From assembly GCF_030644365.1 (NCBI RefSeq), contig NZ_CP130058.1:1054001-1118000 (forward strand): 64,000 nt of DNA, given 5' to 3'. A program made the translations under genes and the position numbers. The notes beneath the pieces were generated by a model. That model saw nothing but the letters and a program-made list of their open reading frames with translations. It was not told the DNA's origin and made no database searches. Position 1 is the first letter of the stretch. Every line of letters begins with the position of its first letter. Origin of the DNA: Schaalia sp. HMT-172 (GTDB lineage Bacteria > Actinomycetota > Actinomycetes > Actinomycetales > Actinomycetaceae). Of the stretch, positions 1 through 64,000 are shown piece after piece.

Positions 1-1
1 G

Positions 2-520
2 GGAGTGGCGAAGGGAGAGTCGGGGCATGAGGAGGCCCTCGCGGTGCTGGCCGCGCGCTACGCCTGGGGGCACGGTCCCATCGACGAGGCCGACTTGGCC
101 AGGTGGACCGGGTTGACCGTGACGGAGGCGCGTCGGGCGATGGCCGGCGCGCGCGAGGCGGGGGAGAGCATGGGCTTTCCCCTGGCGGAGTTCGACGGTG
201 CTGTGGCGCGTGCCGATCTTAGTGATCTCGTGGAAGAGTGCCGCGCCGAGGCGGAGGCTATGCACGCTCTCCCTTCATTCGACGAGCTGCACGTGGGCTA
301 CAAGGACCGATCCTGCCTGACTGACGACGCCCTCGAGTCCCTGATCTGCCCGGCGAAGAACGGCATGTTTCGCCCGATCGCTGTCGAGGGTGGTCGGGTG
401 GTGGCCGTGTTGGCCCCCGGGCGTCAGGTCGTGGTGGCCCCGGGATGGAAGTCCCGGGAAGAGTCGGCGCGGCGTGCGTTCGACGAATGGGAGAAATGGT
501 TGTCTAAGACACAGCGATGA
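2..520 (+). CDS. Winged-helix DNA-binding domain protein, C-terminal part (5' end outside window)
   Basis: The reading frame is open from the first bases, so this is probably the C-terminal ~170 residues of a longer protein. The segment LPSFDELHVGYKDRS followed by NGMFRPIAVEGGRVVAV resembles the C-terminal region of the actinobacterial HTH_42/YcaQ-AlkX family (full length about 350-400 residues), which includes DNA glycosylases acting on crosslinks and uncharacterised winged-helix proteins. The catalytic part of that family would lie upstream and cannot be judged. A GTG at position 5 could be an internal codon. The stop lies just before nagA, so the two may be co-transcribed. Family membership is my recognition of the motif; the function is not established. 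Confidence 0.65.
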   Translation, partial: GVAKGESGHEEALAVLAARYAWGHGPIDEADLARWTGLTVTEARRAMAGAREAGESMGFPLAEFDGAVARADLSDLVEECRAEAEAMHALPSFDELHVGYKDRSCLTDDALESLICPAKNGMFRPIAVEGGRVVAVLAPGRQVVVAPGWKSREESARRAFDEWEKWLSKTQR

Positions 521-546
521 AGTGTCAGGTATGCCACAATGTTGGC

Positions 547-1737
547 ATGACTGATTCTGTGTTGCGCGGCCGTCTTGTCCTGGAGGATTCCATCGTCGAG
601 GATGGAATCATCGAGATCGACGGCTTGACCATTTCCCGTGTATGTCCCGCGTCCGACTACGAGGGCGAGGCGCCCGAGCCTACCGATTCGACATTCCTCC
701 CCGGCCTCGTCGATGTGCATTGCCACGGCGGTGGCGGGGAGTCCTTCCCCAACGCCGAGACTGCCGAGGCGGCCCTCGTCGCCGTCAAGGAGCATCGCCG
801 CCACGGGACGACAACCCTTGTCGCCTCCTGCGTGACGGCCTCGGCCGAGGTACTGCGAGCGCGTGCCAAGACCCTGGCGGAGCTGGCGCTCGCCGGAGAG
901 ATCGCGGGCATCCACTTCGAGGGCCCCTTCGTCTCCCACGAGCGCTGCGGCGCCCAGGACCCGACCTACATCATCGACCCGGACGCGCAGCTCACGCGCA
1001 CGCTCATCGAAGACTGCCAGGGATACGCGCTGTCGATGACGCTGGCCCCCGAGAAGCCAGGCGCCTACGGCCCCGGATCGGTGGCCGAGGCCCTTATCGA
1101 CGGGGGAGCGGTGCCCTCCTGGGGCCACACCGACTCGAATTCGACGAAGGCTCGCGAGGCCCTGGAATACTCGCGCGAGCGTTTTGCGCAGGTCGAGACG
1201 AAGCGCGGCCCACGCGCGACCATCACGCACCTGTTCAACGGCATGCGCCCACTTCACCACCGCGACACCGGTCCGATCGCCGAGTTCCTCTCCGATGCCG
1301 CGCGCGGCGGCGCTGTCGCCGAGCTGATCTGCGACTCCATTCACGTGTCCCCCTCGCTGGTGCGCGACGTGTACGAGATGGTGGGTCGCGAGCACGTCGT
1401 CTTCATCACGGATGCGATGGCGGCGGCAGGCATGGCCGACGGCGAATACACGCTCGGCCCCCAGGACGTCATCGTCAAGGACGGCGTCGCGCGCCTGACG
1501 CAGGGCAACGCCATTGCGGGCGGCACGGCGCATCTGATGGACTGTGTGCGCGTGGCCGTCACCTGCGGGGGCATTCCCCTGGTCGACGCGGTCTACATGG
1601 CTTCCGCTCAGGGAGCCGCGATCCTCGGCGATGACACCGTCGGCGCTCTCGCGCCCGGTAAGAAGGCCGACATTGTCGAGGTCAGCGAGGACCTGCACGT
1701 GCGCCGCGTCTGGCGACGTGGCACTGTGGTTGCGTGA
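547..1737 (+). CDS. nagA: N-acetylglucosamine-6-phosphate deacetylase
   Basis: Hydrolyses N-acetylglucosamine-6-phosphate to glucosamine-6-phosphate and acetate in cytoplasmic amino-sugar catabolism and wall recycling. The ~396-residue product shows the amidohydrolase-fold motifs in order: DVHCHGGGG (metal-binding HxH), GIHFEGPF, WGHTDS, ITHLFNGMRPLHHR and FITDAMAAAG with the catalytic Asp. An in-frame ATG ten codons earlier (517) overlaps the upstream stop, but the protein from 547 begins like known NagA proteins, and CACAAT six bases upstream of 547 could be a -10 box for a leaderless message. No nagB or PTS gene is adjacent. The stop overlaps the start of the next gene by four bases, suggesting coupled translation. 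Confidence 0.93.
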   Translation: MTDSVLRGRLVLEDSIVEDGIIEIDGLTISRVCPASDYEGEAPEPTDSTFLPGLVDVHCHGGGGESFPNAETAEAALVAVKEHRRHGTTTLVASCVTASAEVLRARAKTLAELALAGEIAGIHFEGPFVSHERCGAQDPTYIIDPDAQLTRTLIEDCQGYALSMTLAPEKPGAYGPGSVAEALIDGGAVPSWGHTDSNSTKAREALEYSRERFAQVETKRGPRATITHLFNGMRPLHHRDTGPIAEFLSDAARGGAVAELICDSIHVSPSLVRDVYEMVGREHVVFITDAMAAAGMADGEYTLGPQDVIVKDGVARLTQGNAIAGGTAHLMDCVRVAVTCGGIPLVDAVYMASAQGAAILGDDTVGALAPGKKADIVEVSEDLHVRRVWRRGTVVA

Positions 1738-2030
1738 GAGGTAAACGAAGCAAGAAACGACCGTGGGGCGAGGCGCGTCCGCTGCAGATGGACCGCCTCG
1801 CCTCCGTGCCGCGCACGGAACGTGGGCCGGATGGAGGCAACTATCAGGTGCGGCGCCTTCCCAGCGCCGCCAAGGAGTACACCTGCCCCGCCTGCCTGCG
1901 ACCGATCCCAGTCGGAACCGCGCACGTCGTCGCGTGGCCGGAGGAAGCCCCCTTCGGTTTGCCGCAGGGGGTCGAGGGGCGCCGACACTGGCATTCGGAG
2001 TGCTGGCGACGGGGGCTGCGGCCCCTGTGA
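1734..2030 (+). CDS. Small CxxC/HxxCW protein of unknown function
   Basis: A 98-residue basic protein starting at a GTG that overlaps the nagA stop. It contains YTCPACLRPIPVG, then HVVAWP and RRHWHSECW. The paired Cys and His residues look like a small zinc-binding site. This arrangement matches a conserved actinobacterial family often annotated as hypothetical or, misleadingly, as ATP/GTP-binding protein. No nucleotide-binding motif is visible here. The overlap with nagA suggests co-transcription but says little about function, which is unknown. Confidence 0.75.
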   Translation: MRGKRSKKRPWGEARPLQMDRLASVPRTERGPDGGNYQVRRLPSAAKEYTCPACLRPIPVGTAHVVAWPEEAPFGLPQGVEGRRHWHSECWRRGLRPL

Positions 2031-2038
2031 CGAGAGAT

Positions 2039-2050
2039 GTGATGCATCAC
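2039..2050. promoter_or_regulatory. 12-bp perfect palindrome GTGATGCATCAC
   Basis: A perfect palindrome in the 115-bp gap before the membrane protein gene at 2146. It could be an operator, but no promoter box is clear beside it and a 12-bp palindrome can occur by chance. Confidence 0.2.
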
Positions 2051-2145
2051 TGCCCCGCGTGCACATGTGCCTGTTCACAGTGTTTGCACGTAAAGTGGGG
2101 TCTGAAGAATGCCCGCACTGTGGGCGTTGGACCTGAGGAGCAACC

Positions 2146-3660
2146 GTGGAACTCTTGAAGCGATACGTGGCGGCATCGTCGATGGGCGCTGTCGCACTCG
2201 TATGCGTCCTTGTCGGGCTGCTCGGCGTGACCGTCCTGCGGCCGCCGACGCAGCAGGTGTCGTCGGTGGATTCGGCGACCGACCTGATCATGACGCGTGA
2301 CAACGTGTTGTCGATCGTCAAGGATGACGTCAAGGTCACCGCGACCTCGAAGTCGGGCGCGCCCGTGACGCTCGTGATCGGCACCTCGCAGGACGCGAAG
2401 GGGTGGATCGGCAACGCCGCCTACACCGAGGTCATCGGCATCGAGGCAGATCGCAACAAGCTCAAGGCCGAATCCCACGCAGCGAACGGAACGGGCCTGG
2501 TGAATCCGAACGTCAGCTCGCAGCCGGGCGCGCACAGCAACGCGCAGTCGGGCGTGCAGTCCGGCGCCGAGCCTATCGCCGACCCGACGTCCGCGCAGCT
2601 GACGGATCAGCTGGCGAAATCCCCGATGTGGTTTAAGCAGGAGAGCGGCGCGGGCTCCGTGTCCATCGACCTGGAGAACGTGCCCAGCGGCCGCTCTGCC
2701 GTTGCCGCCTCCGCGGGCGGCCCCGACGACCTGACGCTGACGCTGACCTGGAAGGTCGAACAGACCAACATGCTGGCGATCATCGCCTTCCTGGCGGCCT
2801 GCGTGTTTGCCCTCATCGCCCTCGCGCTTTTCCTCACCCGCTGGCAGCTCCTCCGCCTGCGCAAGATTCGCGCCCAGCGCATTGAGGAGCGCCGGAAGGC
2901 CGACTCTCTCGAGACCTCGTCGATCAACTCCGCCGAGGTGGCCGAGCGCATCGCGGCTGCCCGTGAGTCCGGCCCGGCTTCCGCGCCCGCTCCTGCCGTG
3001 GACGAGGCAGCGCAGACCGATAGCGCCAAGGAACAGGCTGAGGAACCCGTCGCGGAGAACCCCGCTGAGAACCCTGAGGATACGTCGCGTGACTCTGTGT
3101 GGGGTGCCGCCGCATTCGCCGCGACCCCGGACCAGGCACTCGCCTCCGCCCCCTCGACTGAAGACACCGCCATTCGCGAGGCCATCGTCGTCGAGCCGGA
3201 TGTCGAGCCCGTGGTGCGCGAGTCAATCGTCGGCGTGCCCGCACCCGATTACAGCGAGCCCTCCGCGCCGCAGGAGTACGTGCCCGACCCGATGACCGAC
3301 ACTTTCGAGCGCCGCGGCCGCCATGGCCTCGACACTGGGCCCATCGATCAGGATCCGCCCGAGCGCGCGACGACCGACACCGGCGTCATCGACCTGTCCG
3401 GCATTCGCGGAGGCCGCACGCTCCCGTCCCGCCGCGCTCTGCGCGAGGCCCGTAACAAGGGCGAAGAGGTTGTCGTCATCGACGGTCAGGAATTCAACAC
3501 CGGCCTGATCCCGATCACCCGCCCGCGCAGCGCCGAGGAGCAGGTCCCCGCACCAGCCCCCGCGCCCACGTCTGCTCCCGACGACGACGCGTCGGCGACC
3601 GGAGGCTGGACCTCGATCATGTCCGGCTGGCTCAAGGACCGTCAGGGAGGACAGCAGTGA
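2146..3660 (+). CDS. Membrane protein with two predicted helices and an acidic Pro/Ala-rich tail
   Basis: 504 residues from a GTG start preceded by GAGGAGCAACC. An N-terminal hydrophobic helix (residues ~7-31) is followed by an extracytoplasmic region of about 175 residues. A second helix lies at ~208-231 (NMLAIIAFLAACVFALIALA), and after it comes a long charged, Pro/Ala-rich cytoplasmic tail. The tail ends with a better ordered stretch (GGRTLPSRRALREARNKGEE, then VVVIDGQEFNTGLIPITRPR). I do not recognise the family. The four-base overlap with the downstream lipoprotein gene implies a shared role at the envelope; assembly or secretion is possible but unproven. Confidence 0.75.
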   Translation: MELLKRYVAASSMGAVALVCVLVGLLGVTVLRPPTQQVSSVDSATDLIMTRDNVLSIVKDDVKVTATSKSGAPVTLVIGTSQDAKGWIGNAAYTEVIGIEADRNKLKAESHAANGTGLVNPNVSSQPGAHSNAQSGVQSGAEPIADPTSAQLTDQLAKSPMWFKQESGAGSVSIDLENVPSGRSAVAASAGGPDDLTLTLTWKVEQTNMLAIIAFLAACVFALIALALFLTRWQLLRLRKIRAQRIEERRKADSLETSSINSAEVAERIAAARESGPASAPAPAVDEAAQTDSAKEQAEEPVAENPAENPEDTSRDSVWGAAAFAATPDQALASAPSTEDTAIREAIVVEPDVEPVVRESIVGVPAPDYSEPSAPQEYVPDPMTDTFERRGRHGLDTGPIDQDPPERATTDTGVIDLSGIRGGRTLPSRRALREARNKGEEVVVIDGQEFNTGLIPITRPRSAEEQVPAPAPAPTSAPDDDASATGGWTSIMSGWLKDRQGGQQ

Positions 3661-4655
3661 AACGACGGACCCTCGCGGCGGCCAGCGCCGCCCTGTTGAT
3701 GGCATCCGCGCTCGGCGTGAGCGCCTGCTCCAGCGAAATCGTCGCCCAGTCGGGCTCCGGCGCGCAGAGTACGGCGAATCTTGACCTTGAACGCATTTCG
3801 TCGGTGCTGGCGGACGTCGGCGGTGCCATGGCGACTGCAGACGCCTCCCTCAACGCCTCCGATCTCGGCGACAAGGTGACCAACGGCGCCCTCGAGACCC
3901 GCACCGCTCAGTACGCACTGGCCACCGCCACGGGTCAGGCGCCGTCGACCCTCGACTTCGAACCCAAGTCGCTGGCGATCACGAACTCAGACTCCTGGCC
4001 TCGCGCAATCTTCAACATTTCGGACGGCTCCTCCACGGCGCTGCCCGTGCTCCAGGTCTACGTGCAAGACTCGGCGCGTTCGGACTACAAGCTGACAAAC
4101 TACGCGCGCCTGCTCGGCGGCACCCAGCTGACGCTGCCCCCCGTGGGCACAGGTTCCGCCTACGTGACGGGCGACTCCGAGGGCTTCACCGTGAGCCCCA
4201 ATGCCGCGCTCACGCAGTACATCACGATGCTGAACTCAGGTACCCAGGACACCAGCCAGTTCGTCGCAGACGAGTTTACGAAGCAGACCCTCCAGCAAGT
4301 CACCGACCTGAATTCCTCGGTCAGCGCCGCTGGCTCCGTCACGATGGCGGCCACCGCCACGGACTACCCGATTTCTGGCCTGGTTCTGCAGGACGGCTCC
4401 GCGCTGGTCGCCGCGAACCTGAAGTACACGCTGACCTATCAGCGCACGGTCGCCGGCTCCACGATGAACCTGGGCGGCACGACCGCATCGCTCAGCAAGG
4501 ACGGCACGACGGTCGAGGGCACGGCGACGGTCGACTACATCGAAACCGTCATCATGCGGATCCCCTCCCAGAAGGCGGGCGGCAACGTGCAGATCGTCGG
4601 TGGCGACCGATCCATCGTCAAGGTCGCCCTCGATTCTTCGTCCAGCCCGGGCTGA
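3657..4655 (+). CDS. Predicted lipoprotein
   Basis: 332 residues with a type II signal peptide: basic MKRR, a hydrophobic core and lipobox GVSAC, placing the lipidated Cys at residue 24. The mature region is Ser/Thr/Ala-rich with no catalytic motif that I recognise. The GTG start overlaps the stop of the preceding membrane protein gene, so the two are probably translated together and both act at the outer face of the membrane. A GC-rich hairpin follows the gene. Confidence 0.8.
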   Translation: MKRRTLAAASAALLMASALGVSACSSEIVAQSGSGAQSTANLDLERISSVLADVGGAMATADASLNASDLGDKVTNGALETRTAQYALATATGQAPSTLDFEPKSLAITNSDSWPRAIFNISDGSSTALPVLQVYVQDSARSDYKLTNYARLLGGTQLTLPPVGTGSAYVTGDSEGFTVSPNAALTQYITMLNSGTQDTSQFVADEFTKQTLQQVTDLNSSVSAAGSVTMAATATDYPISGLVLQDGSALVAANLKYTLTYQRTVAGSTMNLGGTTASLSKDGTTVEGTATVDYIETVIMRIPSQKAGGNVQIVGGDRSIVKVALDSSSSPG

Positions 4656-4674
4656 TTTTCACCCATAGCGCACA

Positions 4675-4708
4675 CGTCGTCCCCGCGCCCAGTGGCGTGG
4701 GGACGACG
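4675..4708 (+). terminator. GC-rich hairpin after the lipoprotein gene
   Basis: CGTCGTCCCCGCGCC pairs with GGCGTGGGGACGACG across a four-base loop, with one G-T pair. No clear T-run follows, so termination is plausible rather than certain. Confidence 0.55.
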
Positions 4709-4752
4709 CATATCATCGTTGTGGATAACAACGCTTTCGCGGAAGGAACACT

Positions 4753-5658
4753 ATGAACACGCCAGAGCCCCGCAGCGGCACCCCCGAGGCGGCCGTCACC
4801 CCCGCAGACTCACACGGGGCCATCGACCTGTCGGCCCGCGGCGCGGCCCCCGCTCCCGAGGAGAGCGCCGCGCCCGCGAGGGAGGGCCTGCACATTCCGC
4901 TCATCACCTCCACCGACGAGGCCAGCTTCCAGGACGTCATGTCGACGTCGCAGGCCGTTCCCGTCATCCTGGTCATGTGGTCGTCGCGCTCGCTCGAATC
5001 GAAGCCGACGCTGGCCATGCTGGAGGATGTCACGCGCGAGCACGCGGGTGCCTTCCAGCTCGTCGAGGTGGATATCGACAAGGCCCCCCAAATCGCCCAG
5101 GCGTTCCAGATCCAGGCGGTGCCCACTGTCGTCGCGCTCGTCGGCGGGCGCCCGGTTCCGCTCTTCCAGGGCAGCGCCGGCAAGGACCAGGTGGTCCCCG
5201 TCGTCTCCCAGATTCTCGAGGCCGCCGCCCAGATGGGGATCACGGCTCGCATCGCCGTGGCCGCCGAGGACACGGTTGCTCCGATCCCGCCCGAGCACGA
5301 GGCCCCCCTGGCCGCCGAGGAGGAGGGACGCCTCGACGAGGCGATCGCCCTGTGGGAGCGGGTCGTCGAGCTCAATCCTCGCGACGAGGACGCCAAGTCG
5401 CACCTGTCGCGCGTCCGTTTCGCCGCCCGCGCCTACGGTGACCACGATGCGAGCGACCCGGCAGCCCGCGCCGACGCGCTCTTCGCGGCCGGCGACGCCC
5501 AAGGTGCCTTCGACGTGCTCCTCGAGCTTCTCGCGGCGACAACGGACGCCGAGGAGCGTGACGCGCTGCGCCTGCGTCTCCTCGACCTCTTCCGCGTCGC
5601 GGGCTCGTCCCCCGAAGTCTCCACGGCGCGCACGCGCCTGGCGATGCTTCTCATGTGA
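4753..5658 (+). CDS. YbbN-type thioredoxin-fold/TPR co-chaperone-like protein, no CxxC
   Basis: 301 residues; ATG preceded by GGAAGGA. Residues ~50-150 match the thioredoxin fold (VPVILVMWSSRSLESKP, VDIDKAPQIAQAFQIQAVPTVVAL with its cis-Pro), followed by TPR-like helices (EEEGRLDEAIALWERVVELNPRDEDAKSHL and later repeats). The usual WCxxC is replaced by WSSRS, so it cannot be a dithiol oxidoreductase. This matches CnoX/YbbN relatives, which bind clients or chaperonin. The first ~45 residues are a disordered Pro/Ala/Glu region. It is convergent with glgB across a strong shared hairpin. Confidence 0.85.
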   Translation: MNTPEPRSGTPEAAVTPADSHGAIDLSARGAAPAPEESAAPAREGLHIPLITSTDEASFQDVMSTSQAVPVILVMWSSRSLESKPTLAMLEDVTREHAGAFQLVEVDIDKAPQIAQAFQIQAVPTVVALVGGRPVPLFQGSAGKDQVVPVVSQILEAAAQMGITARIAVAAEDTVAPIPPEHEAPLAAEEEGRLDEAIALWERVVELNPRDEDAKSHLSRVRFAARAYGDHDASDPAARADALFAAGDAQGAFDVLLELLAATTDAEERDALRLRLLDLFRVAGSSPEVSTARTRLAMLLM

Positions 5659-5703
5659 CAGTGTGCGCGACGCGGCTTCGAGCTGCGCCGCACACGCAAC
5701 GAC

Positions 5704-5739
5704 ACGAGGCCGGAGCAGGAATCCCTGCCCCGGCCTCGT
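5704..5739. terminator. Bidirectional terminator between the YbbN-like gene and glgB
   Basis: A 16-bp stem (ACGAGGCCGGAGCAGG against CCTGCCCCGGCCTCGT, one mismatch) with an AATC loop lies between two convergent genes. Close relatives of the same stem occur at 23062-23100 and 24332-24367. Confidence 0.75.
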
Positions 5740-5758
5740 CGCACGAGCCTATGGCGTG

Positions 5759-7954
5759 TCAGCGCACCTGAGAGGCGGGCACCAGCCACACGGCGCCCAG
5801 CGGCGGCACGCGCAGCTGAGCGGAGACCGGGCGGCCGTTCCACGGGGTGTCCTCGGCGATGATCGGGCCGACGTTGACCACGCCGGAACCGCCGAACTCC
5901 TCGGCGTCCGTGTTCAGGATCTCGACCCACTCGCCGCCGAAGGGCAGGCCCACGCGGTAGCCCTCATGCGGGTTGCCCGCGAAGTTCGAGACGCACACGA
6001 CGACCTCGCGGTTGCCCTCGGCGTCGGCCCCCTTACGCAGGTAGGAGATCAGGTTGTGATCGCCGTCGGAGGCGTCGATCCACTCGAAGCCCGTGTAGTC
6101 GTCATCCCACATGGCGGGGGAGGAGGTGTAGATCGCGTTGAGGCGCTCCACCAGGGCCGCGACGCCCGCGTGCCCCTCCTGGTCCAGCAGCCACCAGTCG
6201 AGAGAGTAGGACTCGTTCCACTCCTGCTCCTGGCCGATCTCCTGACCCATGAAGAGGAGCTGCTTGCCCGGGTGGCTCCACTGGTAGGCGTACAGGGAAC
6301 GCAGGCCAGCCAGGCGCTGCCACTTGTCGCCGGGCATCTTGGAGATGATGGAGCCCTTGCCGTGAACGACCTCGTCGTGGGACAGAGGCAGCACGTAGTT
6401 CTCGGAGAAGGCGTACACGAGCGAGAAGGTGAGCTCGCCGTGGTGCCAGCGGCGGTTGACCGGATCCTCGCTCAGGTAGCGCAGGGTGTCGTTCATCCAG
6501 CCCATGTTCCACTTCATGCCGTAGCCGAGGCCGCCGCCCGAGGTCGGTGCGGTCACGCCCGGCCACGCCGTGGATTCCTCGGCGATCATGACGATGCCGG
6601 GGTGACGACGATACGCGGTCGCGTTCGCCTCCTGGATGAAGTCGATGGCCTCCAGGTTCTCGCGACCACCGTACTGGTTGGGACGCCACTGGCCGTCCTT
6701 ACGCGAGTAATCCAGGTAGAGCATCGAGGCAACGGCGTCGACGCGCAGGCCGTCGATGTGGAAGTCCTCCAGCCAGTACAGGGCGTTGGCGACCAGGAAG
6801 TTGCGCACCTCGCGGCGGCCGAAGTTAAAGACGTAGGTGCCCCAGTCGGGGTGCTCGCCGCGCAGCGGGTCCGGATCCTCGTACAGCGGGGTGCCGTCGA
6901 AGCGGGCCAGGGCGAAGTCGTCCTTGGGGAAGTGGGCGGGGACCCAGTCCAGGATGACGCCGATACCCTCGCGGTGGAAGGCGTCCACCAGGTAGCGGAA
7001 GTCGTCCGGCGTGCCGTAGCGCGAGGTGGGGGCGTAGTAGGAGGTCACCTGGTAGCCCCAGGAGCCGCCGAAGGGGTGCTCGGCCAGCGGCATGAACTCC
7101 ACGTGCGTGAAGCCCATCTGCTTGACGTAGGGCACCAGCTCGTCGGCCAGCTCGCGGTAGCCCAGGCCCTGACGCCAGGAGCCCGCGTGGACCTCGTAGA
7201 TGGACATCGGGCCGGTGTGGGGGTTGCGATCCTTGCGTGTCGACATCCACTCGTCGTCCGTCCACTCGTGGAAGTAGTCGGTGACGACCGAGGCCGTGGC
7301 CGGGGGGATCTCGGTGGCGCGGGCCAGCGGGTCGGCCTTCTCGAACCAGTTGCCGCCGGGGCCCTGGATCTCGAACTTGTAGCGGGCACCCACGCCGACG
7401 TCGGGAACGAAGATCTCCCAGATGCCGGAGGAACCCAGCGACCGCATGGAGGTAGCCACGCCATCCCAGAAGTTGAACTCGCCGACGACGCGCACGGCGC
7501 GCGCGTTGGGCGCCCACACGGCGAAGGCCGTACCGGTGGTCTCGCCCATCTCATCGGTGTAGGTCTTCACATGGGCTCCGAGGACGCGCCACAAGTTCTC
7601 ATGGCGGCCCTCAGAGATGAGGTAGGTGTCCATCTCGCCCAGGGTGGGCAGGTAGCGGTAGGGGTCGTCGCGCAGCGTCGTGTCCTCACCGTAGGTGACG
7701 GACACGCGGTAGGGGGGAATCTCCTTGCCGGGCAGAGCCGCAACCCAAATGCCGCCGCGCTCGTGGGTCGCCGCGTAGGCTCCGGATGGGGTAACCACGT
7801 CGACCGCGTCGGCGAGGCGCGCGATGACGCGGATCGTCACGCCCGTGTCGCTCAGGTGAGCGCCGAGCACGGAGTGCGGCGAGTAGTAGGAGCCTGAGGC
7901 AACGGCGTCGAGAATGTCGTCATTGACCGGGATCGGCGTTAGTTCGCAGCTCAT
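5759..7954 (-). CDS. glgB: 1,4-alpha-glucan branching enzyme
   Basis: 731 residues. It forms alpha-1,6 branches in glycogen or alpha-glucan. After an N-terminal CBM48-type region (residues ~1-220, including [21 protein letters not shown]) comes the GH13 barrel with [13 protein letters not shown] (nucleophile Asp), [12 protein letters not shown] (acid/base Glu) and [14 protein letters not shown]. The C-terminal beta domain includes [10 protein letters not shown]. The ATG is preceded by TAAGGA. It lies downstream of glgE on the same strand; in the GlgE pathway GlgB branches the linear chains that GlgE extends. A short inverted repeat sits just upstream (7978-7995). Confidence 0.97.
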
Positions 7955-7977
7955 GGATTGTCCTTACTCCAGATTGT

Positions 7978-7995
7978 GTGAACCTCTTAGTTCAC
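7978..7995. promoter_or_regulatory. Inverted repeat GTGAAC-N6-GTTCAC upstream of glgB
   Basis: Perfect 6-bp arms spaced by six bases lie 24 bp from the glgB start. The position suits an operator, but the regulator is unknown. Confidence 0.35.
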
Positions 7996-8072
7996 TGTCG
8001 TGTTAGTAGTCTATCGGTTGACCGGCAAAATTGGCAGCCGGGTCTCATCGAGGTGGTTAATGTGTGCGTGGC

Positions 8073-8107
8073 GGTCCCGCGCGGCGCGCGCTGCTCCGAG
8101 CGGGACC
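8073..8107 (-). terminator. Hairpin downstream of glgE
   Basis: GGTCCCG pairs with CGGGACC around a very GC-rich loop, eight bases beyond the glgE stop. There is no strong U-tract, so it may only partly terminate or may stabilise the mRNA end. Confidence 0.4.
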
Positions 8108-8114
8108 ACCACCG

Positions 8115-10157
8115 TCAGGCCTGCGACCAGGGCGAGGAGTGGGCGGGCTCGACCTTGAAGACGTGGCCGATGCGTGTCACGGGGGACAGGGACACCCAGT
8201 TGGATGAACCCCACACGTAGGAGTGCCCGTCGAGCTCGTCGACGACCGTGATGTTGCCGCCGGGGGTGGCCAGGCCCATCTCCGCCAGGTCCAGCTCGAC
8301 CGAAGCATCCACGCCGTTGTGCGGATCGAGGGAAATCACGCAGATGACGGTGTCGGGGTTGCCGTCCTCGGTGAACTTTCCGGGCACCTGGCGCGAGAAC
8401 GCGATGAGGCGATCCGAGGAGGTGGGGTGGATGCGGATCTGGTGGAGCTGGCGCAGCGCGGGGTGCTTGGCGCGCGCGGCGTTGAGCAGCGTGAAGAGCC
8501 GCGAGATGCCGATGGCGTCGGCGTCCTCCCACCGGCGCGGACGGTACTCGTACTTCTCGTTGTCGTTGGGCTCCTGGAAGGTGCCGCGCGGCTCGTTTTC
8601 GACGAACTCGTAGCCCGAGTAAATGCCCCACGTGGGGGCACCGAGCGCAGCGAGCATCGCGCGGATCGCGAAGATGGCAGTGCCGCCGTCCCACATCTGC
8701 GGGGTGAGGATGTCGTGCGTGGTCGGCCAGAAGGCGGGACGCATGAGGTGCGCCGTCTCCCGAGAAATCTGAAGAAGGTATTCCTCGATCTCCTGCTTGT
8801 ACGTCCTCCACGCGAAGTAGGTGTAGGACTGGTCGAAGCCGATCGCGCCGAGGGTGCGCATCATGGCGGGGCGCGTGAAAGCCTCGGCCAGGAAGAGCGT
8901 GCCCGGGTACTGAGCCTTGATGTCGGCGAGCAGGCGCTCCCAGAACGGGATGGGCTTGGTGTGGGGGTTGTCGACGCGGAAGATCGTCACGCCGTGGTGG
9001 ATCCACAGTTCGATGACGTCGCGGACGGCCTGGTAGATGCCCTCGGGATCATTGTCGAAGTTCAGGGGGTAGATGTCCTGATACTTCTTCGGGGGGTTTT
9101 CCGCGTAGGCGATGGTGCCGTCTGCGCGGGTCGTGAACCACTCGGGGTGGTCCTTGACCCACGGGTGGTCGGGGGAGCACTGGAGGGCCAGGTCGAGGGC
9201 GACCTCCATGCCCAGGCCTCGGGCGCGCTCGACAAAGCGGTCGAAATCGTTGAAGTCGCCCAGGTCCGGGTGGATGGCGTCGTGGCCGCCTTCGGGCGAG
9301 CCGATGCCGTAGGGGGATCCGGGGTCGCCGGGTGCCGCGGAGAGCGAGTTGTTCTTGCCCTTACGGAAGGTCGTGCCGATCGGGTGAATGGGGGTCAGGT
9401 AGACGACGTCGAAGCCCATGCCCGCGATGCGCGGCAGGTCGTCGGCGGCGCGCTCGAGGGTGCCCGAGACCCAGGTGCCGTCGGGCTTCTGGTAGGCACC
9501 TGCCGAACGCGGGAAGATTTCGTACCACGCGCCGGCCAGCGCCTTGGTGCGGGCCACGTCGAGTGGGTAGACGCGCGAGGAGTCGAGGAGGTCGCGCAGC
9601 GGGTGATCGCGGAAGACCAGGCGGATGCGCGAGGAGATGCCAGCGGAGAGACGCTGCTGGGGGGAGTGACTGGTGTCGCGCAGGCGGCGCGCAGCGTCGA
9701 AGAGCGCCTCGATGTCCGAGGCCGGGGGCTCTTCCTGGGTCGGGTTGTGCAAGGCGATGCCGGCGGCCGCGCGTTCCATGAGGCGGGCGCCCTCCTCGAG
9801 CATGAGCTCGACGTCGATGCCGGCTCCGACTTTGACGGCGGCGTCGTGGCGCCAGGTGGCGTAGGGGTCGGACCAGGAATCGATGCGGAAGGACCAGGCG
9901 CCGGGGGTGTCGGCGGCGACCCAGGCCTCGTAGCGGTCCAGGCCGGGGGCGATGTCCACCATGCGGGTACGGGAGTATTCACCTCCGTCCGGGCGCAGCA
10001 GGACGGCCTCGGCGGCGAATGCGTCGTGTCCTTCGCGGAACACGGTCGCACGAATGGGGAAAGGCTCGCCTTCGGTCGCCTTGGCGGGAAGTGTTCCGTC
10101 TTCGATGACGGGGAACACTTCGATGATCGGGATACGGGGCAACAGTTTCTCGCTCAC
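8115..10157 (-). CDS. glgE: Alpha-1,4-glucan:maltose-1-phosphate maltosyltransferase
   Basis: GH13_3 enzyme that transfers maltose from alpha-maltose-1-phosphate onto alpha-1,4-glucan. I place the start at GTG 10157, giving ~680 residues beginning VSEKLLPRIPIIEVFPVIEDG, typical of GlgE; the open frame extends further upstream without conserved sequence. Motifs: IYQAVRDVIELWIHHGVTIF then RVDNPHTKP (nucleophile Asp), TLFLAEAFTRP (acid Glu), and NDNEKYEYRPRRW. The N-terminal beta domain and helical insert (residues ~1-190) are present. No treS or maltokinase gene is nearby, so the maltose-1-phosphate source is outside the window. Confidence 0.95.
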   Translation of the reverse strand: MSEKLLPRIPIIEVFPVIEDGTLPAKATEGEPFPIRATVFREGHDAFAAEAVLLRPDGGEYSRTRMVDIAPGLDRYEAWVAADTPGAWSFRIDSWSDPYATWRHDAAVKVGAGIDVELMLEEGARLMERAAAGIALHNPTQEEPPASDIEALFDAARRLRDTSHSPQQRLSAGISSRIRLVFRDHPLRDLLDSSRVYPLDVARTKALAGAWYEIFPRSAGAYQKPDGTWVSGTLERAADDLPRIAGMGFDVVYLTPIHPIGTTFRKGKNNSLSAAPGDPGSPYGIGSPEGGHDAIHPDLGDFNDFDRFVERARGLGMEVALDLALQCSPDHPWVKDHPEWFTTRADGTIAYAENPPKKYQDIYPLNFDNDPEGIYQAVRDVIELWIHHGVTIFRVDNPHTKPIPFWERLLADIKAQYPGTLFLAEAFTRPAMMRTLGAIGFDQSYTYFAWRTYKQEIEEYLLQISRETAHLMRPAFWPTTHDILTPQMWDGGTAIFAIRAMLAALGAPTWGIYSGYEFVENEPRGTFQEPNDNEKYEYRPRRWEDADAIGISRLFTLLNAARAKHPALRQLHQIRIHPTSSDRLIAFSRQVPGKFTEDGNPDTVICVISLDPHNGVDASVELDLAEMGLATPGGNITVVDELDGHSYVWGSSNWVSLSPVTRIGHVFKVEPAHSSPWSQA

Positions 10158-10286
10158 ATATCCAACCCTAACGTATGGGCCGACCAGCTGATAGGCGAAG
10201 ATCACACCACGGAATGTGACCGATCTCCCATGGTGTGGTGGTGGGGCGTGTGGAGGAACGACAGAGCCCCTGGCTGGTGAGAAAGG

Positions 10287-10323
10287 GCGGGGCAGCACCC
10301 GAGTGATTCGGATGCCGCCCCGC
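10287..10323 (-). terminator. Terminator downstream of the small membrane protein gene
   Basis: Read on the minus strand, GCGGGGC and its complement form the base of a long stem containing wobble pairs, followed by CTTTCTC. It separates the small membrane protein gene from glgE. Confidence 0.55.
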
Positions 10324-10344
10324 TGGAAGACGTGAGATGAGACG

Positions 10345-10599
10345 TCAGTGACCGCTATTGAGTCCTGCGAAGATCGCCGCTCCAAAAAGAACGTAGAGGA
10401 TGACCGTCACCACGAGAGCGATGATCTGCCAGGCGAAGACGGCGCGCGCGAAGTTACGCTTCGACGGCGCGGCGCCGGAGCCGAAGGCGAGCACCAGCAG
10501 GTAGATGAAGCCGATCACCGGGATGCCGCACACGAGGAGGGTGAGCATCCACGAGCCGACGGACTCGTCGGGACGTTCGGGGAATTGATTGTAGGCCAT
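10345..10599 (-). CDS. Small two-helix membrane protein
   Basis: 84 residues beginning MAYNQFPERPDESVG, with GGAGACAACT before the ATG at 10599. Two hydrophobic helices are evident (SWMLTLLVCGIPVIGFIYLL, then a second within VFAWQIIALVVTVILYVLFG), separated by a basic loop (APSKRNFAR). The frame is open further upstream but that extension overlaps the intergenic region and lacks a ribosome site. Small proteins of this shape are common in Actinobacteria; no function can be assigned. It lies directly downstream of trpS on the same strand. Confidence 0.75.
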   Translation of the reverse strand: MAYNQFPERPDESVGSWMLTLLVCGIPVIGFIYLLVLAFGSGAAPSKRNFARAVFAWQIIALVVTVILYVLFGAAIFAGLNSGH

Positions 10600-10630
10600 A
10601 GTTGTCTCCAATGACTCAGTGGGTGATGGG

Positions 10631-11731
10631 TTAGTAGACCATCTGCATGGCGGTGCGAACCTCGGACAGGGTCCGATCGGCCTGTTCGCCCGCGCGTTCG
10701 TTACCGGCATGCAGGATGGACAGCAGGTAATCCTCGTTCGCGATGAGCTCGGCGCGGCGAGACCGCAGGGGAGCGAGCATCTCGTTGAGGGACTCGGTGA
10801 CGAGGGCCTTGAGGGTGCCCGCGCCCGCGTCGCCGATGCGGTCGGCGATCGCCTCGGGGGCCTCGCCCGTCGCCAGGGAAGCCAGCATGAGGAGGTTCGA
10901 GACCTCGGGACGCCCCTCCGGATCGAAGGTAATGCGGCGCTGCGCGTCCGTCTTCGCCTTCTTAAGGATCTTCGCGGTCTCGTCGGCGCTCATGCGCAGC
11001 TCGATCGTGTTGCCGCGCGACTTCGACATCTTCTGCCCGTCGGTGCCCAGCAGCAGGGGGACCTCGGACAGGAGGGCCTCGGGGCGGGGGAACACGGGGC
11101 GCTCAGGGGTGGCGCGGCCGTAGCGCTTATCGAAACGCTGGGCGATCAGGCGAGCCTGCTCCAGGTGGGGGAGCTGATCCTGGCCAACGGGCACGATGTT
11201 GGCCTTGCAGAAAAGGATGTCGGCGGCCTGGTGGACCGGGTAGGTGAGCATCAGGCCCGTCATCGCGCGGCCCTCCGTGGCCTCCAGCTCGGCCTTCACA
11301 GTCGGGTTGCGGTGCAGCTCGGATTCGGTGACGAGCGAGAGGAAGGGCAGCATCAGCTGGTTGAGGGCCGGCACCGCCGAGTGGTTGAAAATCGTGGAGC
11401 GCTCCGGATCGATGCCCGCGGCCAGGTAGTCGGCGACGAGGCCGAGGACGCGCTCACGGATCGGCCCCACGCCGTCGCGGTCGGTGATCACCTGGTAGTC
11501 GGCGACCAGGACCCAGGTCTCCACCCCGCGGTTCTGCAGGAGCACGCGGTTGCGCAGCGTGCCGAAGTAGTGGCCCAGGTGGAGGTGGCCCGTGGGGCGG
11601 TCACCCGTGAGGATGCGGAAACGCGAGGGGTCCTGGTCGATCGCCAGGTCGATCTCGGCGCTGCGGGCCTTCGAGCGGGCCAGCGAGGCATCGGAGGTTG
11701 CTGTTTCCAGGGCATCTTCACTGCGAGTCAT
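10631..11731 (-). CDS. trpS: Tryptophan--tRNA ligase
   Basis: 366 residues. A class I aminoacyl-tRNA synthetase that charges tRNA-Trp. The HIGH-type motif is seen in TGDRPTGHLHLGHYFG and the KMSKS loop in LGTDGQKMSKSRGN. Length and architecture match bacterial TrpRS with a ~30-residue N-terminal extension. It lies between glgX and a small membrane protein on the same strand, with 48 bp to glgX, so it may be partly co-transcribed with glgX, though the functions are unrelated. Confidence 0.97.
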   Translation of the reverse strand: MTRSEDALETATSDASLARSKARSAEIDLAIDQDPSRFRILTGDRPTGHLHLGHYFGTLRNRVLLQNRGVETWVLVADYQVITDRDGVGPIRERVLGLVADYLAAGIDPERSTIFNHSAVPALNQLMLPFLSLVTESELHRNPTVKAELEATEGRAMTGLMLTYPVHQAADILFCKANIVPVGQDQLPHLEQARLIAQRFDKRYGRATPERPVFPRPEALLSEVPLLLGTDGQKMSKSRGNTIELRMSADETAKILKKAKTDAQRRITFDPEGRPEVSNLLMLASLATGEAPEAIADRIGDAGAGTLKALVTESLNEMLAPLRSRRAELIANEDYLLSILHAGNERAGEQADRTLSEVRTAMQMVY

Positions 11732-11779
11732 GCATTGATCCTAACGGGTGTGTGGGAGGAAAGAAAAACGCGAGGTGCG

Positions 11780-14068
11780 TTAGTTTTCGGGCTGGAAGGC
11801 GATGTCGGAGAGGAGAATCGTCACGGACAGCGCCTCGATCGTGAGTGTGGAACGCGGGGTGACGTGCTCGACCTCAAGGGAGATATCGGAGGGATCAAGC
11901 GAGGAGCCGACCCCTCCGTCTCCGGGGGTCTCCCACACGGTGGAGTAGGCGATGAGCCAGTCCAGATCGTGGCCTTCCGGCAGGGTGACCTGCGCGTCGT
12001 CGAGGTTCGCGTTGATGATGATGAGGGCGTCGTGGTCGCCCCACTTGACGCCGGAACGCAGCATCTGGAAGGTGCGGTGACGCGAGTCCGTCCACCCGTA
12101 GTCCGGCATCGGCGTGCCCTGGGCGGTGTACCACGACAGGTCGGGGAGCGTATCGCCGCCGTAGGGCTGACCGGTTGCGAAGCTGTCGGGGCGCAGCACG
12201 GGGTGCGCCTTGCGCAGGGCGATCAGCCAGGAGACGGCGTCGATCTGCGCCTGCTGAGCCTCGGCGAGGTCCCAGTCGACCCATGAGATCGGGCCGTCTT
12301 GGCAGTAGGCGTTGTTGTTGCCGTTCTGGGTGCGCCCGAACTCGTCACCGCCCGTGAGCATCGGCGTGCCCGAGGAGACGAACATGGTGGCCAGGATGTT
12401 GCGCTGCGAGCGTGCCCGCAGGCGCGCGATCGGCATGTTAGCGAGGATCGCGTAGGGGGTGGCTGCGTCCGGGTGGGTGGCGCCCGAGGCCAGCGTGCCC
12501 TCGAGGCCGTGGTTCCACGAACGGTTGTCGTCCGAGCCGTCGCGGTTGTTCTCGAGATTGTCCTTGTTGTGCTTGCGGTCGTAGGCGGTCAGGTCCGCCA
12601 GGGTGAAGCCGTCGTGCGCGGTCACGAAGTTGATGGAGGCGCGCGGGCCCCTCAGGCGTCCAAGGCCGTGCTCGAACACGTCCTGGGAGCCGGACAGGCG
12701 GGTCGCCAGGTCGTTGGGGCCGGAGACGACGTGGCCCGAGGCCTGGGCGCGCACGTCCGCGAGCCAGAAGTTACGCAGGGCACCGCGGTAGTGATCGTTC
12801 CATTCGGAGAAAGGCACCGGGAAGTTGCCGGTCTGCCAGCCGCCCGGGCCCACGTCCCAGGGCTCGGCGATGAGCTTGGTGTTGGCCAGGATGTCGTCGG
12901 TGGCCATCGCGATGAGGAGCGGGTGCATCGGGCTGAAGCCGGTGGAGAAACGCCCGAGCGTGGCCGCCAGGTCGAAGCGGAATCCGTCCACGCCCATGTC
13001 GCGCGCCCAGTAGCGCAGCGAGTCCATCACCATCTGGATGGTCTTGGGGTGGTCCATGTTCATCGTGTTACCGGTGCCGGTCATGTCGATGGTTTGGACG
13101 GGGCGCGAGGAGGTGTGGCGGTAGTACATGTCGGAGTCCAGGCCTCGCCACGACAGGGAGGGGCCGGCGTCGCCGCCCTCGCACGTGTGGTTGTAGACGA
13201 CGTCGAGGATGACCTCGATGCCGGCCTTGTGCAGGAGGGAGACCATGCCGCGGAACTCGTCGACGACGGCCTGGGCGCCGCCTGCGCGCGACTCGGCGGT
13301 CGCGTAGGAGGGTTCGGGGGCGAAGAAGGACAGCGTCGAGTAGCCCCAGTAGTTCGTCAGGCCGCGCTCGGTGAGGAAAGGTTCGTCGCACTTGGCGTGG
13401 ATGGGCAGCAGCTCCACGGCGCTTACCCCCAGGTCCTTGAGGTAGGAGACCGAGGCCGGGTGCGCCAGGCCCGCGTAGGTGCCGCGCAGAGGCTCGGGAA
13501 CGCCGGGCATGTTCTTGGTGAAGCCCTTGACGTGGATCTCGTAAATCACGGTCGTTTCCCACGGCGTCTGGGGCTTGGGGATGATCGGGAACGAGGGCTC
13601 GACCACGACCGAGCGCGGCATGTAGGGAGCGGAATCGATGGGGGAGCGATGCATCGGGTATTCCGACGGGTACAGATCCTCGTCCACGCAGTGCGCGTAG
13701 ACGCCGGGCTTCATGTCGACGACGCCGTCGAGGCCTCGACCGTAGGGGTCGAGCAGGAGCTTGTGGGAGTTAAAGAACTTGCCGCCGTCGGGATCCCACG
13801 TGCCGTGTGCGCGGAAACCGTATCGCGTGCCCGCGCCGTAGCCCGGGATGTGGCCGTGCCACACGCCCGTCTTGGGGCCCATGAGGGCATAGCGCGTCTC
13901 AGCCCCGGCCTCGTCGAAGATGCACATGTCCACGCCGGAGGCGCCGCGGGCAATCACCGCCACGTCGAGGCCGTCGCCCGCAGGGTGGACACCCAGACGG
14001 GTGGGCAGCGGGTTGGGTTCGGTGACGCGCCTTGCGGGAGTGTGGGACGAGCCGGATCGCTCGGACAT
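11780..14068 (-). CDS. glgX: Glycogen debranching enzyme
   Basis: 762 residues; GH13_11 isoamylase-type enzyme cleaving alpha-1,6 branch points. An N-terminal CBM48 domain ([20 protein letters not shown] onward) precedes the barrel with [24 protein letters not shown] (nucleophile Asp), [15 protein letters not shown] (acid/base Glu) and [14 protein letters not shown], followed by [19 protein letters not shown]. The C-terminal beta domain ends near [16 protein letters not shown]. With glgB and glgE it forms a loose alpha-glucan cluster on one strand. It is divergent from etfB; a short inverted repeat lies in between. Confidence 0.96.
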
Positions 14069-14091
14069 ATTAGGGGTGCCTCTTCTTGCTG

Positions 14092-14110
14092 AATGACGGA
14101 TAGAGTCATT
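14092..14110. promoter_or_regulatory. Inverted repeat AATGAC-N7-GTCATT between glgX and etfB
   Basis: Perfect 6-bp arms lie 24 bp upstream of the glgX start in the divergent gap. Candidate operator for glgX; the regulator is unknown. Confidence 0.3.
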
Positions 14111-14305
14111 GCCTCGCGGATAAAGCTAACTCCCATCATACGGGACCATGAACAGGCTGGTCGGATTGGTGGGATGAAAGACCTATGAGGAGACGCACGT
14201 GGGCGGCAGTTGATTCGTGCTCGAGTGTGGGTTGCACCTGTGGTGTGCGACGGTGAGGTGACACTCATATGGGCGAGCCGCGAGGAATGTGGCACGCTAG
14301 AAGCC

Positions 14306-15109
14306 ATGAGAATTGTCGTGTGTGTGAAGCATGTCCCGGACATGCAGTCCGAACGCCGTTTTGAGGGCGGCCGCCTGGTGCGCGGTGAGGACGATGTGCT
14401 CAACGAGCTGGACGAAAACGCCATCGAGGCAGCCGTCCAGCTCAAGGAATCCGAAGAGGATGCGGGTCGCGAGGCCGAGGTTGTCGCCCTCACGATGGGC
14501 CCCGAGGACGCCGAGGACGCGCTCATGCGTGCCCTGCAGATGGGCGCGGACCGCGCCTACATCGTCTCCGACGAGTTCCTTGAGGGCTCCGACGTCATCA
14601 CGACCGCCTCCGTGCTCTCCGTCGCGATCGCGAAGATCGCCGAGGAGTGCGGCCCCGTTGATCTCGTGATCACCGGCATGGCCTCGCTGGACGCGATGAC
14701 CTCCATGCTGCCCTCTGCCCTGGCCGCCAAGGCCCACATGCCGCTGCTGGGCCTGGCTCGGTCCCTGAGCGTCGAGAACGGCACCGTGACCATTGAGCGC
14801 GCCGTCGACGGCTACACTGAGACCGTGCGTGCCGCGCTGCCCGCCGTCGTCTCCGTGACCGACCAGATCAACGAGCCGCGTTACCCGGCCTTCGCCGCCA
14901 TGAAGGCCGCTCGCAAGAAGCCGCTGGACCAGTGGGGCATCGACGACCTCGTCGAGGTTCCCGGTGGTGAGGCTCTCGTCATGCGCCGTGCGCTGACCGC
15001 CGTTACCCACGGCGAGGAGAACGTGCGCGACGGTTCCGGCACGATCATTCAGGACGCCGGCGAGGGCGGGCGTGCGCTGGCCGACTACATCCTTTCGGTG
15101 GTGAAGTGA
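14306..15109 (+). CDS. etfB: Electron transfer flavoprotein, beta subunit
   Basis: 267 residues beginning MRIVVCVKHVPDMQ. It forms the AMP-binding half of the ETF heterodimer that passes electrons from flavin dehydrogenases to the quinone pool or other acceptors. Typical segments include LNELDENAIEAAVQLKE, VVALTMGP, and AVDGYTETVRAALPAVVSVT. The start at 14306 is chosen because the conserved N-terminus begins there; there is no clear Shine-Dalgarno sequence, so it may be leaderless. It is followed by etfA after one base. Confidence 0.95.
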   Translation: MRIVVCVKHVPDMQSERRFEGGRLVRGEDDVLNELDENAIEAAVQLKESEEDAGREAEVVALTMGPEDAEDALMRALQMGADRAYIVSDEFLEGSDVITTASVLSVAIAKIAEECGPVDLVITGMASLDAMTSMLPSALAAKAHMPLLGLARSLSVENGTVTIERAVDGYTETVRAALPAVVSVTDQINEPRYPAFAAMKAARKKPLDQWGIDDLVEVPGGEALVMRRALTAVTHGEENVRDGSGTIIQDAGEGGRALADYILSVVK

Positions 15110-15110
15110 C

Positions 15111-16088
15111 ATGACACAGCAGATGAGTTCCCCGATCCTCGTTCTGGCCGACCAGGCAGGCGAGCACCTGACGCCCCTGGCCCGTCAGGCGGTCACGCTG
15201 GCCGCGTCCCTGACCTCCGCCGACGTCGTCGCCCTGTCCCTGGCCGCCACCCCCGACGTGGCTGCGCTGTCCGAGCTGGGCGCGACCCAGCTGCTGCACG
15301 CCGACCTGGGTGACGCGGCGCGTTCCTCGGTGGTTGCCTCCGACGTGCTTGTCTCCGCGCTGGCGACCGACAGCTTCGGCCTGGTGCTCCTGTGCTCGGA
15401 CTACCGCGGTCGCGAAATCGCCGGCCGCGTCGGCGCCCTCACCGAGGCCGGTGTGGTCTCCGGCGCGTCCTCCGTCGGCTTCGACGGCGGCGTGCTCCAG
15501 GTCGGCAAGACCGCCCTGGGTGGCTCCTGGTCGATGCGCATCGTGCTCGAGGGCCAGACTCCGATCGTCGGCATCGCTTCCGGAATCATCGACGAGGCCC
15601 CGGTGGCCTCTCCCGCCGCCCTGACCCCGCAGGCCCTGGCCGTCGAGCTGAGCCCCGAGGCCAGCGCGGTCGAGGTGGTTTCCAGCGTGGCCGACGAAGA
15701 GGAGGGCGTGTCCCTGACCGACGCCTCGACCGTCGTGTGCGGTGGCCGCGGCGTGGACGGCGATTTTGGGCTGGTTCAGTCCCTCGCGGACGTCCTCGGC
15801 GGAGCCGTGGGTGCGACCCGCGTAGCCTGCGACGAGGGCTGGGCGCCCCGTAGCGAACAGATCGGCCAGACCGGCCTGACCGTCACCCCCAACCTCTACA
15901 TCGGTCTGGGCGTGTCCGGCGCCATTCACCACACGGTGGGCATGCAGTCCGCCGCCCACATCGTTGCCGTGTGCGACGACCCGGATGCCCCGATCTTCGA
16001 GATCGCGGACTTTGGCGTGGTCGGTGACGTGAACGAGGTCGTCCCTGCCGCCCTGGCGATCATCGAGGAGGCGCGCTCCCAGGCGTGA
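15111..16088 (+). CDS. etfA: Electron transfer flavoprotein, alpha subunit
   Basis: 325 residues. FAD-binding partner of EtfB. The C-terminal FAD domain carries VVCGGRGVDGDFGLVQSLAD, VGATRVACDEGW, PRSEQIGQTGLTVTPNLYIG and GVSGAIHHTVGMQSA, all hallmark sequence of this subunit. The start lies one base after the etfB stop. The stop overlaps the GTG of the following cysteine desulfurase gene, so etfBA and the sulfur-transfer genes form one transcript. Confidence 0.96.
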   Translation: MTQQMSSPILVLADQAGEHLTPLARQAVTLAASLTSADVVALSLAATPDVAALSELGATQLLHADLGDAARSSVVASDVLVSALATDSFGLVLLCSDYRGREIAGRVGALTEAGVVSGASSVGFDGGVLQVGKTALGGSWSMRIVLEGQTPIVGIASGIIDEAPVASPAALTPQALAVELSPEASAVEVVSSVADEEEGVSLTDASTVVCGGRGVDGDFGLVQSLADVLGGAVGATRVACDEGWAPRSEQIGQTGLTVTPNLYIGLGVSGAIHHTVGMQSAAHIVAVCDDPDAPIFEIADFGVVGDVNEVVPAALAIIEEARSQA

Positions 16089-17290
16089 GTGTCTACCTCG
16101 ACCACGCGGCCACGACGCCGCTGCGCGAGTGCGCGCTTGACGCGTGGACTCGCGCCCAGCGTGACCTGGCCGCCACCCCCGGCAACCCCGCCGCCCTCCA
16201 CTTCGGAGGGCGGCGGGCCCGTCGCATGCTCGACGACGCGCGCGAACAGGTCGCTGAGGCCTTGGGGGCCGACATTCACGAGGTCATCTTCACCTCCGGG
16301 GCCACCGAATCCGACGCGCTGGGGGTGATGGCTGCGGCCCGAGGCATGCGCGGCCGCGAGGAGTTCCGCGCCCTCATCGTCGTCTCGGGCGTCGAGCACG
16401 ACGCGGTCGCCCATCAGCGCGAGGTTGCCTCACGCGAGGGCTTCTCCTGGGAGGTCCTGCCCGTCGATGCGGGCGGTGTGTCCATCCTGCCCGTGGTTGG
16501 TGGCCACGACGCACCGCCGTCGTGGGACGGTCGCCTCGCAGTCGGCTCCATGGCCCTTGTGCCCTCCGAGATTGGCACCATCCAGCCGGTCGCAGACTTC
16601 GTTGAGCTCGTACACGCCAGCGGAGGCCTCGCCCATTCCGATGCCGCCCAAGCCATCCCCACGCTGGATGTGTCCTTCGCCGGCCTCGGCCTCGACCTCA
16701 TGAGCGTTGGCGGACACAAGATCGGTGCTCCAGCCGGCACCGGCGTTCTCCTCGCCCGGCGCGGCATCCCCATGACGACCGACCGACCCGGCGGCGGCCA
16801 CGAGCGATCGATCCGATCGGGCACGCCCGACGTCGCGGGCGCGTGCGCCCTCGCCGCCGCGCTCACCGAGGTCGTCTCCGAGCGCGCCGCTTTCGCCGCC
16901 CACGCGGCCGACCTGCGTGCTCACCTGTTGGCCCACCTGCCCGACGGTGTGGTGCCCACGGCGGGGGAGTCGGCCTCGTGCCCGGCTATTATCCACCTGT
17001 CCCTGCCCACCGCCCGCCCTGAGGCCGTCCTCATGGCATTCGACATGGCCGGCATCGCGGTGTCCGCCGGGTCCGCGTGCCACGCGGGTGTCACCCGCCC
17101 CTCCGATATCGTCATGGCGATGGGGCGCACCGAAGAGCAGGCGCTCGGAGTCCTGCGTGTCTCCCTCGGACGCGAGACGACCCGCGACGATATCGACGCC
17201 TTCCTGTCCGCCCTGCCCACCGCGATGCGTGCGGGCGCAGCCCTGGACGGCGTCGCCCACGTGCGCAACGAACGAAACGAGGAGCGCTGA
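16085..17290 (+). CDS. Cysteine desulfurase (NifS/IscS family)
   Basis: 401 residues. PLP enzyme removing sulfur from cysteine as a protein persulfide. It begins VYLDHAATTPLRE; the PLP-binding Lys lies in SVGGHKIGAPAGTG and the catalytic Cys in SAGSACHAGVTRPS. FTSGATESDALGV is the cofactor phosphate-binding region. The gene sits between etfA and mnmA, an arrangement in which the desulfurase can supply sulfur for tRNA thiolation, though a role in Fe-S assembly is also possible. Whether it is iscS or a dedicated paralogue cannot be told from one locus. GTG start overlaps the etfA stop. Confidence 0.95.
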   Translation: MSVYLDHAATTPLRECALDAWTRAQRDLAATPGNPAALHFGGRRARRMLDDAREQVAEALGADIHEVIFTSGATESDALGVMAAARGMRGREEFRALIVVSGVEHDAVAHQREVASREGFSWEVLPVDAGGVSILPVVGGHDAPPSWDGRLAVGSMALVPSEIGTIQPVADFVELVHASGGLAHSDAAQAIPTLDVSFAGLGLDLMSVGGHKIGAPAGTGVLLARRGIPMTTDRPGGGHERSIRSGTPDVAGACALAAALTEVVSERAAFAAHAADLRAHLLAHLPDGVVPTAGESASCPAIIHLSLPTARPEAVLMAFDMAGIAVSAGSACHAGVTRPSDIVMAMGRTEEQALGVLRVSLGRETTRDDIDAFLSALPTAMRAGAALDGVAHVRNERNEER

Positions 17291-17292
17291 GC

Positions 17293-18387
17293 ATGCGAGT
17301 CCTGGCAGCACTGTCCGGCGGCGTGGACTCCGCCGTCGCCGCCGCGAAAGCCGTCGAGGCCGGACACGAGGTGGTCGGGGTCCACATGGCCCTGTCCTCC
17401 CAGCCGCAGGAGTGCCGCATCGGCTCGCGCGGCTGCTGCTCCATCGAGGATGCCGGAGATGCTGCCCGCGCCGCCGAGATCATCGGCATCCCCTTTTACG
17501 TGTGGGACCTGGCCAGCGAATTCGAGCAAACTGTCATCACCGACTTCGTCGAGCAGTACCGGGCCGGGCGCACCCCCAACCCGTGCGTGCGCTGCAACGA
17601 GTTCGTCAAGTTCCGTGAGCTCGCCGCCCGCGCCCGCGCCCTCGGCTTCGACGCGGTGTGCACCGGCCACTACGCGGCCATCGTGGAAGGGGCGACCGGC
17701 CCCGAGTTGCACCGCGGCGCCGACAACCTCAAAGACCAGTCCTACGTGCTGGCCGTCATGGGACCCGAGGAACTGACCCGAGTCGTCCTGCCGCTCGGCG
17801 ACGCGCCCAACAAGGCGTGGGTGCGCGCCGAGGCGGAGCGCCTGGGCCTGGGCGTGTCCAACAAGCCGGACTCCTACGACATCTGCTTCATCCCCGACGG
17901 GGACACGCAGGGCTTCCTGCGCGCCCACCTGGGTGCCTCCGAGGGCGACATCGTCACCCCCGACGGCGAGGTGCTCGGCCGCCACGAGGGCTACTGGAAC
18001 TACACGGTGGGCCAGCGCAAGGGCTTGGGCATCGGCTCGCCAGCCCCCGATGGCCGCCCCCGTTACGTCCTCGAGACCAGGCCCGAGACTAACCAGGTCG
18101 TGGTCGGCGCTTCCGAGCTGCTGTCCATCTCTCGCATCACGGCGACGGACGCCGTGTGGTTGGCCCGCGACGACGACGGGTCGGAGGCGACCAACCTCTT
18201 CGTGCAGCTGCGCGCGCACGGCACCCCCATTCCCGTCGCATCGCTGTCGCGGGACCTGGACGCTGGCACCATCAGCGTCGTGCTCGAGGGGAGCGCGCGC
18301 GGGGTGGCCCGGGGCCAGTCGATGGTCGTTTACCGGGGGAGTCGAGTGCTCGGCGAGGGGACCATCAACGCGACCGCGCTGACGTGA
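17293..18387 (+). CDS. mnmA: tRNA-specific 2-thiouridylase
   Basis: 364 residues; ATP-dependent enzyme adding sulfur to U34 of Lys, Glu and Gln tRNAs. The PP-loop ALSGGVDSAVAAA lies near the N-terminus. The first catalytic Cys is in NPCVRCNEFVKF and the second in SYDICFIPDGDTQGFL; YWNYTVGQRKGLGIG is also diagnostic. The ATG at 17293 is preceded by GGAGCGCTGAGC and lies two bases after the desulfurase stop. Earlier in-frame codons read through the desulfurase gene and are not conserved. Neighbouring sulfur donor and thiolase are functionally matched. Confidence 0.96.
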   Translation: MRVLAALSGGVDSAVAAAKAVEAGHEVVGVHMALSSQPQECRIGSRGCCSIEDAGDAARAAEIIGIPFYVWDLASEFEQTVITDFVEQYRAGRTPNPCVRCNEFVKFRELAARARALGFDAVCTGHYAAIVEGATGPELHRGADNLKDQSYVLAVMGPEELTRVVLPLGDAPNKAWVRAEAERLGLGVSNKPDSYDICFIPDGDTQGFLRAHLGASEGDIVTPDGEVLGRHEGYWNYTVGQRKGLGIGSPAPDGRPRYVLETRPETNQVVVGASELLSISRITATDAVWLARDDDGSEATNLFVQLRAHGTPIPVASLSRDLDAGTISVVLEGSARGVARGQSMVVYRGSRVLGEGTINATALT

Positions 18388-18455
18388 GCCTGCGTCGGCC
18401 TCGTGCCCGCGCGCGTTCGGACGTGGCCGCGCCCATCCGCTAGACTTGGGTGCGC

Positions 18456-18536
<81 letters not shown>

Positions 18537-18588
18537 CAATGTTCGAACCGGGTCGCCCGGGGACAGTGGCGGTCGATACACTGTGGTC

Positions 18589-19062
18589 ATGAGCGCTTTG
18601 GAGATTGGCCACAAGGCCCCCGACTTTACTGCCCAAACCACCCAGGGGACCCTGTCCCTGTCGGATCTGCTCGCCGCTTCCTCGCGCGGCGTCGTCGTGT
18701 ACTTCTACCCGAAAGCTTCGACGCCGGGTTGCACGAAGGAGGCCTGCGATTTTAGAGATTCGCTCGCGTCGCTGCAGGGAGCGGGCTACTCCGTCATCGG
18801 GGTGTCTGCTGATTCGATGGCCGCCCTCGAGCGCTTTACGGAGAAGCAGTCCCTGACCTTCCCGCTCGCCTCCGACCCGGATCATGAGATTCTCGAGGCC
18901 TGGGGCGCGTGGGGTGAGAAGAAGAACTACGGGCGCACCTATGTCGGTATCATCCGCTCGACCGTGGTCGTCAGCCCCGACGGCACGGTGGCTCTGGCCC
19001 AGTACAACGTCAAGGCGACCGGTCACGTCGCGCGCCTGCGCAAGGCTCTCGGGATTGACTAA
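18589..19062 (+). CDS. bcp: Thioredoxin-dependent peroxiredoxin, BCP type
   Basis: 157 residues. Reduces hydroperoxides using thioredoxin. VVYFYPKASTPGCTKEACDF contains the peroxidatic Cys and, five residues later, the resolving Cys of the atypical two-Cys BCP class. The ATG at 18589 starts MSALEIGHKAPDFTA. An upstream in-frame ATG would read through the tRNA-Leu and is rejected. The gene starts ~50 bp after the tRNA and has no obvious Shine-Dalgarno; TACACT seven bases upstream could be a -10 box for a leaderless message. Confidence 0.94.
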   Translation: MSALEIGHKAPDFTAQTTQGTLSLSDLLAASSRGVVVYFYPKASTPGCTKEACDFRDSLASLQGAGYSVIGVSADSMAALERFTEKQSLTFPLASDPDHEILEAWGAWGEKKNYGRTYVGIIRSTVVVSPDGTVALAQYNVKATGHVARLRKALGID

Positions 19063-19134
19063 CCCTGTTGCTTCCTGAGTAATCGACAAGTATGCTTGTT
19101 CGACAAGTGCAAGTGTTTTGTTGATGGAGGGGCT

Positions 19135-20316
19135 ATGAAGGCAACAACGCCGGACGCGTATCGAGTCGATGCAGGCGCGGACACTCGCGACTATCCCGGC
19201 GGCGTCGCCACGCGACTGAGCGAACAACCCGCCCTGCCGGGACGCTACTCGGGTCCGGCGGCCCCTACCTCGGTCGATACCGCCCCGACGCCCGTCATCC
19301 GTCGCACACGCACGTACGCTCCCACCCCCAAACCTGCAACCGTGGTGGAAGGCCCGCGGGCGGGCGCCATCGCCCCAGCGGTCGAGCGCACCGTCATCGC
19401 CGTCGTCCCGCCCCGCGGTCAGGCTGCGTCAGCTCCCGCGCCCGCCCAGGACGCGGCGCCGCGCACGATCAGCGCGCCCGAGCCTCGCCATCCCGCGCCC
19501 GCCCAGGATGCGTCGCCGCGCACGACCAGCGCGCCCGAGCCTCGCCATCCCGCGCCCGCTGCTGCCCGTCCTGCCGCCGAGTCCGCCGCCGTGCGCAGTG
19601 TCGAACCCGCCGTCGCGGAGAGTGTTGAACCCGCTGCTGCGCGTAGCGTCGAGTCTGCCGCCGCGCCGAGGCCTGCCGACGCGGACGCAGCGCCAGCTGC
19701 TCCGGCCAGCCGATTCGCCCCCGACGCCGATCTCACGGCCGACCAGCGCAGCTTTGCCCCGCGCCCGCAGGCCGCCCCCGCGCGGGAATACGCCCACTTC
19801 GACGAGCCGGTCGTCTCCGGCTTCGACCGTCCCCAGGATGAAGAGAGCGACTTCTCTGTCCGTGAGGGGGGCCCGGGGGTCCCTTCCCGCGCAGACGTCG
19901 CGCTCAGTCGACGAGCCGCTCACGCGCACAGGCTCGTCTCTGCCGACCAGGCGTACACGCGCGCCTCCGAGCCCCAGGGACGAGGTCGGGGCGATGCTCT
20001 CGCCTCCGGCAGTGACAATGAGAGTGTCGATCGCCTGCCCCTGCGCCGCGACCTTCCTCGTCGCAAGAAGCGCTCGCACCGAGGCCTGGTCATGTTCCTC
20101 CTCGGCTTCCTCGTTGCCATCGTCCTGGTTCTTGGCGCTGCCGTCGCCCTGTACTACCTACGCTTCGCGGGGGCGCAGAACTTTTCCTCAGCCCTCGACA
20201 CGTGCCACGCGAGCGGCAGTTACGTGCGGCTGGCGGCGGACAAATCCTCGCTCACGCTGCAGGCGGAGAACGAGAGCGGGCGAGGCTTATCGGCTCCGCT
20301 CTTCGTGCGTTCTTGA
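19135..20316 (+). CDS. Pro/Ala-rich membrane protein, frameshifted near its C-terminus
   Basis: 393 residues to the first stop; ATG preceded by GGAGGGGCT. A long Pro/Ala-rich cytoplasmic region (residues ~1-300, with a near-tandem repeat of about 20 residues, ISAPEPRHPAPAQDA/TSAPEPRHPAP, around 19441-19558) leads to a single membrane helix (~315-340, VMFLLGFLVAIVLVLGAAVA). A short external segment follows with one Cys (LDTCHASGSYVRLAADKSSL). The frame then ends at a TGA at 20314. The next frame over continues with plausible coding sequence, so the C-terminal domain appears to have lost its frame. Family unknown to me. Confidence 0.75.
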   Translation: MKATTPDAYRVDAGADTRDYPGGVATRLSEQPALPGRYSGPAAPTSVDTAPTPVIRRTRTYAPTPKPATVVEGPRAGAIAPAVERTVIAVVPPRGQAASAPAPAQDAAPRTISAPEPRHPAPAQDASPRTTSAPEPRHPAPAAARPAAESAAVRSVEPAVAESVEPAAARSVESAAAPRPADADAAPAAPASRFAPDADLTADQRSFAPRPQAAPAREYAHFDEPVVSGFDRPQDEESDFSVREGGPGVPSRADVALSRRAAHAHRLVSADQAYTRASEPQGRGRGDALASGSDNESVDRLPLRRDLPRRKKRSHRGLVMFLLGFLVAIVLVLGAAVALYYLRFAGAQNFSSALDTCHASGSYVRLAADKSSLTLQAENESGRGLSAPLFVRS

Positions 20317-20464
20317 CGAGCTCGACGCCCCCGCCTCCATGCGCCAACGTATGCTCCTGACACGCGCCATTGACGGTACCCAGGAGGAACAGTGGGGCCT
20401 GTACCGCGCGACCTGGACGTACCACCCCGACCAGGGGCTTAACGTTGTCATCAGTACTCAATAG
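20302..20464 (+). pseudogene. Out-of-frame continuation of the preceding membrane protein
   Basis: From about 20302 the frame shifted by +1 reads CVLDELDAPASMRQRMLLTR and then GTQEEQWGLYRATWTYHPDQ before stopping at TAG 20464. This looks like the missing end of the external domain: it supplies a second Cys to match DTC and a well-formed Trp/Tyr-rich C-terminus. It has no start codon or ribosome site of its own. An extra base between about 20285 and 20305 (in the ATCGGCTCCGCTCTTCG stretch) explains it. A sequencing error, a true frameshift or recoding are all possible. Confidence 0.6.
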
Positions 20465-20571
20465 GAACTCTTGCGCCGCTGGTCGCCCGGTCGCGTCCTG
20501 AGACTGAGTCCGCAAGCGTCACAATGCCGCCGTAGAATCGGCGCGTATTTCAACGCGTGAAGGAGTCTCTC

Positions 20572-21366
20572 GTGTCCGATTCGCAGCCTGCGGCCCTCGC
20601 CGAACCCGTCGGGGACGATACCGCACTGGCCATCCGAGGCCTCGTCAAGATTTATGGCAACCTCATCGCCGTCGCGGACCTCTCGCTCGACATTCCCACC
20701 GGGTCTTTCTACGGGATCGTCGGCCCCAACGGCGCCGGAAAAACCACGACGCTGACAATGGCCACCGGCCTGCTCACCCCCGATCGCGGCACCGCCTACG
20801 TGCACGGTGTCGACGTGTGGGGCGACACCCAGCGGGCGCGCGGCCTGCTCGGCGTCATGCCCGACGGCATGCGCCTGCTCGACCGACTCTCCGGCCCCGA
20901 CTTCCTCGTCCACGTCGCCATGCTGCACGGGCTGGACGCTTCAACGGCCCGCGAGCGTGCTCAGGAACTGCTGGACGCCCTTGATCTGGCCGAGGCCGGC
21001 AAGAAGCTGATCGGCGACTATTCGGCGGGTATGACCAAGAAGATCGCGCTGGCTGCAGCCCTCATTCATTCTCCGCGTCTCCTCGTCCTGGATGAACCCT
21101 TCGAGGCTGTCGACCCCGTTTCCGCGACCAACATCCGCCAGATCCTCACGGACTACACGCGCCGGGGTGGCACCGTCATCCTGTCCTCGCACGTGATGGC
21201 GACCGTCCAGCAGCTGTGCACGCATGTGGCCATCATCGACAAGGGGCGTGTGCTCGTCGCCGGCACCACCGACGAGGTCGCCCAGGGTGGTGACCTGGGG
21301 GAGCGCTTCACCTCCCTGGTCGGCGGCGTTCACTCCGAGGAAGGCCTGTCGTGGTTGGGCAACTGA
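20572..21366 (+). CDS. ABC transporter ATP-binding protein
   Basis: 264 residues from GTG 20572, preceded by GAAGGAG. Walker A is GPNGAGKTTT, the signature YSAGMTKKIALAAAL (a weak form of LSGGQ, seen in ABC-2 type exporters), Walker B LLVLDEPFEAVD and the switch His in VILSSHVMAT. It pairs with the overlapping downstream permease gene to form an ABC-2-like exporter whose substrate is unknown. TAGAAT at 20533-20538 is a reasonable -10 box. An earlier ATG (20557) is too close to the ribosome site to be used. Confidence 0.93.
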   Translation: MSDSQPAALAEPVGDDTALAIRGLVKIYGNLIAVADLSLDIPTGSFYGIVGPNGAGKTTTLTMATGLLTPDRGTAYVHGVDVWGDTQRARGLLGVMPDGMRLLDRLSGPDFLVHVAMLHGLDASTARERAQELLDALDLAEAGKKLIGDYSAGMTKKIALAAALIHSPRLLVLDEPFEAVDPVSATNIRQILTDYTRRGGTVILSSHVMATVQQLCTHVAIIDKGRVLVAGTTDEVAQGGDLGERFTSLVGGVHSEEGLSWLGN

Positions 21367-23042
21367 TTCGCCTCAAGCTCCGTATCATCTGGAACACGGT
21401 TCGCCGCCAGACTGCCGTGCTGGTGCTGGCCGCCCTCGGCACCCTGTACTTCAGTGGGATCTATGCGTCCGTGCTCGTGGGGGCAGCGTTCCTCGCCCGA
21501 TCCGACGAGGCCGACCTGGCAACGCCGTTCCTTCCCATCGTGGGTCCCGTTGTCGTCGTCCTGTGGCTGATCCTGCCCATTGCGTTTGCCTCGATGGACA
21601 ACTCACTCGATCCCGTGCGTCTGTCGCCCTACGTGGGGCCGAGCAAGCGGCTGGGGGTGGCACTGGTCGCCGCGACCGCTGTGGGGCCCGGCGGCGTCAT
21701 GTCTGCCATGGCGCTTCTCGTTCCCGTGTGGTTTGCGTTGTGGCGGGCCCAATGGGTGGCGGCCCTCGGCTGGCTGGTCGCGGGCATCGTCACCCTTCCT
21801 CTTGCGGTGCTGTGGGCGCGTGCGGTCGGCACCTGGTTCGCGGTGCGTATCGATAGCTCGGGCAAGAAGGACGCCGTCACGATGGTCGGCTTCATCGCCT
21901 TTTTCGTGGTGCTGACCCCGCTGGGTTACTGGATGAAGCTCCTGTCGGATAACTTCTCGCTGGAGCTGTTCCAAGCCGGGCTGAACGTCGCGCTGTGGTC
22001 GCCCGTCGGCGCTCCCTTCGGCGTTGTTGTCTCCCTGCTCGAGGGGGCGTGGGGTGCCGCTGGCATCCGCGCCCTCGTCACGCTGGCCACGGCTGTTGTC
22101 GGCTGGCGTGTCTGGCTGGCCGTCCTGCGTCCCGTCATGAGCGGCTACGCGGGTGAGATCAGTGCCGACGCGCAGCTGGCCATCAACGAGGGACGTTATC
22201 TCATCGACGAGTCCGCCGAGCAGGAAGCGCGAGGCCAACGGACCGCGGCGTCGCGTTCGGCCGGCCTGCGCAGCGTCGATACCTTCACACGCCTCGGTAT
22301 CGGCGTGCGCTCGGCGTCTTTGGCGGCGCGCACGCTGCGCTACTGGATCGTGGATCCGCGCCTCAACATGAACATGGTGTTCGCTATTCTCTTCCCGATC
22401 ATCGGGGTGCTCTTGGGGCGCGTGGCGGTCGATGGGCAGCAGGTGCTCTTCACGGGGATCTTCCTCTACCTCGTGCCCGTGACCATGGGCCTGAGCGTGG
22501 GAGCGCTCATGCAATACGACTCGACGGGTGCCTGGATCGTCATCTCCTCGGGGATGAGCGGCCGGGAGGAACGCCGCGGACGCCTCGTTGGTTCCCTCGT
22601 CGTCCTCGTGCCGCAGGCGCTCGGATACCTCATCCATGACGCCATCACGAGGGCTGGTGCGTCCGACTTCGTCTTCCACCAAGTGATGGGCGTCGTCCTC
22701 TTCTCGGGCGCGGCCGCAACGACCCTCGTCGTGAATGCGCGCTGGGTGTACCCGGTACAGCCGCCGGGTGTCTCGCCGTTGGCGACGAAGGGGACCGGCT
22801 CGTTCCTGTTGACGATGCTGATGCAGCTCGCGGGATTCGCGGGCACCGCAGTCTTGCAGATCCCGTCTTACGTGCTGATCGCGCTGGCCTCCTTCGGCCT
22901 GGTTCCGTTCTGGGTTGCTTACGTGGTTGCCCTGCCCTGGTCGGTGATCATCCTGGAGGGGGCAGTGCGTGTCGGCGGGCGCGTGTGGGACCGGTACTCG
23001 GTTGCCGCGCTGACGACGATTCGCAGCTGGCCGGGGCACTGA
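21351..23042 (+). CDS. ABC transporter permease
   Basis: 563 residues with roughly 11-13 hydrophobic segments in two halves, separated by a hydrophilic stretch around residues 275-320 (EGRYLIDESAEQEARGQRTA). The GTG start overlaps the ATPase gene by 16 bases, with GAGGAAGG upstream. Gene order and translational coupling make it the membrane partner of that ATPase. No sequence feature reveals the substrate; lipid, antimicrobial or polysaccharide export are all open. Confidence 0.88.
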   Translation: MVGQLIRLKLRIIWNTVRRQTAVLVLAALGTLYFSGIYASVLVGAAFLARSDEADLATPFLPIVGPVVVVLWLILPIAFASMDNSLDPVRLSPYVGPSKRLGVALVAATAVGPGGVMSAMALLVPVWFALWRAQWVAALGWLVAGIVTLPLAVLWARAVGTWFAVRIDSSGKKDAVTMVGFIAFFVVLTPLGYWMKLLSDNFSLELFQAGLNVALWSPVGAPFGVVVSLLEGAWGAAGIRALVTLATAVVGWRVWLAVLRPVMSGYAGEISADAQLAINEGRYLIDESAEQEARGQRTAASRSAGLRSVDTFTRLGIGVRSASLAARTLRYWIVDPRLNMNMVFAILFPIIGVLLGRVAVDGQQVLFTGIFLYLVPVTMGLSVGALMQYDSTGAWIVISSGMSGREERRGRLVGSLVVLVPQALGYLIHDAITRAGASDFVFHQVMGVVLFSGAAATTLVVNARWVYPVQPPGVSPLATKGTGSFLLTMLMQLAGFAGTAVLQIPSYVLIALASFGLVPFWVAYVVALPWSVIILEGAVRVGGRVWDRYSVAALTTIRSWPGH

Positions 23043-23061
23043 TTTCACCTCACCTGGATGT

Positions 23062-23100
23062 ACGAGGCCGGGGTTGCCCGCGTGGGTGCCCTGGCCTCGT
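23062..23100 (+). terminator. Terminator after the ABC exporter
   Basis: ACGAGGCCGGGG pairs with CCCTGGCCTCGT (one G-T pair), followed by TCTC. The stem is almost identical to those at 5704 and 24332. Confidence 0.7.
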
Positions 23101-23219
23101 TCTCAGTGCTCTACGCGTGGGGCGAAGCGCCTGGCGGCGTGTGTGGGTGCTGCCGGTGGGGGAGAGGTGGGCGACTCTGACCAGTGATGCGCCGTGCGGA
23201 GGCGTAATAGATCGGCGCG

Positions 23220-23234
23220 ATTCGAGCCTCGAAT
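23220..23234. promoter_or_regulatory. 15-bp palindrome ATTCGAG-C-CTCGAAT upstream of the LARTG surface protein
   Basis: Perfect 7-bp arms around a single central base, 66 bp before the ATG at 23301. It is positioned as an operator, with GATACCCGGTAAGGT further downstream as a possible -10 region. Confidence 0.4.
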
Positions 23235-23300
23235 AGAAGACAGGAATGTGGATACCCGGTAAGGTGGTGGGTGTTACCTGACCATGAAAGGACAACGTCC

Positions 23301-24251
23301 ATGCATGCCCCATCGATCATGCGCGTCGGCGCTGCCGTGGCCATCTTCGGCCTCGCCGCGATCCCCAGTGTCCTGCAGGTCCCAGCCTACGCGGCAGACG
23401 TCGCGGGACCGGCAACCTGCTACCTTGCCGATGACAACGGCACCATCATCGAACCCCGCCAGGAGTACACTCCACGCGAAGGCGCCGGTGGGCTCCCCAT
23501 GCTTCCCAGTCCCGTCGTCGCCGGCCAGTACACGCTGGAAGTGAGCGCTCCCGCAGTGAACTTCGATCCGGATCAGCCCGACTTGCACTTTGCATGCGAG
23601 GTCTTCTACTCATCCCTCGGTAAGGTTCGTCTCGTTGATGCCGACGGCACCGTGCACGCGGCACAGTCCTATGCCAACGATCAGAATGACCCGTCGCGCG
23701 CCGCCGCGACGGCTATCCCGGCGTTGCCCGAGGGGTACGAGATTGTCCCCGGCCAAAACGTCTTCGGCCTTGATGCCGGTGCTGGGACGGTCGACCCCAA
23801 TAACCCCGCCGACGCGCGCGCCGTGGGTGCGAACACCGACATCGTGATCCGCAAGGTGGCGAATAATCCGACACCCGAGCCGAGCTCCACGCCTTCGACG
23901 CCTGTGCCTTCGACGCCCGCCCCCATGCCCTCGGTGACTGCGACGCCCGCGCCTTCTACACCCGCGACGCCTGTCCCCACGCCCTCGGTGACTGCGACGC
24001 CCGTGCCTTCCACGCCCGCGACACCCGCCCCCGCGCCCTCGGTGACTTCGACGCCCGTGCCTTCGGCTCCCGTCCCCACTCCCTCGGTGACTGCGACGCC
24101 CGTGCCTTCCACGCCCGCGACGCCTGCGAAGCAGACGCCTGCTCCGAAGCTCGCACGCACGGGCACGGTCGCGGGAGGCTTCGCCGGTGCGGCGGCCCTC
24201 CTAGGCCTCATCGGCGCTGGGGTGATCGCCCTGCGCAGGTACCGCGCCTGA
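23301..24251 (+). CDS. Secreted surface protein with LARTG sortase signal and Pro/Thr repeats
   Basis: 316 residues; ATG preceded by GAAAGGACAACGTCC. An N-terminal signal peptide (core VGAAVAIFGLAAIPSVL, likely cleavage after AYA) is followed by a globular region of ~160 residues with two Cys (ATCYLADD, LHFACEVF) that may form a disulfide. A wall-spanning Pro/Ser/Thr region of near-repeats (TPSVTATPVPSTPATP) lies at ~23875-24135. The C-terminus has LARTG at ~residue 284, a hydrophobic helix and RRYRA. LAxTG is the pattern used by class E sortases in high-GC Gram-positives. No sortase gene is in the window. The ligand or role is unknown. Confidence 0.88.
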   Translation: MHAPSIMRVGAAVAIFGLAAIPSVLQVPAYAADVAGPATCYLADDNGTIIEPRQEYTPREGAGGLPMLPSPVVAGQYTLEVSAPAVNFDPDQPDLHFACEVFYSSLGKVRLVDADGTVHAAQSYANDQNDPSRAAATAIPALPEGYEIVPGQNVFGLDAGAGTVDPNNPADARAVGANTDIVIRKVANNPTPEPSSTPSTPVPSTPAPMPSVTATPAPSTPATPVPTPSVTATPVPSTPATPAPAPSVTSTPVPSAPVPTPSVTATPVPSTPATPAKQTPAPKLARTGTVAGGFAGAAALLGLIGAGVIALRRYRA

Positions 24252-24331
24252 TAGCAGGGGCCAGTTGAGGCAGTTTGGATAGGTTTTCGCCTGACGCGAT
24301 GCGAACGTGGCTCGGGCGTATCGAGTGAGGC

Positions 24332-24367
24332 CGAGGCCGGGGTTACCCACGAGGTGCCCCGGCCTCG
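24332..24367 (+). terminator. Terminator after the LARTG protein gene
   Basis: CGAGGCCGGGG and CCCCGGCCTCG form an 11-bp perfect stem about 80 bp after the stop. Same stem sequence as at 5704 and 23062. Confidence 0.7.
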
Positions 24368-24446
24368 TCGTCTACGACGCACCCACATACCACCACGATG
24401 AAACACCCGCCTTCAACACTGACTGTGGCCTACTACCAAGCTGAAT

Positions 24447-24479
24447 AGTCACCACAAAGCCAACACGTTTTGTCCGTCC
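24447..24479. repeat. Dispersed repeat, copy D
   Basis: 33 bases matching 27296-27328 at 28 positions, including CCAACACG and TTTGTCC. It lies downstream of the LAKTG gene, while the other copies lie upstream of it. Confidence 0.6.
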
Positions 24480-24489
24480 GCCCACATAA

Positions 24490-24524
24490 GGCGGGGGTGC
24501 CGGTGAATGACCGGCACCCCCGCC
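24490..24524 (-). terminator. Terminator of the LAKTG surface protein gene
   Basis: Perfect 14-bp stem GGCGGGGGTGCCGG / CCGGCACCCCCGCC with a seven-base loop, 20 bp beyond the stop on the minus strand; the strand downstream reads CTTATGTG. Confidence 0.75.
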
Positions 24525-24543
24525 TCTGGCTATGAAACGCGAA

Positions 24544-26442
24544 TTACGAGCGCTTCCTCCGCATTGTCGCGGCGCCGATAGCGCCTGTCACGGCAGCGAG
24601 CAACAGCACCTCGCCGGTGAAAGCACCGGTCTTGGCAAGCTGCGTAGCGGGCGTGGGAGGAGCCGAGGGCGAAACCGTCGTCGGTGTAGGCGTGGGAGGA
24701 GCCGAGGGCGTGACCGTCGTCGGTGTAGGTGTCGGACCCGGCTTGAAGGACAGTCGTGTCACGTAGGGATGCGACTCGCTCGTCGTGTACTTCAGGGGGT
24801 GCTTCATGAGCGGAGCTTCATCCCATCCGGCAGAAGGACCGGTCATGGGGAACGTCCATGCGGCGGAAGAAGGGGGGATTGTAGGGGGGCATGCGGGCGA
24901 TGGAGGATCAAATACTGTTCCAACAACAGGACGAGGCTCGGCCGGTTCGACAGTGTCATCGCCCATCGTTGGAGGGCATGCGGGTGACGGCCACCCGGGC
25001 TTGACTGTGACACCGAGTTGTTTCTCAACATCAACCGAGATAACGCCCTGTGTGAGGTGATCGATCTGGTAATCCGTATCGGCAGTCGCGGATTCGGTGA
25101 AGGCTATCTTCTTAATAGTGATCACCGCATCACCGTGAAGCGCACCCATCGCGTTCTTGAGGGCTGCGATGGTGGTGATCTCATTGGGGTTATCGAAGTC
25201 CACGGTAACCGTTGCGGTCTGTCCGTTAACTGCCACTGTCTTCGCTGAGAAGCCCTGGGGAAGCCCGGTCACCGAGATAGCCGAGGGATCAGAAAACTTC
25301 AGCTGCGCAGGAAGAGTGATCTGGGTTGTGAAGCCCAAGTGAGCATTGTTCAGTGCAATATCGTCGAAAGCGCGGGGCGTCTCGTCGTATTTCTTGAGGA
25401 GATCCGCAATGCGCCCACCTCGAAGGTCGTCCAAGTGGACGACGTTCTCGATGGTCAGAAGCGAGTTCTTATTCTCGGCGCGGATCTCTTTCTTTTGAGT
25501 TGGTGGGTTCTCATCGGTACCGATCTTAAAATCGGTGTCGATTGCCGGGTCATCACCGTTGACCGGAAGGGAGCCGAAAACCTTCTTGTACTTGTAAATT
25601 CCGGTCAAGCGATCCGCCGACAACTCCCAAGTGGAGAATTCGTAGTCGGGAATTCCTGCGGCTTGGAAGAAGTTCGGTCCGGTCTTCGGGGGCTGCAAGT
25701 CGTGGCCGTCATCTTCATCAACCCAGCGCGTTGTCCTGGTCGGTGCGGACGCGAAGCAATCACTAGGCGACTGTGCGACTGCCAGGGTCTTTGTGTCGAA
25801 GCTAAAGACCTGAGCGGGAGTGGTCGGAGATGCGAAGAAGTTGAACTTACCTGTCACGGTAACCTGTTCGCTGGCCAGTTGAGTCGCTTCTGTGGGGTCA
25901 GTTGTGCCAACGGCATAGGGGACCTGGACCTTGATCGTGTGCTGGCCGGGGTTGGCTTTCTCTGCATCGTAGATATCGAGCAGCTGCTGCCAGCTCAGAT
26001 CCTTGAGCTGGATGTTCGCAGTGACCTGTGTGTTGTCATCGTTTGGGGAGAACGACGTGTAGGCGATCAGTGACGAGGTAGATTTCGCGCGAGACGTCCC
26101 CAACGTGACCGCCTCAGGGACACTCACGGTCAGTGCGATATCGGCGTTGTCGTTGCTGCCGGAGTCATGAGGGGAGAGTCCCTGTGCAGCCGCAGCGCGG
26201 ATTTCGGCTTCGTGGCCTGCCAGAAGCGTAGTGACCGGAATGTCCAGCACGACGGTACCGTGATAGGTCGTGATCACCGGGTTGGTATTGCACACAGTCG
26301 TGCTTGTCGACGAGACGTATTGTGAGAGGGTGAAGGGCGCGGCATCGGCTTGTGCGCTGCGAGGCACAAAGATTGTGACGGTACCTGCAGCGACTAGAGC
26401 CAAACCGGCACCCGTAGCCAGAACTCTCCGGCTTTTCCTCAT
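24544..26442 (-). CDS. Large secreted surface protein with LAKTG sortase signal
   Basis: 632 residues from ATG 26442 (GGGGAACATC precedes it). Signal peptide MRKSRRVLATGAGLALVAAG with cleavage likely after SAQA. A Thr/Asp-rich mature region includes RTTRWVDEDDGHDLQPPKTG followed by a Tyr-rich stretch (YEFSTWEL, GIYKYKKVF), reminiscent of MucBP-type adhesin repeats. Near the C-terminus two SPACPPT units and a repeated TPTPTTV(T/S)PSAPP segment precede LAKTG (~residue 602), a hydrophobic helix and MRRKRS. Codon and base use is visibly less GC-rich than neighbouring genes. It is likely cell-wall anchored by a class E sortase; adhesin function is an inference. Confidence 0.86.
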   Translation of the reverse strand: MRKSRRVLATGAGLALVAAGTVTIFVPRSAQADAAPFTLSQYVSSTSTTVCNTNPVITTYHGTVVLDIPVTTLLAGHEAEIRAAAAQGLSPHDSGSNDNADIALTVSVPEAVTLGTSRAKSTSSLIAYTSFSPNDDNTQVTANIQLKDLSWQQLLDIYDAEKANPGQHTIKVQVPYAVGTTDPTEATQLASEQVTVTGKFNFFASPTTPAQVFSFDTKTLAVAQSPSDCFASAPTRTTRWVDEDDGHDLQPPKTGPNFFQAAGIPDYEFSTWELSADRLTGIYKYKKVFGSLPVNGDDPAIDTDFKIGTDENPPTQKKEIRAENKNSLLTIENVVHLDDLRGGRIADLLKKYDETPRAFDDIALNNAHLGFTTQITLPAQLKFSDPSAISVTGLPQGFSAKTVAVNGQTATVTVDFDNPNEITTIAALKNAMGALHGDAVITIKKIAFTESATADTDYQIDHLTQGVISVDVEKQLGVTVKPGWPSPACPPTMGDDTVEPAEPRPVVGTVFDPPSPACPPTIPPSSAAWTFPMTGPSAGWDEAPLMKHPLKYTTSESHPYVTRLSFKPGPTPTPTTVTPSAPPTPTPTTVSPSAPPTPATQLAKTGAFTGEVLLLAAVTGAIGAATMRRKRS

Positions 26443-26514
26443 GATGTTCCCCATTCGCTGGCGTGCGTATGATTCATGGTTTTCCAGTATACACAGTGTC
26501 GATAAGAAGTACAT

Positions 26515-26600
26515 CGGGCGGTGTCGATGGGTGGTAGCAATCAGTTCGTTGAATGCTTGGATGGGGGTGGGGTAGCCGAGGGGGCTCTGGGGCAGTTGCC
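26515..26600 (-). pseudogene. Possible relic of an IS30-type transposase C-terminus
   Basis: On the minus strand one frame reads GNCPRAP and the next LGYPTPIQAFNELIATTHRH. Joined by a frameshift, NCPRAP-LGYPTP..AFN resembles the end of IS30-family transposases (NxRPRxxLGYxTPxExF). Nothing of the rest of such a gene can be followed upstream. This is weak but specific enough to record. Confidence 0.3.
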
Positions 26601-26771
26601 CGGGATTTTCCGATCAGAAATGTCGGGGCGCTTCAATCGATCAGCCGCATCCCAGTGCTTGTTGCCTGGAATCGTGGCGCGCTGACGCGGAAGCGCTTTC
26701 CCAGCACGTTAGCCCGATGACATGCGCGTGGGCCCGTTAATGTGAGCGTGGGCAGCCCCGCCCAGACACGG

Positions 26772-26831
26772 AATAGCGGGTTTGCGTGCGATAGTGCGGG
26801 TCAGCGCTCGCAATAGCGGGTTCGCGTGCGA
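26772..26831. repeat. Pair of 20-bp direct repeats, 40 bp apart
   Basis: AATAGCGGGTT(T/C)GCGTGCGA occurs at 26772-26791 and 26812-26831 with one difference. It lies in the non-coding gap upstream of the LAKTG protein gene. Confidence 0.65.
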
Positions 26832-26867
26832 GCGACACGCGCGGCCAGGCGCCGTTGTGCCCGTATC

Positions 26868-26924
26868 GCAGACCACCTCGCCCACGACACCCCATTGTTG
26901 GCGTTTGTCGCCGAGGTGGTCTGC
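26868..26924. repeat. 57-bp inverted repeat with 13-bp perfect arms
   Basis: GCAGACCACCTCG and CGAGGTGGTCTGC flank a 31-base centre that itself contains CGACA/TGTCG. No T-run follows on either strand, so it resembles a REP-like element or structured RNA rather than a terminator. Confidence 0.6.
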
Positions 26925-27191
26925 ACTTTGGGCGCCACGCCGCCCCGAACCGCGATCTCACCGCCAGCAAACGGGGGGAATTGCACCATTAGAGGTGCGA
27001 CACGCCGGCGACACGCCGTGGCGAGGCTTCTAATGCTGCAAAACCCCCCACCATTACCCGAACAGAGTCAGGTTGCGGCACCCATGAGCGCAAGCGCCAG
27101 GCCGTGGCACCCTCTCACCCGATCACGCGGCAGCCACACAGGCCCGTGATGCAGTATTCGCAGGAACGAGGCGCACACCGCCAACTAAAAC

Positions 27192-27419
27192 ACCGACTTT
27201 CCCGCATCAATAAGCCAAAAAGTCACCCTTCCAGCAACACGCACTGTCCTATAACTCAACTTCAATACCGACTTTCCCGCACTAACAAGGCAAAAAGTCG
27301 CTACAAAACCAACACGATTTGTCCATCCTCATAGTTGGTCCCAACCACCTAAAATACCGACTTTCCCGCACCAGAAAGCCAAAAAGTTACCCTTCCAGCA
27401 ACATGCAGTGTCCTATAAC
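27192..27419. repeat. Three copies of a ~60-bp palindromic repeat (copies A, B, C)
   Basis: Copies start at 27192, 27267 and 27356 with ACCGACTTTCCCGCA, then AAAAAGT. Each contains inverted arms GACTTT / AAAGTC (copy C ends AAAGTT) around an ~18-base loop. A and C share the tail CCCTTCCAGCAACA..TGTCCTATAAC, whereas B has the alternative tail also found at 24447-24479. Spacing and divergence exclude CRISPR. Confidence 0.7.
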
Positions 27420-27511
27420 CCCCATAACCCCCGTCGACGGCAGGCTGATGTTGCGCCTATCTCGGGCGCCTGGCCGCGTGGGGTGGCATAGCCTTTGGGC
27501 GTGCGGCCTGT

Positions 27512-27536
27512 CGGCGCCCCTGGGCGGTGGGCGCCG
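27512..27536. repeat. GC-rich hairpin CGGCGCCC / GGGCGCCG
   Basis: Perfect 8-bp arms around nine bases, just beyond the terminator of the tRNA-Lys genes. No U-tract. Role unknown. Confidence 0.4.
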
Positions 27537-27544
27537 AGCACACG

Positions 27545-27572
27545 AAAAACCGGCGATCCGAAGACCGCCGGT
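27545..27572 (-). terminator. Terminator of the tRNA-Lys pair
   Basis: Minus strand reads ACCGGCGGTC-TTCG-GATCGCCGGT then TTTT, giving a UUCG-capped stem and a T-run: a textbook intrinsic terminator immediately after the second tRNA. Confidence 0.85.
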
Positions 27573-27578
27573 TATCTG

Positions 27579-27651
<73 letters not shown>

Positions 27652-27683
27652 GGAACTTTCTCCAGCCGAAGCCGGGAAAGCTG

Positions 27684-27756
<73 letters not shown>

Positions 27757-27779
27757 GGGGGTTTTGCAACCGAGAAGTA

Positions 27780-27808
27780 AATATACATGCCCCGCCTGGC
27801 GGGTGCAA
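27780..27808 (-). promoter_or_regulatory. Strong sigma-70-type promoter for the tRNA-Lys genes
   Basis: Minus strand: -35 TTGCAC (27808-27803), 17-bp spacer, -10 TATATT (27785-27780), 24 bp before the first tRNA. Boxes and spacing are near consensus. Confidence 0.8.
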
Positions 27809-28020
27809 GTCAGTGGTGGCTCTCGTGTCCTATGTCGCATCTTCGCTGGCGTGAATGGCGGGCAACCGCTGCGGGCGTGTCGGCTCGCTGTGGGCGCATA
27901 CTGCGTGGGCCCGGAGGCCGGGCTGCGCTCCCGATGAGCGAGGCGGCGGTTCGAGCGCTTGTTGCGCGGGCGCACAGGTCGGCCTTGCCTACAATGGGAC
28001 CTCGAGCGAAAGGGGAAGCC

Positions 28021-28689
28021 ATGTCGGAGGCGTCGAGCGAATACTCAACAGTCGTCGAGGACATCCTCAAGCTCGTGTGGAGCGCCGAGGAGGCCGGCCG
28101 TGACGGCGTCAAGCCTAAAGACATTGGCGAACACATGGGCGTGGTCCCCTCGACGACGACGGAGAACGTGCAGCGCCTCGCCCGGCAAGGCCTCGTGACG
28201 CACGAGCGCTACGGGCGCGTGCGCCTGACGGAGGAGGGGCGCGCCGTCGCCCTGGGCATGGTGCGCCGCCATCGCCTGCTTGAGACTTACCTGCATGAGG
28301 CTCTCGGATTCTCCTGGGACGAGGTGCACGAAGAAGCCGAGATCCTCGAACACGCCGTCTCCGAGCGCCTGCTTGATCGCCTCGACAAGGTGCTCGGATA
28401 TCCGACGCGCGACCCTCACGGCGACCCTATCCCGCGCGCGGACGGCTCCAGCGACGAGGTCCCGGGCGCGCCCCTGGATAGCCTGGCCGTGGGGGACGGT
28501 GGCCTGGTCGAGCGGCTGCCCGACCGTGACCCGCAAGCCCTGCGAGCCTGGGAGGAGATCGGCCTCGTGCCCGGCGCTGGCGTGGTCCTCGTCGGTCGCA
28601 CCCCGGGCGCGCTCACCGTCGCCCTCGATGATGGGCAGATGGTACAGCTGGAGGAGGCCCTGGCCTCGGGCATCATCGTGCGCTCCTAG
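28021..28689 (+). CDS. DtxR-family metal-dependent transcriptional regulator
   Basis: 222 residues; ATG at 28021 follows AAAGGGGAAGCC. The N-terminal winged helix includes KPKDIGEHMGVVPSTTTENV and RLARQGLVTHERYGRVRLTEEG. Then comes the dimerisation and metal-binding domain with RRHRLLETYLHEALGFSWDEVHEEAEILEHAVSERL, containing the His and Glu ligands typical of DtxR/IdeR/MntR. The C-terminal ~70 residues match the SH3-like FeoA domain. Whether it senses iron or manganese cannot be decided from this sequence alone. No transporter gene is next to it. An open frame extends upstream but without conserved sequence. Confidence 0.92.
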   Translation: MSEASSEYSTVVEDILKLVWSAEEAGRDGVKPKDIGEHMGVVPSTTTENVQRLARQGLVTHERYGRVRLTEEGRAVALGMVRRHRLLETYLHEALGFSWDEVHEEAEILEHAVSERLLDRLDKVLGYPTRDPHGDPIPRADGSSDEVPGAPLDSLAVGDGGLVERLPDRDPQALRAWEEIGLVPGAGVVLVGRTPGALTVALDDGQMVQLEEALASGIIVRS

Positions 28690-28779
28690 CGTGAGCCGCG
28701 TGAATGAGGCCGTGGCGCCGCCCTCGGACCCGCTCGCTGCGGTGAGGCGATGCTGCGGCCAGACGCCAGGGCAAGGCCC

Positions 28780-29226
28780 TCAGCTCAGTGCCGCGCTCCC
28801 CATCGACGGGGGAACGTGGGCCTTGTGGCCGGCGACGAGAAGGGCCTCGCGCAGGGACGTCATGGCGGCGTCGAGCTCCTCGTCGGAAGCCGGGGCGGCC
28901 TTCGACAGGAGAATGTCGGTCTCGTCGCGCAGAGGGATGACGTGCAGGTGCGTGTGAGGCACCTCGAAGCCCGCGATCGCCATGCCCGCGCGCGGCACCC
29001 CGAATGCGGCCTTCTGGGCCAGGCCGATCGCCCGCGCCACCTTCATCAGGTGCGCGGCCACGTCCGAAGGGGCGTCGGTCCACGCCTCGTAGGGGCAGCG
29101 CGGGACGACGAGGACGTGCCCGGGGGAAGTGGGCTCGATCGTGGCGAAGGCGACGCACAGGTCGTCGGCCCACACGAAGCGTCCGGGCCACACGCCCGAG
29201 ATGATGTTTTCAAAGACAGTGCTCAT
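28780..29226 (-). CDS. HIT family protein
   Basis: 148 residues. The histidine triad HTHLHVIPL near residue 93 is the nucleotide hydrolase/transferase active site, and SPGHVLVVPRCPYEAW is the conserved preceding segment. Members hydrolyse adenosine phosphoramidates or dinucleoside polyphosphates; the cellular substrate here is unknown. It is divergent from leuS with ~125 bp between, and convergent with the DtxR-type gene. Confidence 0.93.
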   Translation of the reverse strand: MSTVFENIISGVWPGRFVWADDLCVAFATIEPTSPGHVLVVPRCPYEAWTDAPSDVAAHLMKVARAIGLAQKAAFGVPRAGMAIAGFEVPHTHLHVIPLRDETDILLSKAAPASDEELDAAMTSLREALLVAGHKAHVPPSMGSAALS

Positions 29227-29350
29227 GCGACTATTGTCACCTATTTGCGCTCGCTTCGGTAGGTGGGCGCGTCCGGCGGGGCGGGCGGGGGTGAACTACC
29301 CTGGTGGGGAGTATTGTTACGCGACCCATCGTTAAGCGAGGAACGCACAG

Positions 29351-32281
29351 ATGAGCGAAAATCCGCAAGGTGCCCCGGCCCAGCGCTACACCGCGCAGCT
29401 CGCCGGACAGATCGAGACGAAGTGGCAGGACCGGTGGGAGGAGCTGGGCACGTTCTACGCGGACAATCCGACCGGTGCCCTGGCGGGCCCGCTGGCGTCC
29501 CGCAACCCCTACTTCATTCTCGACATGTTCCCCTACCCCTCGGGGAAGGGCCTGCACGTGGGGCACCCGCTCGGCTACATCGCGACGGACACGCTCGCGC
29601 GCTACCGCCGCATGAAGGGCGACAACGTCCTGTACACGATGGGCTACGACGCTTTCGGCCTGCCCGCCGAGCAGTACGCCGTCCAGACCGGCCAGCACCC
29701 GGCCATCACCACGAACCAGAACATCGCGAACATGCGCCGCCAGCTGCGCCGCATGGGCCTGTCCCACGACTCGCGCCGCTCTTTTGCGACCACCGACATC
29801 GAGTACGTGCACTGGACGCAGTGGATCTTCCTGCAGGTTTTCAATTCCTGGTTCGATCCCGAGGCGACGGCCCCCGATGGCTCGCAGGGCGCGGCCCGCC
29901 CGATCAGTGAGCTGATCGCCAAGCTCGAGTCCGGCCAGATCCGACCCGAGGACGGCTCCGACTACGGCTCGCTGGACCGCGCCGCACAGGCCAAGGTCAT
30001 CGACTCCTACCGCCTCGCCTACGTCTCCGAGGCCCCCGTCAACTGGTGCCCCGGCCTCGGCACGGTGCTGGCCAACGAAGAGGTCACCGCGGACGGCCGC
30101 TCAGAGCGCGGCAACTTCCCGGTCTTCAAGCGCAACCTGCGCCAGTGGATGATGCGCATCACCGCTTACGGCAAGCGCCTCGCCGACGACCTCGACACCA
30201 TCAACTGGCCCGAGAAGGTGCGCACCATGCAGCGCAACTGGATCGGCCGCTCCGAGGGTGCCACCGTCCGCTTCGATGTGCCCGGCGCGCGCGAGGCCGG
30301 AGCCTGCCTCGACTCCCTTGACGTCTACACGACGCGCCCCGACACGCTTTTTGGCGCGACCTTCATGGTCGTCGCCCCTGAGCACCCGATCCTCGGCGGA
30401 ACCGCCGGCGGCGACGCCGGCGACGAGGCAGCCCTCACCCTGCCCGCGTCCTGGCCCGAGGGCACGAAGGACGCGTGGACGGGCGGCGCCGCCACCCCCG
30501 CGGCGGCCGTGAGCGCCTACCGCGCCCAGGCCTCGGCCAAGTCCGAAGCCGAACGCGCCGACGAGGAGCGCACCAAGACCGGCGTCTTCACCGGCCTGTT
30601 CGGCATCGACCCCGTCAACGGCCGCGAGGTCCCGATCTTCGTCGCCGACTACGTCCTGTGGGGCTACGGCACGGGCGCCATCATGGCCGTGCCCGCCCAC
30701 GACGACCGCGACTGGGCGTTCGCCCGCGCCTACGACCTCGACGTCGTGCGCACCATCGGCCCCGCGGACGACCCCTATGGCCCCGACCTCGAGGTCGGCG
30801 CCTACACGGGCGACGGCGTGGCCGTCGACTCCGCGAACGACGAGATCGACCTCAACGGCCTGGCCAAGGACGAGGCGAAGGCCGCCATGATCGAGTGGCT
30901 GGTCGCCAAGGGCCTGGGCCACGCCACCGTCACCTACCGCCTGCGCGACTGGCTCTTCAGCCGCCAGCGCTACTGGGGAGAGCCCTTCCCGATCGTGTGG
31001 GACGATGACGGTGTCGCGCACGCCCTGCCCGAGCAGATGCTGCCCGTCGAGCTGCCCGAGGTCAGCGACTACAGTCCGCGCACCTTTGACGCGGACGACG
31101 CTGACTCCTCGCCGGAGGCCCCGCTGGGCCGCGCCGAGGAGTGGGTGAACGTCACCCTCGACCTGGGCGACGGACCCAAGCACTACCGCCGCGAGACCAA
31201 CACGATGCCCCAGTGGGCGGGCTCGTGCTGGTACGAGATGCGCTACACCGACCCGACGAACTCCGAGCGCTTCGCCGGCGAGGAGAACCTGGCCTACTGG
31301 ATGGGCCCGCGCGAAGGCAAGGTCAGCGGCGGCACCGACATGTACGTCGGCGGCGTCGAGCACGCGGTCCTGCACCTGCTCTACGCCCGCTTCTGGCAGA
31401 AGGTCCTCTTCGACCTGGGCCACGTGCCGGACTCCGAGCCCTACCACACGCTCTTCAACCAGGGATACGTCCAGGCCTACGCTTACACGGATTCGCGTGG
31501 CCAGTACGTGCCCGCCGACGAGGTCGAGGGCGACGAGACCAGCGGCTTCACCTACAAGGGCGAGACCGTGAGCCGCGAGTACGGCAAGATGGGCAAGTCC
31601 CTGAAGAACATCGTCACGCCCGACGAGATGTACGACGCCTACGGCGCCGACGTCTTCCGCGTGTACGAGATGAGCATGGGGCCTCTCGACCTGTCGCGCC
31701 CGTGGGAGACCCGCGCGGTCGTCGGCTCTCAGCGTTTCCTGCAGCGCCTGTGGCGCAACGCCGTCGACGAGGAGACCGGCGAGGTCACCGTGTCTGAGGC
31801 ACCCTCGGACGACAAGACACGCCGCCTCGTGGCCCGCACGATCGCCGAGGTCACCGAAGAATACGAGAACCTGCGCATCAACACCGCGATCTCCAAGCTC
31901 ATCGTCCTCAACAACCACCTGACCAGCCTGGACGCCGTCCCGCGCGACGCGATCGAGCCCCTGATCCTCATGCTCGCCCCCGTCGCCCCGCACGTGTGCG
32001 AGGAGCTGTGGAGCCGCCTGGGACACGAGGCGTCGCTCGCCCGCGAGCCCTTCCCGGTCGTCGAGGACGCCTCGCTGTTGGTCGAAGACACGGTGACGGC
32101 CATCGTCCAGGTCAACGGCAAGGTGAAGGCCCGCATCGAGGTCGCTCCCTCCATTGCCGAGGAGGATCTCATCGCGGCAGCGCTGGCCGAGGCCCCGATC
32201 GTGAAGGCCCTCGGTGGGGGGCAGCCGCTCAAGGTGATCGCCCGCGCTCCGAAGCTGGTCAACGTCGTCGTCAAGAAGTGA
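29351..32281 (+). CDS. leuS: Leucine--tRNA ligase
   Basis: 976 residues. Class I synthetase for leucine with an inserted editing (CP1) domain. [16 protein letters not shown] is the HIGH region, [20 protein letters not shown] and [19 protein letters not shown] belong to the editing site, and KMGKSLKN is the KMSKS loop. The ATG is preceded by GAGGAACGCACAG. The length is at the high end for actinobacterial LeuRS, with a Gly/Ala-rich stretch in the editing domain (30390-30540). It is followed after six bases by the nei-type gene, implying one transcript. Confidence 0.98.
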
Positions 32282-32287
32282 GGTCGC

Positions 32288-33325
32288 ATGCCTGAAGGCG
32301 ATGCAGTCCGTCGCCTAGCCGGTACCCTCGACGAGCTTTTCGTCGGGGGTACCGTCTCGGCATCGTCCCCGCAGGGGCGCTTCGCGTCCTCGGCCGCCCT
32401 CCTGGACGGGTGGGTGATGCAGCGGGTGCGCGTGCACGGCAAACACATGTTCATCGGTTTCGTCCCGCCCGCCCCGGGTGAGACGTACGAGGCCGGGGTG
32501 TCCCTCCTCGAGGGCGCCGCGGCCGGCAGTGGGGAACCCCTCCTCGGTGAGGATGCGCCCTGGCCGGACCGGTGGGTGCACATCCACCTGGGCTTGTACG
32601 GCTGGTGGCGCTTCAACGGCGACGAGACCGTCGTCGACGAGGGACACGGCGTCGCCCACCGTATCCCCAACGTCGCGAAGGGGGAGTGGAACGGCCACTC
32701 CGAGACCCGCTGGGGCGAGGGCTTCGGCGAAGCCAAAGCGGGGGAGTGGGAGCCTCCGGAGCCGGTCGGTGCCGTGCGCCTGCGCCTGTTCAACGATCAC
32801 GCCGTCGCCGACCTGGTGGGCCCTAACCGCTGCGATCTGATTACGGATGAGGAGCGCATCAAGGCGGAGGCGAAGCTGGGGCCCGACCCCCTGGACGCCG
32901 GGGCTCGCTCCGACGCCGAGGCCATGGAGCGTTTCGCTCAGGTCGCCCACTCGAAGAAGCGCGCCATCGGCGAGATCGTCATGGACCAGTCGATCGTCGC
33001 GGGCGTGGGTAACATCTACCGCGCCGACGCCCTGTTCCTCGCCGGCATCTCTCCGCACCGTAAGGGCGCCAACATCTCCCTCAAGCGCCTGCGGGAGCTG
33101 TGGGTCCTCATCTGTGACCTCATGAACCGCGGCCTGGCCGCCGGACGCCTGGACACGATGGACCCTGACGAGGCCCCGAACCCGCCGATCGAGGGGGACG
33201 AAGAGGCCTCGCGCTGGTACGCCTACCACCGCACAGGCCGTCCATGCCTGCGCTGCGGGACGCCGATCCGCGAAGCGCTCATGCAGAACCGACGCCTGTT
33301 CTGGTGTCCGTCCTGCCAGCGCTGA
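32288..33325 (+). CDS. Fpg/Nei family DNA glycosylase (endonuclease VIII type)
   Basis: 345 residues. Base-excision repair enzyme removing oxidised bases with AP-lyase activity. It begins MPEGDAVRRLAGTLD, giving the catalytic Pro2 and Glu3. The helix-two-turn-helix region is DQSIVAGVGNIYRADALFLAGISPHR, and the C-terminal zinc finger is CLRCGTPI...FWCPSCQR with four Cys. MPEGD and the overall length fit the Nei2 type found in Actinobacteria. It has an acidic insertion around residues 60-95 relative to short Nei proteins. It starts six bases after leuS. Confidence 0.93.
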   Translation: MPEGDAVRRLAGTLDELFVGGTVSASSPQGRFASSAALLDGWVMQRVRVHGKHMFIGFVPPAPGETYEAGVSLLEGAAAGSGEPLLGEDAPWPDRWVHIHLGLYGWWRFNGDETVVDEGHGVAHRIPNVAKGEWNGHSETRWGEGFGEAKAGEWEPPEPVGAVRLRLFNDHAVADLVGPNRCDLITDEERIKAEAKLGPDPLDAGARSDAEAMERFAQVAHSKKRAIGEIVMDQSIVAGVGNIYRADALFLAGISPHRKGANISLKRLRELWVLICDLMNRGLAAGRLDTMDPDEAPNPPIEGDEEASRWYAYHRTGRPCLRCGTPIREALMQNRRLFWCPSCQR

Positions 33326-33338
33326 GCGCGCGAACAAT

Positions 33339-33376
33339 CGACGGGGAGCGCGGGCGCTGGCTCGCACTCCTCGTCG
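33339..33376. terminator. Terminator between the Nei-type and GNAT genes
   Basis: CGACGGGGAGCGCGGGC pairs with GGCTCGCACTCCTCGTCG through several G-T pairs and is followed by TTTG on the plus strand. Serves two convergent genes. Confidence 0.6.
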
Positions 33377-33380
33377 TTTG

Positions 33381-33872
33381 TCAGGCGATCTCCTCGAAAC
33401 CGAGCATCGAGTAGAGCTCGCGGGCGCCTCCGTGGCGCGCATCCAGACGCAGGGCCAGGGTGTCGAAACCCCAGTGCGTGCACCTGGACGCCACCTCCGA
33501 GACGAGCGCGGTTGCGATGCCTCGCCTGCGGTAGTCCGGCGCGACAATCAAGTCGACGACGAAGGGCCCGTCCGGTGCGTCGTCCCACGGGGATTCGCGC
33601 ACGACGAGGATCGCGCCGACCAAGGTTCCTCCGTCCCAGGCCCCCACGAAGGAGTCTTCGGTGGTGTCACCGAAAGCGCCCTCGAAGGTGAGGCGGAGTT
33701 CCTCGGATGTTTCCATGAGCGCCTCGGGCGTGACAGCTTCGTCGTAGGCCTCGAGGGTGAGCACCGCGAGCGCGGGGATGTCGAATGTCGTGAGTGTGGC
33801 GATCTCAATACCCTGGGGGCGATTCGCCGCTGACAACGCGTCCAGTGGGGCATGTAGAGTTCGAGCTTCCAT
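33381..33872 (-). CDS. GNAT family N-acetyltransferase
   Basis: 163 residues beginning MEARTLHAPLDALSAA at ATG 33872. FVVDLIVAPDYRRRGIATAL is the acetyl-CoA binding motif A with the R/Q-x-x-G-x-G/A loop, and ARELYSMLGFEEI is the usual C-terminal motif B. The substrate cannot be inferred. The frame is open far upstream, but that part is antisense to nothing conserved and overlaps cysE in another frame, so the internal ATG is preferred. Confidence 0.85.
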   Translation of the reverse strand: MEARTLHAPLDALSAANRPQGIEIATLTTFDIPALAVLTLEAYDEAVTPEALMETSEELRLTFEGAFGDTTEDSFVGAWDGGTLVGAILVVRESPWDDAPDGPFVVDLIVAPDYRRRGIATALVSEVASRCTHWGFDTLALRLDARHGGARELYSMLGFEEIA

Positions 33873-33958
33873 AAACCAACTATAGGTGAGGGTGCTCACT
33901 TTGTCACGGGTCTCGGCAAGAATGCCCCGGACCGGTGCTGACGAGGGAAGACGCCGCC

Positions 33959-34603
33959 TCAGATGTAGAGCGCCGGCTCGTCGAAGAAATAGTTCGGATC
34001 GACGATCAGATCGCGGTCGCGCGTGTCCTTCTCCGGCTTGGGCAGCAGGCGCGCGGGCACGCCGATCGCCACGTTGCCGCACGGCACGTCCTTGACCACG
34101 ACGGCGTTCGCGCCGATCTTGACACCCGCGCCCACGGTGATGGGGCCCAGGACCTTCGCGCCCGCGCCAATCATGACGTGATCGCCGACGGTTGGGTGGC
34201 GCTTGCCCGGCGTCATCGCGACGCCTCCCAGGGTGACACCGTGGAAGATGACGACGTCGTTGCCGACCTCGGCGGTCTGGCCGATGACGACGCCCGTCGC
34301 GTGGTCGATGAAGACGCGCCGCCCGATGGTGGCCTCGGGATGAATGTCCACGCCGGTAACGGCGCGGGCCATGGAGGAGAGAACGCGCGCGGGAGTGTGG
34401 GCGCCGTGGGACCACAGCGCGTGGGAGACGCGGTGGGTCCACAGGGCGTGCACGCCCGGGTATGTCAGGGCGATCTCCAGGGCGGAAGTGGCTGCGGGGT
34501 CGCGGCGCTGCGCCGTCACGAGGTCCTCGCGGAAGAGCCCGAGCGCCTTGGTGGGCAGGGCGCGCGACAGGGTCTTCGACAGGGCGCGTACGGTGAGCTT
34601 CAC
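33959..34603 (-). CDS. cysE: Serine O-acetyltransferase
   Basis: 214 residues. Makes O-acetylserine for cysteine synthesis. After a helical N-terminal region ([20 protein letters not shown]) come left-handed beta-helix hexapeptide repeats, including [42 protein letters not shown] and [15 protein letters not shown]. The start is a GTG with AGGAGGAACC directly upstream. The C-terminal end lacks the common ...I tail position only in part (it ends ALYI), so binding to CysK is possible. It is downstream of cysK on the same strand. Confidence 0.95.
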
Positions 34604-34641
34604 GGTTCCTCCTGGATGGTTGACTCAGACGGAAACGCACA

Positions 34642-34672
34642 GGTGACCCCGGATATTCCATCCGGGGCCACC
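34642..34672 (-). terminator. Hairpin between cysK and cysE
   Basis: GGTGACCCCGGAT pairs with ATCCGGGGCCACC with one mismatch. On the minus strand no clean U-tract follows, so it may attenuate cysE expression relative to cysK rather than end transcription. Confidence 0.45.
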
Positions 34673-34694
34673 TTAGCGCGTCAAGCGGGGAAGA

Positions 34695-35627
34695 TCAGTC
34701 CTCGAGGCCCGCGAACAGCGCGGTCGAGAGGTAACGCTCACCCGTGTCGGGCAGCAGCGTGACAATCTTCTTGCCGGCAAGCTCGGGGCGGGCCGCGACG
34801 ACCGCGGCGCCCGCCAAAGCGGCGCCCGACGAGATGCCCACGAGGAGGCCCTCCTCGGCGGCGGCGCGGCGCGCGAACTCGAGCGCGGTGGCGGTCTCGA
34901 CGGACACGACCTCGTCGACGACGTCGGCGTCGAAGGTGTCGGGCACGAAGTTAGGCATCAGGCCCTGAATGCCGTGCGGGCCGGGCGTGCCGCCGGTGAG
35001 CAGCGGGGACTCGGCGGGCTGCACGGCGACGATGCGCACGTTCGGGTTCTTGTCCTTCAGGACGCGCGCGACGCCCGAGATGGTGCCGCCCGTGCCCACG
35101 CCGGCGACGAACACGTCAACCTGGCCGTCGGTGTCCGCCCAGATCTCCTCACCGGTGTGCGCGATGTGCGCGGCGGGGTTCGCGGGGTTCGTGAACTGGG
35201 AGGCGATGATCGCTCCGGGGCGCTCGGCCGCGATGCGCTCAGCCTCGGCGACGGCGGCGGAGACGCCGCCCTTCGGGTCGGTGAGGACCAGCTCGGCGCC
35301 GAAGGCGCGCACGATCGCGCGGCGCTCGACGGACATCGAGGCGGGCATGACGATGACGACCTTGTAGCCGCGCGCGGCGCCCACCATCGACAGGGCGATG
35401 CCCGTGTTGCCGGAGGTGGCCTCGACGATCGTGCCGCCGGGGGCCAGGGCGCCCGAGGCCTCGGCCGCGTCGATGATCGAGCGGGCGATGCGATCCTTCA
35501 CAGACGAAGCCGGGTTGAAGGCCTCGACCTTCGCGACGACGTCCACGCCGTCACCGGCGACGTGGTTAATGCGGACGAGGGGGGTGCCGCCGATCAGGTC
35601 GGCGACGGTGGAGGCGATACGTGCCAT
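34695..35627 (-). CDS. cysK: Cysteine synthase (O-acetylserine sulfhydrylase)
   Basis: 310 residues from ATG 35627 (GGAAGGACCCCTC before it). PLP enzyme combining O-acetylserine with sulfide. The PLP Lys is in NPASSVKDRIA, the substrate loop is EATSGNTGIAL, and the phosphate-binding loop is VGTGGTISGVARVLK. A start five codons earlier is possible but has no ribosome site. It forms a two-gene cysteine unit with cysE. Confidence 0.96.
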   Translation of the reverse strand: MARIASTVADLIGGTPLVRINHVAGDGVDVVAKVEAFNPASSVKDRIARSIIDAAEASGALAPGGTIVEATSGNTGIALSMVGAARGYKVVIVMPASMSVERRAIVRAFGAELVLTDPKGGVSAAVAEAERIAAERPGAIIASQFTNPANPAAHIAHTGEEIWADTDGQVDVFVAGVGTGGTISGVARVLKDKNPNVRIVAVQPAESPLLTGGTPGPHGIQGLMPNFVPDTFDADVVDEVVSVETATALEFARRAAAEEGLLVGISSGAALAGAAVVAARPELAGKKIVTLLPDTGERYLSTALFAGLED

Positions 35628-35663
35628 GAGGGGTCCTTCCAAGAAAGTGGTACCCCCGAATTG

Positions 35664-36320
35664 TTATCCCCCGCTCGGAGCCTCGTCTAGTTCAACCCGG
35701 CGCGTTTCCACGTATCGAAACTTTGCAACACCCGACGAGGCCTGGGCCAGGCACGCGTCGAAGGAGTCCCGCTGCGCCGGATCAATCCCGATCGTGAGCG
35801 TCACCTCCGCGGCCCACTGCGTGTCGAGGATCGTGGCGCCACGCGCGCGCAGCTCAGACTCGATGCGGCCTGCGTCAGCCGGGCTCAAACGGGTCGAAAG
35901 GACGTCGCGTCCGACCAGGAAGGCGATCGGGGCGCGGCGGGCGGCCTCGGACACGGACGTCGAATAAGCGCGCACGAGGCCGCCCCCGCCCAGGAGGATG
36001 CCACCAAAATAGCGGGTGACCACGGCGGTTGCGTTCCACGTGTCGGAGGCGCGCAGAGCCTCCAGCATCGGGGTACCTGCCGTTCCCGAGGGCTCCCCGT
36101 CGTCGGAGGAATGCTGGAGGGGGGCCGCGTCGGGCGGGTCGATAAGATAGGCGGAGCAGTTGTGGCGCGCCTGCGGGTGCTCCGACTTGACCGCGTCGAT
36201 GAGCGCGCGGGCCTCTTCGGGCGTATCCGTCCTGGCCAGCGTCGTGATGAAGCGGGAGCGCTTAATCTCGATCTCATGCGTGAGGAGCGTGCCGGCGGCG
36301 AGAGTGCGAAGAACGGACAT
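35664..36320 (-). CDS. YigZ/IMPACT family protein
   Basis: 218 residues. N-terminal UPF0029 domain with EIKRSRFITTLARTDTPEEA, HPQARHNCSAYLI and the hallmark DDGEPSGTAGTPMLEAL, followed by TRYFGGILLGGGGLVRAYS. The C-terminal DUF1949-like region is present (residues ~140-215). The family is linked in eukaryotes to translational control through GCN1 binding; the bacterial role is unsettled. It lies upstream of cysK on the same strand with a 36-bp gap. Confidence 0.92.
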   Translation of the reverse strand: MSVLRTLAAGTLLTHEIEIKRSRFITTLARTDTPEEARALIDAVKSEHPQARHNCSAYLIDPPDAAPLQHSSDDGEPSGTAGTPMLEALRASDTWNATAVVTRYFGGILLGGGGLVRAYSTSVSEAARRAPIAFLVGRDVLSTRLSPADAGRIESELRARGATILDTQWAAEVTLTIGIDPAQRDSFDACLAQASSGVAKFRYVETRRVELDEAPSGG

Positions 36321-36495
36321 GAGCCCAGTCTAGGCGAGCTGGCGCCCCTCGGTCTGTAACCAGGATCGCAGGCGTACCCGCCCGCGCGATATGCCACATG
36401 CTCGGGGTCCGTGGTAGTCTAGTCGGGTTGTCGCCGTGCGCCCGCGTGGCGCACCGATCAGAATAGTCGTCGAGAAAGAAGAGGAGCGGTAAGAC

Positions 36496-36666
36496 ATGGC
36501 AGTTCCCAAGCGTAAGATGTCCCGTGCGAACACCCGCACCCGCCGGTCTACCTGGAAGGCTGATCTTACCGAGCTGAACACCGTCAAGGTCGCCGGCCGT
36601 GAGATCCGCGTGCCCCGCCGCCTGGCCAAGGCATACAAGAACGGCCTCCTGGACGTCGAGGGCTGA
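36496..36666 (+). CDS. rpmF: 50S ribosomal protein L32, Cys-free form
   Basis: 56 residues beginning [20 protein letters not shown], preceded by AGAGGAGCGGTAAGAC. The zinc-binding Cys pairs of standard L32 are absent; instead it has [20 protein letters not shown], as in zinc-independent actinobacterial paralogues such as mycobacterial forms. In some bacteria such paralogues are zinc-controlled, but no Zur-like site is obvious here and a second L32 gene cannot be checked. A strong terminator follows. Confidence 0.93.
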
Positions 36667-36683
36667 CCTCGCATCCGCGCACG

Positions 36684-36710
36684 GGCCCGGGACAGTTGTC
36701 CCGGGCCTTT
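36684..36710 (+). terminator. Terminator after rpmF
   Basis: GGCCCGGGAC-AGTT-GTCCCGGGCC, a perfect 10-bp stem, followed by TTT. Confidence 0.85.
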
Positions 36711-36781
36711 GTCATGCCCACGATCCGCTACCGTGCACCCCGTCGTGAGCGTTCGAGCCTCACACCGAGCAAGGAAGACAT

Positions 36782-38053
36782 ATGAACCTGACGACCGCGA
36801 TCCTCACCGCGAGCGGGGGAGCGAGCCACGGCCTCGTCGCCGCCTCCTCCACCACCGACACGGAGGGCTCCATCATCTCCCTCTTCATCATCGCCGCCGC
36901 GGCAGCCGTTGCGCCCCTGCTCTCGTCGCTCACCCACAAGCGCGTGCCTGACGTCGTCTGGCTCCTCATCCTCGGCGTCATCGTCGGCCCGAACGGCCTG
37001 GGATTGGCGGCCTCAACCGAGCCGATTGCCGTATTCCGCGAGGTCGGCATGGGCATGCTCTTCCTCATCGCAGGAACCGAGATCGACGTGGAGGAAGTGC
37101 ACGGCCGGGCGGGCAGGCGCTCGCTGCTCACGTGGCTGGCATGCTTTGGAATCGGGCTGGCCGTGTCCTGGGCGGCGGTGGCCGCGTCGGGCACGACCGG
37201 GGTCGCCGCCGCGACATACATCGCGCTTGCGATCGCGCTGACTTCGACGGCGCTCGGCACCCTGCTTCCCATCCTCATGGAAGCCGGCGTCATGGGGACG
37301 ACGATCGGCAAGGCCGTCCTCGTGCACGGGGCCGTCGGCGAGCTCGCTCCCATCATCGCTATGTCGCTGCTGCTGTCCGCCCGCAGCCCGTGGGCCTCGG
37401 CGATTATTCTGCTCGTTTTCGCGGTAGCGTCGGTCGTCGCCGTCGCCATTCCGACGCGATTTATCCTCAAACACCCGGCGATCGGTCGGACGATCCTGCA
37501 CGGGGCGCAGACGTCCCAAAAGACGCTCATGCGTGTCGTTATGGTCGTGCTCACCGGCCTGATGGCGCTGTCCGCCGTCATGGAGCTGGACATGGTGCTC
37601 GGCGCCTTCGCGGCCGGCATCATCGTGCGCGCACTGGCGCCCGGCAACTTCACGATGGTCGAGGGCGAGCTGCGTACCCTCGGCTTCTCCTTCCTGATCC
37701 CGTTGTTCTTCGTCACCTCGGGCATGAACGTCTCGCTGAGCGCGGTCGCGGGCTACCCGTTCCTGCTCGTCGCCTTCGTCGGCGCGATCCTCGTGGTGCG
37801 CGGCGCGCCCATCGTCCTCATGGAACACTTCCACGGCTCGATCGAACGCGTCGGCTGGACGGACGCGACGCGCATCGGCCTGTACGGCGCGACTGGCCTG
37901 CCCATCATCGTCGCCGTCACCGGACTGGGCGTCTCGACGGGCGTCCTGCCCGCGTGGCTGGCATCCCTGCTCGTCGTCGCCGGCGCGATGTCGGTGCTGG
38001 TCTTCCCGCTCGTCGCTTTCCTGATGGGCCGCGCCGTTGGAAAGCACGCCTAA
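36782..38053 (+). CDS. Cation/proton antiporter, CPA2-like
   Basis: 423 residues with about 12-13 hydrophobic helices; matches the Na+/H+ exchanger domain of monovalent cation:proton antiporters. Recognisable parts are VVWLLILGVIVGPNGLGL near the N-terminus, MLFLIAGTEIDVEEV (helix 3), TALGTLLPILMEAG and MELDMVLGAFAAGIIVRALA (helix 5/6 region with acidic residue). There is no C-terminal RCK/TrkA-N nucleotide-binding domain, unlike KefB/C. Ion specificity (Na+ or K+) is unknown. It lies alone between rpmF and tRNA-Arg. Confidence 0.9.
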   Translation: MNLTTAILTASGGASHGLVAASSTTDTEGSIISLFIIAAAAAVAPLLSSLTHKRVPDVVWLLILGVIVGPNGLGLAASTEPIAVFREVGMGMLFLIAGTEIDVEEVHGRAGRRSLLTWLACFGIGLAVSWAAVAASGTTGVAAATYIALAIALTSTALGTLLPILMEAGVMGTTIGKAVLVHGAVGELAPIIAMSLLLSARSPWASAIILLVFAVASVVAVAIPTRFILKHPAIGRTILHGAQTSQKTLMRVVMVVLTGLMALSAVMELDMVLGAFAAGIIVRALAPGNFTMVEGELRTLGFSFLIPLFFVTSGMNVSLSAVAGYPFLLVAFVGAILVVRGAPIVLMEHFHGSIERVGWTDATRIGLYGATGLPIIVAVTGLGVSTGVLPAWLASLLVVAGAMSVLVFPLVAFLMGRAVGKHA

Positions 38054-38089
38054 GGTCCGCTAGTCTTACAAGCGGCGCACCCGCGCCAT

Positions 38090-38165
38090 GCCTCCGTAGC
38101 TCAATGGATAGAGCAAGGGCCTTCTAATCCCGAGGTTGCAGGTTCGAGTCCTGTCGGAGGCGCCA
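38090..38165 (+). tRNA. tRNA-Arg (anticodon UCU)
   Basis: Acceptor arms GCCTCCG / CGGAGGC, D-arm GCTC...GAGC, T-arm GCAGG-TTCGAGT-CCTGT and an encoded CCA. The loop CTTCTAA gives anticodon TCT. The anticodon stem AGGGC/TCCCG has only three Watson-Crick pairs, with A-G and C-U at its ends, which is unusual. Confidence 0.9.
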
Positions 38166-38223
38166 GCTTGTGATGCGGGTGCTCGCCACGAATCGTCGTT
38201 GTTGGTCGTTATGCGGCCGCCCG

Positions 38224-38285
38224 AACCGGGGAAGCGTGGCATAATGGGGGGAGCCGAACAGTTGCAGCTGTTCGACGCCCCGGTT
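38224..38285. repeat. Nested hairpins downstream of the 47-residue peptide gene
   Basis: Outer arms AACCGGGG / CCCCGGTT enclose an inner hairpin CGAACAG-TTGCAG-CTGTTCG. Positioned just past the stop of the minus-strand peptide gene, it could form its 3' structure or terminator, though no U-run is clear. Confidence 0.45.
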
Positions 38286-38297
38286 TCCGGGATGGTC

Positions 38298-38441
38298 TTA
38301 GCTACCCATCAGGGTGCTCAGCAGGAATGCAATTGCCCAGATCAGCTGCGGCAGTGTCGTGATCACTGCTACGGCGATCTGGGCTTTCTGCTTCCTGTCA
38401 AGGCCTCGCCGCCGTCGAGGCTGACGATGGTCTTTAGCCAT
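38298..38441 (-). CDS. 47-residue cationic single-helix peptide
   Basis: ATG 38441 is preceded on the minus strand by GAGAGGAGGTGACTGGGCA, an almost perfect Shine-Dalgarno sequence at good spacing. The product starts [20 protein letters not shown] and ends with a hydrophobic helix (QIAVAVITTLPQLIWAIAFL, then LSTLMGS). Positively charged N-terminus plus one helix resembles small membrane peptides, including some type I toxins, but also unrelated small proteins. It is in the accessory patch between tRNA-Arg and an IS256 element. Too short for most gene finders; function unknown. Confidence 0.6.
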   Translation of the reverse strand: MAKDHRQPRRRRGLDRKQKAQIAVAVITTLPQLIWAIAFLLSTLMGS

Positions 38442-38944
38442 TGCCCAGTCACCTCCTCTCAACGCAACCGCTCCCCAGCAGGAATACAGGTGTCCCGGGG
38501 TGGCGCCGTGGAGGCATCCCTATCGTCCCACTGGGCACAGTCATTTCCGGTGGAGATGTGAGGTCGCGCGATAGAGACATATGCGTGCAACGGGGATAGT
38601 GCACACAACGATGGTGACTGCTATTCGACTACGTCAATCGACGCTGTCCGAGCGCATGAGGGGCGCATCGTGTTGCTGAGGCAGCGAGTCGCCGTTGTGA
38701 CGGATGTGCTTGGCGGGGCTGACTTGCGCATGCGGATAGGTTATGACGATGTGGATAGGTTAATAAGCTATCCGGATGCGAATAACCTATCCGGATGCTC
38801 ATAACCTATCCGTGAATGTGCTGAACGAAGTGTTCGGCGGGGTACAGACAGAACTCAGGGCTGGAACCCGTGCAGATCTGCGCGTGGGGAATGCAACGCG
38901 ACCCGCGAGGTACGGATAGGGGGTGAGACTGCGGCGCCGGAGCC
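38442..38944. other. Non-coding stretch between the small peptide gene and the IS element
   Basis: About 500 bp with no gene I can support. The main feature is the clustered 11-bp motif at 38733-38812. A 47-codon frame from 38776 to 38919 overlaps that cluster and has no ribosome site. Confidence 0.5.
38733..38812. repeat. Cluster of five GGATAGGTTAT-type motifs in both orientations
   Basis: Two direct copies start at 38733 (CGGATAGGTTAT) and 38753 (GGATAGGTTAAT). Three reverse copies start at 38763 (ATAAGCTATCCGGATGC), 38782 (ATAACCTATCCGGATGC) and 38801 (ATAACCTATCCG). Successive copies are 19-20 bp apart within each orientation, close to two helical turns. This looks like a set of binding sites or iteron-like repeats. 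Confidence 0.65.
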
Positions 38945-40364
38945 TGTCAATTTTTCTGTGTATGGGGGTTAGAGGTAGGGGGTGATTCGGTCGGGGTAGG
39001 CGGTGGTGAGTTGGGCGAGGGCTTGTTTCCAGTTGGTGGTGGTGTGTCCTTCGATGAGGCGGGTGTGTCCTGTTCGTTTGTTGGGGGGTTTGCCAGCGTC
39101 TGCGAGGCGCTGGGCGGCTCGTTTGTCTTCGATGTCGCAGATGGCGAGCCACAAGAGTTTGACGGCGGCTTCTTCGCTGGGGAAATGCCCGCGGTTCTTG
39201 GTGATTTTGCGTAGCTGGTAGTTCAAGGACTCGATAGCGTTGGTGGTGTACACGACGCGGCGCAGCATGGGCGGGAACGCCAAGAACGGCGTGAAGCGCT
39301 GCCAGGCGCGCTGCCAGGTGGCAACCGTTTGGGGGTAGCGCGCTCCCAGGTCGCTGGCCGCGAAGTCCTCCAGCGCCCCTCGGGCGGTTTCCTCGTTGGG
39401 CGCGCTGTACACGGCCTTGAGAGCCGCGGCGACGCTCTTGCGGTCCTTGTAGGACACGAAACGCATGGAGGCGCGGATTAAGTGAACGACGCAGGTTTGG
39501 ACCATGGACTGGGGCCAGGTCGCTTCGATGGCTTCAGGCAGGCCAGTAAGTCCGTCGCAGCACACGATCAGGACATCGCGTAGGCCTCGGTTGGCCAGCT
39601 CGGCGCACACGTGGGCCCAAAAGGAGGCGCCTTCATCGGCTTGGACCCAGATGCCCAGCACATGCTTGACCCCCTCCATGTCCACTCCGACCGCCAGGTG
39701 AGCGGCCCGGTTCTCCACCCTGTGATCGCATCGGACTTTGATGCGGATCGCATCCAGGTAGATCACCGGGTAGAACGCTTCTAAGGGGCGGTGCTGCCAC
39801 TCCAAGACGGCCTCGCACACCGCGTCAGTGATCGTAGAAATCGTCCCAGCGCCCACCTCCACGCCCAGGGTGGAGGCCAGGTGATGGCGGATATCGCGTA
39901 CCGTCATCCCCCCGGCATACAAGCTGATAATCATCGAATCCAAACCATCAAGGCGCCGCTGTCCTTTACGCACCAGGCGCGGGGTGAACGAGCCCGCCCG
40001 GTCCCGGGGAACCTCGATCTCGAAGGCTCCCACCTCCGACATCACGGTCTTCTTCGTCGTGCCGTTCCTCGTGTTCGAGCGCGCCTGCCCACTGGCCTGG
40101 CCCTTCTCATACCCCAAGTGCTCGGTCAGCTCCGCGGCCAACCCGCGCTCCAACGCCTCCTTAAGCAACGCCGGCAACAAGCCCTCGCTACCCGTCATCT
40201 CCACCTCGCCAGCATCAAGACGCTCAAACAACGCATCCAACGCCCCCGAGCGACGAAGCTCCTCCACCGTCTCACGCCCACTAGCGCGAGCCACAACAAC
40301 ATCATCATCATTCATCATGCATCAATCCTTTCAAACAAAAGACGGATACACAGACAATTAAACA
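38945..40364 (-). mobile_element. IS256-family insertion sequence
   Basis: A ~1.42-kb element bounded by imperfect inverted repeats: left TGTCAATTTTTCTGTGTAT and right (read inward) TGTTTAATTGTCTGTGTAT, 15 of 19 identical. It contains one full-length transposase gene on the minus strand. No target-site duplication is obvious in the flanks; both flanks contain GGCGCCG but not at matching distance. The exact ends may be off by a few bases. Confidence 0.8.
38969..40318 (-). CDS. IS256-family (Mutator-type) transposase
   Basis: 449 residues, full length for the family. DDE residues are visible in PVIYLDAIRIKVR, DVLIVCCDGLTGLPEAI and TTNAIESLNYQLRK. VPRDRAGSFTPRLVRKGQRR and MIISLYAGGMTVRDIRHHL are typical of the Mutator superfamily. 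No internal stop or frameshift, so it could be active. It fills almost all of the element. Confidence 0.95.
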   Translation of the reverse strand: MMNDDDVVVARASGRETVEELRRSGALDALFERLDAGEVEMTGSEGLLPALLKEALERGLAAELTEHLGYEKGQASGQARSNTRNGTTKKTVMSEVGAFEIEVPRDRAGSFTPRLVRKGQRRLDGLDSMIISLYAGGMTVRDIRHHLASTLGVEVGAGTISTITDAVCEAVLEWQHRPLEAFYPVIYLDAIRIKVRCDHRVENRAAHLAVGVDMEGVKHVLGIWVQADEGASFWAHVCAELANRGLRDVLIVCCDGLTGLPEAIEATWPQSMVQTCVVHLIRASMRFVSYKDRKSVAAALKAVYSAPNEETARGALEDFAASDLGARYPQTVATWQRAWQRFTPFLAFPPMLRRVVYTTNAIESLNYQLRKITKNRGHFPSEEAAVKLLWLAICDIEDKRAAQRLADAGKPPNKRTGHTRLIEGHTTTNWKQALAQLTTAYPDRITPYL

Positions 40365-40566
40365 CGCCTCGGCGCCGAGCGCAGCTTGTCGGATGGACAC
40401 CAGAAAGCGGACAGGCCTGCGGCAATGTGAATTCTCGTGGGGCATCGACGACACGAAGTGCCCTTGAACCTCATCTCCGGCACGGATGTGAGACGGGCGC
40501 TGTCACAAACTCCCGTTACGTGGACCGCCCCTGCGTGACCTGCGTGAAGGTGGAGATACTGGGGTC
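40365..40566. other. Short gap between the IS element and the metF leader
   Basis: About 200 bp without a gene. The last part holds GATACT (40555-40560), a possible -10 box six bases upstream of the candidate leader peptide ATG. Confidence 0.4.
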
Positions 40567-40632
40567 ATGAACGCACGAACGAACATCGCCCGTCGCATGT
40601 GCGGGTCCATTCGTGCCCGAATGTGCAGCTGA
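40567..40632 (+). CDS. Candidate 21-codon leader peptide upstream of metF
   Basis: ATG at 40567, TGA at 40630-40632. The peptide is Arg-rich and carries the repeated dipeptide Met-Cys (ARRMCGSIRARMC near its end). A -10-like GATACT lies just six bases upstream, so the message could be leaderless and start at this ATG. Cys- and Met-rich leader peptides controlling sulfur genes are known in Actinobacteria. It lies 72 bp before metF and precedes a hairpin that covers the metF ribosome site. Supported by position and composition only. Confidence 0.5.
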   Translation: MNARTNIARRMCGSIRARMCS

Positions 40633-40661
40633 CGCCGACGTCCACCATTCCCCAGGCTTCC

Positions 40662-40702
40662 ACCCGCCACCACACCGGCAGCCAACGCGCGCCCAGGCGG
40701 GT
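40662..40702 (+). promoter_or_regulatory. Hairpin sequestering the metF ribosome-binding region
   Basis: ACCCGCC (40662-40668) pairs with GGCGGGT (40696-40702), whose 3' arm carries the only G-rich sequence just before the metF GTG at 40705. Ribosome stalling on the upstream leader peptide could change this fold. Inference from sequence only. Confidence 0.45.
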
Positions 40703-40704
40703 CA

Positions 40705-41712
40705 GTGCCCCAACACGAGAGTCCCAACGTGCCCTTCTCTGACGACGACTACGCCTGTCCCTGCACCCACGATCACGAGCCCACGCTCCTGTCCTTCGAG
40801 GTCATGCCCCCGCGCAAGCCCTCCCTCGAGGCCCCCTTCTGGGACACGGTCGACCGTCTCCTCCAGGTCCGCCCCGACTTCATGTCCGTCACCTACGGCG
40901 CCGGCGGCAAGGACCGCCACAACGCCCGCTCAACGGTCCAGCGCCTCGTGCGCGACACGCCGATCCAGCCGATCGCGCACCTGACCTGCGTCGGTAACTC
41001 GACCTCAGAGGTCGTCTCCACCGTCTACGACTACCTCGACTCGGGCGTGCGCACCTTCCTCGCTCTGCGCGGTGACCCGCCCGTCGGGCAAGAAGACTGG
41101 ACCCCCGGACCCGGTGGCGTCGCCAGCGCTACGGAACTCATCCACCTCATTCGCACCGTCGAAAAGCGCCGCTGCGACGCCCACCCGGGCGAGGCCCTAC
41201 GCTCCGCCTTCAAGCCTCTGACGATCGCGGTCGCCGCATTCCCCGCCGGTAACCCCGCCGCCGGGACGACCCAGCAGCAGGAGGTCGAGCGCCTCCTCGT
41301 TAAGCAGGCAGCGGGCGCTTCCTTCGCGATCACACAGCTCTTCTGGGAGGCCGACGTCTACGCGTCCTTCGTCGAGCTAGCGCGCCGCGCCGGCGTCACC
41401 ATCCCGATCGTCCCGGGCCTGCTGCCCGCGACCGACCCGGCCCGCCTGCGCCGCGTCCAGGACCTGACCGGCATTGAGGTCCCCGAATACCTTCTGACGA
41501 CGCTGGCCGACTACCCCCACCAGGATGCGCGCGACGAGTTCGGCGCTGTCTTCGGCTCGCGCCTCGTCCACTCTGTCCTGGACGCGGGCGCCCCCGGCGT
41601 GCACCTCTACACCTTCAACAAGGCCAAGCCCGTCCTCGACATCCTTGCCCTCATGGGCGTGACGCCGGACCCGCAGTGGTCCCCGACCTCACACCCCTTC
41701 ACGCGCAACTGA
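40705..41712 (+). CDS. metF: Methylenetetrahydrofolate reductase
   Basis: 335 residues. Reduces 5,10-methylene-THF to 5-methyl-THF, the methyl donor for methionine synthesis by MetE downstream. Family motifs: LLSFEVMPPRKPSLE (with the catalytic Glu), PDFMSVTYGAGG, IAHLTCVGNS, TFLALRGDPP and ASFAITQLFWEADVY. The start used is GTG 40705; a later start is possible because the first ~25 residues (SDDDYACPCTHDHEP) are not conserved. It is followed by metE after 83 bp. Confidence 0.95.
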   Translation: MPQHESPNVPFSDDDYACPCTHDHEPTLLSFEVMPPRKPSLEAPFWDTVDRLLQVRPDFMSVTYGAGGKDRHNARSTVQRLVRDTPIQPIAHLTCVGNSTSEVVSTVYDYLDSGVRTFLALRGDPPVGQEDWTPGPGGVASATELIHLIRTVEKRRCDAHPGEALRSAFKPLTIAVAAFPAGNPAAGTTQQQEVERLLVKQAAGASFAITQLFWEADVYASFVELARRAGVTIPIVPGLLPATDPARLRRVQDLTGIEVPEYLLTTLADYPHQDARDEFGAVFGSRLVHSVLDAGAPGVHLYTFNKAKPVLDILALMGVTPDPQWSPTSHPFTRN

Positions 41713-41795
41713 GCGCACCCCTTCAATCCACCCCGCGGCCGGGTGCGGGCCACGCCCGCGTGCGCCGCACGAGTAGCACACCCAAGGAGAACACC

Positions 41796-44117
41796 ATGTC
41801 CGCTGCCCCCGCGCAGTTCCCCACCGCCACGATCCTGGCCTATCCCCGTATCGGCCGCGGCCGCGAGCTCAAGCGCGCCCTCGAGGCCCGCTGGGCCGGG
41901 CGCATCACCGAGGCCGAGCTGATCCAGGCCGCCAACGATCTGCGCAAGGAGAACCTCGCGCGCCTCGTCGAGCTCGGCCTGAACCCCTCCGACGCGTCCC
42001 TGGCCGACGCGCCCTCCCTGTACGACCACGTCCTGGACGCCACGATCCTCCTGGGTGCCATCCCGCCGCGCTTCGCCGGCCGGGCGGGCCTCGACCTCTA
42101 CTTTGCGCTCGCCCGCGGCGACGACAAGGTCGGCCCCGAAGAGATGACGAAGTGGTTCGACACGAACTACCACTACCTCGTTCCCGAGATCGGCCCCGAC
42201 ACGCCCCTGCGCTTCGCCGACGACACGATCACCCGCCGCTTCACCGACGCCCGCGAGTGGGGCTACGTGACCCGCCCCGTCCTGGTCGGCCCCGTCACCT
42301 ACCTGGCCCTGGCCAAGGCCGACCCGGCCACCCCCGACTTCGACCCGCTCACCCGCATCGACGAGGCCGTGGACGCCTACGCGCAGGCCCTGGCCTCCCT
42401 GCACGCCGCGGGCGCCCCCTGGGTGCAGCTCGACGAGCCGGCCCTCACCTCCGACAACCTCTCGCGCAGCCGCGCCGAGCTGGGGGAGCTTGCGGCCCGC
42501 GTCTACACGCGCCTCGCCGCCGCGACCGAACGCCCCCAGATCCTGCTCACCACCCCCTACGGCGACGCCTCCCGCGCGGCGGGCGCCCTCGCCAAGACCG
42601 GCGTCGAGGCCCTCCACGTCGACACGCTGCGCGGCTCGCTACCCGAGGGCGCGGACCTGTCCGGCGTCACCCTCGTCGTCGGCGCCGTCGACGGCCGCTA
42701 CATCTGGCGCGCCGACCTGGCCCAGCTGCGCGAGACCCTCAAGGCGGCGCAGGCCCTGGGCGCCGCACGCGTCACCGTCGCCACCTCCAACTCCCTCCAG
42801 CACGTGCCTCACGACACGGCGCTGGAGACCTGGGATGACGCGACGCTCAATGAGAACCTGCATGCCTGGCTGGCCTTCGCCGACCAGAAGGTCGCAGAGG
42901 TCGTCACCCTGGCCCGCGGCCTGGACGAGGGCTGGGAGGCCATCGACCCCGAGGTCGCCGAGGCAACCCGCGTCCTCACGCAGCGCGCAGCCGCCCCCGG
43001 CGTCGTGCGCCCCGAGGTCCGCGCCCGCACCGCCGCCCTGACCGAGGCCGACCGCACCCGCGAGCCCTACCTGGAGCGCGAGGCCGCCCAGACCGAGCGC
43101 CTGCACCTGCCCCCGCTGCCCACGACGACGATCGGCTCCTTCCCGCAGACCACCGAGATCCGCAAGGCCCGCGCCGCCAACGCGCGCGGCGAACTCTCCG
43201 ACGCGGACTACGAGGCACGCATGCGAGAAGAGATCGCCTCCGTCATCAAGCTGCAGGAGGAGCTGGGCCTAGACGTCCTGGTCCACGGCGAGGCCGAGCG
43301 TAACGACATGGTGCAGTACTTCGCTGAGCTGCTCGACGGCTTCGCGGCCACACGCAACGGCTGGGTCCAGTCCTACGGCTCGCGCTGCACGCGCCCGTCC
43401 ATCCTGTGGGGCGACGTCTCCCGTCCCGCCCCCATGACCGTGGGGTGGACCACTTACGCTCAGTCGCTGTCCGACAAGCCCGTCAAGGGCATGCTCACCG
43501 GCCCCGTCACCATCATCGCGTGGTCCTTCCCGCGCAACGACCTGCCGCTCGGCGAGATTGCCGACCAGATCGGCCTGGCCCTGCGCGACGAGGTCGCCGA
43601 CCTCGAGGCCGCCGGTATCGCCGCCATCCAGGTCGACGAGCCCGCCCTGCGTGAGCTCCTGCCCCTGGACGCCGACCGCCACGCCGACTACCTGAACTGG
43701 TCCGTGGGATCCTTCCGCCTGGCCACCTCCTGCGTGCGTCCCGACACCCAGATCCACACCCACCTGTGCTACTCCGAGTTCGGCCAGATCATCGACGCCA
43801 TCAAGGGCCTGGACGCCGACGTCACCTCGATCGAGGCGGCGCGCTCCAAGATGGAGGTCGTCCCCGAGCTCGCCGAGGCTGGCTTCGACCACGGCATCGG
43901 CCCCGGCGTGTGGGACATCCACGCCCCCCGCGTGCCCAGCACCGAAGAGCTCGCCGAGCTCATCGGACTGGCCGCTGACGCCGTGCCGGTCTCGCGCCTG
44001 TGGGTCAACCCCGACTGCGGCCTCAAGACCCGCGGCTACGAGGAAACGAAGGCGTCGCTGGACAACCTTGTCTCCGCTACTCGACAAGTGCGTGCCCAGC
44101 GCGGCCTGGAGAGCTGA
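41796..44117 (+). CDS. metE: Cobalamin-independent methionine synthase
   Basis: 773 residues from ATG 41796 (AAGGAGAACACC upstream). Transfers the methyl group of 5-methyl-THF-polyglutamate to homocysteine. The N-terminal half begins ATILAYPRIGRGRELKRALE; the catalytic half has TTTIGSFPQTTEIRKAR and zinc ligands in THLCYSEF (His, Cys) and NPDCGLKTRG (Cys). Length is normal. It is clustered with metF and followed by a strong terminator. Confidence 0.97.
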   Translation: MSAAPAQFPTATILAYPRIGRGRELKRALEARWAGRITEAELIQAANDLRKENLARLVELGLNPSDASLADAPSLYDHVLDATILLGAIPPRFAGRAGLDLYFALARGDDKVGPEEMTKWFDTNYHYLVPEIGPDTPLRFADDTITRRFTDAREWGYVTRPVLVGPVTYLALAKADPATPDFDPLTRIDEAVDAYAQALASLHAAGAPWVQLDEPALTSDNLSRSRAELGELAARVYTRLAAATERPQILLTTPYGDASRAAGALAKTGVEALHVDTLRGSLPEGADLSGVTLVVGAVDGRYIWRADLAQLRETLKAAQALGAARVTVATSNSLQHVPHDTALETWDDATLNENLHAWLAFADQKVAEVVTLARGLDEGWEAIDPEVAEATRVLTQRAAAPGVVRPEVRARTAALTEADRTREPYLEREAAQTERLHLPPLPTTTIGSFPQTTEIRKARAANARGELSDADYEARMREEIASVIKLQEELGLDVLVHGEAERNDMVQYFAELLDGFAATRNGWVQSYGSRCTRPSILWGDVSRPAPMTVGWTTYAQSLSDKPVKGMLTGPVTIIAWSFPRNDLPLGEIADQIGLALRDEVADLEAAGIAAIQVDEPALRELLPLDADRHADYLNWSVGSFRLATSCVRPDTQIHTHLCYSEFGQIIDAIKGLDADVTSIEAARSKMEVVPELAEAGFDHGIGPGVWDIHAPRVPSTEELAELIGLAADAVPVSRLWVNPDCGLKTRGYEETKASLDNLVSATRQVRAQRGLES

Positions 44118-44140
44118 GGCTTCTTCTAGGCGATAGGTGA

Positions 44141-44169
44141 GGGGCGGGACCCGTTGGTCCCGCCCCTTT
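44141..44169 (+). terminator. Terminator after metE
   Basis: GGGGCGGGACC-CGTT-GGTCCCGCCCC, a perfect 11-bp stem, followed by TTTC. Confidence 0.85.
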
Positions 44170-44323
44170 CCGTCTGCCCACCTCACGGACGCCACTGTTA
44201 CACAGTCTCATTGTACGGACGCCGTGTTGCCCGGATGGAAACCGTCCGACAGACTAGAGCCATGACGACCTTCGCGAACCCCATGTGCTGCCCCTGCGGT
44301 GGCATGATGTCGCGAATGTGTAT

Positions 44324-44356
44324 GTGATTGACGCCCCAGATACCCCTGTCAATCAC
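44324..44356. promoter_or_regulatory. Inverted repeat GTGATTGAC / GTCAATCAC before the winged-helix regulator gene
   Basis: Perfect 9-bp arms spaced by 15 bases, 62 bp upstream of the ATG at 44418. Likely operator or transcript hairpin; autoregulation by the adjacent regulator is possible. Confidence 0.5.
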
Positions 44357-44417
44357 CGCCGCAGTGATATACCCACGCCGATAGTGGGAGTGCGGCCCCG
44401 AAGAATCGGATACACCC

Positions 44418-44849
44418 ATGACCCTCGTCAACACCCCCGCCTCCTCCGTCCGCGCCGCCGACGACCGCCCCACCTCCTACGAGGACTTCCTTGACGTCCT
44501 CGCCGGCCTGCGCCTGAGCTCCTCTCGCATCGACATCGACATCGACCGCGGCCAGGTCACCCTCGACGGCAGCGACGCCGGGCTCTCTGCCAAGGAACAC
44601 GACCTCCTGGCCCATCTGGCATCCAACGCCGACCGCGCCGTCACCCGCGACGAGCTCTTCGCGTCCGTGTGGGCCGACTCTGAACTCGGAGCCGACTCGC
44701 GCACCGTCGACGCCCACATCCGACGCCTGCGCAAGAAGCTCTCCATCCTGCCCGACCTCATCTCGACGGTGCGCGGCCAAGGCTACCGCTTCAACTCCAC
44801 GCCTGCGGTGCGCGTGCGCGTCACCCGCCCCGTCGCCCTCGCCGCCTGA
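44418..44849 (+). CDS. Standalone OmpR/PhoB-type winged-helix DNA-binding protein
   Basis: 143 residues. The C-terminal ~90 residues are an OmpR/PhoB-type effector domain: GLSAKEHDLLAHLASNADRA, VTRDELFASVWAD, SRTVDAHIRRLRKKL and STVRGQGYRF. The usual response-regulator receiver domain is missing; the first ~45 residues are unstructured-looking. It is therefore an orphan DNA-binding module not obviously controlled by phosphorylation. No sensor kinase is nearby. Targets are unknown. Confidence 0.88.
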   Translation: MTLVNTPASSVRAADDRPTSYEDFLDVLAGLRLSSSRIDIDIDRGQVTLDGSDAGLSAKEHDLLAHLASNADRAVTRDELFASVWADSELGADSRTVDAHIRRLRKKLSILPDLISTVRGQGYRFNSTPAVRVRVTRPVALAA

Positions 44850-44965
44850 TCCCCTCCGCGCCGCGGCCCCGCCGCCGCACCCCACCCGGCCACCGCCCGC
44901 ACGGCCCATGCTTCAATCCGGGGCGGCTCCCATCCCGGACACGCGCCCGCGGACAGCAACAAAAG

Positions 44966-45005
44966 AGAGGGGCCACGGCCTCGTCCATCGAAGCCGCGCC
45001 CCTCT
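44966..45005 (-). terminator. Terminator of ilvA
   Basis: AGAGGGGC / GCCCCTCT with an internal GGC/GCC pair forms a stem; the minus strand continues CTCTTTTGTTG, giving a U-rich tail shortly after the ilvA stop. Confidence 0.75.
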
Positions 45006-45023
45006 GCGACGCTGAGCCCTCTC

Positions 45024-46310
45024 TTAGATCACGAGCCGCGTGATCTCAGAATCCAACGGCAGCTCCTCCACGTGCAGGGGAGAGGCCTCCATCCGATGAC
45101 GCAACCCGTTGATATCATCCGGGTTCGTCAGATCAATACCCACCAGGGCCGGCCCCAGCTCGCGGTTATTCTTCTTCGTGTACTCGAAGTGCACGATATC
45201 GTCCGCGGGACCCAGCACATCCTCCAGGAACATGCGCAGCATGCCCGGCTGCTGCGGGAACGTCACGAGGAAGTAGTGACGCAGCCCCTCGTGGCGCAGA
45301 GAACGCTCCATGACCTCCGCGTAGCGCGTCAGGTCGTTGTTGCCGCCCGACACGACGCACACGATCGCGCCGTCGGAGCGGCCCAGCAGGGCCTTGCGAT
45401 CCGCCGGATCCGTCAGGTACACGTGAGCGGCCGTCGAAGCGAGGGCGCCTGCGGGCTCGGCGATGACGCCGTCGGATTGGTACAGCTCCAGCATTTCCGT
45501 GCACACCGCGCCCTCGGGCACAACCAGCACACAGTCGACGAACTGCGAGGCGATATGGAAAGGCAGCGCGCCCGCCCGGCCCACCGCCGTACCGTCCACG
45601 AAGGGATCGACCTTCGCCAGCGACATCGGCTGACCCGCCTCCAGAGCAGCATGCATGGACGCCGCACCCGTGGGCTCCACGCCGATGATTCGCACCTCCG
45701 GGCGGTTCGCGCGCAGCCACGTCGCGATGCCCGCCACGAGGCCGCCGCCACCCACGGGGACCAGCACGGCGGCAGTGTTCTCGGGCATCTGCTCCTCAAG
45801 CTCCACGCCGATCGTGCCCTGCCCGGCAATGGTGTAGGGATCGTCGTAAGGGTGAACGTAGGTGCGGCCCGTCGCGCGCGCCGCCTCCTGCGCCAGCGCG
45901 TTGGCACGGTCGAAGGTGCCGTCCACAATCACCTGCTCGACCCACGTCCCACCGATCGTCGCGATGCGGCGGCGCTTCTGGCGGGGCGTATTCGAGGGCA
46001 GATAAATTGTTCCGCGCACGCCCAGGTGCGCGCACGCGTAGGCCAGGCCCTGAGCGTGGTTACCGGCCGACGCACACACGACGCCGCGCTCGCGCTCGGC
46101 GGGGGACAGGAGCGACATGCGGGCGTAGGCGCCGCGCACCTTGAAGGAACGGCACTTTTGCTGGTCCTCACGTTTGAGCAGAATATCGACGCCGGCCTCG
46201 GAGGAGAGACGCTCGGAGCGCTCCAGGTTCGTGCGCACGGCCACCCCGTCGAGGGCGGCCGCGGCCTGCTGGATATCCTTGGGCGTGGTCACGTGAGAAC
46301 TAGCGGGCAT
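45024..46310 (-). CDS. ilvA: Threonine deaminase (threonine ammonia-lyase)
   Basis: 428 residues from ATG 46310 (AGGAG five bases upstream). PLP enzyme converting threonine to 2-oxobutanoate for isoleucine synthesis. The PLP Lys is in KCRSFKVRGAY, with ASAGNHAQGLAYA and VPVGGGGLVAGIA as further landmarks. The C-terminal ~90 residues (HYFLVTFPQQPGMLRMFLED, then FEYTKKNNRELGPALVGID) form a single ACT-like regulatory domain, the short form of the family. The frame extends upstream antisense to orn; that extension is not part of the protein. Confidence 0.94.
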   Translation of the reverse strand: MPASSHVTTPKDIQQAAAALDGVAVRTNLERSERLSSEAGVDILLKREDQQKCRSFKVRGAYARMSLLSPAERERGVVCASAGNHAQGLAYACAHLGVRGTIYLPSNTPRQKRRRIATIGGTWVEQVIVDGTFDRANALAQEAARATGRTYVHPYDDPYTIAGQGTIGVELEEQMPENTAAVLVPVGGGGLVAGIATWLRANRPEVRIIGVEPTGAASMHAALEAGQPMSLAKVDPFVDGTAVGRAGALPFHIASQFVDCVLVVPEGAVCTEMLELYQSDGVIAEPAGALASTAAHVYLTDPADRKALLGRSDGAIVCVVSGGNNDLTRYAEVMERSLRHEGLRHYFLVTFPQQPGMLRMFLEDVLGPADDIVHFEYTKKNNRELGPALVGIDLTNPDDINGLRHRMEASPLHVEELPLDSEITRLVI

Positions 46311-46395
46311 GAAAACTCCTTCCAATACCCCTCCAGTGTAGTAGTCGCCACCGCCGGTGCGACCCACCCAACCGTATGACGAGTCGCGCACTACC

Positions 46396-47043
46396 ATGGG
46401 GAGCGTGAAAACTCTGAAAGATCCCCTGGTCTGGATCGACTGTGAAATGACTGGCCTGGACGTCGAGCGCGACGCCCTTATCGAGGTGGCGGTTGTGGTC
46501 ACCGACGGCGACCTGCGGATCGTCGACCCCGGCATGGACGTCCTTATTACGCCCCCCGAAGCCGCCCTGGAGAACATGAACGACTTCGTGCGCGCCATGC
46601 ACACCTCCTCCGGGCTGCTCGAGGACCTCAAGACCGACGCCGTGTCGATGGAGGAAGCGACCGAGCAGGTCCTGTCCTACATCAAGCGTTTCGTGCCTCA
46701 GGAGGGCAAGGCGCTCCTGGCGGGCAACTCGGTGGGCACCGACAAGATGTTCCTCGAGGCGAACATGCCTTCCGTCATCAACCACCTGCACTACCGTCTC
46801 GTGGACGTGTCCTCCATTAAGGAGCTTGCTAAGCGCTGGTACCGTGCGGCTTTCGCCGAGTCGCCGGATAAGCACGGCGGCCACCGTGCCTTGGCCGACA
46901 TCCTCGAGTCCATCCAGGAGCTGGAGTACTACCGTCGCGTTCTCTTCCCGGCTGAGCCGGTGACGACGGAGCGCGCACGTGAGGTGGCTCGCGAGGTCGT
47001 CGCTCTCGGCATTCCCACCATGGGCGAGGCGGCCGAGGCCTGA
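46396..47043 (+). CDS. orn: Oligoribonuclease
   Basis: 215 residues. 3'-5' exoribonuclease of the DEDDh family that degrades very short RNAs and pGpG. LVWIDCEMTGLD is ExoI (Asp, Glu), NMNDFVRAMHTSSGL and LLAGNSVGTDKMFLEANMP contain ExoII, and KHGGHRALADILESI has the final Asp/His residues. The ATG at 46396 may be leaderless; a GTG three codons later is an alternative and would give the more typical length. It is divergent from ilvA. Confidence 0.96.
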   Translation: MGSVKTLKDPLVWIDCEMTGLDVERDALIEVAVVVTDGDLRIVDPGMDVLITPPEAALENMNDFVRAMHTSSGLLEDLKTDAVSMEEATEQVLSYIKRFVPQEGKALLAGNSVGTDKMFLEANMPSVINHLHYRLVDVSSIKELAKRWYRAAFAESPDKHGGHRALADILESIQELEYYRRVLFPAEPVTTERAREVAREVVALGIPTMGEAAEA

Positions 47044-47120
47044 TTCCTCGTCCTATTCGCGTGAGGCGGCATCCCGGTGCGGGGTGCCGCCTTTTCGCAT
47101 GCGTGCACGGGGTTCGCGCG

Positions 47121-47188
47121 TCCACAGGCACCGATGGGTGTCGGGGATTATCCACAGGGGCCGCGTCGGTGCGTCGGCTATCCACAGG
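47121..47188 (+). promoter_or_regulatory. Three TCCACAGG sites exactly 30 bp apart, including a consensus DnaA box
   Basis: TCCACAGG begins at 47121, 47151 and 47181. The second copy is within TTATCCACA (47148-47156), the consensus DnaA box, and the third within CTATCCACA (47178-47186). Thirty base pairs is close to three helical turns, so proteins on the sites would face the same side. The array lies in the gap before the SSB-like gene. Confidence 0.55.
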
Positions 47189-47275
47189 CGCTCTGCGTTC
47201 GCTTGCTGGGAGGGCAGGCACGGGGGTTTCCTGGACGCATCCGGCACTCGCCGGGGACAAGCGGAAAGGGAAGCA

Positions 47276-48106
47276 ATGATGCAGGATATTTCGACGACCC
47301 TGAAGGGGCGTATCGGCTCGGTCCCGACGATGAAACACATCAAGGGAGACACGTGTGTGACGACGTTTCGCCTGGCGATTCCCCGCTGGCGTTTTACGGT
47401 CGATGCGCGCACGGGCAACGCCTCCTACGTGGAGGACGGGGCCTACTGGTACACGATTGAGACGTGGGACAAGCTGGCCGACAACGTGGTTCGCTGCTGC
47501 TGCAAGGGCGATCCGGTGATCGTGGTGGCCCGACCTGTCCCGAACGCGTGGGTGGACGCGAACGGGCAGATTCGCTCCTCCATCGTCTTCCGGGCGAGCG
47601 CGGTCGGGCACGACATGGCGAAGGGCACGTCGCGGTACACGAAGAACGGGGCTCATTCGACGCAGGAGCCGACTGCCGGCAGCCCGGACGATCCTTTTTC
47701 GACGAGGCAGGGGCAGGCCCTGCCCGATGAGCGAGGGAACGGGGCGGCGGGGTTCGCCCCCGCGGAGCTGGGGGAGCCCCACGGTGAGGGCACGACCGAC
47801 GCGCGGGGAGCGGAGCCCAAAGGAGCGGGTGAGCCAGCCTGTGTGTCCGTCGATGCACCAAGCGCTGCGCCCGGTGACGATCGGGGAGTGCCGTCCCTTG
47901 CGGTCCAGCCCGACGTTGAGGCTCACGCGAATGACGGGCGCGGGCCCGCTGAGCGCTCTGGCCCCCTCCTTCACATGCACGACGGGTCCGAGGAGCAGTC
48001 CTCGGACCCGTGTATGAGCGCGGTGTCGCGCTTTGATTATTCGGCTGTGGAGCACACCCCGGAGCCACCCGATGAACAGGAGGGGGATGTGCTGGGCGAC
48101 TGTTAG
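47276..48106 (+). CDS. Single-stranded DNA-binding protein-like
   Basis: 276 residues; ATG 47276 preceded by GGAAAGGGAAGCA (a second ATG follows directly). Residues ~1-125 form an OB-fold like that of SSB: GRIGSVPTMKHIKGDTCVTT then FRLAIPRW, ending around VFRASAVGHDMAKG. The rest is a long Pro/Gly/Glu-rich disordered region without the usual acidic DDDIPF tip; it ends EQEGDVLGDC. It is probably a second SSB-type protein rather than the housekeeping copy, which is normally beside rpsF/rpsR. Three Cys in a row (RCCCKG) are unusual. Confidence 0.78.
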   Translation: MMQDISTTLKGRIGSVPTMKHIKGDTCVTTFRLAIPRWRFTVDARTGNASYVEDGAYWYTIETWDKLADNVVRCCCKGDPVIVVARPVPNAWVDANGQIRSSIVFRASAVGHDMAKGTSRYTKNGAHSTQEPTAGSPDDPFSTRQGQALPDERGNGAAGFAPAELGEPHGEGTTDARGAEPKGAGEPACVSVDAPSAAPGDDRGVPSLAVQPDVEAHANDGRGPAERSGPLLHMHDGSEEQSSDPCMSAVSRFDYSAVEHTPEPPDEQEGDVLGDC

Positions 48107-48567
48107 GCGGGCGCGTGAGCGATGATCACCTGCGCGATGGCGCTAGGGCCGTCGTGGCTGATGGAGACGAAGACGCGCCAGGTGGAGGCCGCCCCCAGCG
48201 ATTCCTCGCACGCGGCCCCGACGCGGCCGTGCAGGGCGATCGCGGGGCGATCCCACTCGTCGTGGACCACCTCAATCTCGCGCCAGTCCACGTCGTCGGT
48301 GCCGATGAGGGGAGGGCGGCCATAGAGGGCGCAGGACCACGCCTTGACGAAGGCCTCCTTCGCGGCCCACAGGCCGCCCGCGTGACGGGCCACTGCCTCC
48401 TCGAAGCGGGCGGAACCGGGCTGTGCGCCCGAGGTGGCGGCGGCGCGGGCGCGGACCCGGCGGGCCTCCCGGGGCGTCAGCACGCCCGCTAGGAAGGCCG
48501 AGCCCGGCTCCCTCACCTGAGCGGCAAACTCAGGGAGGGACACCAGGTCAACGCCGAGCCCGCGCAT
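48103..48567 (-). CDS. acpS: Holo-[acyl-carrier-protein] synthase
   Basis: 154 residues. Transfers 4'-phosphopantetheine from CoA to a Ser of acyl carrier domains. MRGLGVDLVSLPEF carries the metal-binding Asp, and GGLWAAKEAFVKAW is the second motif (Glu, Lys); the C-terminus includes VSISHDGPSAIAQVI. It starts four bases after the fas stop, so it surely activates the ACP domain of that protein. It is convergent with the SSB-like gene, overlapping it by four bases. Confidence 0.94.
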   Translation of the reverse strand: MRGLGVDLVSLPEFAAQVREPGSAFLAGVLTPREARRVRARAAATSGAQPGSARFEEAVARHAGGLWAAKEAFVKAWSCALYGRPPLIGTDDVDWREIEVVHDEWDRPAIALHGRVGAACEESLGAASTWRVFVSISHDGPSAIAQVIIAHAPA

Positions 48568-48570
48568 CGC

Positions 48571-51500
48571 TCACTTGCCTTCCGGCAGGTGGTAGAAGCC
48601 GTCCTCGCCGAGGCGTGCGTTCGGATCCAGCAGGATCGCGGCCTCGACCTCGTGCGCGTCACCCGCGACGCCGGAGGCCGGGTCGTCGGGCAGGCGGCGG
48701 CCCTCCACCGAGGTGAACAGCGGGGCGTGGCCCAGCATGCCCATCTCGATGTGACGCTGGCCGTTGCGCAGGCGACGGTCGGAGGCGGCGCGCCATGCGT
48801 GAAGCGCCTCGCGTCCGGCCTCACGCTCCACGATGGCCTCGAAGGCCGCCGGGTTGACCAGGGCCAGGAAGCCAGAGACGTGGCCGAAGCCGAGCGACGT
48901 CGCGAACGCAGCGCGCACCGGACCACGCGAGTTCAGGTTCAGCGGGGAACGCAGCCACACGAGCGGACTGTACTGCTCCATCGCGTCGTCGACGCAATCC
49001 AGCGCGACGTTGGCGGGGATCAGGCCCGTGCGGAACACGTCGATGATGCCGCCGACCTGGAACACGCAGGCGCCACCCTTCGCGTGACCCGTCAGGGTCT
49101 TCTGCGAGATGACGAGCAGCGGGTTGCCGGGGGTGCGGCCCAGCGCCTTGCCGACGCGGGTGTGCAGGTCCGACTCGTTGGGGTCGTTGGCGTTCGTGGA
49201 CGTGTCGTGCTTGGACACGAAGGCCACGTCGTCGATACCCACGCCGAGCTCGCCGAGGTTACGGGCGATAGCCGAGTCGGCTCCGCCGCGCGCCACAGCG
49301 AGGGCACCCAGGCCGGGGGCCGGAATCGAGGTGTGCGCGCCGTCGCTGAAGGTCTGCGCGTGCGCGACGACCGCCAGGACCGGCAGGCCCATCTCGAGGG
49401 CCACCGAGCCGCGGGTCAGCAGCACGGTGCCGCCTCCCTGCGCCTCGACGAAGCCGCCGCGGCGGCGGTCGTTGGCGCGCGAGACGAAGCGCGAGGAGAT
49501 GCCGCGGGCGAGCAGCTCATTCGAGTTCGCCGTCGCGTTCATCGCGCCGAAGCCCACGATGGACTCGACCTGAATGTCGTCGATGGCGCCGGCCACGACG
49601 AAGTCAGCCTTGCCGGCCTTGATCTTGTCGAGGCCTTCCTCGATGGACACCGCAGCGGTCGCGCAGGCGCCGACCGGGTTGATCATCGAGCCGTAGCCGC
49701 CCACGTAGGACTGCATCGTGTGGGCCGCGACCACGTTGGGCAGAGTCTCCTGCAGGATGTCCTGCGGGTAATCCTCACCCAGGAAGCGATCGACGAACAG
49801 CTTATGCATCGAGCGCATGCCGCCGAAGCCGGTGCCCTGCGTGGAGGCCACGGTCGCCGGGTGGACGACGCGCAGCAGCTCGGCGGGGCTGAAGCCGGCG
49901 GACACGAAAGCGTCCACGGCCGAGACCAAGTTCCACACGGCGATCGGGTCGATGGAGTCCAGCATCGAGGCCGGGATGCCCCAGCGAGCCGGATCGAAGT
50001 CCGTGGGGAACAGGCCGCCGATGCGGCGGTTGAGGGTCGCGCGGCGAGGCACGCGCACCTGGGCGCCGGACTTGCGGGTCACCTGCCACTCACCGAACGC
50101 GGTCTGCTCGACCACGGTGAACTGCGGGTCGGCCTCCGCGTAGGAGCGGGCCTCGGCCTCGTCCTCGACCGTGAAGGTGATGTCGCGGTCCAGGAAGACC
50201 ATCGCGGACTCGGGCGTGTAGCCGTCGTGCAGCGGGCCGTCGTCGTGGAAGAAACGCACGCCGGAACGGGCCACGACCTCGTCGCGGTAGCGGACGAAGA
50301 TCTCCGACTCGGGGACCAGCTGGTCGTCCTTGTCGTACCAGCCACCCACCGGGGTGTCCGACCAAGTCAGCAGGCCGGTCATCCACGCCAGCTCGAGCAC
50401 GCCCGCGGGGGTCAGCTCGACGCTGCCGTCGGTGTGGATGCCGAGCTCGGCCTGGACGCGGGTACGAGCGCTGCCCCACGGGCCAACCTCGCCGTGACCG
50501 ACGATGACGACCGTGTCGGCCAGCAACGCAGTGGTGGTGCCCCACTGCGAGGGATCGACGTGGGGGACGGCGACCTGGGAGGGCGAGGGCAGCGCGGAGA
50601 CGGTCGCGACCGGCTCGGCGGCGTCGGCCTCGGGGGCTCCGACCTCGACCTGGGCGCGCAGGGCACGCAGGTCGATGGAGGAGTCCAGGCCTCCGGTCAG
50701 GTCGGCGTCCACCGGGGCGGTGGCCGCCTGGGCGCGAACCTCGGGGCTCGACAGCTTGAGCAGCTGCTCAGCCATTTCCTCGGTCGACCAGGTGCGAACG
50801 CCCGCGGCCTCAACGGCGGCGACCATCGGGTCGTTGCCGCCCATCAGGCCGGTGCCGCGCACCCAACCGATACGCGGGTGCGCAATCGACACGCGCGAAC
50901 CCCAGATCGGCTCGGCGGCCCAGCGTGTCGCGATCGCGTCGAAGGAGGCCTTGGCCTCGGCGTAGGCGCCGTCACCACCGAAGATGCCTCGGTTCGGGGA
51001 ACCGGGCAGCACGACGTGCAGGCGGTGGTCGGCGTGCGTGTCGGAGCCGATCGCGCACAGGCCAGCGATGGAACGCTCGACGCTCCACAGCAGCAGGCGC
51101 AGCTGGTTCTCCGACGCCGGGCCGGCGTCGGCCAGCGTGCCGGAGACCCGCGGGGCCGCGAAGGGATAGAACAGCGTCGGGACCAGGGCTTCCTTGGTCA
51201 CCTTCACGTCGGCGCCCACGGACTTGGTCTGCTCGGTGCCGATCCACTCCACGAGCGCGTCCACGTCGCGGTAGGAGGCCAGGTTCGCGGGAACCAGCCA
51301 CAGCTTCGCGCCGCCCGCGGCATGCGTGCGGTAGAGCTCCTTAGCGAAGGCCAGGCGCGAGGCAGAGATCGACGAGGAGGTCGCGATGACGGTTGCGCCA
51401 CCGGCGAGCAGACCGCCCACGACCGCGCCGCCGATGGAGGCGGGGGTCATGCCGGTGACCACGGCGACGTCACCGGCGTAGGGCAGCTCCTCAGAGGAGG

Positions 51501-54500
51501 ACAAAGCGTCGGCCGCGATCTGGTCGAGGCGAGCGGCGCGATCGGCGTCGCCCTCGGCGCGCAGGCGGTTCGCCCAGTACGAGGCCTGCTCAGCCACAGC
51601 GCGGCCGGTTCCCACGAAGGACGCGCCCTCGGCGAGGGTGCCTTCGGCCACGAAGCGGGCGACGTCCTCACGGGCGGAGGCCCAGCGGTCGTCGAGGAGG
51701 ACGGCGCGTGCGGCGTCGAAGCGAGGCTCGACCAGGTCGACCCAGCCCGACCCCAGCTCGGCGGCGACGGCGTCGATGACGCGCGCGTCGTCGGAGGAGT
51801 CCTCGCCCGTGGGGGTGGGGGCGTTCAGGCCCAGTTCGGACAGGATCGTGCGAGCGGCCTTGGCCAGGACGCCGTCCTCACCCGTGACGGACGCCGCGTA
51901 GGCGTCTAGGGCGGCGGAGTCGACCACGCCGCCGCCAGCGGAACCGCCGGCGCTCGGCAGGGAGACGGCGATGCCTTCGCGGGCCGCGACGGCGGCTACG
52001 GCAGCGTCGATGAGGGCATCGACGCCGGCGGCGTTCGTCGGGGCGTCCAGCGGCAGGGTCGCCAGGTCGCCGTCGCGGGTCGAGGCGCCCTCACGGGTGC
52101 CCAGGACGATCTCGGCGGTCACGTGCTGGGCCCAGCCGGCGCCCAGCTGCCACGTGCCCGTGACCCGCTCGGAGATGCGGCCAGCCTTGACGCCGGCGGC
52201 GCCGAACAGCTTGCGCGTGCGCTCCTTGACGGCCTCGGCCAGGACCGGGCCGAAGGGCTTGTAGCCCTTAGCGGCCTTGTCGACCGTGGCGGACAGCGTG
52301 GCCACGTCGGCCTCGCCGGCGCCGTCGATGGAGTTCAGGCCCAGCTCGGAGGACATGTCCATGAGGAGCTGGTTGCGGCGCGAGGACACGCCGTTGGTGA
52401 GCGACTCGGTCGTGTCGCTGGCGCCGACCTCGTCGAGGCGGATCTTCGCGGACAGGGCCAGCAGGGCACGAATCGCGGAGGACGCCGTGAAGGGCAGGTC
52501 CGCGACGTCGGCGCCAGACGGGCCGCCGGTGGGCGCTGCGGGGGCGGGGGCCGGAGCGGCCTCGGCGACGGGAGCCGCGGGGGCAGCAGGAGCGGCGGGA
52601 GCGGCCGACGCCTCGGGGGTAGCCGGGGCGATCTCCTCCTCGTCCTCGTCCTCGATCACGGCGACATCGGTTGCGTAGACGCGGGGCTCGTCGCGCTGGA
52701 CGTTGAAGACATCGACGCGCGAGAGCGCGAACTCGGGGGCCAGCAGGGTACGCGAGGCCAGGTTGGCCAGGGTCGGGGCGGCGCCGAGGCCCACCTCGAT
52801 GACCTGATCGACACCCAGGCCGGCAACGCCAGGGGCGGCCTCTTGCGTCGAGAGCAGCACGCGCTGCGTCTCGATCCAGCGCACCGGGGAGGCGAACTGC
52901 CAGCACAGCAGCTCGATGAGCAGCGTGCGGGTCAGGGCACCCGGGTTGGCCAGGGCCGCGTCCCACGCTCCGGGAGCCTCGAGCAGCTCGCGCACCGTGT
53001 CGGAGGGGACCACGTCGAGGATGGACTGGGCGAACTCGCGGGTGAGCTCGAAGGGACGCGCCACCAGGTTGGGGATGTAGCGGCCCACGAGCTTCGCGGG
53101 ATCGATCTCGGCGGGAATACGCTCGTCAAGCTTCGTGCGGAAGTCCGCCACGCCGCTGCGCAGGACAGTGGAGTGGAAGGGCACGTCGATGCCGGGAACA
53201 TACATGAAGGGACGCTTGCCGCCGCGCTCGGCGGCGCGCTTGGATGCGTCCTCCTCGAGGGCCTTCAGGCCCGCGACCGTACCGGCGACCGCGTACTGCT
53301 GGTCGGCCAGGTTGAAGTTGACGATCTGGAGGAACTCGCCCGAGGCCTGAGCGATCGACTCAACGTACTCCACGACGTGAGCGTCGTCCACGCCGAACTG
53401 GTTCGGGCGCAGGGCGCCCATACGGTAGTTCGAACGGCCCTTCTCGTCGCGAGGCACGAGTGAGTGCATCGTGGAGCCGCGCTGGAAGACCAAGTCGAGG
53501 ACCGTCTCGAGCGGGAAGACCTCGGCGTAGGCGGCCAGCGCGTCGTACTCGCCCAGCGAGTGGCCAGCGAAGGCCGCGCCGGGGACCAGGACGCCCTCTT
53601 CACGCAGGCGAGCAGTCTGGCCGATCGCCAGCGTCGCGAGCGCGACCTGTGTGAACTGGGTGAGGTTCAGGACGCCCTCGGGGTGACGGTAGGTCACGCC
53701 GCGCGCCACGATTTCGGTCGGGTTATCGCGCACGATCGCCAGGATGGAGAAGCCCATCGCCGAGCGGGTGTGCGCGTCCGCACGGCGCCAGACCTCGTCC
53801 ACGGCCTTGGACTTGGTGCGCTCATCCAGGCCCATGCCGGCGCTCTGAATGCCCTGGCCGGGGTAGACGTAGGCGACCTTCGGGGCGAAGGTGTAAGCCG
53901 ACGCGCGAGACACGACCTGCTTGTCGATGCGGCAGGTGACCTCGAGGGACAGGCCGCCGCCGACGACGCGCCCCACGCGCTCGACGGTGATCTCAACCTC
54001 GTCGTTCAGGTCGACAGTGCCGTACATGTAGTACGTCCAGCCGGCGATCTGAGCGCCGCCCTGATCGGCGACGACGGCCTCGGCCGCGTGCTGGGCGGTG
54101 GCCGACAGCCACATGCCGTGCACGAGAGGCGCATCCATGCCAGCGACCTTGGCGGCCGCGTAGGACGTGTGGATCGGGTTGTAGTCGCCCGACACGATCG
54201 CGAAGGGCGTCATGTCGTCGGGAGCCTTGACGCTCACGCGGCGCAAGACCGAGCGGGGCGTGTCCACGACCTCGACGTGCGCGCCGCCGAAGGGAGCGGC
54301 CTCGGAGGGAGCGCGGTTGCCGGTGGCGCGGCCGCGGATCGCGAAGCGCTCCTGCGTGGAGCCGACGTGCTCGCCGTTGGCCTTCAGGTCCAAGGCGACC
54401 GTGACGATACGGCCGGAGGAGGACTCGTCGACGGCGGCCACGTGGCTGGTCACGTCGATCGTCGTGATGCCGCGCGCGAGCATCTGCTCGGGCGTGTACT

Positions 54501-57500
54501 CCAGCGTGATCGAGTGATCGAGGTGGACGGCGTTGAGCAGACCCTCAATGACCGGGTAGTCGTTGTGGATGGCCGACCCCAGGGCTGCGTAGATCGCGGG
54601 CCAGGCGGGGCCGAGCAGGGCGTCGGGCGCCCAGGCAGCGAGCTCGTAGGAGGCGGGCAGGGCCGCTCCCGTGGCCTCCGCGTGGTCGAAGCCCAGGGTG
54701 GGGGCCAGGGTGAAGGAGTAGTGGGCCTCGCCGAACACGGACTTGGTCGAGGGCACCATCACAGGCAGTGCGTCCACGGTGTCGCCGGCGACGGACACGG
54801 AGGTCACGCCGGCGGTGGCCGCGAGCATCGCGTACATGTGCTGGGGCAGCTTGGCCTCGTCGATGACGGGCACCGCGCCGTCTTCGCCGGACAGGACGAG
54901 CGGGAAGATCAGCTCGCGCACCGCGTGCTTCTCGGCGCCGCGCGGGTCGTTATCCCAGGCGGTGTCCAGGTGGATGACCATGTCCACGCCGGTGTCGGTC
55001 GCCTTCAGGGAGACGCGCTCCTCGTCGAGGATGGAGGCCGGGTTGGCCATGAGGTGACCGGTCCACGAAATGAAGGGGACCTTGCGCAGCCATTCCTCGC
55101 GGGTGGCGGCGGGCTTGCCGTTGCCCAGACGCGAGGCGACGGGCGTCGCGACGGTGCCCGAGGCGGCGAGGCGCTGCGCTGCAGCGGCCTCGAAGCGGCC
55201 CAGCAGGGAGGCGACGGGCTCGTCGACGCGGTCGATGCCGGCCACGGACACCGGGCCGGGGATGATGCGGACCTGGTCGGCGCTGTAGCGCTCGTCCTGG
55301 GCCTGCCACAGGCAGTCCTGGCCCCACCAGCGGATGAGGTCGTCGTCCAGGATCGGGACGAAGGGCATCGGCTTGGGGTAGGAGCGGCACAGGGCCGGGA
55401 ACCAGGCGGCGTCGTTGGGGGTGACGTGCGTGGTCGCCGCGTTCGGGTAGGCCGCCATCAGGCGGTCGGCGGCGGCGTGGGCGTCGGCGACGTCCTCGAC
55501 GGTCGGGAACAGGGTCTCAACCTCGCCGTGGTCCACGGGGGCCAGGCGCGCCTCGACGCGCTGGAGGAGGTCGTGGTAGCGGATCTGCCACGTGGGGTCG
55601 ACCCACGGGTAGGACAGGTCGGCGAAGCGGCGCACCCAGGCCTCGTAGGTCATCTCTTCGAGATCGCCGAAGTAGGGCTTGGCCGTGTGGGAGAGGATCT
55701 CGACGATCTCGTCCTTGCGGGCGCGCACCTGGGCGCCGTCGGAGCCGATCTCGGCGATGATGCGCGCGGCGGCGGCCGCCGCGTTAGAAACCTCGTGCAT
55801 GTCGGCGCGCAGGTGGGACAGGCCCGACGTCATGCCGCCACGTGTGACGCCCTCGCCGACCCAGCCGCCGAAATCGTCGTTGTCGGGCACGCCCGGGGTA
55901 GCGACGAGGAGCTCCTTGACGGCCTTGGTGGTGTGCGCTTCCTTCGTGGTCATCGCGGCGGTACCCACGAGGACGCCGTCCACGGGCATGGGCGGGCGGC
56001 CGTAGCGGGCCGACCAGTCGCCGGTCAGGAAGTCGGCGGCGCGCTCGGGGGTACCGATGCCGCCGCCCACGGTCAGGACGATGTTGGACTGGGCGCGCAG
56101 CTGCGCGTAGGTGGCCAGCAGCAGGTCGGACAGGTCCTCCCAGGAGTGGTGGCCGCCGGAGTGGCCGTCCTCGACCTGGACAATGACCTTGATCGGGTCG
56201 GCCTCGCGGGCGATCGCGATGACCTTGCGGATCTGGTCGACCGTGCCAGGCTTGAAGGCCACGTAGGGGAAGCCGTCGGCGCGCAGCTGTTCAATGAGGG
56301 CCAGTGCCTCGTCCTGCTCGGGGATGCCGGCGGAGACTACGACGCCATCGATGGGGGCGCCGGACGCGCGCGAACGCGACACGATGCGGGCCTGGCCGAA
56401 CTGAAGGTTCCACAGGTAGCGGTCCAGGAACATGGAGTTGAACTCGGCGGTGTGGCCGGGGCGCAGCTGGGCGCGCAGGCCCGCCAGGTTCTCGTTGTAG
56501 ACCTCTTCGGTGACCTGGCCGCCGCCCGCCATCTCAGCCCAGAAGCCGGCGTTCGCGGCTGCGGCAACGATCTCGGGGTCTACGGTCGTGGGGGTCATGC
56601 CGGCCAGCAGAACGGGGGAGCGGCCGGTCAGACGCGAGAAGGCGGTGTCCACGACGGTCTTGCCGTCAGGCAGGGTCACGAGGCCGGGGCGCAGGTGCGA
56701 CCAATCGGTGCCGGGCTCGGGGGCCCAGCCGGGGGTCGCAGCCTTGTCGCGATCCTCAGCGGTTCCGGCGGCGACGACACCAACGCCGGTGCCCTCCACG
56801 AGGGCGCGGGTCATGCGCACCGTGGTCGCGCCCGGGCCCATGTCGACGATCCAGGTGGCACCCGAGTCGGCGGCGGCGCGGATCTGCGCCGGCCAATCAA
56901 CGGGGGTTGTCAGGACGGCGGCGGCCAGGCGGTGAGCCAGCTCGGCGTCAATGCCGCACTCGGAGGCCCACTCGTCCACGAGGGCGAGGGCGTCGACGAG
57001 CATGGGGGAGTGGAAGGGAACGTAGACCGGCAGGTACTCGCACACGGGGGTCAGCGGGCGACCGCCGCGCTCGTGCGCGTCGTGCGCGGCCTTGTCCTGG
57101 GCGGCGGCGCGCTCGATGGCTGCCACCAGAGATGCCAGGTCGTTCGGGGCGCCCGACACGACGTGCGTGTCCGTGTCGTTACGCAGAGCGATCGACAGCG
57201 GATGGGACGTCGAGGGCAGGGACTCCACGATGCGGGTCAGCAGCGCGTCGGACACGCCGCGCACCGACACCATGTAGGTCGCGTCCCCGGCGTGCGGGGC
57301 GCGCGCACGGCGCGTCACGCGGGCGGCGGCCGCACCGATCAGGCGAGCGATCGCGAACACGGTCGCAGCCCGGGCCTCGTCCCCGTTGATCCAGGCGCGA
57401 GCGATTTCCACGCCGAGAACACCCTGCGAGTGGCCCTCGAACGCGGTGGGCTGGTTCGCCACGATATTGAGGCCCGCGCGCGTCAGGTCGATGAGCGCGC

Positions 57501-57804
57501 CCAGCTGGGCGGCCACGATACCCGGAACCGACAGCGCAGCTTCATCCGGACCAGCAACCTCGCGGGTCACGGCCACCTCACCGTCGGGGGCGGGCAGGGC
57601 GAAGGGAAGAACCGACACGGACTGAGTGGCCAGCGAGCGGCGCACGGGGGAGAGCACCTTGTCCGATGCCTCGATGACCCCCGCGACGATCGCGGAAATC
57701 TCGGGGTCGTGGGCAATCTCGTCGAGCGCAGAGCGCCACGGGGTCGCCTGACCGGCGAAGGTCAGCGCGTAGGGGGTCTCATTCAGAGAGGACACAAACG
57801 ACAT
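48571..57804 (-). CDS. fas: Type I fatty acid synthase (multifunctional)
   Basis: About 3077 residues; makes long-chain acyl chains from acetyl- and malonyl-CoA. Domains in order: acyltransferase (GHSQG, Ser ~126), enoyl reductase (from ~385, SPVLLAGMTPTTVDPEIV), MaoC-like dehydratase (GDYNPIHTSYAAAK, His ~1212), malonyl/palmitoyl transferase (GHSLGEYDA, Ser ~1416), Ala/Pro linker (~1724-1765), ACP (likely Ser ~1807 in LTNGVSSRRNQLL), ketoreductase (~2110, AVVTGMTPASIGGAVV) and ketosynthase (GACATAA, Cys ~2714; KTLTGHAKGG). This is the bacterial FAS I order of the Corynebacterium-Mycobacterium-Bifidobacterium type. ATG 57804 is chosen (GAAAGAATGAAC before it); a second ATG at 57810 is possible. 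It is the third step of the birA-acc-fas-acpS run. Confidence 0.97.
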   Translation of the reverse strand: MSFVSSLNETPYALTFAGQATPWRSALDEIAHDPEISAIVAGVIEASDKVLSPVRRSLATQSVSVLPFALPAPDGEVAVTREVAGPDEAALSVPGIVAAQLGALIDLTRAGLNIVANQPTAFEGHSQGVLGVEIARAWINGDEARAATVFAIARLIGAAAARVTRRARAPHAGDATYMVSVRGVSDALLTRIVESLPSTSHPLSIALRNDTDTHVVSGAPNDLASLVAAIERAAAQDKAAHDAHERGGRPLTPVCEYLPVYVPFHSPMLVDALALVDEWASECGIDAELAHRLAAAVLTTPVDWPAQIRAAADSGATWIVDMGPGATTVRMTRALVEGTGVGVVAAGTAEDRDKAATPGWAPEPGTDWSHLRPGLVTLPDGKTVVDTAFSRLTGRSPVLLAGMTPTTVDPEIVAAAANAGFWAEMAGGGQVTEEVYNENLAGLRAQLRPGHTAEFNSMFLDRYLWNLQFGQARIVSRSRASGAPIDGVVVSAGIPEQDEALALIEQLRADGFPYVAFKPGTVDQIRKVIAIAREADPIKVIVQVEDGHSGGHHSWEDLSDLLLATYAQLRAQSNIVLTVGGGIGTPERAADFLTGDWSARYGRPPMPVDGVLVGTAAMTTKEAHTTKAVKELLVATPGVPDNDDFGGWVGEGVTRGGMTSGLSHLRADMHEVSNAAAAAARIIAEIGSDGAQVRARKDEIVEILSHTAKPYFGDLEEMTYEAWVRRFADLSYPWVDPTWQIRYHDLLQRVEARLAPVDHGEVETLFPTVEDVADAHAAADRLMAAYPNAATTHVTPNDAAWFPALCRSYPKPMPFVPILDDDLIRWWGQDCLWQAQDERYSADQVRIIPGPVSVAGIDRVDEPVASLLGRFEAAAAQRLAASGTVATPVASRLGNGKPAATREEWLRKVPFISWTGHLMANPASILDEERVSLKATDTGVDMVIHLDTAWDNDPRGAEKHAVRELIFPLVLSGEDGAVPVIDEAKLPQHMYAMLAATAGVTSVSVAGDTVDALPVMVPSTKSVFGEAHYSFTLAPTLGFDHAEATGAALPASYELAAWAPDALLGPAWPAIYAALGSAIHNDYPVIEGLLNAVHLDHSITLEYTPEQMLARGITTIDVTSHVAAVDESSSGRIVTVALDLKANGEHVGSTQERFAIRGRATGNRAPSEAAPFGGAHVEVVDTPRSVLRRVSVKAPDDMTPFAIVSGDYNPIHTSYAAAKVAGMDAPLVHGMWLSATAQHAAEAVVADQGGAQIAGWTYYMYGTVDLNDEVEITVERVGRVVGGGLSLEVTCRIDKQVVSRASAYTFAPKVAYVYPGQGIQSAGMGLDERTKSKAVDEVWRRADAHTRSAMGFSILAIVRDNPTEIVARGVTYRHPEGVLNLTQFTQVALATLAIGQTARLREEGVLVPGAAFAGHSLGEYDALAAYAEVFPLETVLDLVFQRGSTMHSLVPRDEKGRSNYRMGALRPNQFGVDDAHVVEYVESIAQASGEFLQIVNFNLADQQYAVAGTVAGLKALEEDASKRAAERGGKRPFMYVPGIDVPFHSTVLRSGVADFRTKLDERIPAEIDPAKLVGRYIPNLVARPFELTREFAQSILDVVPSDTVRELLEAPGAWDAALANPGALTRTLLIELLCWQFASPVRWIETQRVLLSTQEAAPGVAGLGVDQVIEVGLGAAPTLANLASRTLLAPEFALSRVDVFNVQRDEPRVYATDVAVIEDEDEEEIAPATPEASAAPAAPAAPAAPVAEAAPAPAPAAPTGGPSGADVADLPFTASSAIRALLALSAKIRLDEVGASDTTESLTNGVSSRRNQLLMDMSSELGLNSIDGAGEADVATLSATVDKAAKGYKPFGPVLAEAVKERTRKLFGAAGVKAGRISERVTGTWQLGAGWAQHVTAEIVLGTREGASTRDGDLATLPLDAPTNAAGVDALIDAAVAAVAAREGIAVSLPSAGGSAGGGVVDSAALDAYAASVTGEDGVLAKAARTILSELGLNAPTPTGEDSSDDARVIDAVAAELGSGWVDLVEPRFDAARAVLLDDRWASAREDVARFVAEGTLAEGASFVGTGRAVAEQASYWANRLRAEGDADRAARLDQIAADALSSSEELPYAGDVAVVTGMTPASIGGAVVGGLLAGGATVIATSSSISASRLAFAKELYRTHAAGGAKLWLVPANLASYRDVDALVEWIGTEQTKSVGADVKVTKEALVPTLFYPFAAPRVSGTLADAGPASENQLRLLLWSVERSIAGLCAIGSDTHADHRLHVVLPGSPNRGIFGGDGAYAEAKASFDAIATRWAAEPIWGSRVSIAHPRIGWVRGTGLMGGNDPMVAAVEAAGVRTWSTEEMAEQLLKLSSPEVRAQAATAPVDADLTGGLDSSIDLRALRAQVEVGAPEADAAEPVATVSALPSPSQVAVPHVDPSQWGTTTALLADTVVIVGHGEVGPWGSARTRVQAELGIHTDGSVELTPAGVLELAWMTGLLTWSDTPVGGWYDKDDQLVPESEIFVRYRDEVVARSGVRFFHDDGPLHDGYTPESAMVFLDRDITFTVEDEAEARSYAEADPQFTVVEQTAFGEWQVTRKSGAQVRVPRRATLNRRIGGLFPTDFDPARWGIPASMLDSIDPIAVWNLVSAVDAFVSAGFSPAELLRVVHPATVASTQGTGFGGMRSMHKLFVDRFLGEDYPQDILQETLPNVVAAHTMQSYVGGYGSMINPVGACATAAVSIEEGLDKIKAGKADFVVAGAIDDIQVESIVGFGAMNATANSNELLARGISSRFVSRANDRRRGGFVEAQGGGTVLLTRGSVALEMGLPVLAVVAHAQTFSDGAHTSIPAPGLGALAVARGGADSAIARNLGELGVGIDDVAFVSKHDTSTNANDPNESDLHTRVGKALGRTPGNPLLVISQKTLTGHAKGGACVFQVGGIIDVFRTGLIPANVALDCVDDAMEQYSPLVWLRSPLNLNSRGPVRAAFATSLGFGHVSGFLALVNPAAFEAIVEREAGREALHAWRAASDRRLRNGQRHIEMGMLGHAPLFTSVEGRRLPDDPASGVAGDAHEVEAAILLDPNARLGEDGFYHLPEGK

Positions 57805-57848
57805 GTTCATTCTTTCAATCGGGGACAATACTTCTCAAACGACACCGG

Positions 57849-59401
57849 TCACAGGGGGCCGTTGTCGTGACGCTTCACATGGGGGGCGCGCTGGTCCTTC
57901 GTGGCCAGCAGATGCAGGGAATCGATGATGGTCTGGCGAGTGTCGGCCGGGGCGATGATGCCGTCGAGCTGACCCGAGGCCACGGACACCTCCGGGTTAA
58001 CCGTCTCGTCCTCATAACGGGCCACAAGCTCAGCCTTCGTCTCCTCGAAGGTCCCGTTCTCGCGGGCCGCCGCCAACTCGCGGCGATACATGATCGAGGC
58101 CGCACCCTCAGCGCCCATGACCGCGATCTGGGCGTCCGGCCACGCGAACGCCAGATCCGCGCCAATCGACTTCGACCCCATCACGATGTAGGCACCGCCG
58201 TAGGCCTTGCGCAGAATCACGGTCACCATCGGGACGGTCGCGTTCGCGTAGGCAACAATCACCTTCGCGCCGCGACGGATGATGCCCGCCTGCTCCTGCT
58301 CGGTACCCGGGCGATAGCCGGGAACATCCACCAAGGTCACGACCGGCAGGCCAAATGCATCGCAGAAACGCACGAAACGCGCCGCCTTCTCCGACGCATC
58401 TACGTCCAGCGTGCCCGCGTCGCTCATCGGCTGATTCGCCACGATGCCCACCGACTGGCCATCCACGCACGCAAAACCGATTGTCACGTTGGGAGCAAAG
58501 AGATCCTGAATCTCCACGTACTCGCCGTGATCGACCAGCGCGCGCACGACGTCGCGCACATCGTAGGGCTGACGAACCGACGTCGGTACCAGGTCTGCGA
58601 CCGCGCGGGCAGCGGCCTCATCCTCGGGGTTGGCAACGTATTCGTACTTCGGGGGCGCGACCTCGCACGAAGACGGCAGGTAATCCAGGAGCGAACGCAC
58701 GTAGTCGATCGCCTCGTCTTCTGTGTCCGCCATGTGGTGGGCGACGCCGGACTGGAAGTTGTGGATCGCAGCACCGCCGAGCTGATCGAGCGTGACCTTC
58801 TCACCCGTCGTTGCGGCCACAACGTCCGGGCCGGTGACGAACATGTGCGAGTTCTCGCGCGTCATGACGATGAAGTCGGTCAGGGCTGGCTGATAGACGG
58901 CACCGCCCGCGCAGGGGCCCAGGATGATCGAAATCTGGGGAACCAGGCCCGAGGCTTCGCACGTCTTCTTGAAGATGCGACCGTACTGGGCCAGGGCGAC
59001 GACACCCTCCTGGATGCGGGCACCACCCGAGTCCTGAATGCCGACGATTGGGATGCGCATGCGAATACCCATGTCGATGAGGTCCACAATCTTGTCGCCC
59101 TCAACCTTGCCCAGGGTCCCGCCCAGCACCGAGAAGTCTTGCGCGTAGGCGGCGACCATGCGCCCCTGCACGCGGCCGTACCCGGCGGCGACGGCCGAAC
59201 CCACGCGACCGGCGCGCACCGACCCGCCGATGAACTGGCCGACCTCGTGCCACACGCCGTCGTCAAAGAACAGGGCGAGGCGCTCGCGCGCGGTGAGCTT
59301 CTGTTTGGCGTGCTGGCGCTGGGCGGCCTTCTCCTCGGCCGCCTGGGCGATCGCTTCCTGGGCCTGAATGAACCCTTCGCGCGTGAACCGGTTGGGGGTG
59401 G

Positions 59402-59405
<4 letters not shown>
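57849..59405 (-). CDS. accD: Acyl-CoA carboxylase, beta (carboxyltransferase) subunit
   Basis: 518 residues. Carboxyltransferase that moves CO2 from biotin to acetyl- or propionyl-CoA, giving malonyl- or methylmalonyl-CoA. Signature segments are KLTARERLALFFDDGVWHEV, IPIVGIQDSGGARIQEGV, ILGPCAGGAVYQPALTDF and GAKVIVAYANATVPMVTVIL. The specificity residue in this last region is not determined here. It overlaps the alpha subunit gene by four bases and is followed by fas, so acetyl-CoA is the likely main substrate. Confidence 0.93.
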
Positions 59406-61181
<1,776 letters not shown>

Positions 61182-61195
<14 letters not shown>

Positions 61196-62066
61196 GCTTC
61201 TCCTTGGTGTCGTGAACGGGGGTCAGGGGGGTGCCGGTCGTCAGGACGTCTCCGGCGTCGATCTGGTGGGTGCACCCGTCGTCGGTGCGCAGCAGCAGCG
61301 CTCCGCTGGGGGCGAGTCCGGTTGCGAGTCCTTCGAGCGCCGGAGTTCCGTGCGCGTCGGTGGGGCTGGCGAGAACGATGCGGGTGCCGATGAGGGGCAG
61401 GGCGGCCTCGGCCTCGGCGTGAAGGCCGCTAGAGACGGCGTCGCCGTGGGCGATGAGGGCGCGGATACGCGCGTCGAGCCCGGCCAGGATCGCGGCGAGG
61501 AGCTGGTGGGAGACTCCGGTGGGGTCCTCCCCGGCGTGGGTGTCACCTTGCGCGAACAGGGAGGTGGCCTGGGCGGTGGGCATGGTCCCGGCCGGTTGGG
61601 CGATGTTGATGCCGTAGCCGAGGATGACGCAGGTCGTGAAGGGGGACGAGGCAGGGGCGAGTTGGGCGAGCATGCCGCAGATTTTGCGTTGACCGTCCAC
61701 GAGGACGTCGTTGGGCCACTTGAGGGTGATCGCGTGGCCGAGGGGTGTCAGCCGCTCGGAGAGGGCGTCACGCACGGCCAGCGCGCAGGCATGAAGGAGC
61801 CATCCCAGCGCCTCGGTGGGCAGGGATGCGGGCAGGGAGACGATTGTGGAGGCGAGGAGGGCCTGGCCGGGTGGGGTGACCCAGGAGCGTCCGAGTCGCC
61901 CGCGTCCCGCGCTTTGACTATCGGCGATGATGGTCGTCAGGTGGGGGGTGGGCGTGGCGGTGTCCGCGAGGAGGTGGGCGGCCACGTCGAGCGTCGAGGA
62001 GGCACTGGGAACGTGATAGACGGGGGCGTGCGCCGTGTCGATGGAGATGCGCGTGGGGGCTCTCAT
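61182..62066 (-). CDS. birA: Biotin--[acetyl-CoA-carboxylase] ligase
   Basis: 294 residues from ATG 62066 (GGAAGGAGAGCAC upstream). Attaches biotin to the carrier domain of the adjacent carboxylase. SQSAGRGRLGRSWVTPPGQA binds biotinyl-AMP, LKWPNDVLVDGQRKICGML is the second hallmark, and GYGINIA follows. There is no N-terminal DNA-binding domain, so this is a group I ligase that does not act as the biotin repressor. First gene of the birA-acc-fas-acpS run. Confidence 0.93.
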
Positions 62067-62123
62067 GTGCTCTCCTTCCCGTGGGTGGCCGTGTTTGACA
62101 GAGGCGCACATGCGCCCCGGTAC

Positions 62124-62168
62124 TTAAAAGTTTGTCTTAAAAGTTGGCGACATGCACGTACTTTTTAA
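62124..62168. promoter_or_regulatory. Repeated TTAAAAGTT motifs between birA and the EttA-like gene
   Basis: TTAAAAGTT occurs at 62124-62132 and 62137-62145, 13 bp apart, with a near-inverted ACTTTTTAA at 62160-62168. This AT-rich island in a GC-rich genome lies ~60 bp before birA and is the natural promoter/operator zone of the fatty-acid gene run. No -35/-10 pair is unambiguous. Confidence 0.45.
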
Positions 62169-62384
62169 AAAATTGCAATAGTTTTTGGCAAATCACTACG
62201 GAGGCGTAACCAAGCACGATGCGCGGCACTGCGCGGAAGGCGCGAAACCCGCGCAATTTGGCCCTGAGATGAGGATCACCGACGCCTGCCTCGCCCCGGG
62301 CTATGACCCCGCGCGCACTGGGTCGCTACGATAGGGGGGAACCCGCGCGCGCGTGCGCGCCCCGAACCACCCGAACGGAGTAAC

Positions 62385-64000
62385 GTGGCGGAGTTTATTT
62401 ATCAGATGATCAAGGCTCGCAAGGCCATCGGTGACAAGGTCATCCTCGACGATGTCACCATGGCCTTCTTTCCGGGCGCCAAGATCGGCATGGTCGGCCC
62501 CAACGGTGCCGGCAAGTCCTCGATCCTGAAGATCATGGCCGGCTTGGACGAGCCCAGCAACGGTGAAGCTCGCCTGACCCCCGGCTACTCGGTCGGCATC
62601 CTCATGCAGGAGCCTGTCCTGGACGAGACGAAGACCGTCATCGAAAACGTGCGCCTGGGCGCGGCCGACATCTTCGCCAAGCTTGCCCGCTTCAATGAGA
62701 TCTCCGAAGAGATGGCCAACCCGGACGCCGACTTCGATGCCCTCATGGACGAGATGGGTAAGCTGCAGACGCAGATCGATGCGGCCAATGCATGGGACAT
62801 CGACTCCCAGCTCGATCAGGCGATGGACGCGCTGCGTTGCCCGCCGCCGGATCAGCCTGTCTCCGTCCTGTCGGGTGGTGAGCGCCGCCGCGTCGCGCTG
62901 TGCAAGCTCCTCATCGAGGCGCCCGACCTGCTGCTCCTCGACGAGCCGACCAACCACCTGGACGCCGAGTCCGTCCTCTGGCTGGAGAAGCACCTCGCAT
63001 CCTACCCGGGCGCGGTCATCGCCGTTACCCACGACCGTTACTTCCTCGACCACGTCGCCGGCTGGATCGCCGAGGTCGACCGCGGTCACCTCTACCCCTA
63101 CGAGGGCAACTACTCGACTTACCTGGAGACCAAGGAGAAGCGTCTGCAGGTTCAGGGGCAGAAGGATGCCAAGCTGGCCAAGCGCCTGAAGGAAGAGCTC
63201 GAGTGGGTCCGCTCGAATGCCAAGGGTCGCCAGGCAAAGTCGAAGGCCCGTCTGGCCCGCTATGAGGAAATGGCCGCCGAGGCTGAGCGCACTCGCAAGC
63301 TCGACTTCGAGGAAATCCAGATCCCGCCGGGCCCGCGCCTGGGTAACGTGGTCATCGAGGCCAAGGATCTCCAGAAGGGCTTTGGTGATCGCTCGCTCAT
63401 CTCCGGCCTGTCCTTCTCTCTGCCGCGCAACGGCATTGTGGGCGTCATCGGCCCCAACGGTGTCGGCAAGACCACGCTGTTTAAGACGATCGTCGGTCTG
63501 GAGCCCCTCGACGGTGGTGAGCTGACGATCGGCGAGACCGTCAAGATTAGCTATGTCGACCAGACTCGCGCCGGCATCGACCCCGACAAGACCCTGTGGC
63601 AGGTTGTCTCCGACGGCCTCGACTTCATTCAGGTCGGCAACGTCGAGATGCCCTCTCGCGCCTACGTCTCGGCGTTCGGCTTCAAGGGCCCGGACCAGCA
63701 AAAGCCTGCGGGCGTCCTCTCCGGTGGTGAGCGTAACCGCCTGAACCTGGCCCTGACCCTTAAGCAGGGCGGCAACCTCCTCCTGCTGGACGAGCCGACC
63801 AACGACCTGGATGTCGAAACCCTCGGCTCGCTGGAGAACGCCCTCCTGGCTTTCCCCGGTTGCGCCGTCGTTGTCACGCACGACCGTTGGTTCCTGGATC
63901 GCGTCGCCACCCACATCCTCGCGTGGGAGGGGACCGAGGAGCATCCCGACAAGTGGTACTGGTTCGAGGGCAACTTCGAGGCCTACGAAAAGAACAAGGT
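62385..64000 (+). CDS. ettA: EttA-like ABC-F ATPase (3' end outside window)
   Basis: About 538 of an expected ~560 codons, GTG 62385 after CGGAGTAAC, no stop before the edge. Two ABC domains: first Walker A GPNGAGKSSILK (residue ~39), signature LSGGERRRVALCKLL, Walker B LLLLDEPTNHLD; second Walker A GPNGVGKTTLFK, signature LSGGERNRLNLALTL and LDEPTNDLD. A charged linker (KLAKRLKEELEWVRSNAKGR) joins them. No membrane segments, so it is a soluble ABC-F factor. Start MAEFIYQMIKARKAIGDKVI matches energy-dependent translational throttle proteins, which act at the ribosomal E site. Confidence 0.92.
   Translation, partial: MAEFIYQMIKARKAIGDKVILDDVTMAFFPGAKIGMVGPNGAGKSSILKIMAGLDEPSNGEARLTPGYSVGILMQEPVLDETKTVIENVRLGAADIFAKLARFNEISEEMANPDADFDALMDEMGKLQTQIDAANAWDIDSQLDQAMDALRCPPPDQPVSVLSGGERRRVALCKLLIEAPDLLLLDEPTNHLDAESVLWLEKHLASYPGAVIAVTHDRYFLDHVAGWIAEVDRGHLYPYEGNYSTYLETKEKRLQVQGQKDAKLAKRLKEELEWVRSNAKGRQAKSKARLARYEEMAAEAERTRKLDFEEIQIPPGPRLGNVVIEAKDLQKGFGDRSLISGLSFSLPRNGIVGVIGPNGVGKTTLFKTIVGLEPLDGGELTIGETVKISYVDQTRAGIDPDKTLWQVVSDGLDFIQVGNVEMPSRAYVSAFGFKGPDQQKPAGVLSGGERNRLNLALTLKQGGNLLLLDEPTNDLDVETLGSLENALLAFPGCAVVVTHDRWFLDRVATHILAWEGTEEHPDKWYWFEGNFEAYEKNK

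Follow-up and report, generated by a model that had tools for sequence, protein, structure and literature searches.

Putative short leaders ending in Arg-Met-Cys-x-stop precede several methionine genes in Schaalia and related bacteria

Sequence comparison indicates that very short leaders ending in Arg-Met-Cys-x-stop precede several methionine genes in the bacterial group to which Schaalia sp. HMT-172 belongs. We analyzed a window of 64,000 nucleotides, i.e., the whole stretch of DNA under study, together with related genomes. In the 2.53-Mb genome of this strain, the pattern CGNATGTGYNNNTGA produced three matches, located before metF, before the gene of a winged-helix regulator just downstream of metE, and before metY, as compared with no control match. 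We refer to these ORFs as RMC-stop leaders, a grouping of our own that is defined by a -10 box, an ATG, an in-frame CGA-ATG-TGY-NNN-stop, and a methionine gene or neighboring regulator downstream; the leaders of metF, the regulator, and metY in this genome all show these features. They suggest a little-described way of tuning methionine synthesis, and the literature surveyed says little about how methionine genes of Actinobacteria are controlled at the RNA level.

The metF leader ORF (MNARTNIARRMCGSIRARMCS-stop, 21 codons) spans positions 40567..40632 of the forward strand, on which all features reported here lie unless stated otherwise, with the ATG at 40567-40569 and the stop codon TGA at 40630-40632. 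A -10 box, GATACT (40555..40560), is placed 6 bases upstream of the ATG, so close that we infer leaderless transcription. This frame and its box had been pointed out in a preliminary description of this DNA and were recovered here. All 10 close relatives possess CATACT or GATACT at the same spacing of 6 bases; the best -10 score upstream of 19 metF leaders averaged 5.89 vs 3.14 for shuffled upstream DNA, and a -10-like box was found 6 to 7 bases before the ATG in 18/19 metF leaders and 9/9 metY leaders. When the ATG with the best -10 box was picked without regard to frame, it shared the frame of the terminal CGAATG in 18 of 19 metF leader regions, where the chance expectation is one-third and the sequences are related to each other. 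Among the 10 close relatives, the metF leader is the best-conserved stretch upstream of metF, with 56/66 invariant columns, as compared with 29/96 in the spacer to GTG 40729 and 17/24 in an upstream box. Six of its 21 codons differ among these relatives, two of them only synonymously, which indicates that nucleotides are conserved besides residues; since third positions are also conserved, part of this conservation may concern RNA or DNA. The leader matched the leader peptide profile, which includes this leader itself, with an E value of 3.3e-10, and the sets of 5, 2, and 2 leaders that were run against NCBIfam and Pfam gave no model matches. As judged from these alignments, the metF leader frame is real and conserved.

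Relatives of metF were present in 23 of the 35 genus genomes, and 22 of these 23 hold a counterpart of the leader, because re-inspection of loci initially scored as unclear yielded the leaders MTHAASAARLGNARARMRS, MTHTAFAARLGNARARMRS, and MLIRVQLADGLGVGLCMRMPR. The single genome with no leader is G002 (L023), whose MetF is distant (40% identity). The leaders of G003, G004, and G025 are outside the sets of 19 used for the masking, -10/conservation, and frame analyses. Two Met-Cys pairs had been proposed as the hallmark of the leader. Both are present in the leader of our strain, but the first pair is limited to the 10 close relatives, and the conserved feature of metF leaders, as read from their alignment, is instead the ending R-x-R-M-(C)-x-stop, represented here by CGA-ATG-TGC-AGC-TGA (40618..40632). 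Beyond the close relatives it is mainly this ending that is retained, as in MLERSSGRSALVGSIRARMCA and MTNRALPISRSGGGTRARMCN. Of the 22 leaders, 17 have Met-Cys as the terminal pair, 4 have Met-Arg, and 1 has Met-Pro; the terminal Met is thus invariant, 5 leaders carry another residue in place of the last Cys, and 2 of the 4 Met-Arg leaders are free of Cys. Cys was consequently rejected as a required residue, so that of the two amino acids whose scarcity was thought to be sensed, the case for Cys is weakened and that for Met is maintained. Contiguous Cys codons are absent, the metF leaders having isolated Cys codons or none. The residue frequencies after the start were 0.089 for Met and 0.070 for Cys in 19 metF leaders, and 0.217 and 0.153, respectively, in 30 winged-helix leaders.

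The third leader of the genome, MNRRMCR-stop (C1:401648), precedes metY (TIGR01326, above the cut-off) and is common to 9 own-clade genomes, in which the fold differs and which are not among the 27 loci of other genera described below. In G002, MFSRLTRRMCS-stop precedes a MetX-like start (110 residues, TIGR01392 E value of 2.2e-16). From at least 102 places outside the genus, 20 places in other genera of the family were chosen for their recurring ending; 14 of them proved to be leaders of metY (e.g., MFRRMCR, MSRRMCT, and MLCNRRMCR), 4 lie upstream of a short unidentified gene, and 2 are inside genes. A TAGAGT-like -10 box mostly precedes the ATG of these metY leaders. Longer leaders ending in CRCLCRMCR or RRRLCRMCR were seen at four loci of another genus (L209, L214, L215, and L216), followed by a short conserved ORF that encodes DVLPIQEVV (as seen in L209, L214, and L216). 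In the order as a whole, the RRMC-x-stop pattern was found at 86 places in 79 of 396 genomes, as compared with a single control place. The reading of 30 of these loci revealed 20 metY leaders and 10 chance-like matches, and outside the family 11 of 17 were metY leaders; metY was identified by model for two proteins and otherwise by eye.

The closest ATG upstream of the CGA is at a distance of 9, 12, or 15 bases in the 27 metY loci of other genera, and the frame was kept in 27/27 of these and in 9/9 own-clade metY leader regions; these counts take related sequences as they come. At 18 of the 27 loci, CGN-CGA-AUG-UGY can pair with a GCACGUUCG-type sequence to form a hairpin that has the stop codon in or beside its loop, and at the other 9 the hairpin is absent. 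The constancy of the CGA codon rests on the loci retrieved by gene homology, because the loci fetched from the pattern search were mainly CGA matches. Seven codons is very short for a leader peptide. The metY leader, with 7 codons that include one internal Met and one Cys and are kept across the order, would make it easy to test leaderless, possibly initiator-tRNA-linked control with a reporter.

The most elaborate case precedes the lone winged-helix (Trans_reg_C) regulator of 143 aa (44418..44849; PF00486, E value of 4.8e-23). Of the 35 genus genomes, 33 encode strong relatives of this protein, and the matches listed from outside the genus contain only generic response-regulator-like relatives. 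The 16 named records with strong relatives comprise 13 labeled Schaalia or Actinomyces, including S. odontolytica, and 3 bearing other genus names. Its Met/Cys-rich leader ORF (MTTFANPMCCPCGGMMSRMCM-stop, 44262..44327) was found with the metF leader peptide profile, which also matched sites upstream of another gene. All 30 loci examined carry a leader ending in R-M-C-[MIR]-stop, 29 of the 30 being in frame. The RNA of this leader ORF has a z score of -2.87, and that of 44263-44421 is strongly structured (z score of -4.35, 0/200 shuffles). Folding predicts a helix P0 inside the leader (44271..44316; TTCGCGA, 44271-44277, with TCGCGAA, 44310-44316) and, further downstream, a four-way junction (44318..44415) that is supported by folding, covariation, and a covariance model. 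The junction consists of P1 (44318-44323/44410-44415), P2 (44325-44332/44348-44355), P3 (44358-44363/44391-44396), and P4 (44398-44401/44406-44409). P2 starts within the stop codon of the leader, and in P1 the Met-Cys-Met codons are paired with AUACAC directly upstream of the start codon of the regulator.

Covariation was analyzed in 22 winged-helix sequences, namely, 29 sequences minus 6 near-duplicates and G027, with the tested structure drawn from the same sequences. In 12 of 30 pairs both sides had changed, a value reached by 0 of 500 shuffles, and sliding the partners lowered pairing from 87.8% to 28-41%; the number of further pair types was not above that of shuffles (113/500). P0 covaries (14 cells, 0/500 shuffles), P0b is within the range of shuffles (82/500), and P1 is nearly devoid of covariation, with 1 cell in one analysis and none in the alignment of 22, as its only compensatory change is found in the excluded G027. 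The covariance model, R1, detected the element in the same 33 genus genomes as the gene, among 213 family genomes, and elsewhere in the family at 5 weak places in 3 genomes (E values of 0.004-0.025), in a search with stricter filters, which lose weak matches. G024 (L046/L070) contains two tandem copies of leader and RNA (E values of 1.3e-19 and 6.0e-7). The sole match of R1 in the window is at 44313-44420, and the idea that the metF leader is a second copy of this RNA was rejected on these grounds. The winged-helix leader is a compact candidate for an RNA family not represented in Rfam.

The effect of a ribosome on this RNA was modeled by masking the RMC codons with a ribosome footprint and computing the openness of positions -12 to +3 of the downstream gene. 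With G024 left out and about 10 of the 29 leaders near-identical, masking raised the openness of the winged-helix start from 0.37 to 0.55, and 28 of the 29 sequences showed an increase. With the ribosome at the leader stop codon the value was 0.51, near the RMC-masked one, and one at the leader start codon gave a mean of 0.36, some lineages showing a rise (0.52 to 0.77 in G015). According to these models, a ribosome held at the end of the leader would switch the winged-helix gene on.

Two similar 24-bp boxes (GT[TC]ACA...GGAC) are located about 40 to 65 bases upstream of the ATGs of the metF and winged-helix leaders, namely, GTCACAAACTCCCGTTACGTGGAC (40502..40525), a possible regulator site, and GTTACACAGTCTCATTGTACGGAC (44197..44220). 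Both came from the own-genome pattern, and they are possibly sites of the winged-helix regulator. The metY box is a 25-bp form with one base more, missed by the pattern and recognized by eye. In the own genome the pattern gave a third match at C1:776035, plus one control match; the next gene there is glutamine amidotransferase-like, as judged by eye, and this box was taken as a chance match. About 180 bp upstream of the box at 40502 is an IS256-family transposase gene (38969-40318, reverse strand; NF033543, E value of 7.9e-119), and a tRNA is encoded at 38090-38162 of the window. Since some relatives have a tRNA upstream of metF (L012), an insertion may have separated the two here. Just after metE, a long GC hairpin with three T's (44141-44169) was noticed by eye and was unflagged by the terminator scan; it suggests that the winged-helix gene may be transcribed as a separate unit.

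We consider it probable that the metF leader is a leaderless attenuator in which the position of the ribosome on the RMC-stop segment sets the downstream fold. Transcription would begin at or next to the leader ATG, the ribosome would initiate right at the mRNA 5' end, and its dwell time on the terminal Arg-Met-(Cys)-x-stop codons would depend on methionine supply. Methionine would be sensed via Met-tRNA, possibly the initiator fMet-tRNA, with Cys being optional at metF. Where structure is recognizable, the RMC-stop segment doubles as one arm of a helix in the mRNA, for which reason the ribosome position would decide the downstream fold, and this fold would in turn set translation, or Rho-dependent elongation, into the gene. 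At the winged-helix gene the attenuator reading is well supported by sequence comparison. Conservation of the leader also supports the earlier proposal that it ties metF-metE to the supply of sulfur amino acids, and further support comes from the recurrence of this ending upstream of the winged-helix gene and metY and, in one genome, of metX. Several observations speak against the attenuator. Among them, MTHTAFAARLGNARARMRS-stop has one internal Met codon, which is a weak stall signal, the RNA before metF is not more structured than shuffles, P1 hardly covaries, 9 of 27 metY leaders have no hairpin, and a stalled ribosome and one at the stop codon give similar results on masking. A bolder version, which we regard as rather unlikely, is an order-wide RNA-peptide switch in which the RRMC-x peptide or leaderless fMet initiation would arrest the ribosome near the stop codon in response to a change in methionine or S-adenosylmethionine. 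The stop codon, which in the absence of a ribosome is in or beside a hairpin loop, would be the switching point, and at the winged-helix regulator the switch would have grown into the four-way-junction RNA, resulting in a two-layer methionine regulon.

The preliminary description had offered a different mechanism, according to which scarcity of Cys or Met stalls the ribosome on the two Met-Cys pairs, thereby freeing the metF ribosome site from a 7-bp stem that covers it. The frame and the stem exist (40662..40702; ACCCGCC, 40662-40668, with GGCGGGT, 40696-40702), but the role of the stem is doubtful, and it lies upstream of the likely ribosome site because the true metF start is probably GTG 40729, 24 bases downstream of 40705 (metF, 40729..41712, by TIGR00676 and start conservation). 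GTG 40729 is kept in 10/10 close relatives and is preceded by the Shine-Dalgarno-like GAGAG (40717..40721) seen in their alignment, whereas at the position of GTG 40705 our sequence alone has an in-frame start, G020 having TAG there; no further upstream start common to the 10 close relatives was found, and a start at 40705 was rejected. A gene caller may thus place the start 24 bases too early. TIGR00676 matched the longer metF frame with an E value of 9.7e-69, below the curated cut-off of that model. While the alignment across the genus confirmed the leader, the RNA from leader to start (40567-40731) was no better folded than shuffles (z score of +0.79, 158/200 as good), the z score of the spacer alone was -0.54, and a hairpin of varying sequence can be drawn by eye in the spacer of several relatives. 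Masking the RMC codons opened the metF start in our own sequence (0.35 to 0.56), but over the 19 metF leaders the mean was 0.42 free vs 0.41 masked, so that the claim of an opening stem did not hold. The end of the leader in G033 has complementarity to the metF Shine-Dalgarno, but masking failed to open the metF start of this genome (0.48 to 0.44). Together with the restricted first pair and the loss of the last Cys, these results make a Cys or Met-Cys stall of this kind improbable.

Other readings concern the level of control. Rho-dependent or other transcriptional attenuation in the metF spacer would make sequestration of the start unnecessary, and we hold it to be possible but less than likely. 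A scan of 40400-40800 and 44100-44450 found 0 terminator-like sites, so that translational or Rho-dependent control is likelier at either leader than classical termination; the metF spacer is variable and weakly structured, and a Rho model was put forward for the Cys leaders of Actinobacteria, although its own authors, in the portion available, call it weak (PMC1262725). The conserved junction beside the winged-helix start, on the other hand, suggests translational control there. That the conserved segment acts chiefly as structured RNA or as a protein-binding hairpin, with the reading frame being incidental, would agree with the pairing of CGAAUG with UUCG-type partners in several contexts and with the high third-position conservation of the metF leader. 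Nevertheless, we judge it unlikely, since the frame is kept in 18/19, 29/30, 9/9, and 27/27 leaders of differing length, and the fold in which this ending is embedded differs between metF, metY, and the regulator. It is highly improbable that the ending is not regulatory and is conserved by chance or as promoter DNA: the upstream box and the -10 are themselves conserved, but the order-wide recurrence before metY, the covariation of the winged-helix RNA, and the location of 3/3 own-genome matches before methionine genes or the adjoining regulator argue against it.

Among known systems, a riboswitch or T-box was rejected by searches with Rfam covariance models, which at the gathering cut-off found only tRNAs in the window and in 20 related loci and, with E values of up to 10, nothing above the gathering score in 40400-44500. 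The metE B12 riboswitch of M. tuberculosis with its uORFs resembles the present leaders in having a short translated ORF before a methionine synthase gene and translational control, and differs in its cobalamin aptamer, none of which was found at the present leaders (PMC11260477, in the part accessible). Among the top literature matches, RMC-stop leaders before metF, metY, or the winged-helix gene were undescribed, with most subscription journals outside this coverage. The Cys leader peptides that Seliverstov et al. (2005, PMC1262725) described upstream of cys and cbs genes are likewise candidate leaders of Actinobacteria that lack conserved terminators, but have Cys runs near the stop; the available text of that study observed no conserved RNA structure before methionine operons. 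The metL leader of Streptomyces lividans, MSTTSDRTPATEATTTPGARCMCRRMCAF-stop, was reported as leaderless before metNIQ (PMC8079986). It resembles RMC-stop leaders in preceding genes that serve methionine supply, those for its import, in its ending RRMC-A-F-stop, and in having no typical terminator, whereas its target is a set of transporter genes, its Met/Cys cluster is denser, and two residues follow the last Cys; a wider family of such leaders is not described in the sections of that article at hand. The polycysteine leaderless short ORFs of mycobacteria are Cys-responsive attenuators (Canestrari et al. 2020, as cited in excerpts of PMC9031893 and PMC13236596). They share with RMC-stop leaders a short ORF before sulfur genes, putatively leaderless in RMC-stop leaders, and codons for sulfur amino acids; RMC-stop leaders differ, as far as those excerpts allow comparison, in having no run of Cys codons, methionine genes downstream, a fixed RMC-x-stop ending, an invariant Met and an optional Cys at metF, and a strong RNA junction at the regulator copy. 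Because a Cys run was tested for and is absent, RMC-stop leaders would represent a variant of leaderless leader-peptide attenuation rather than polycysteine attenuators.
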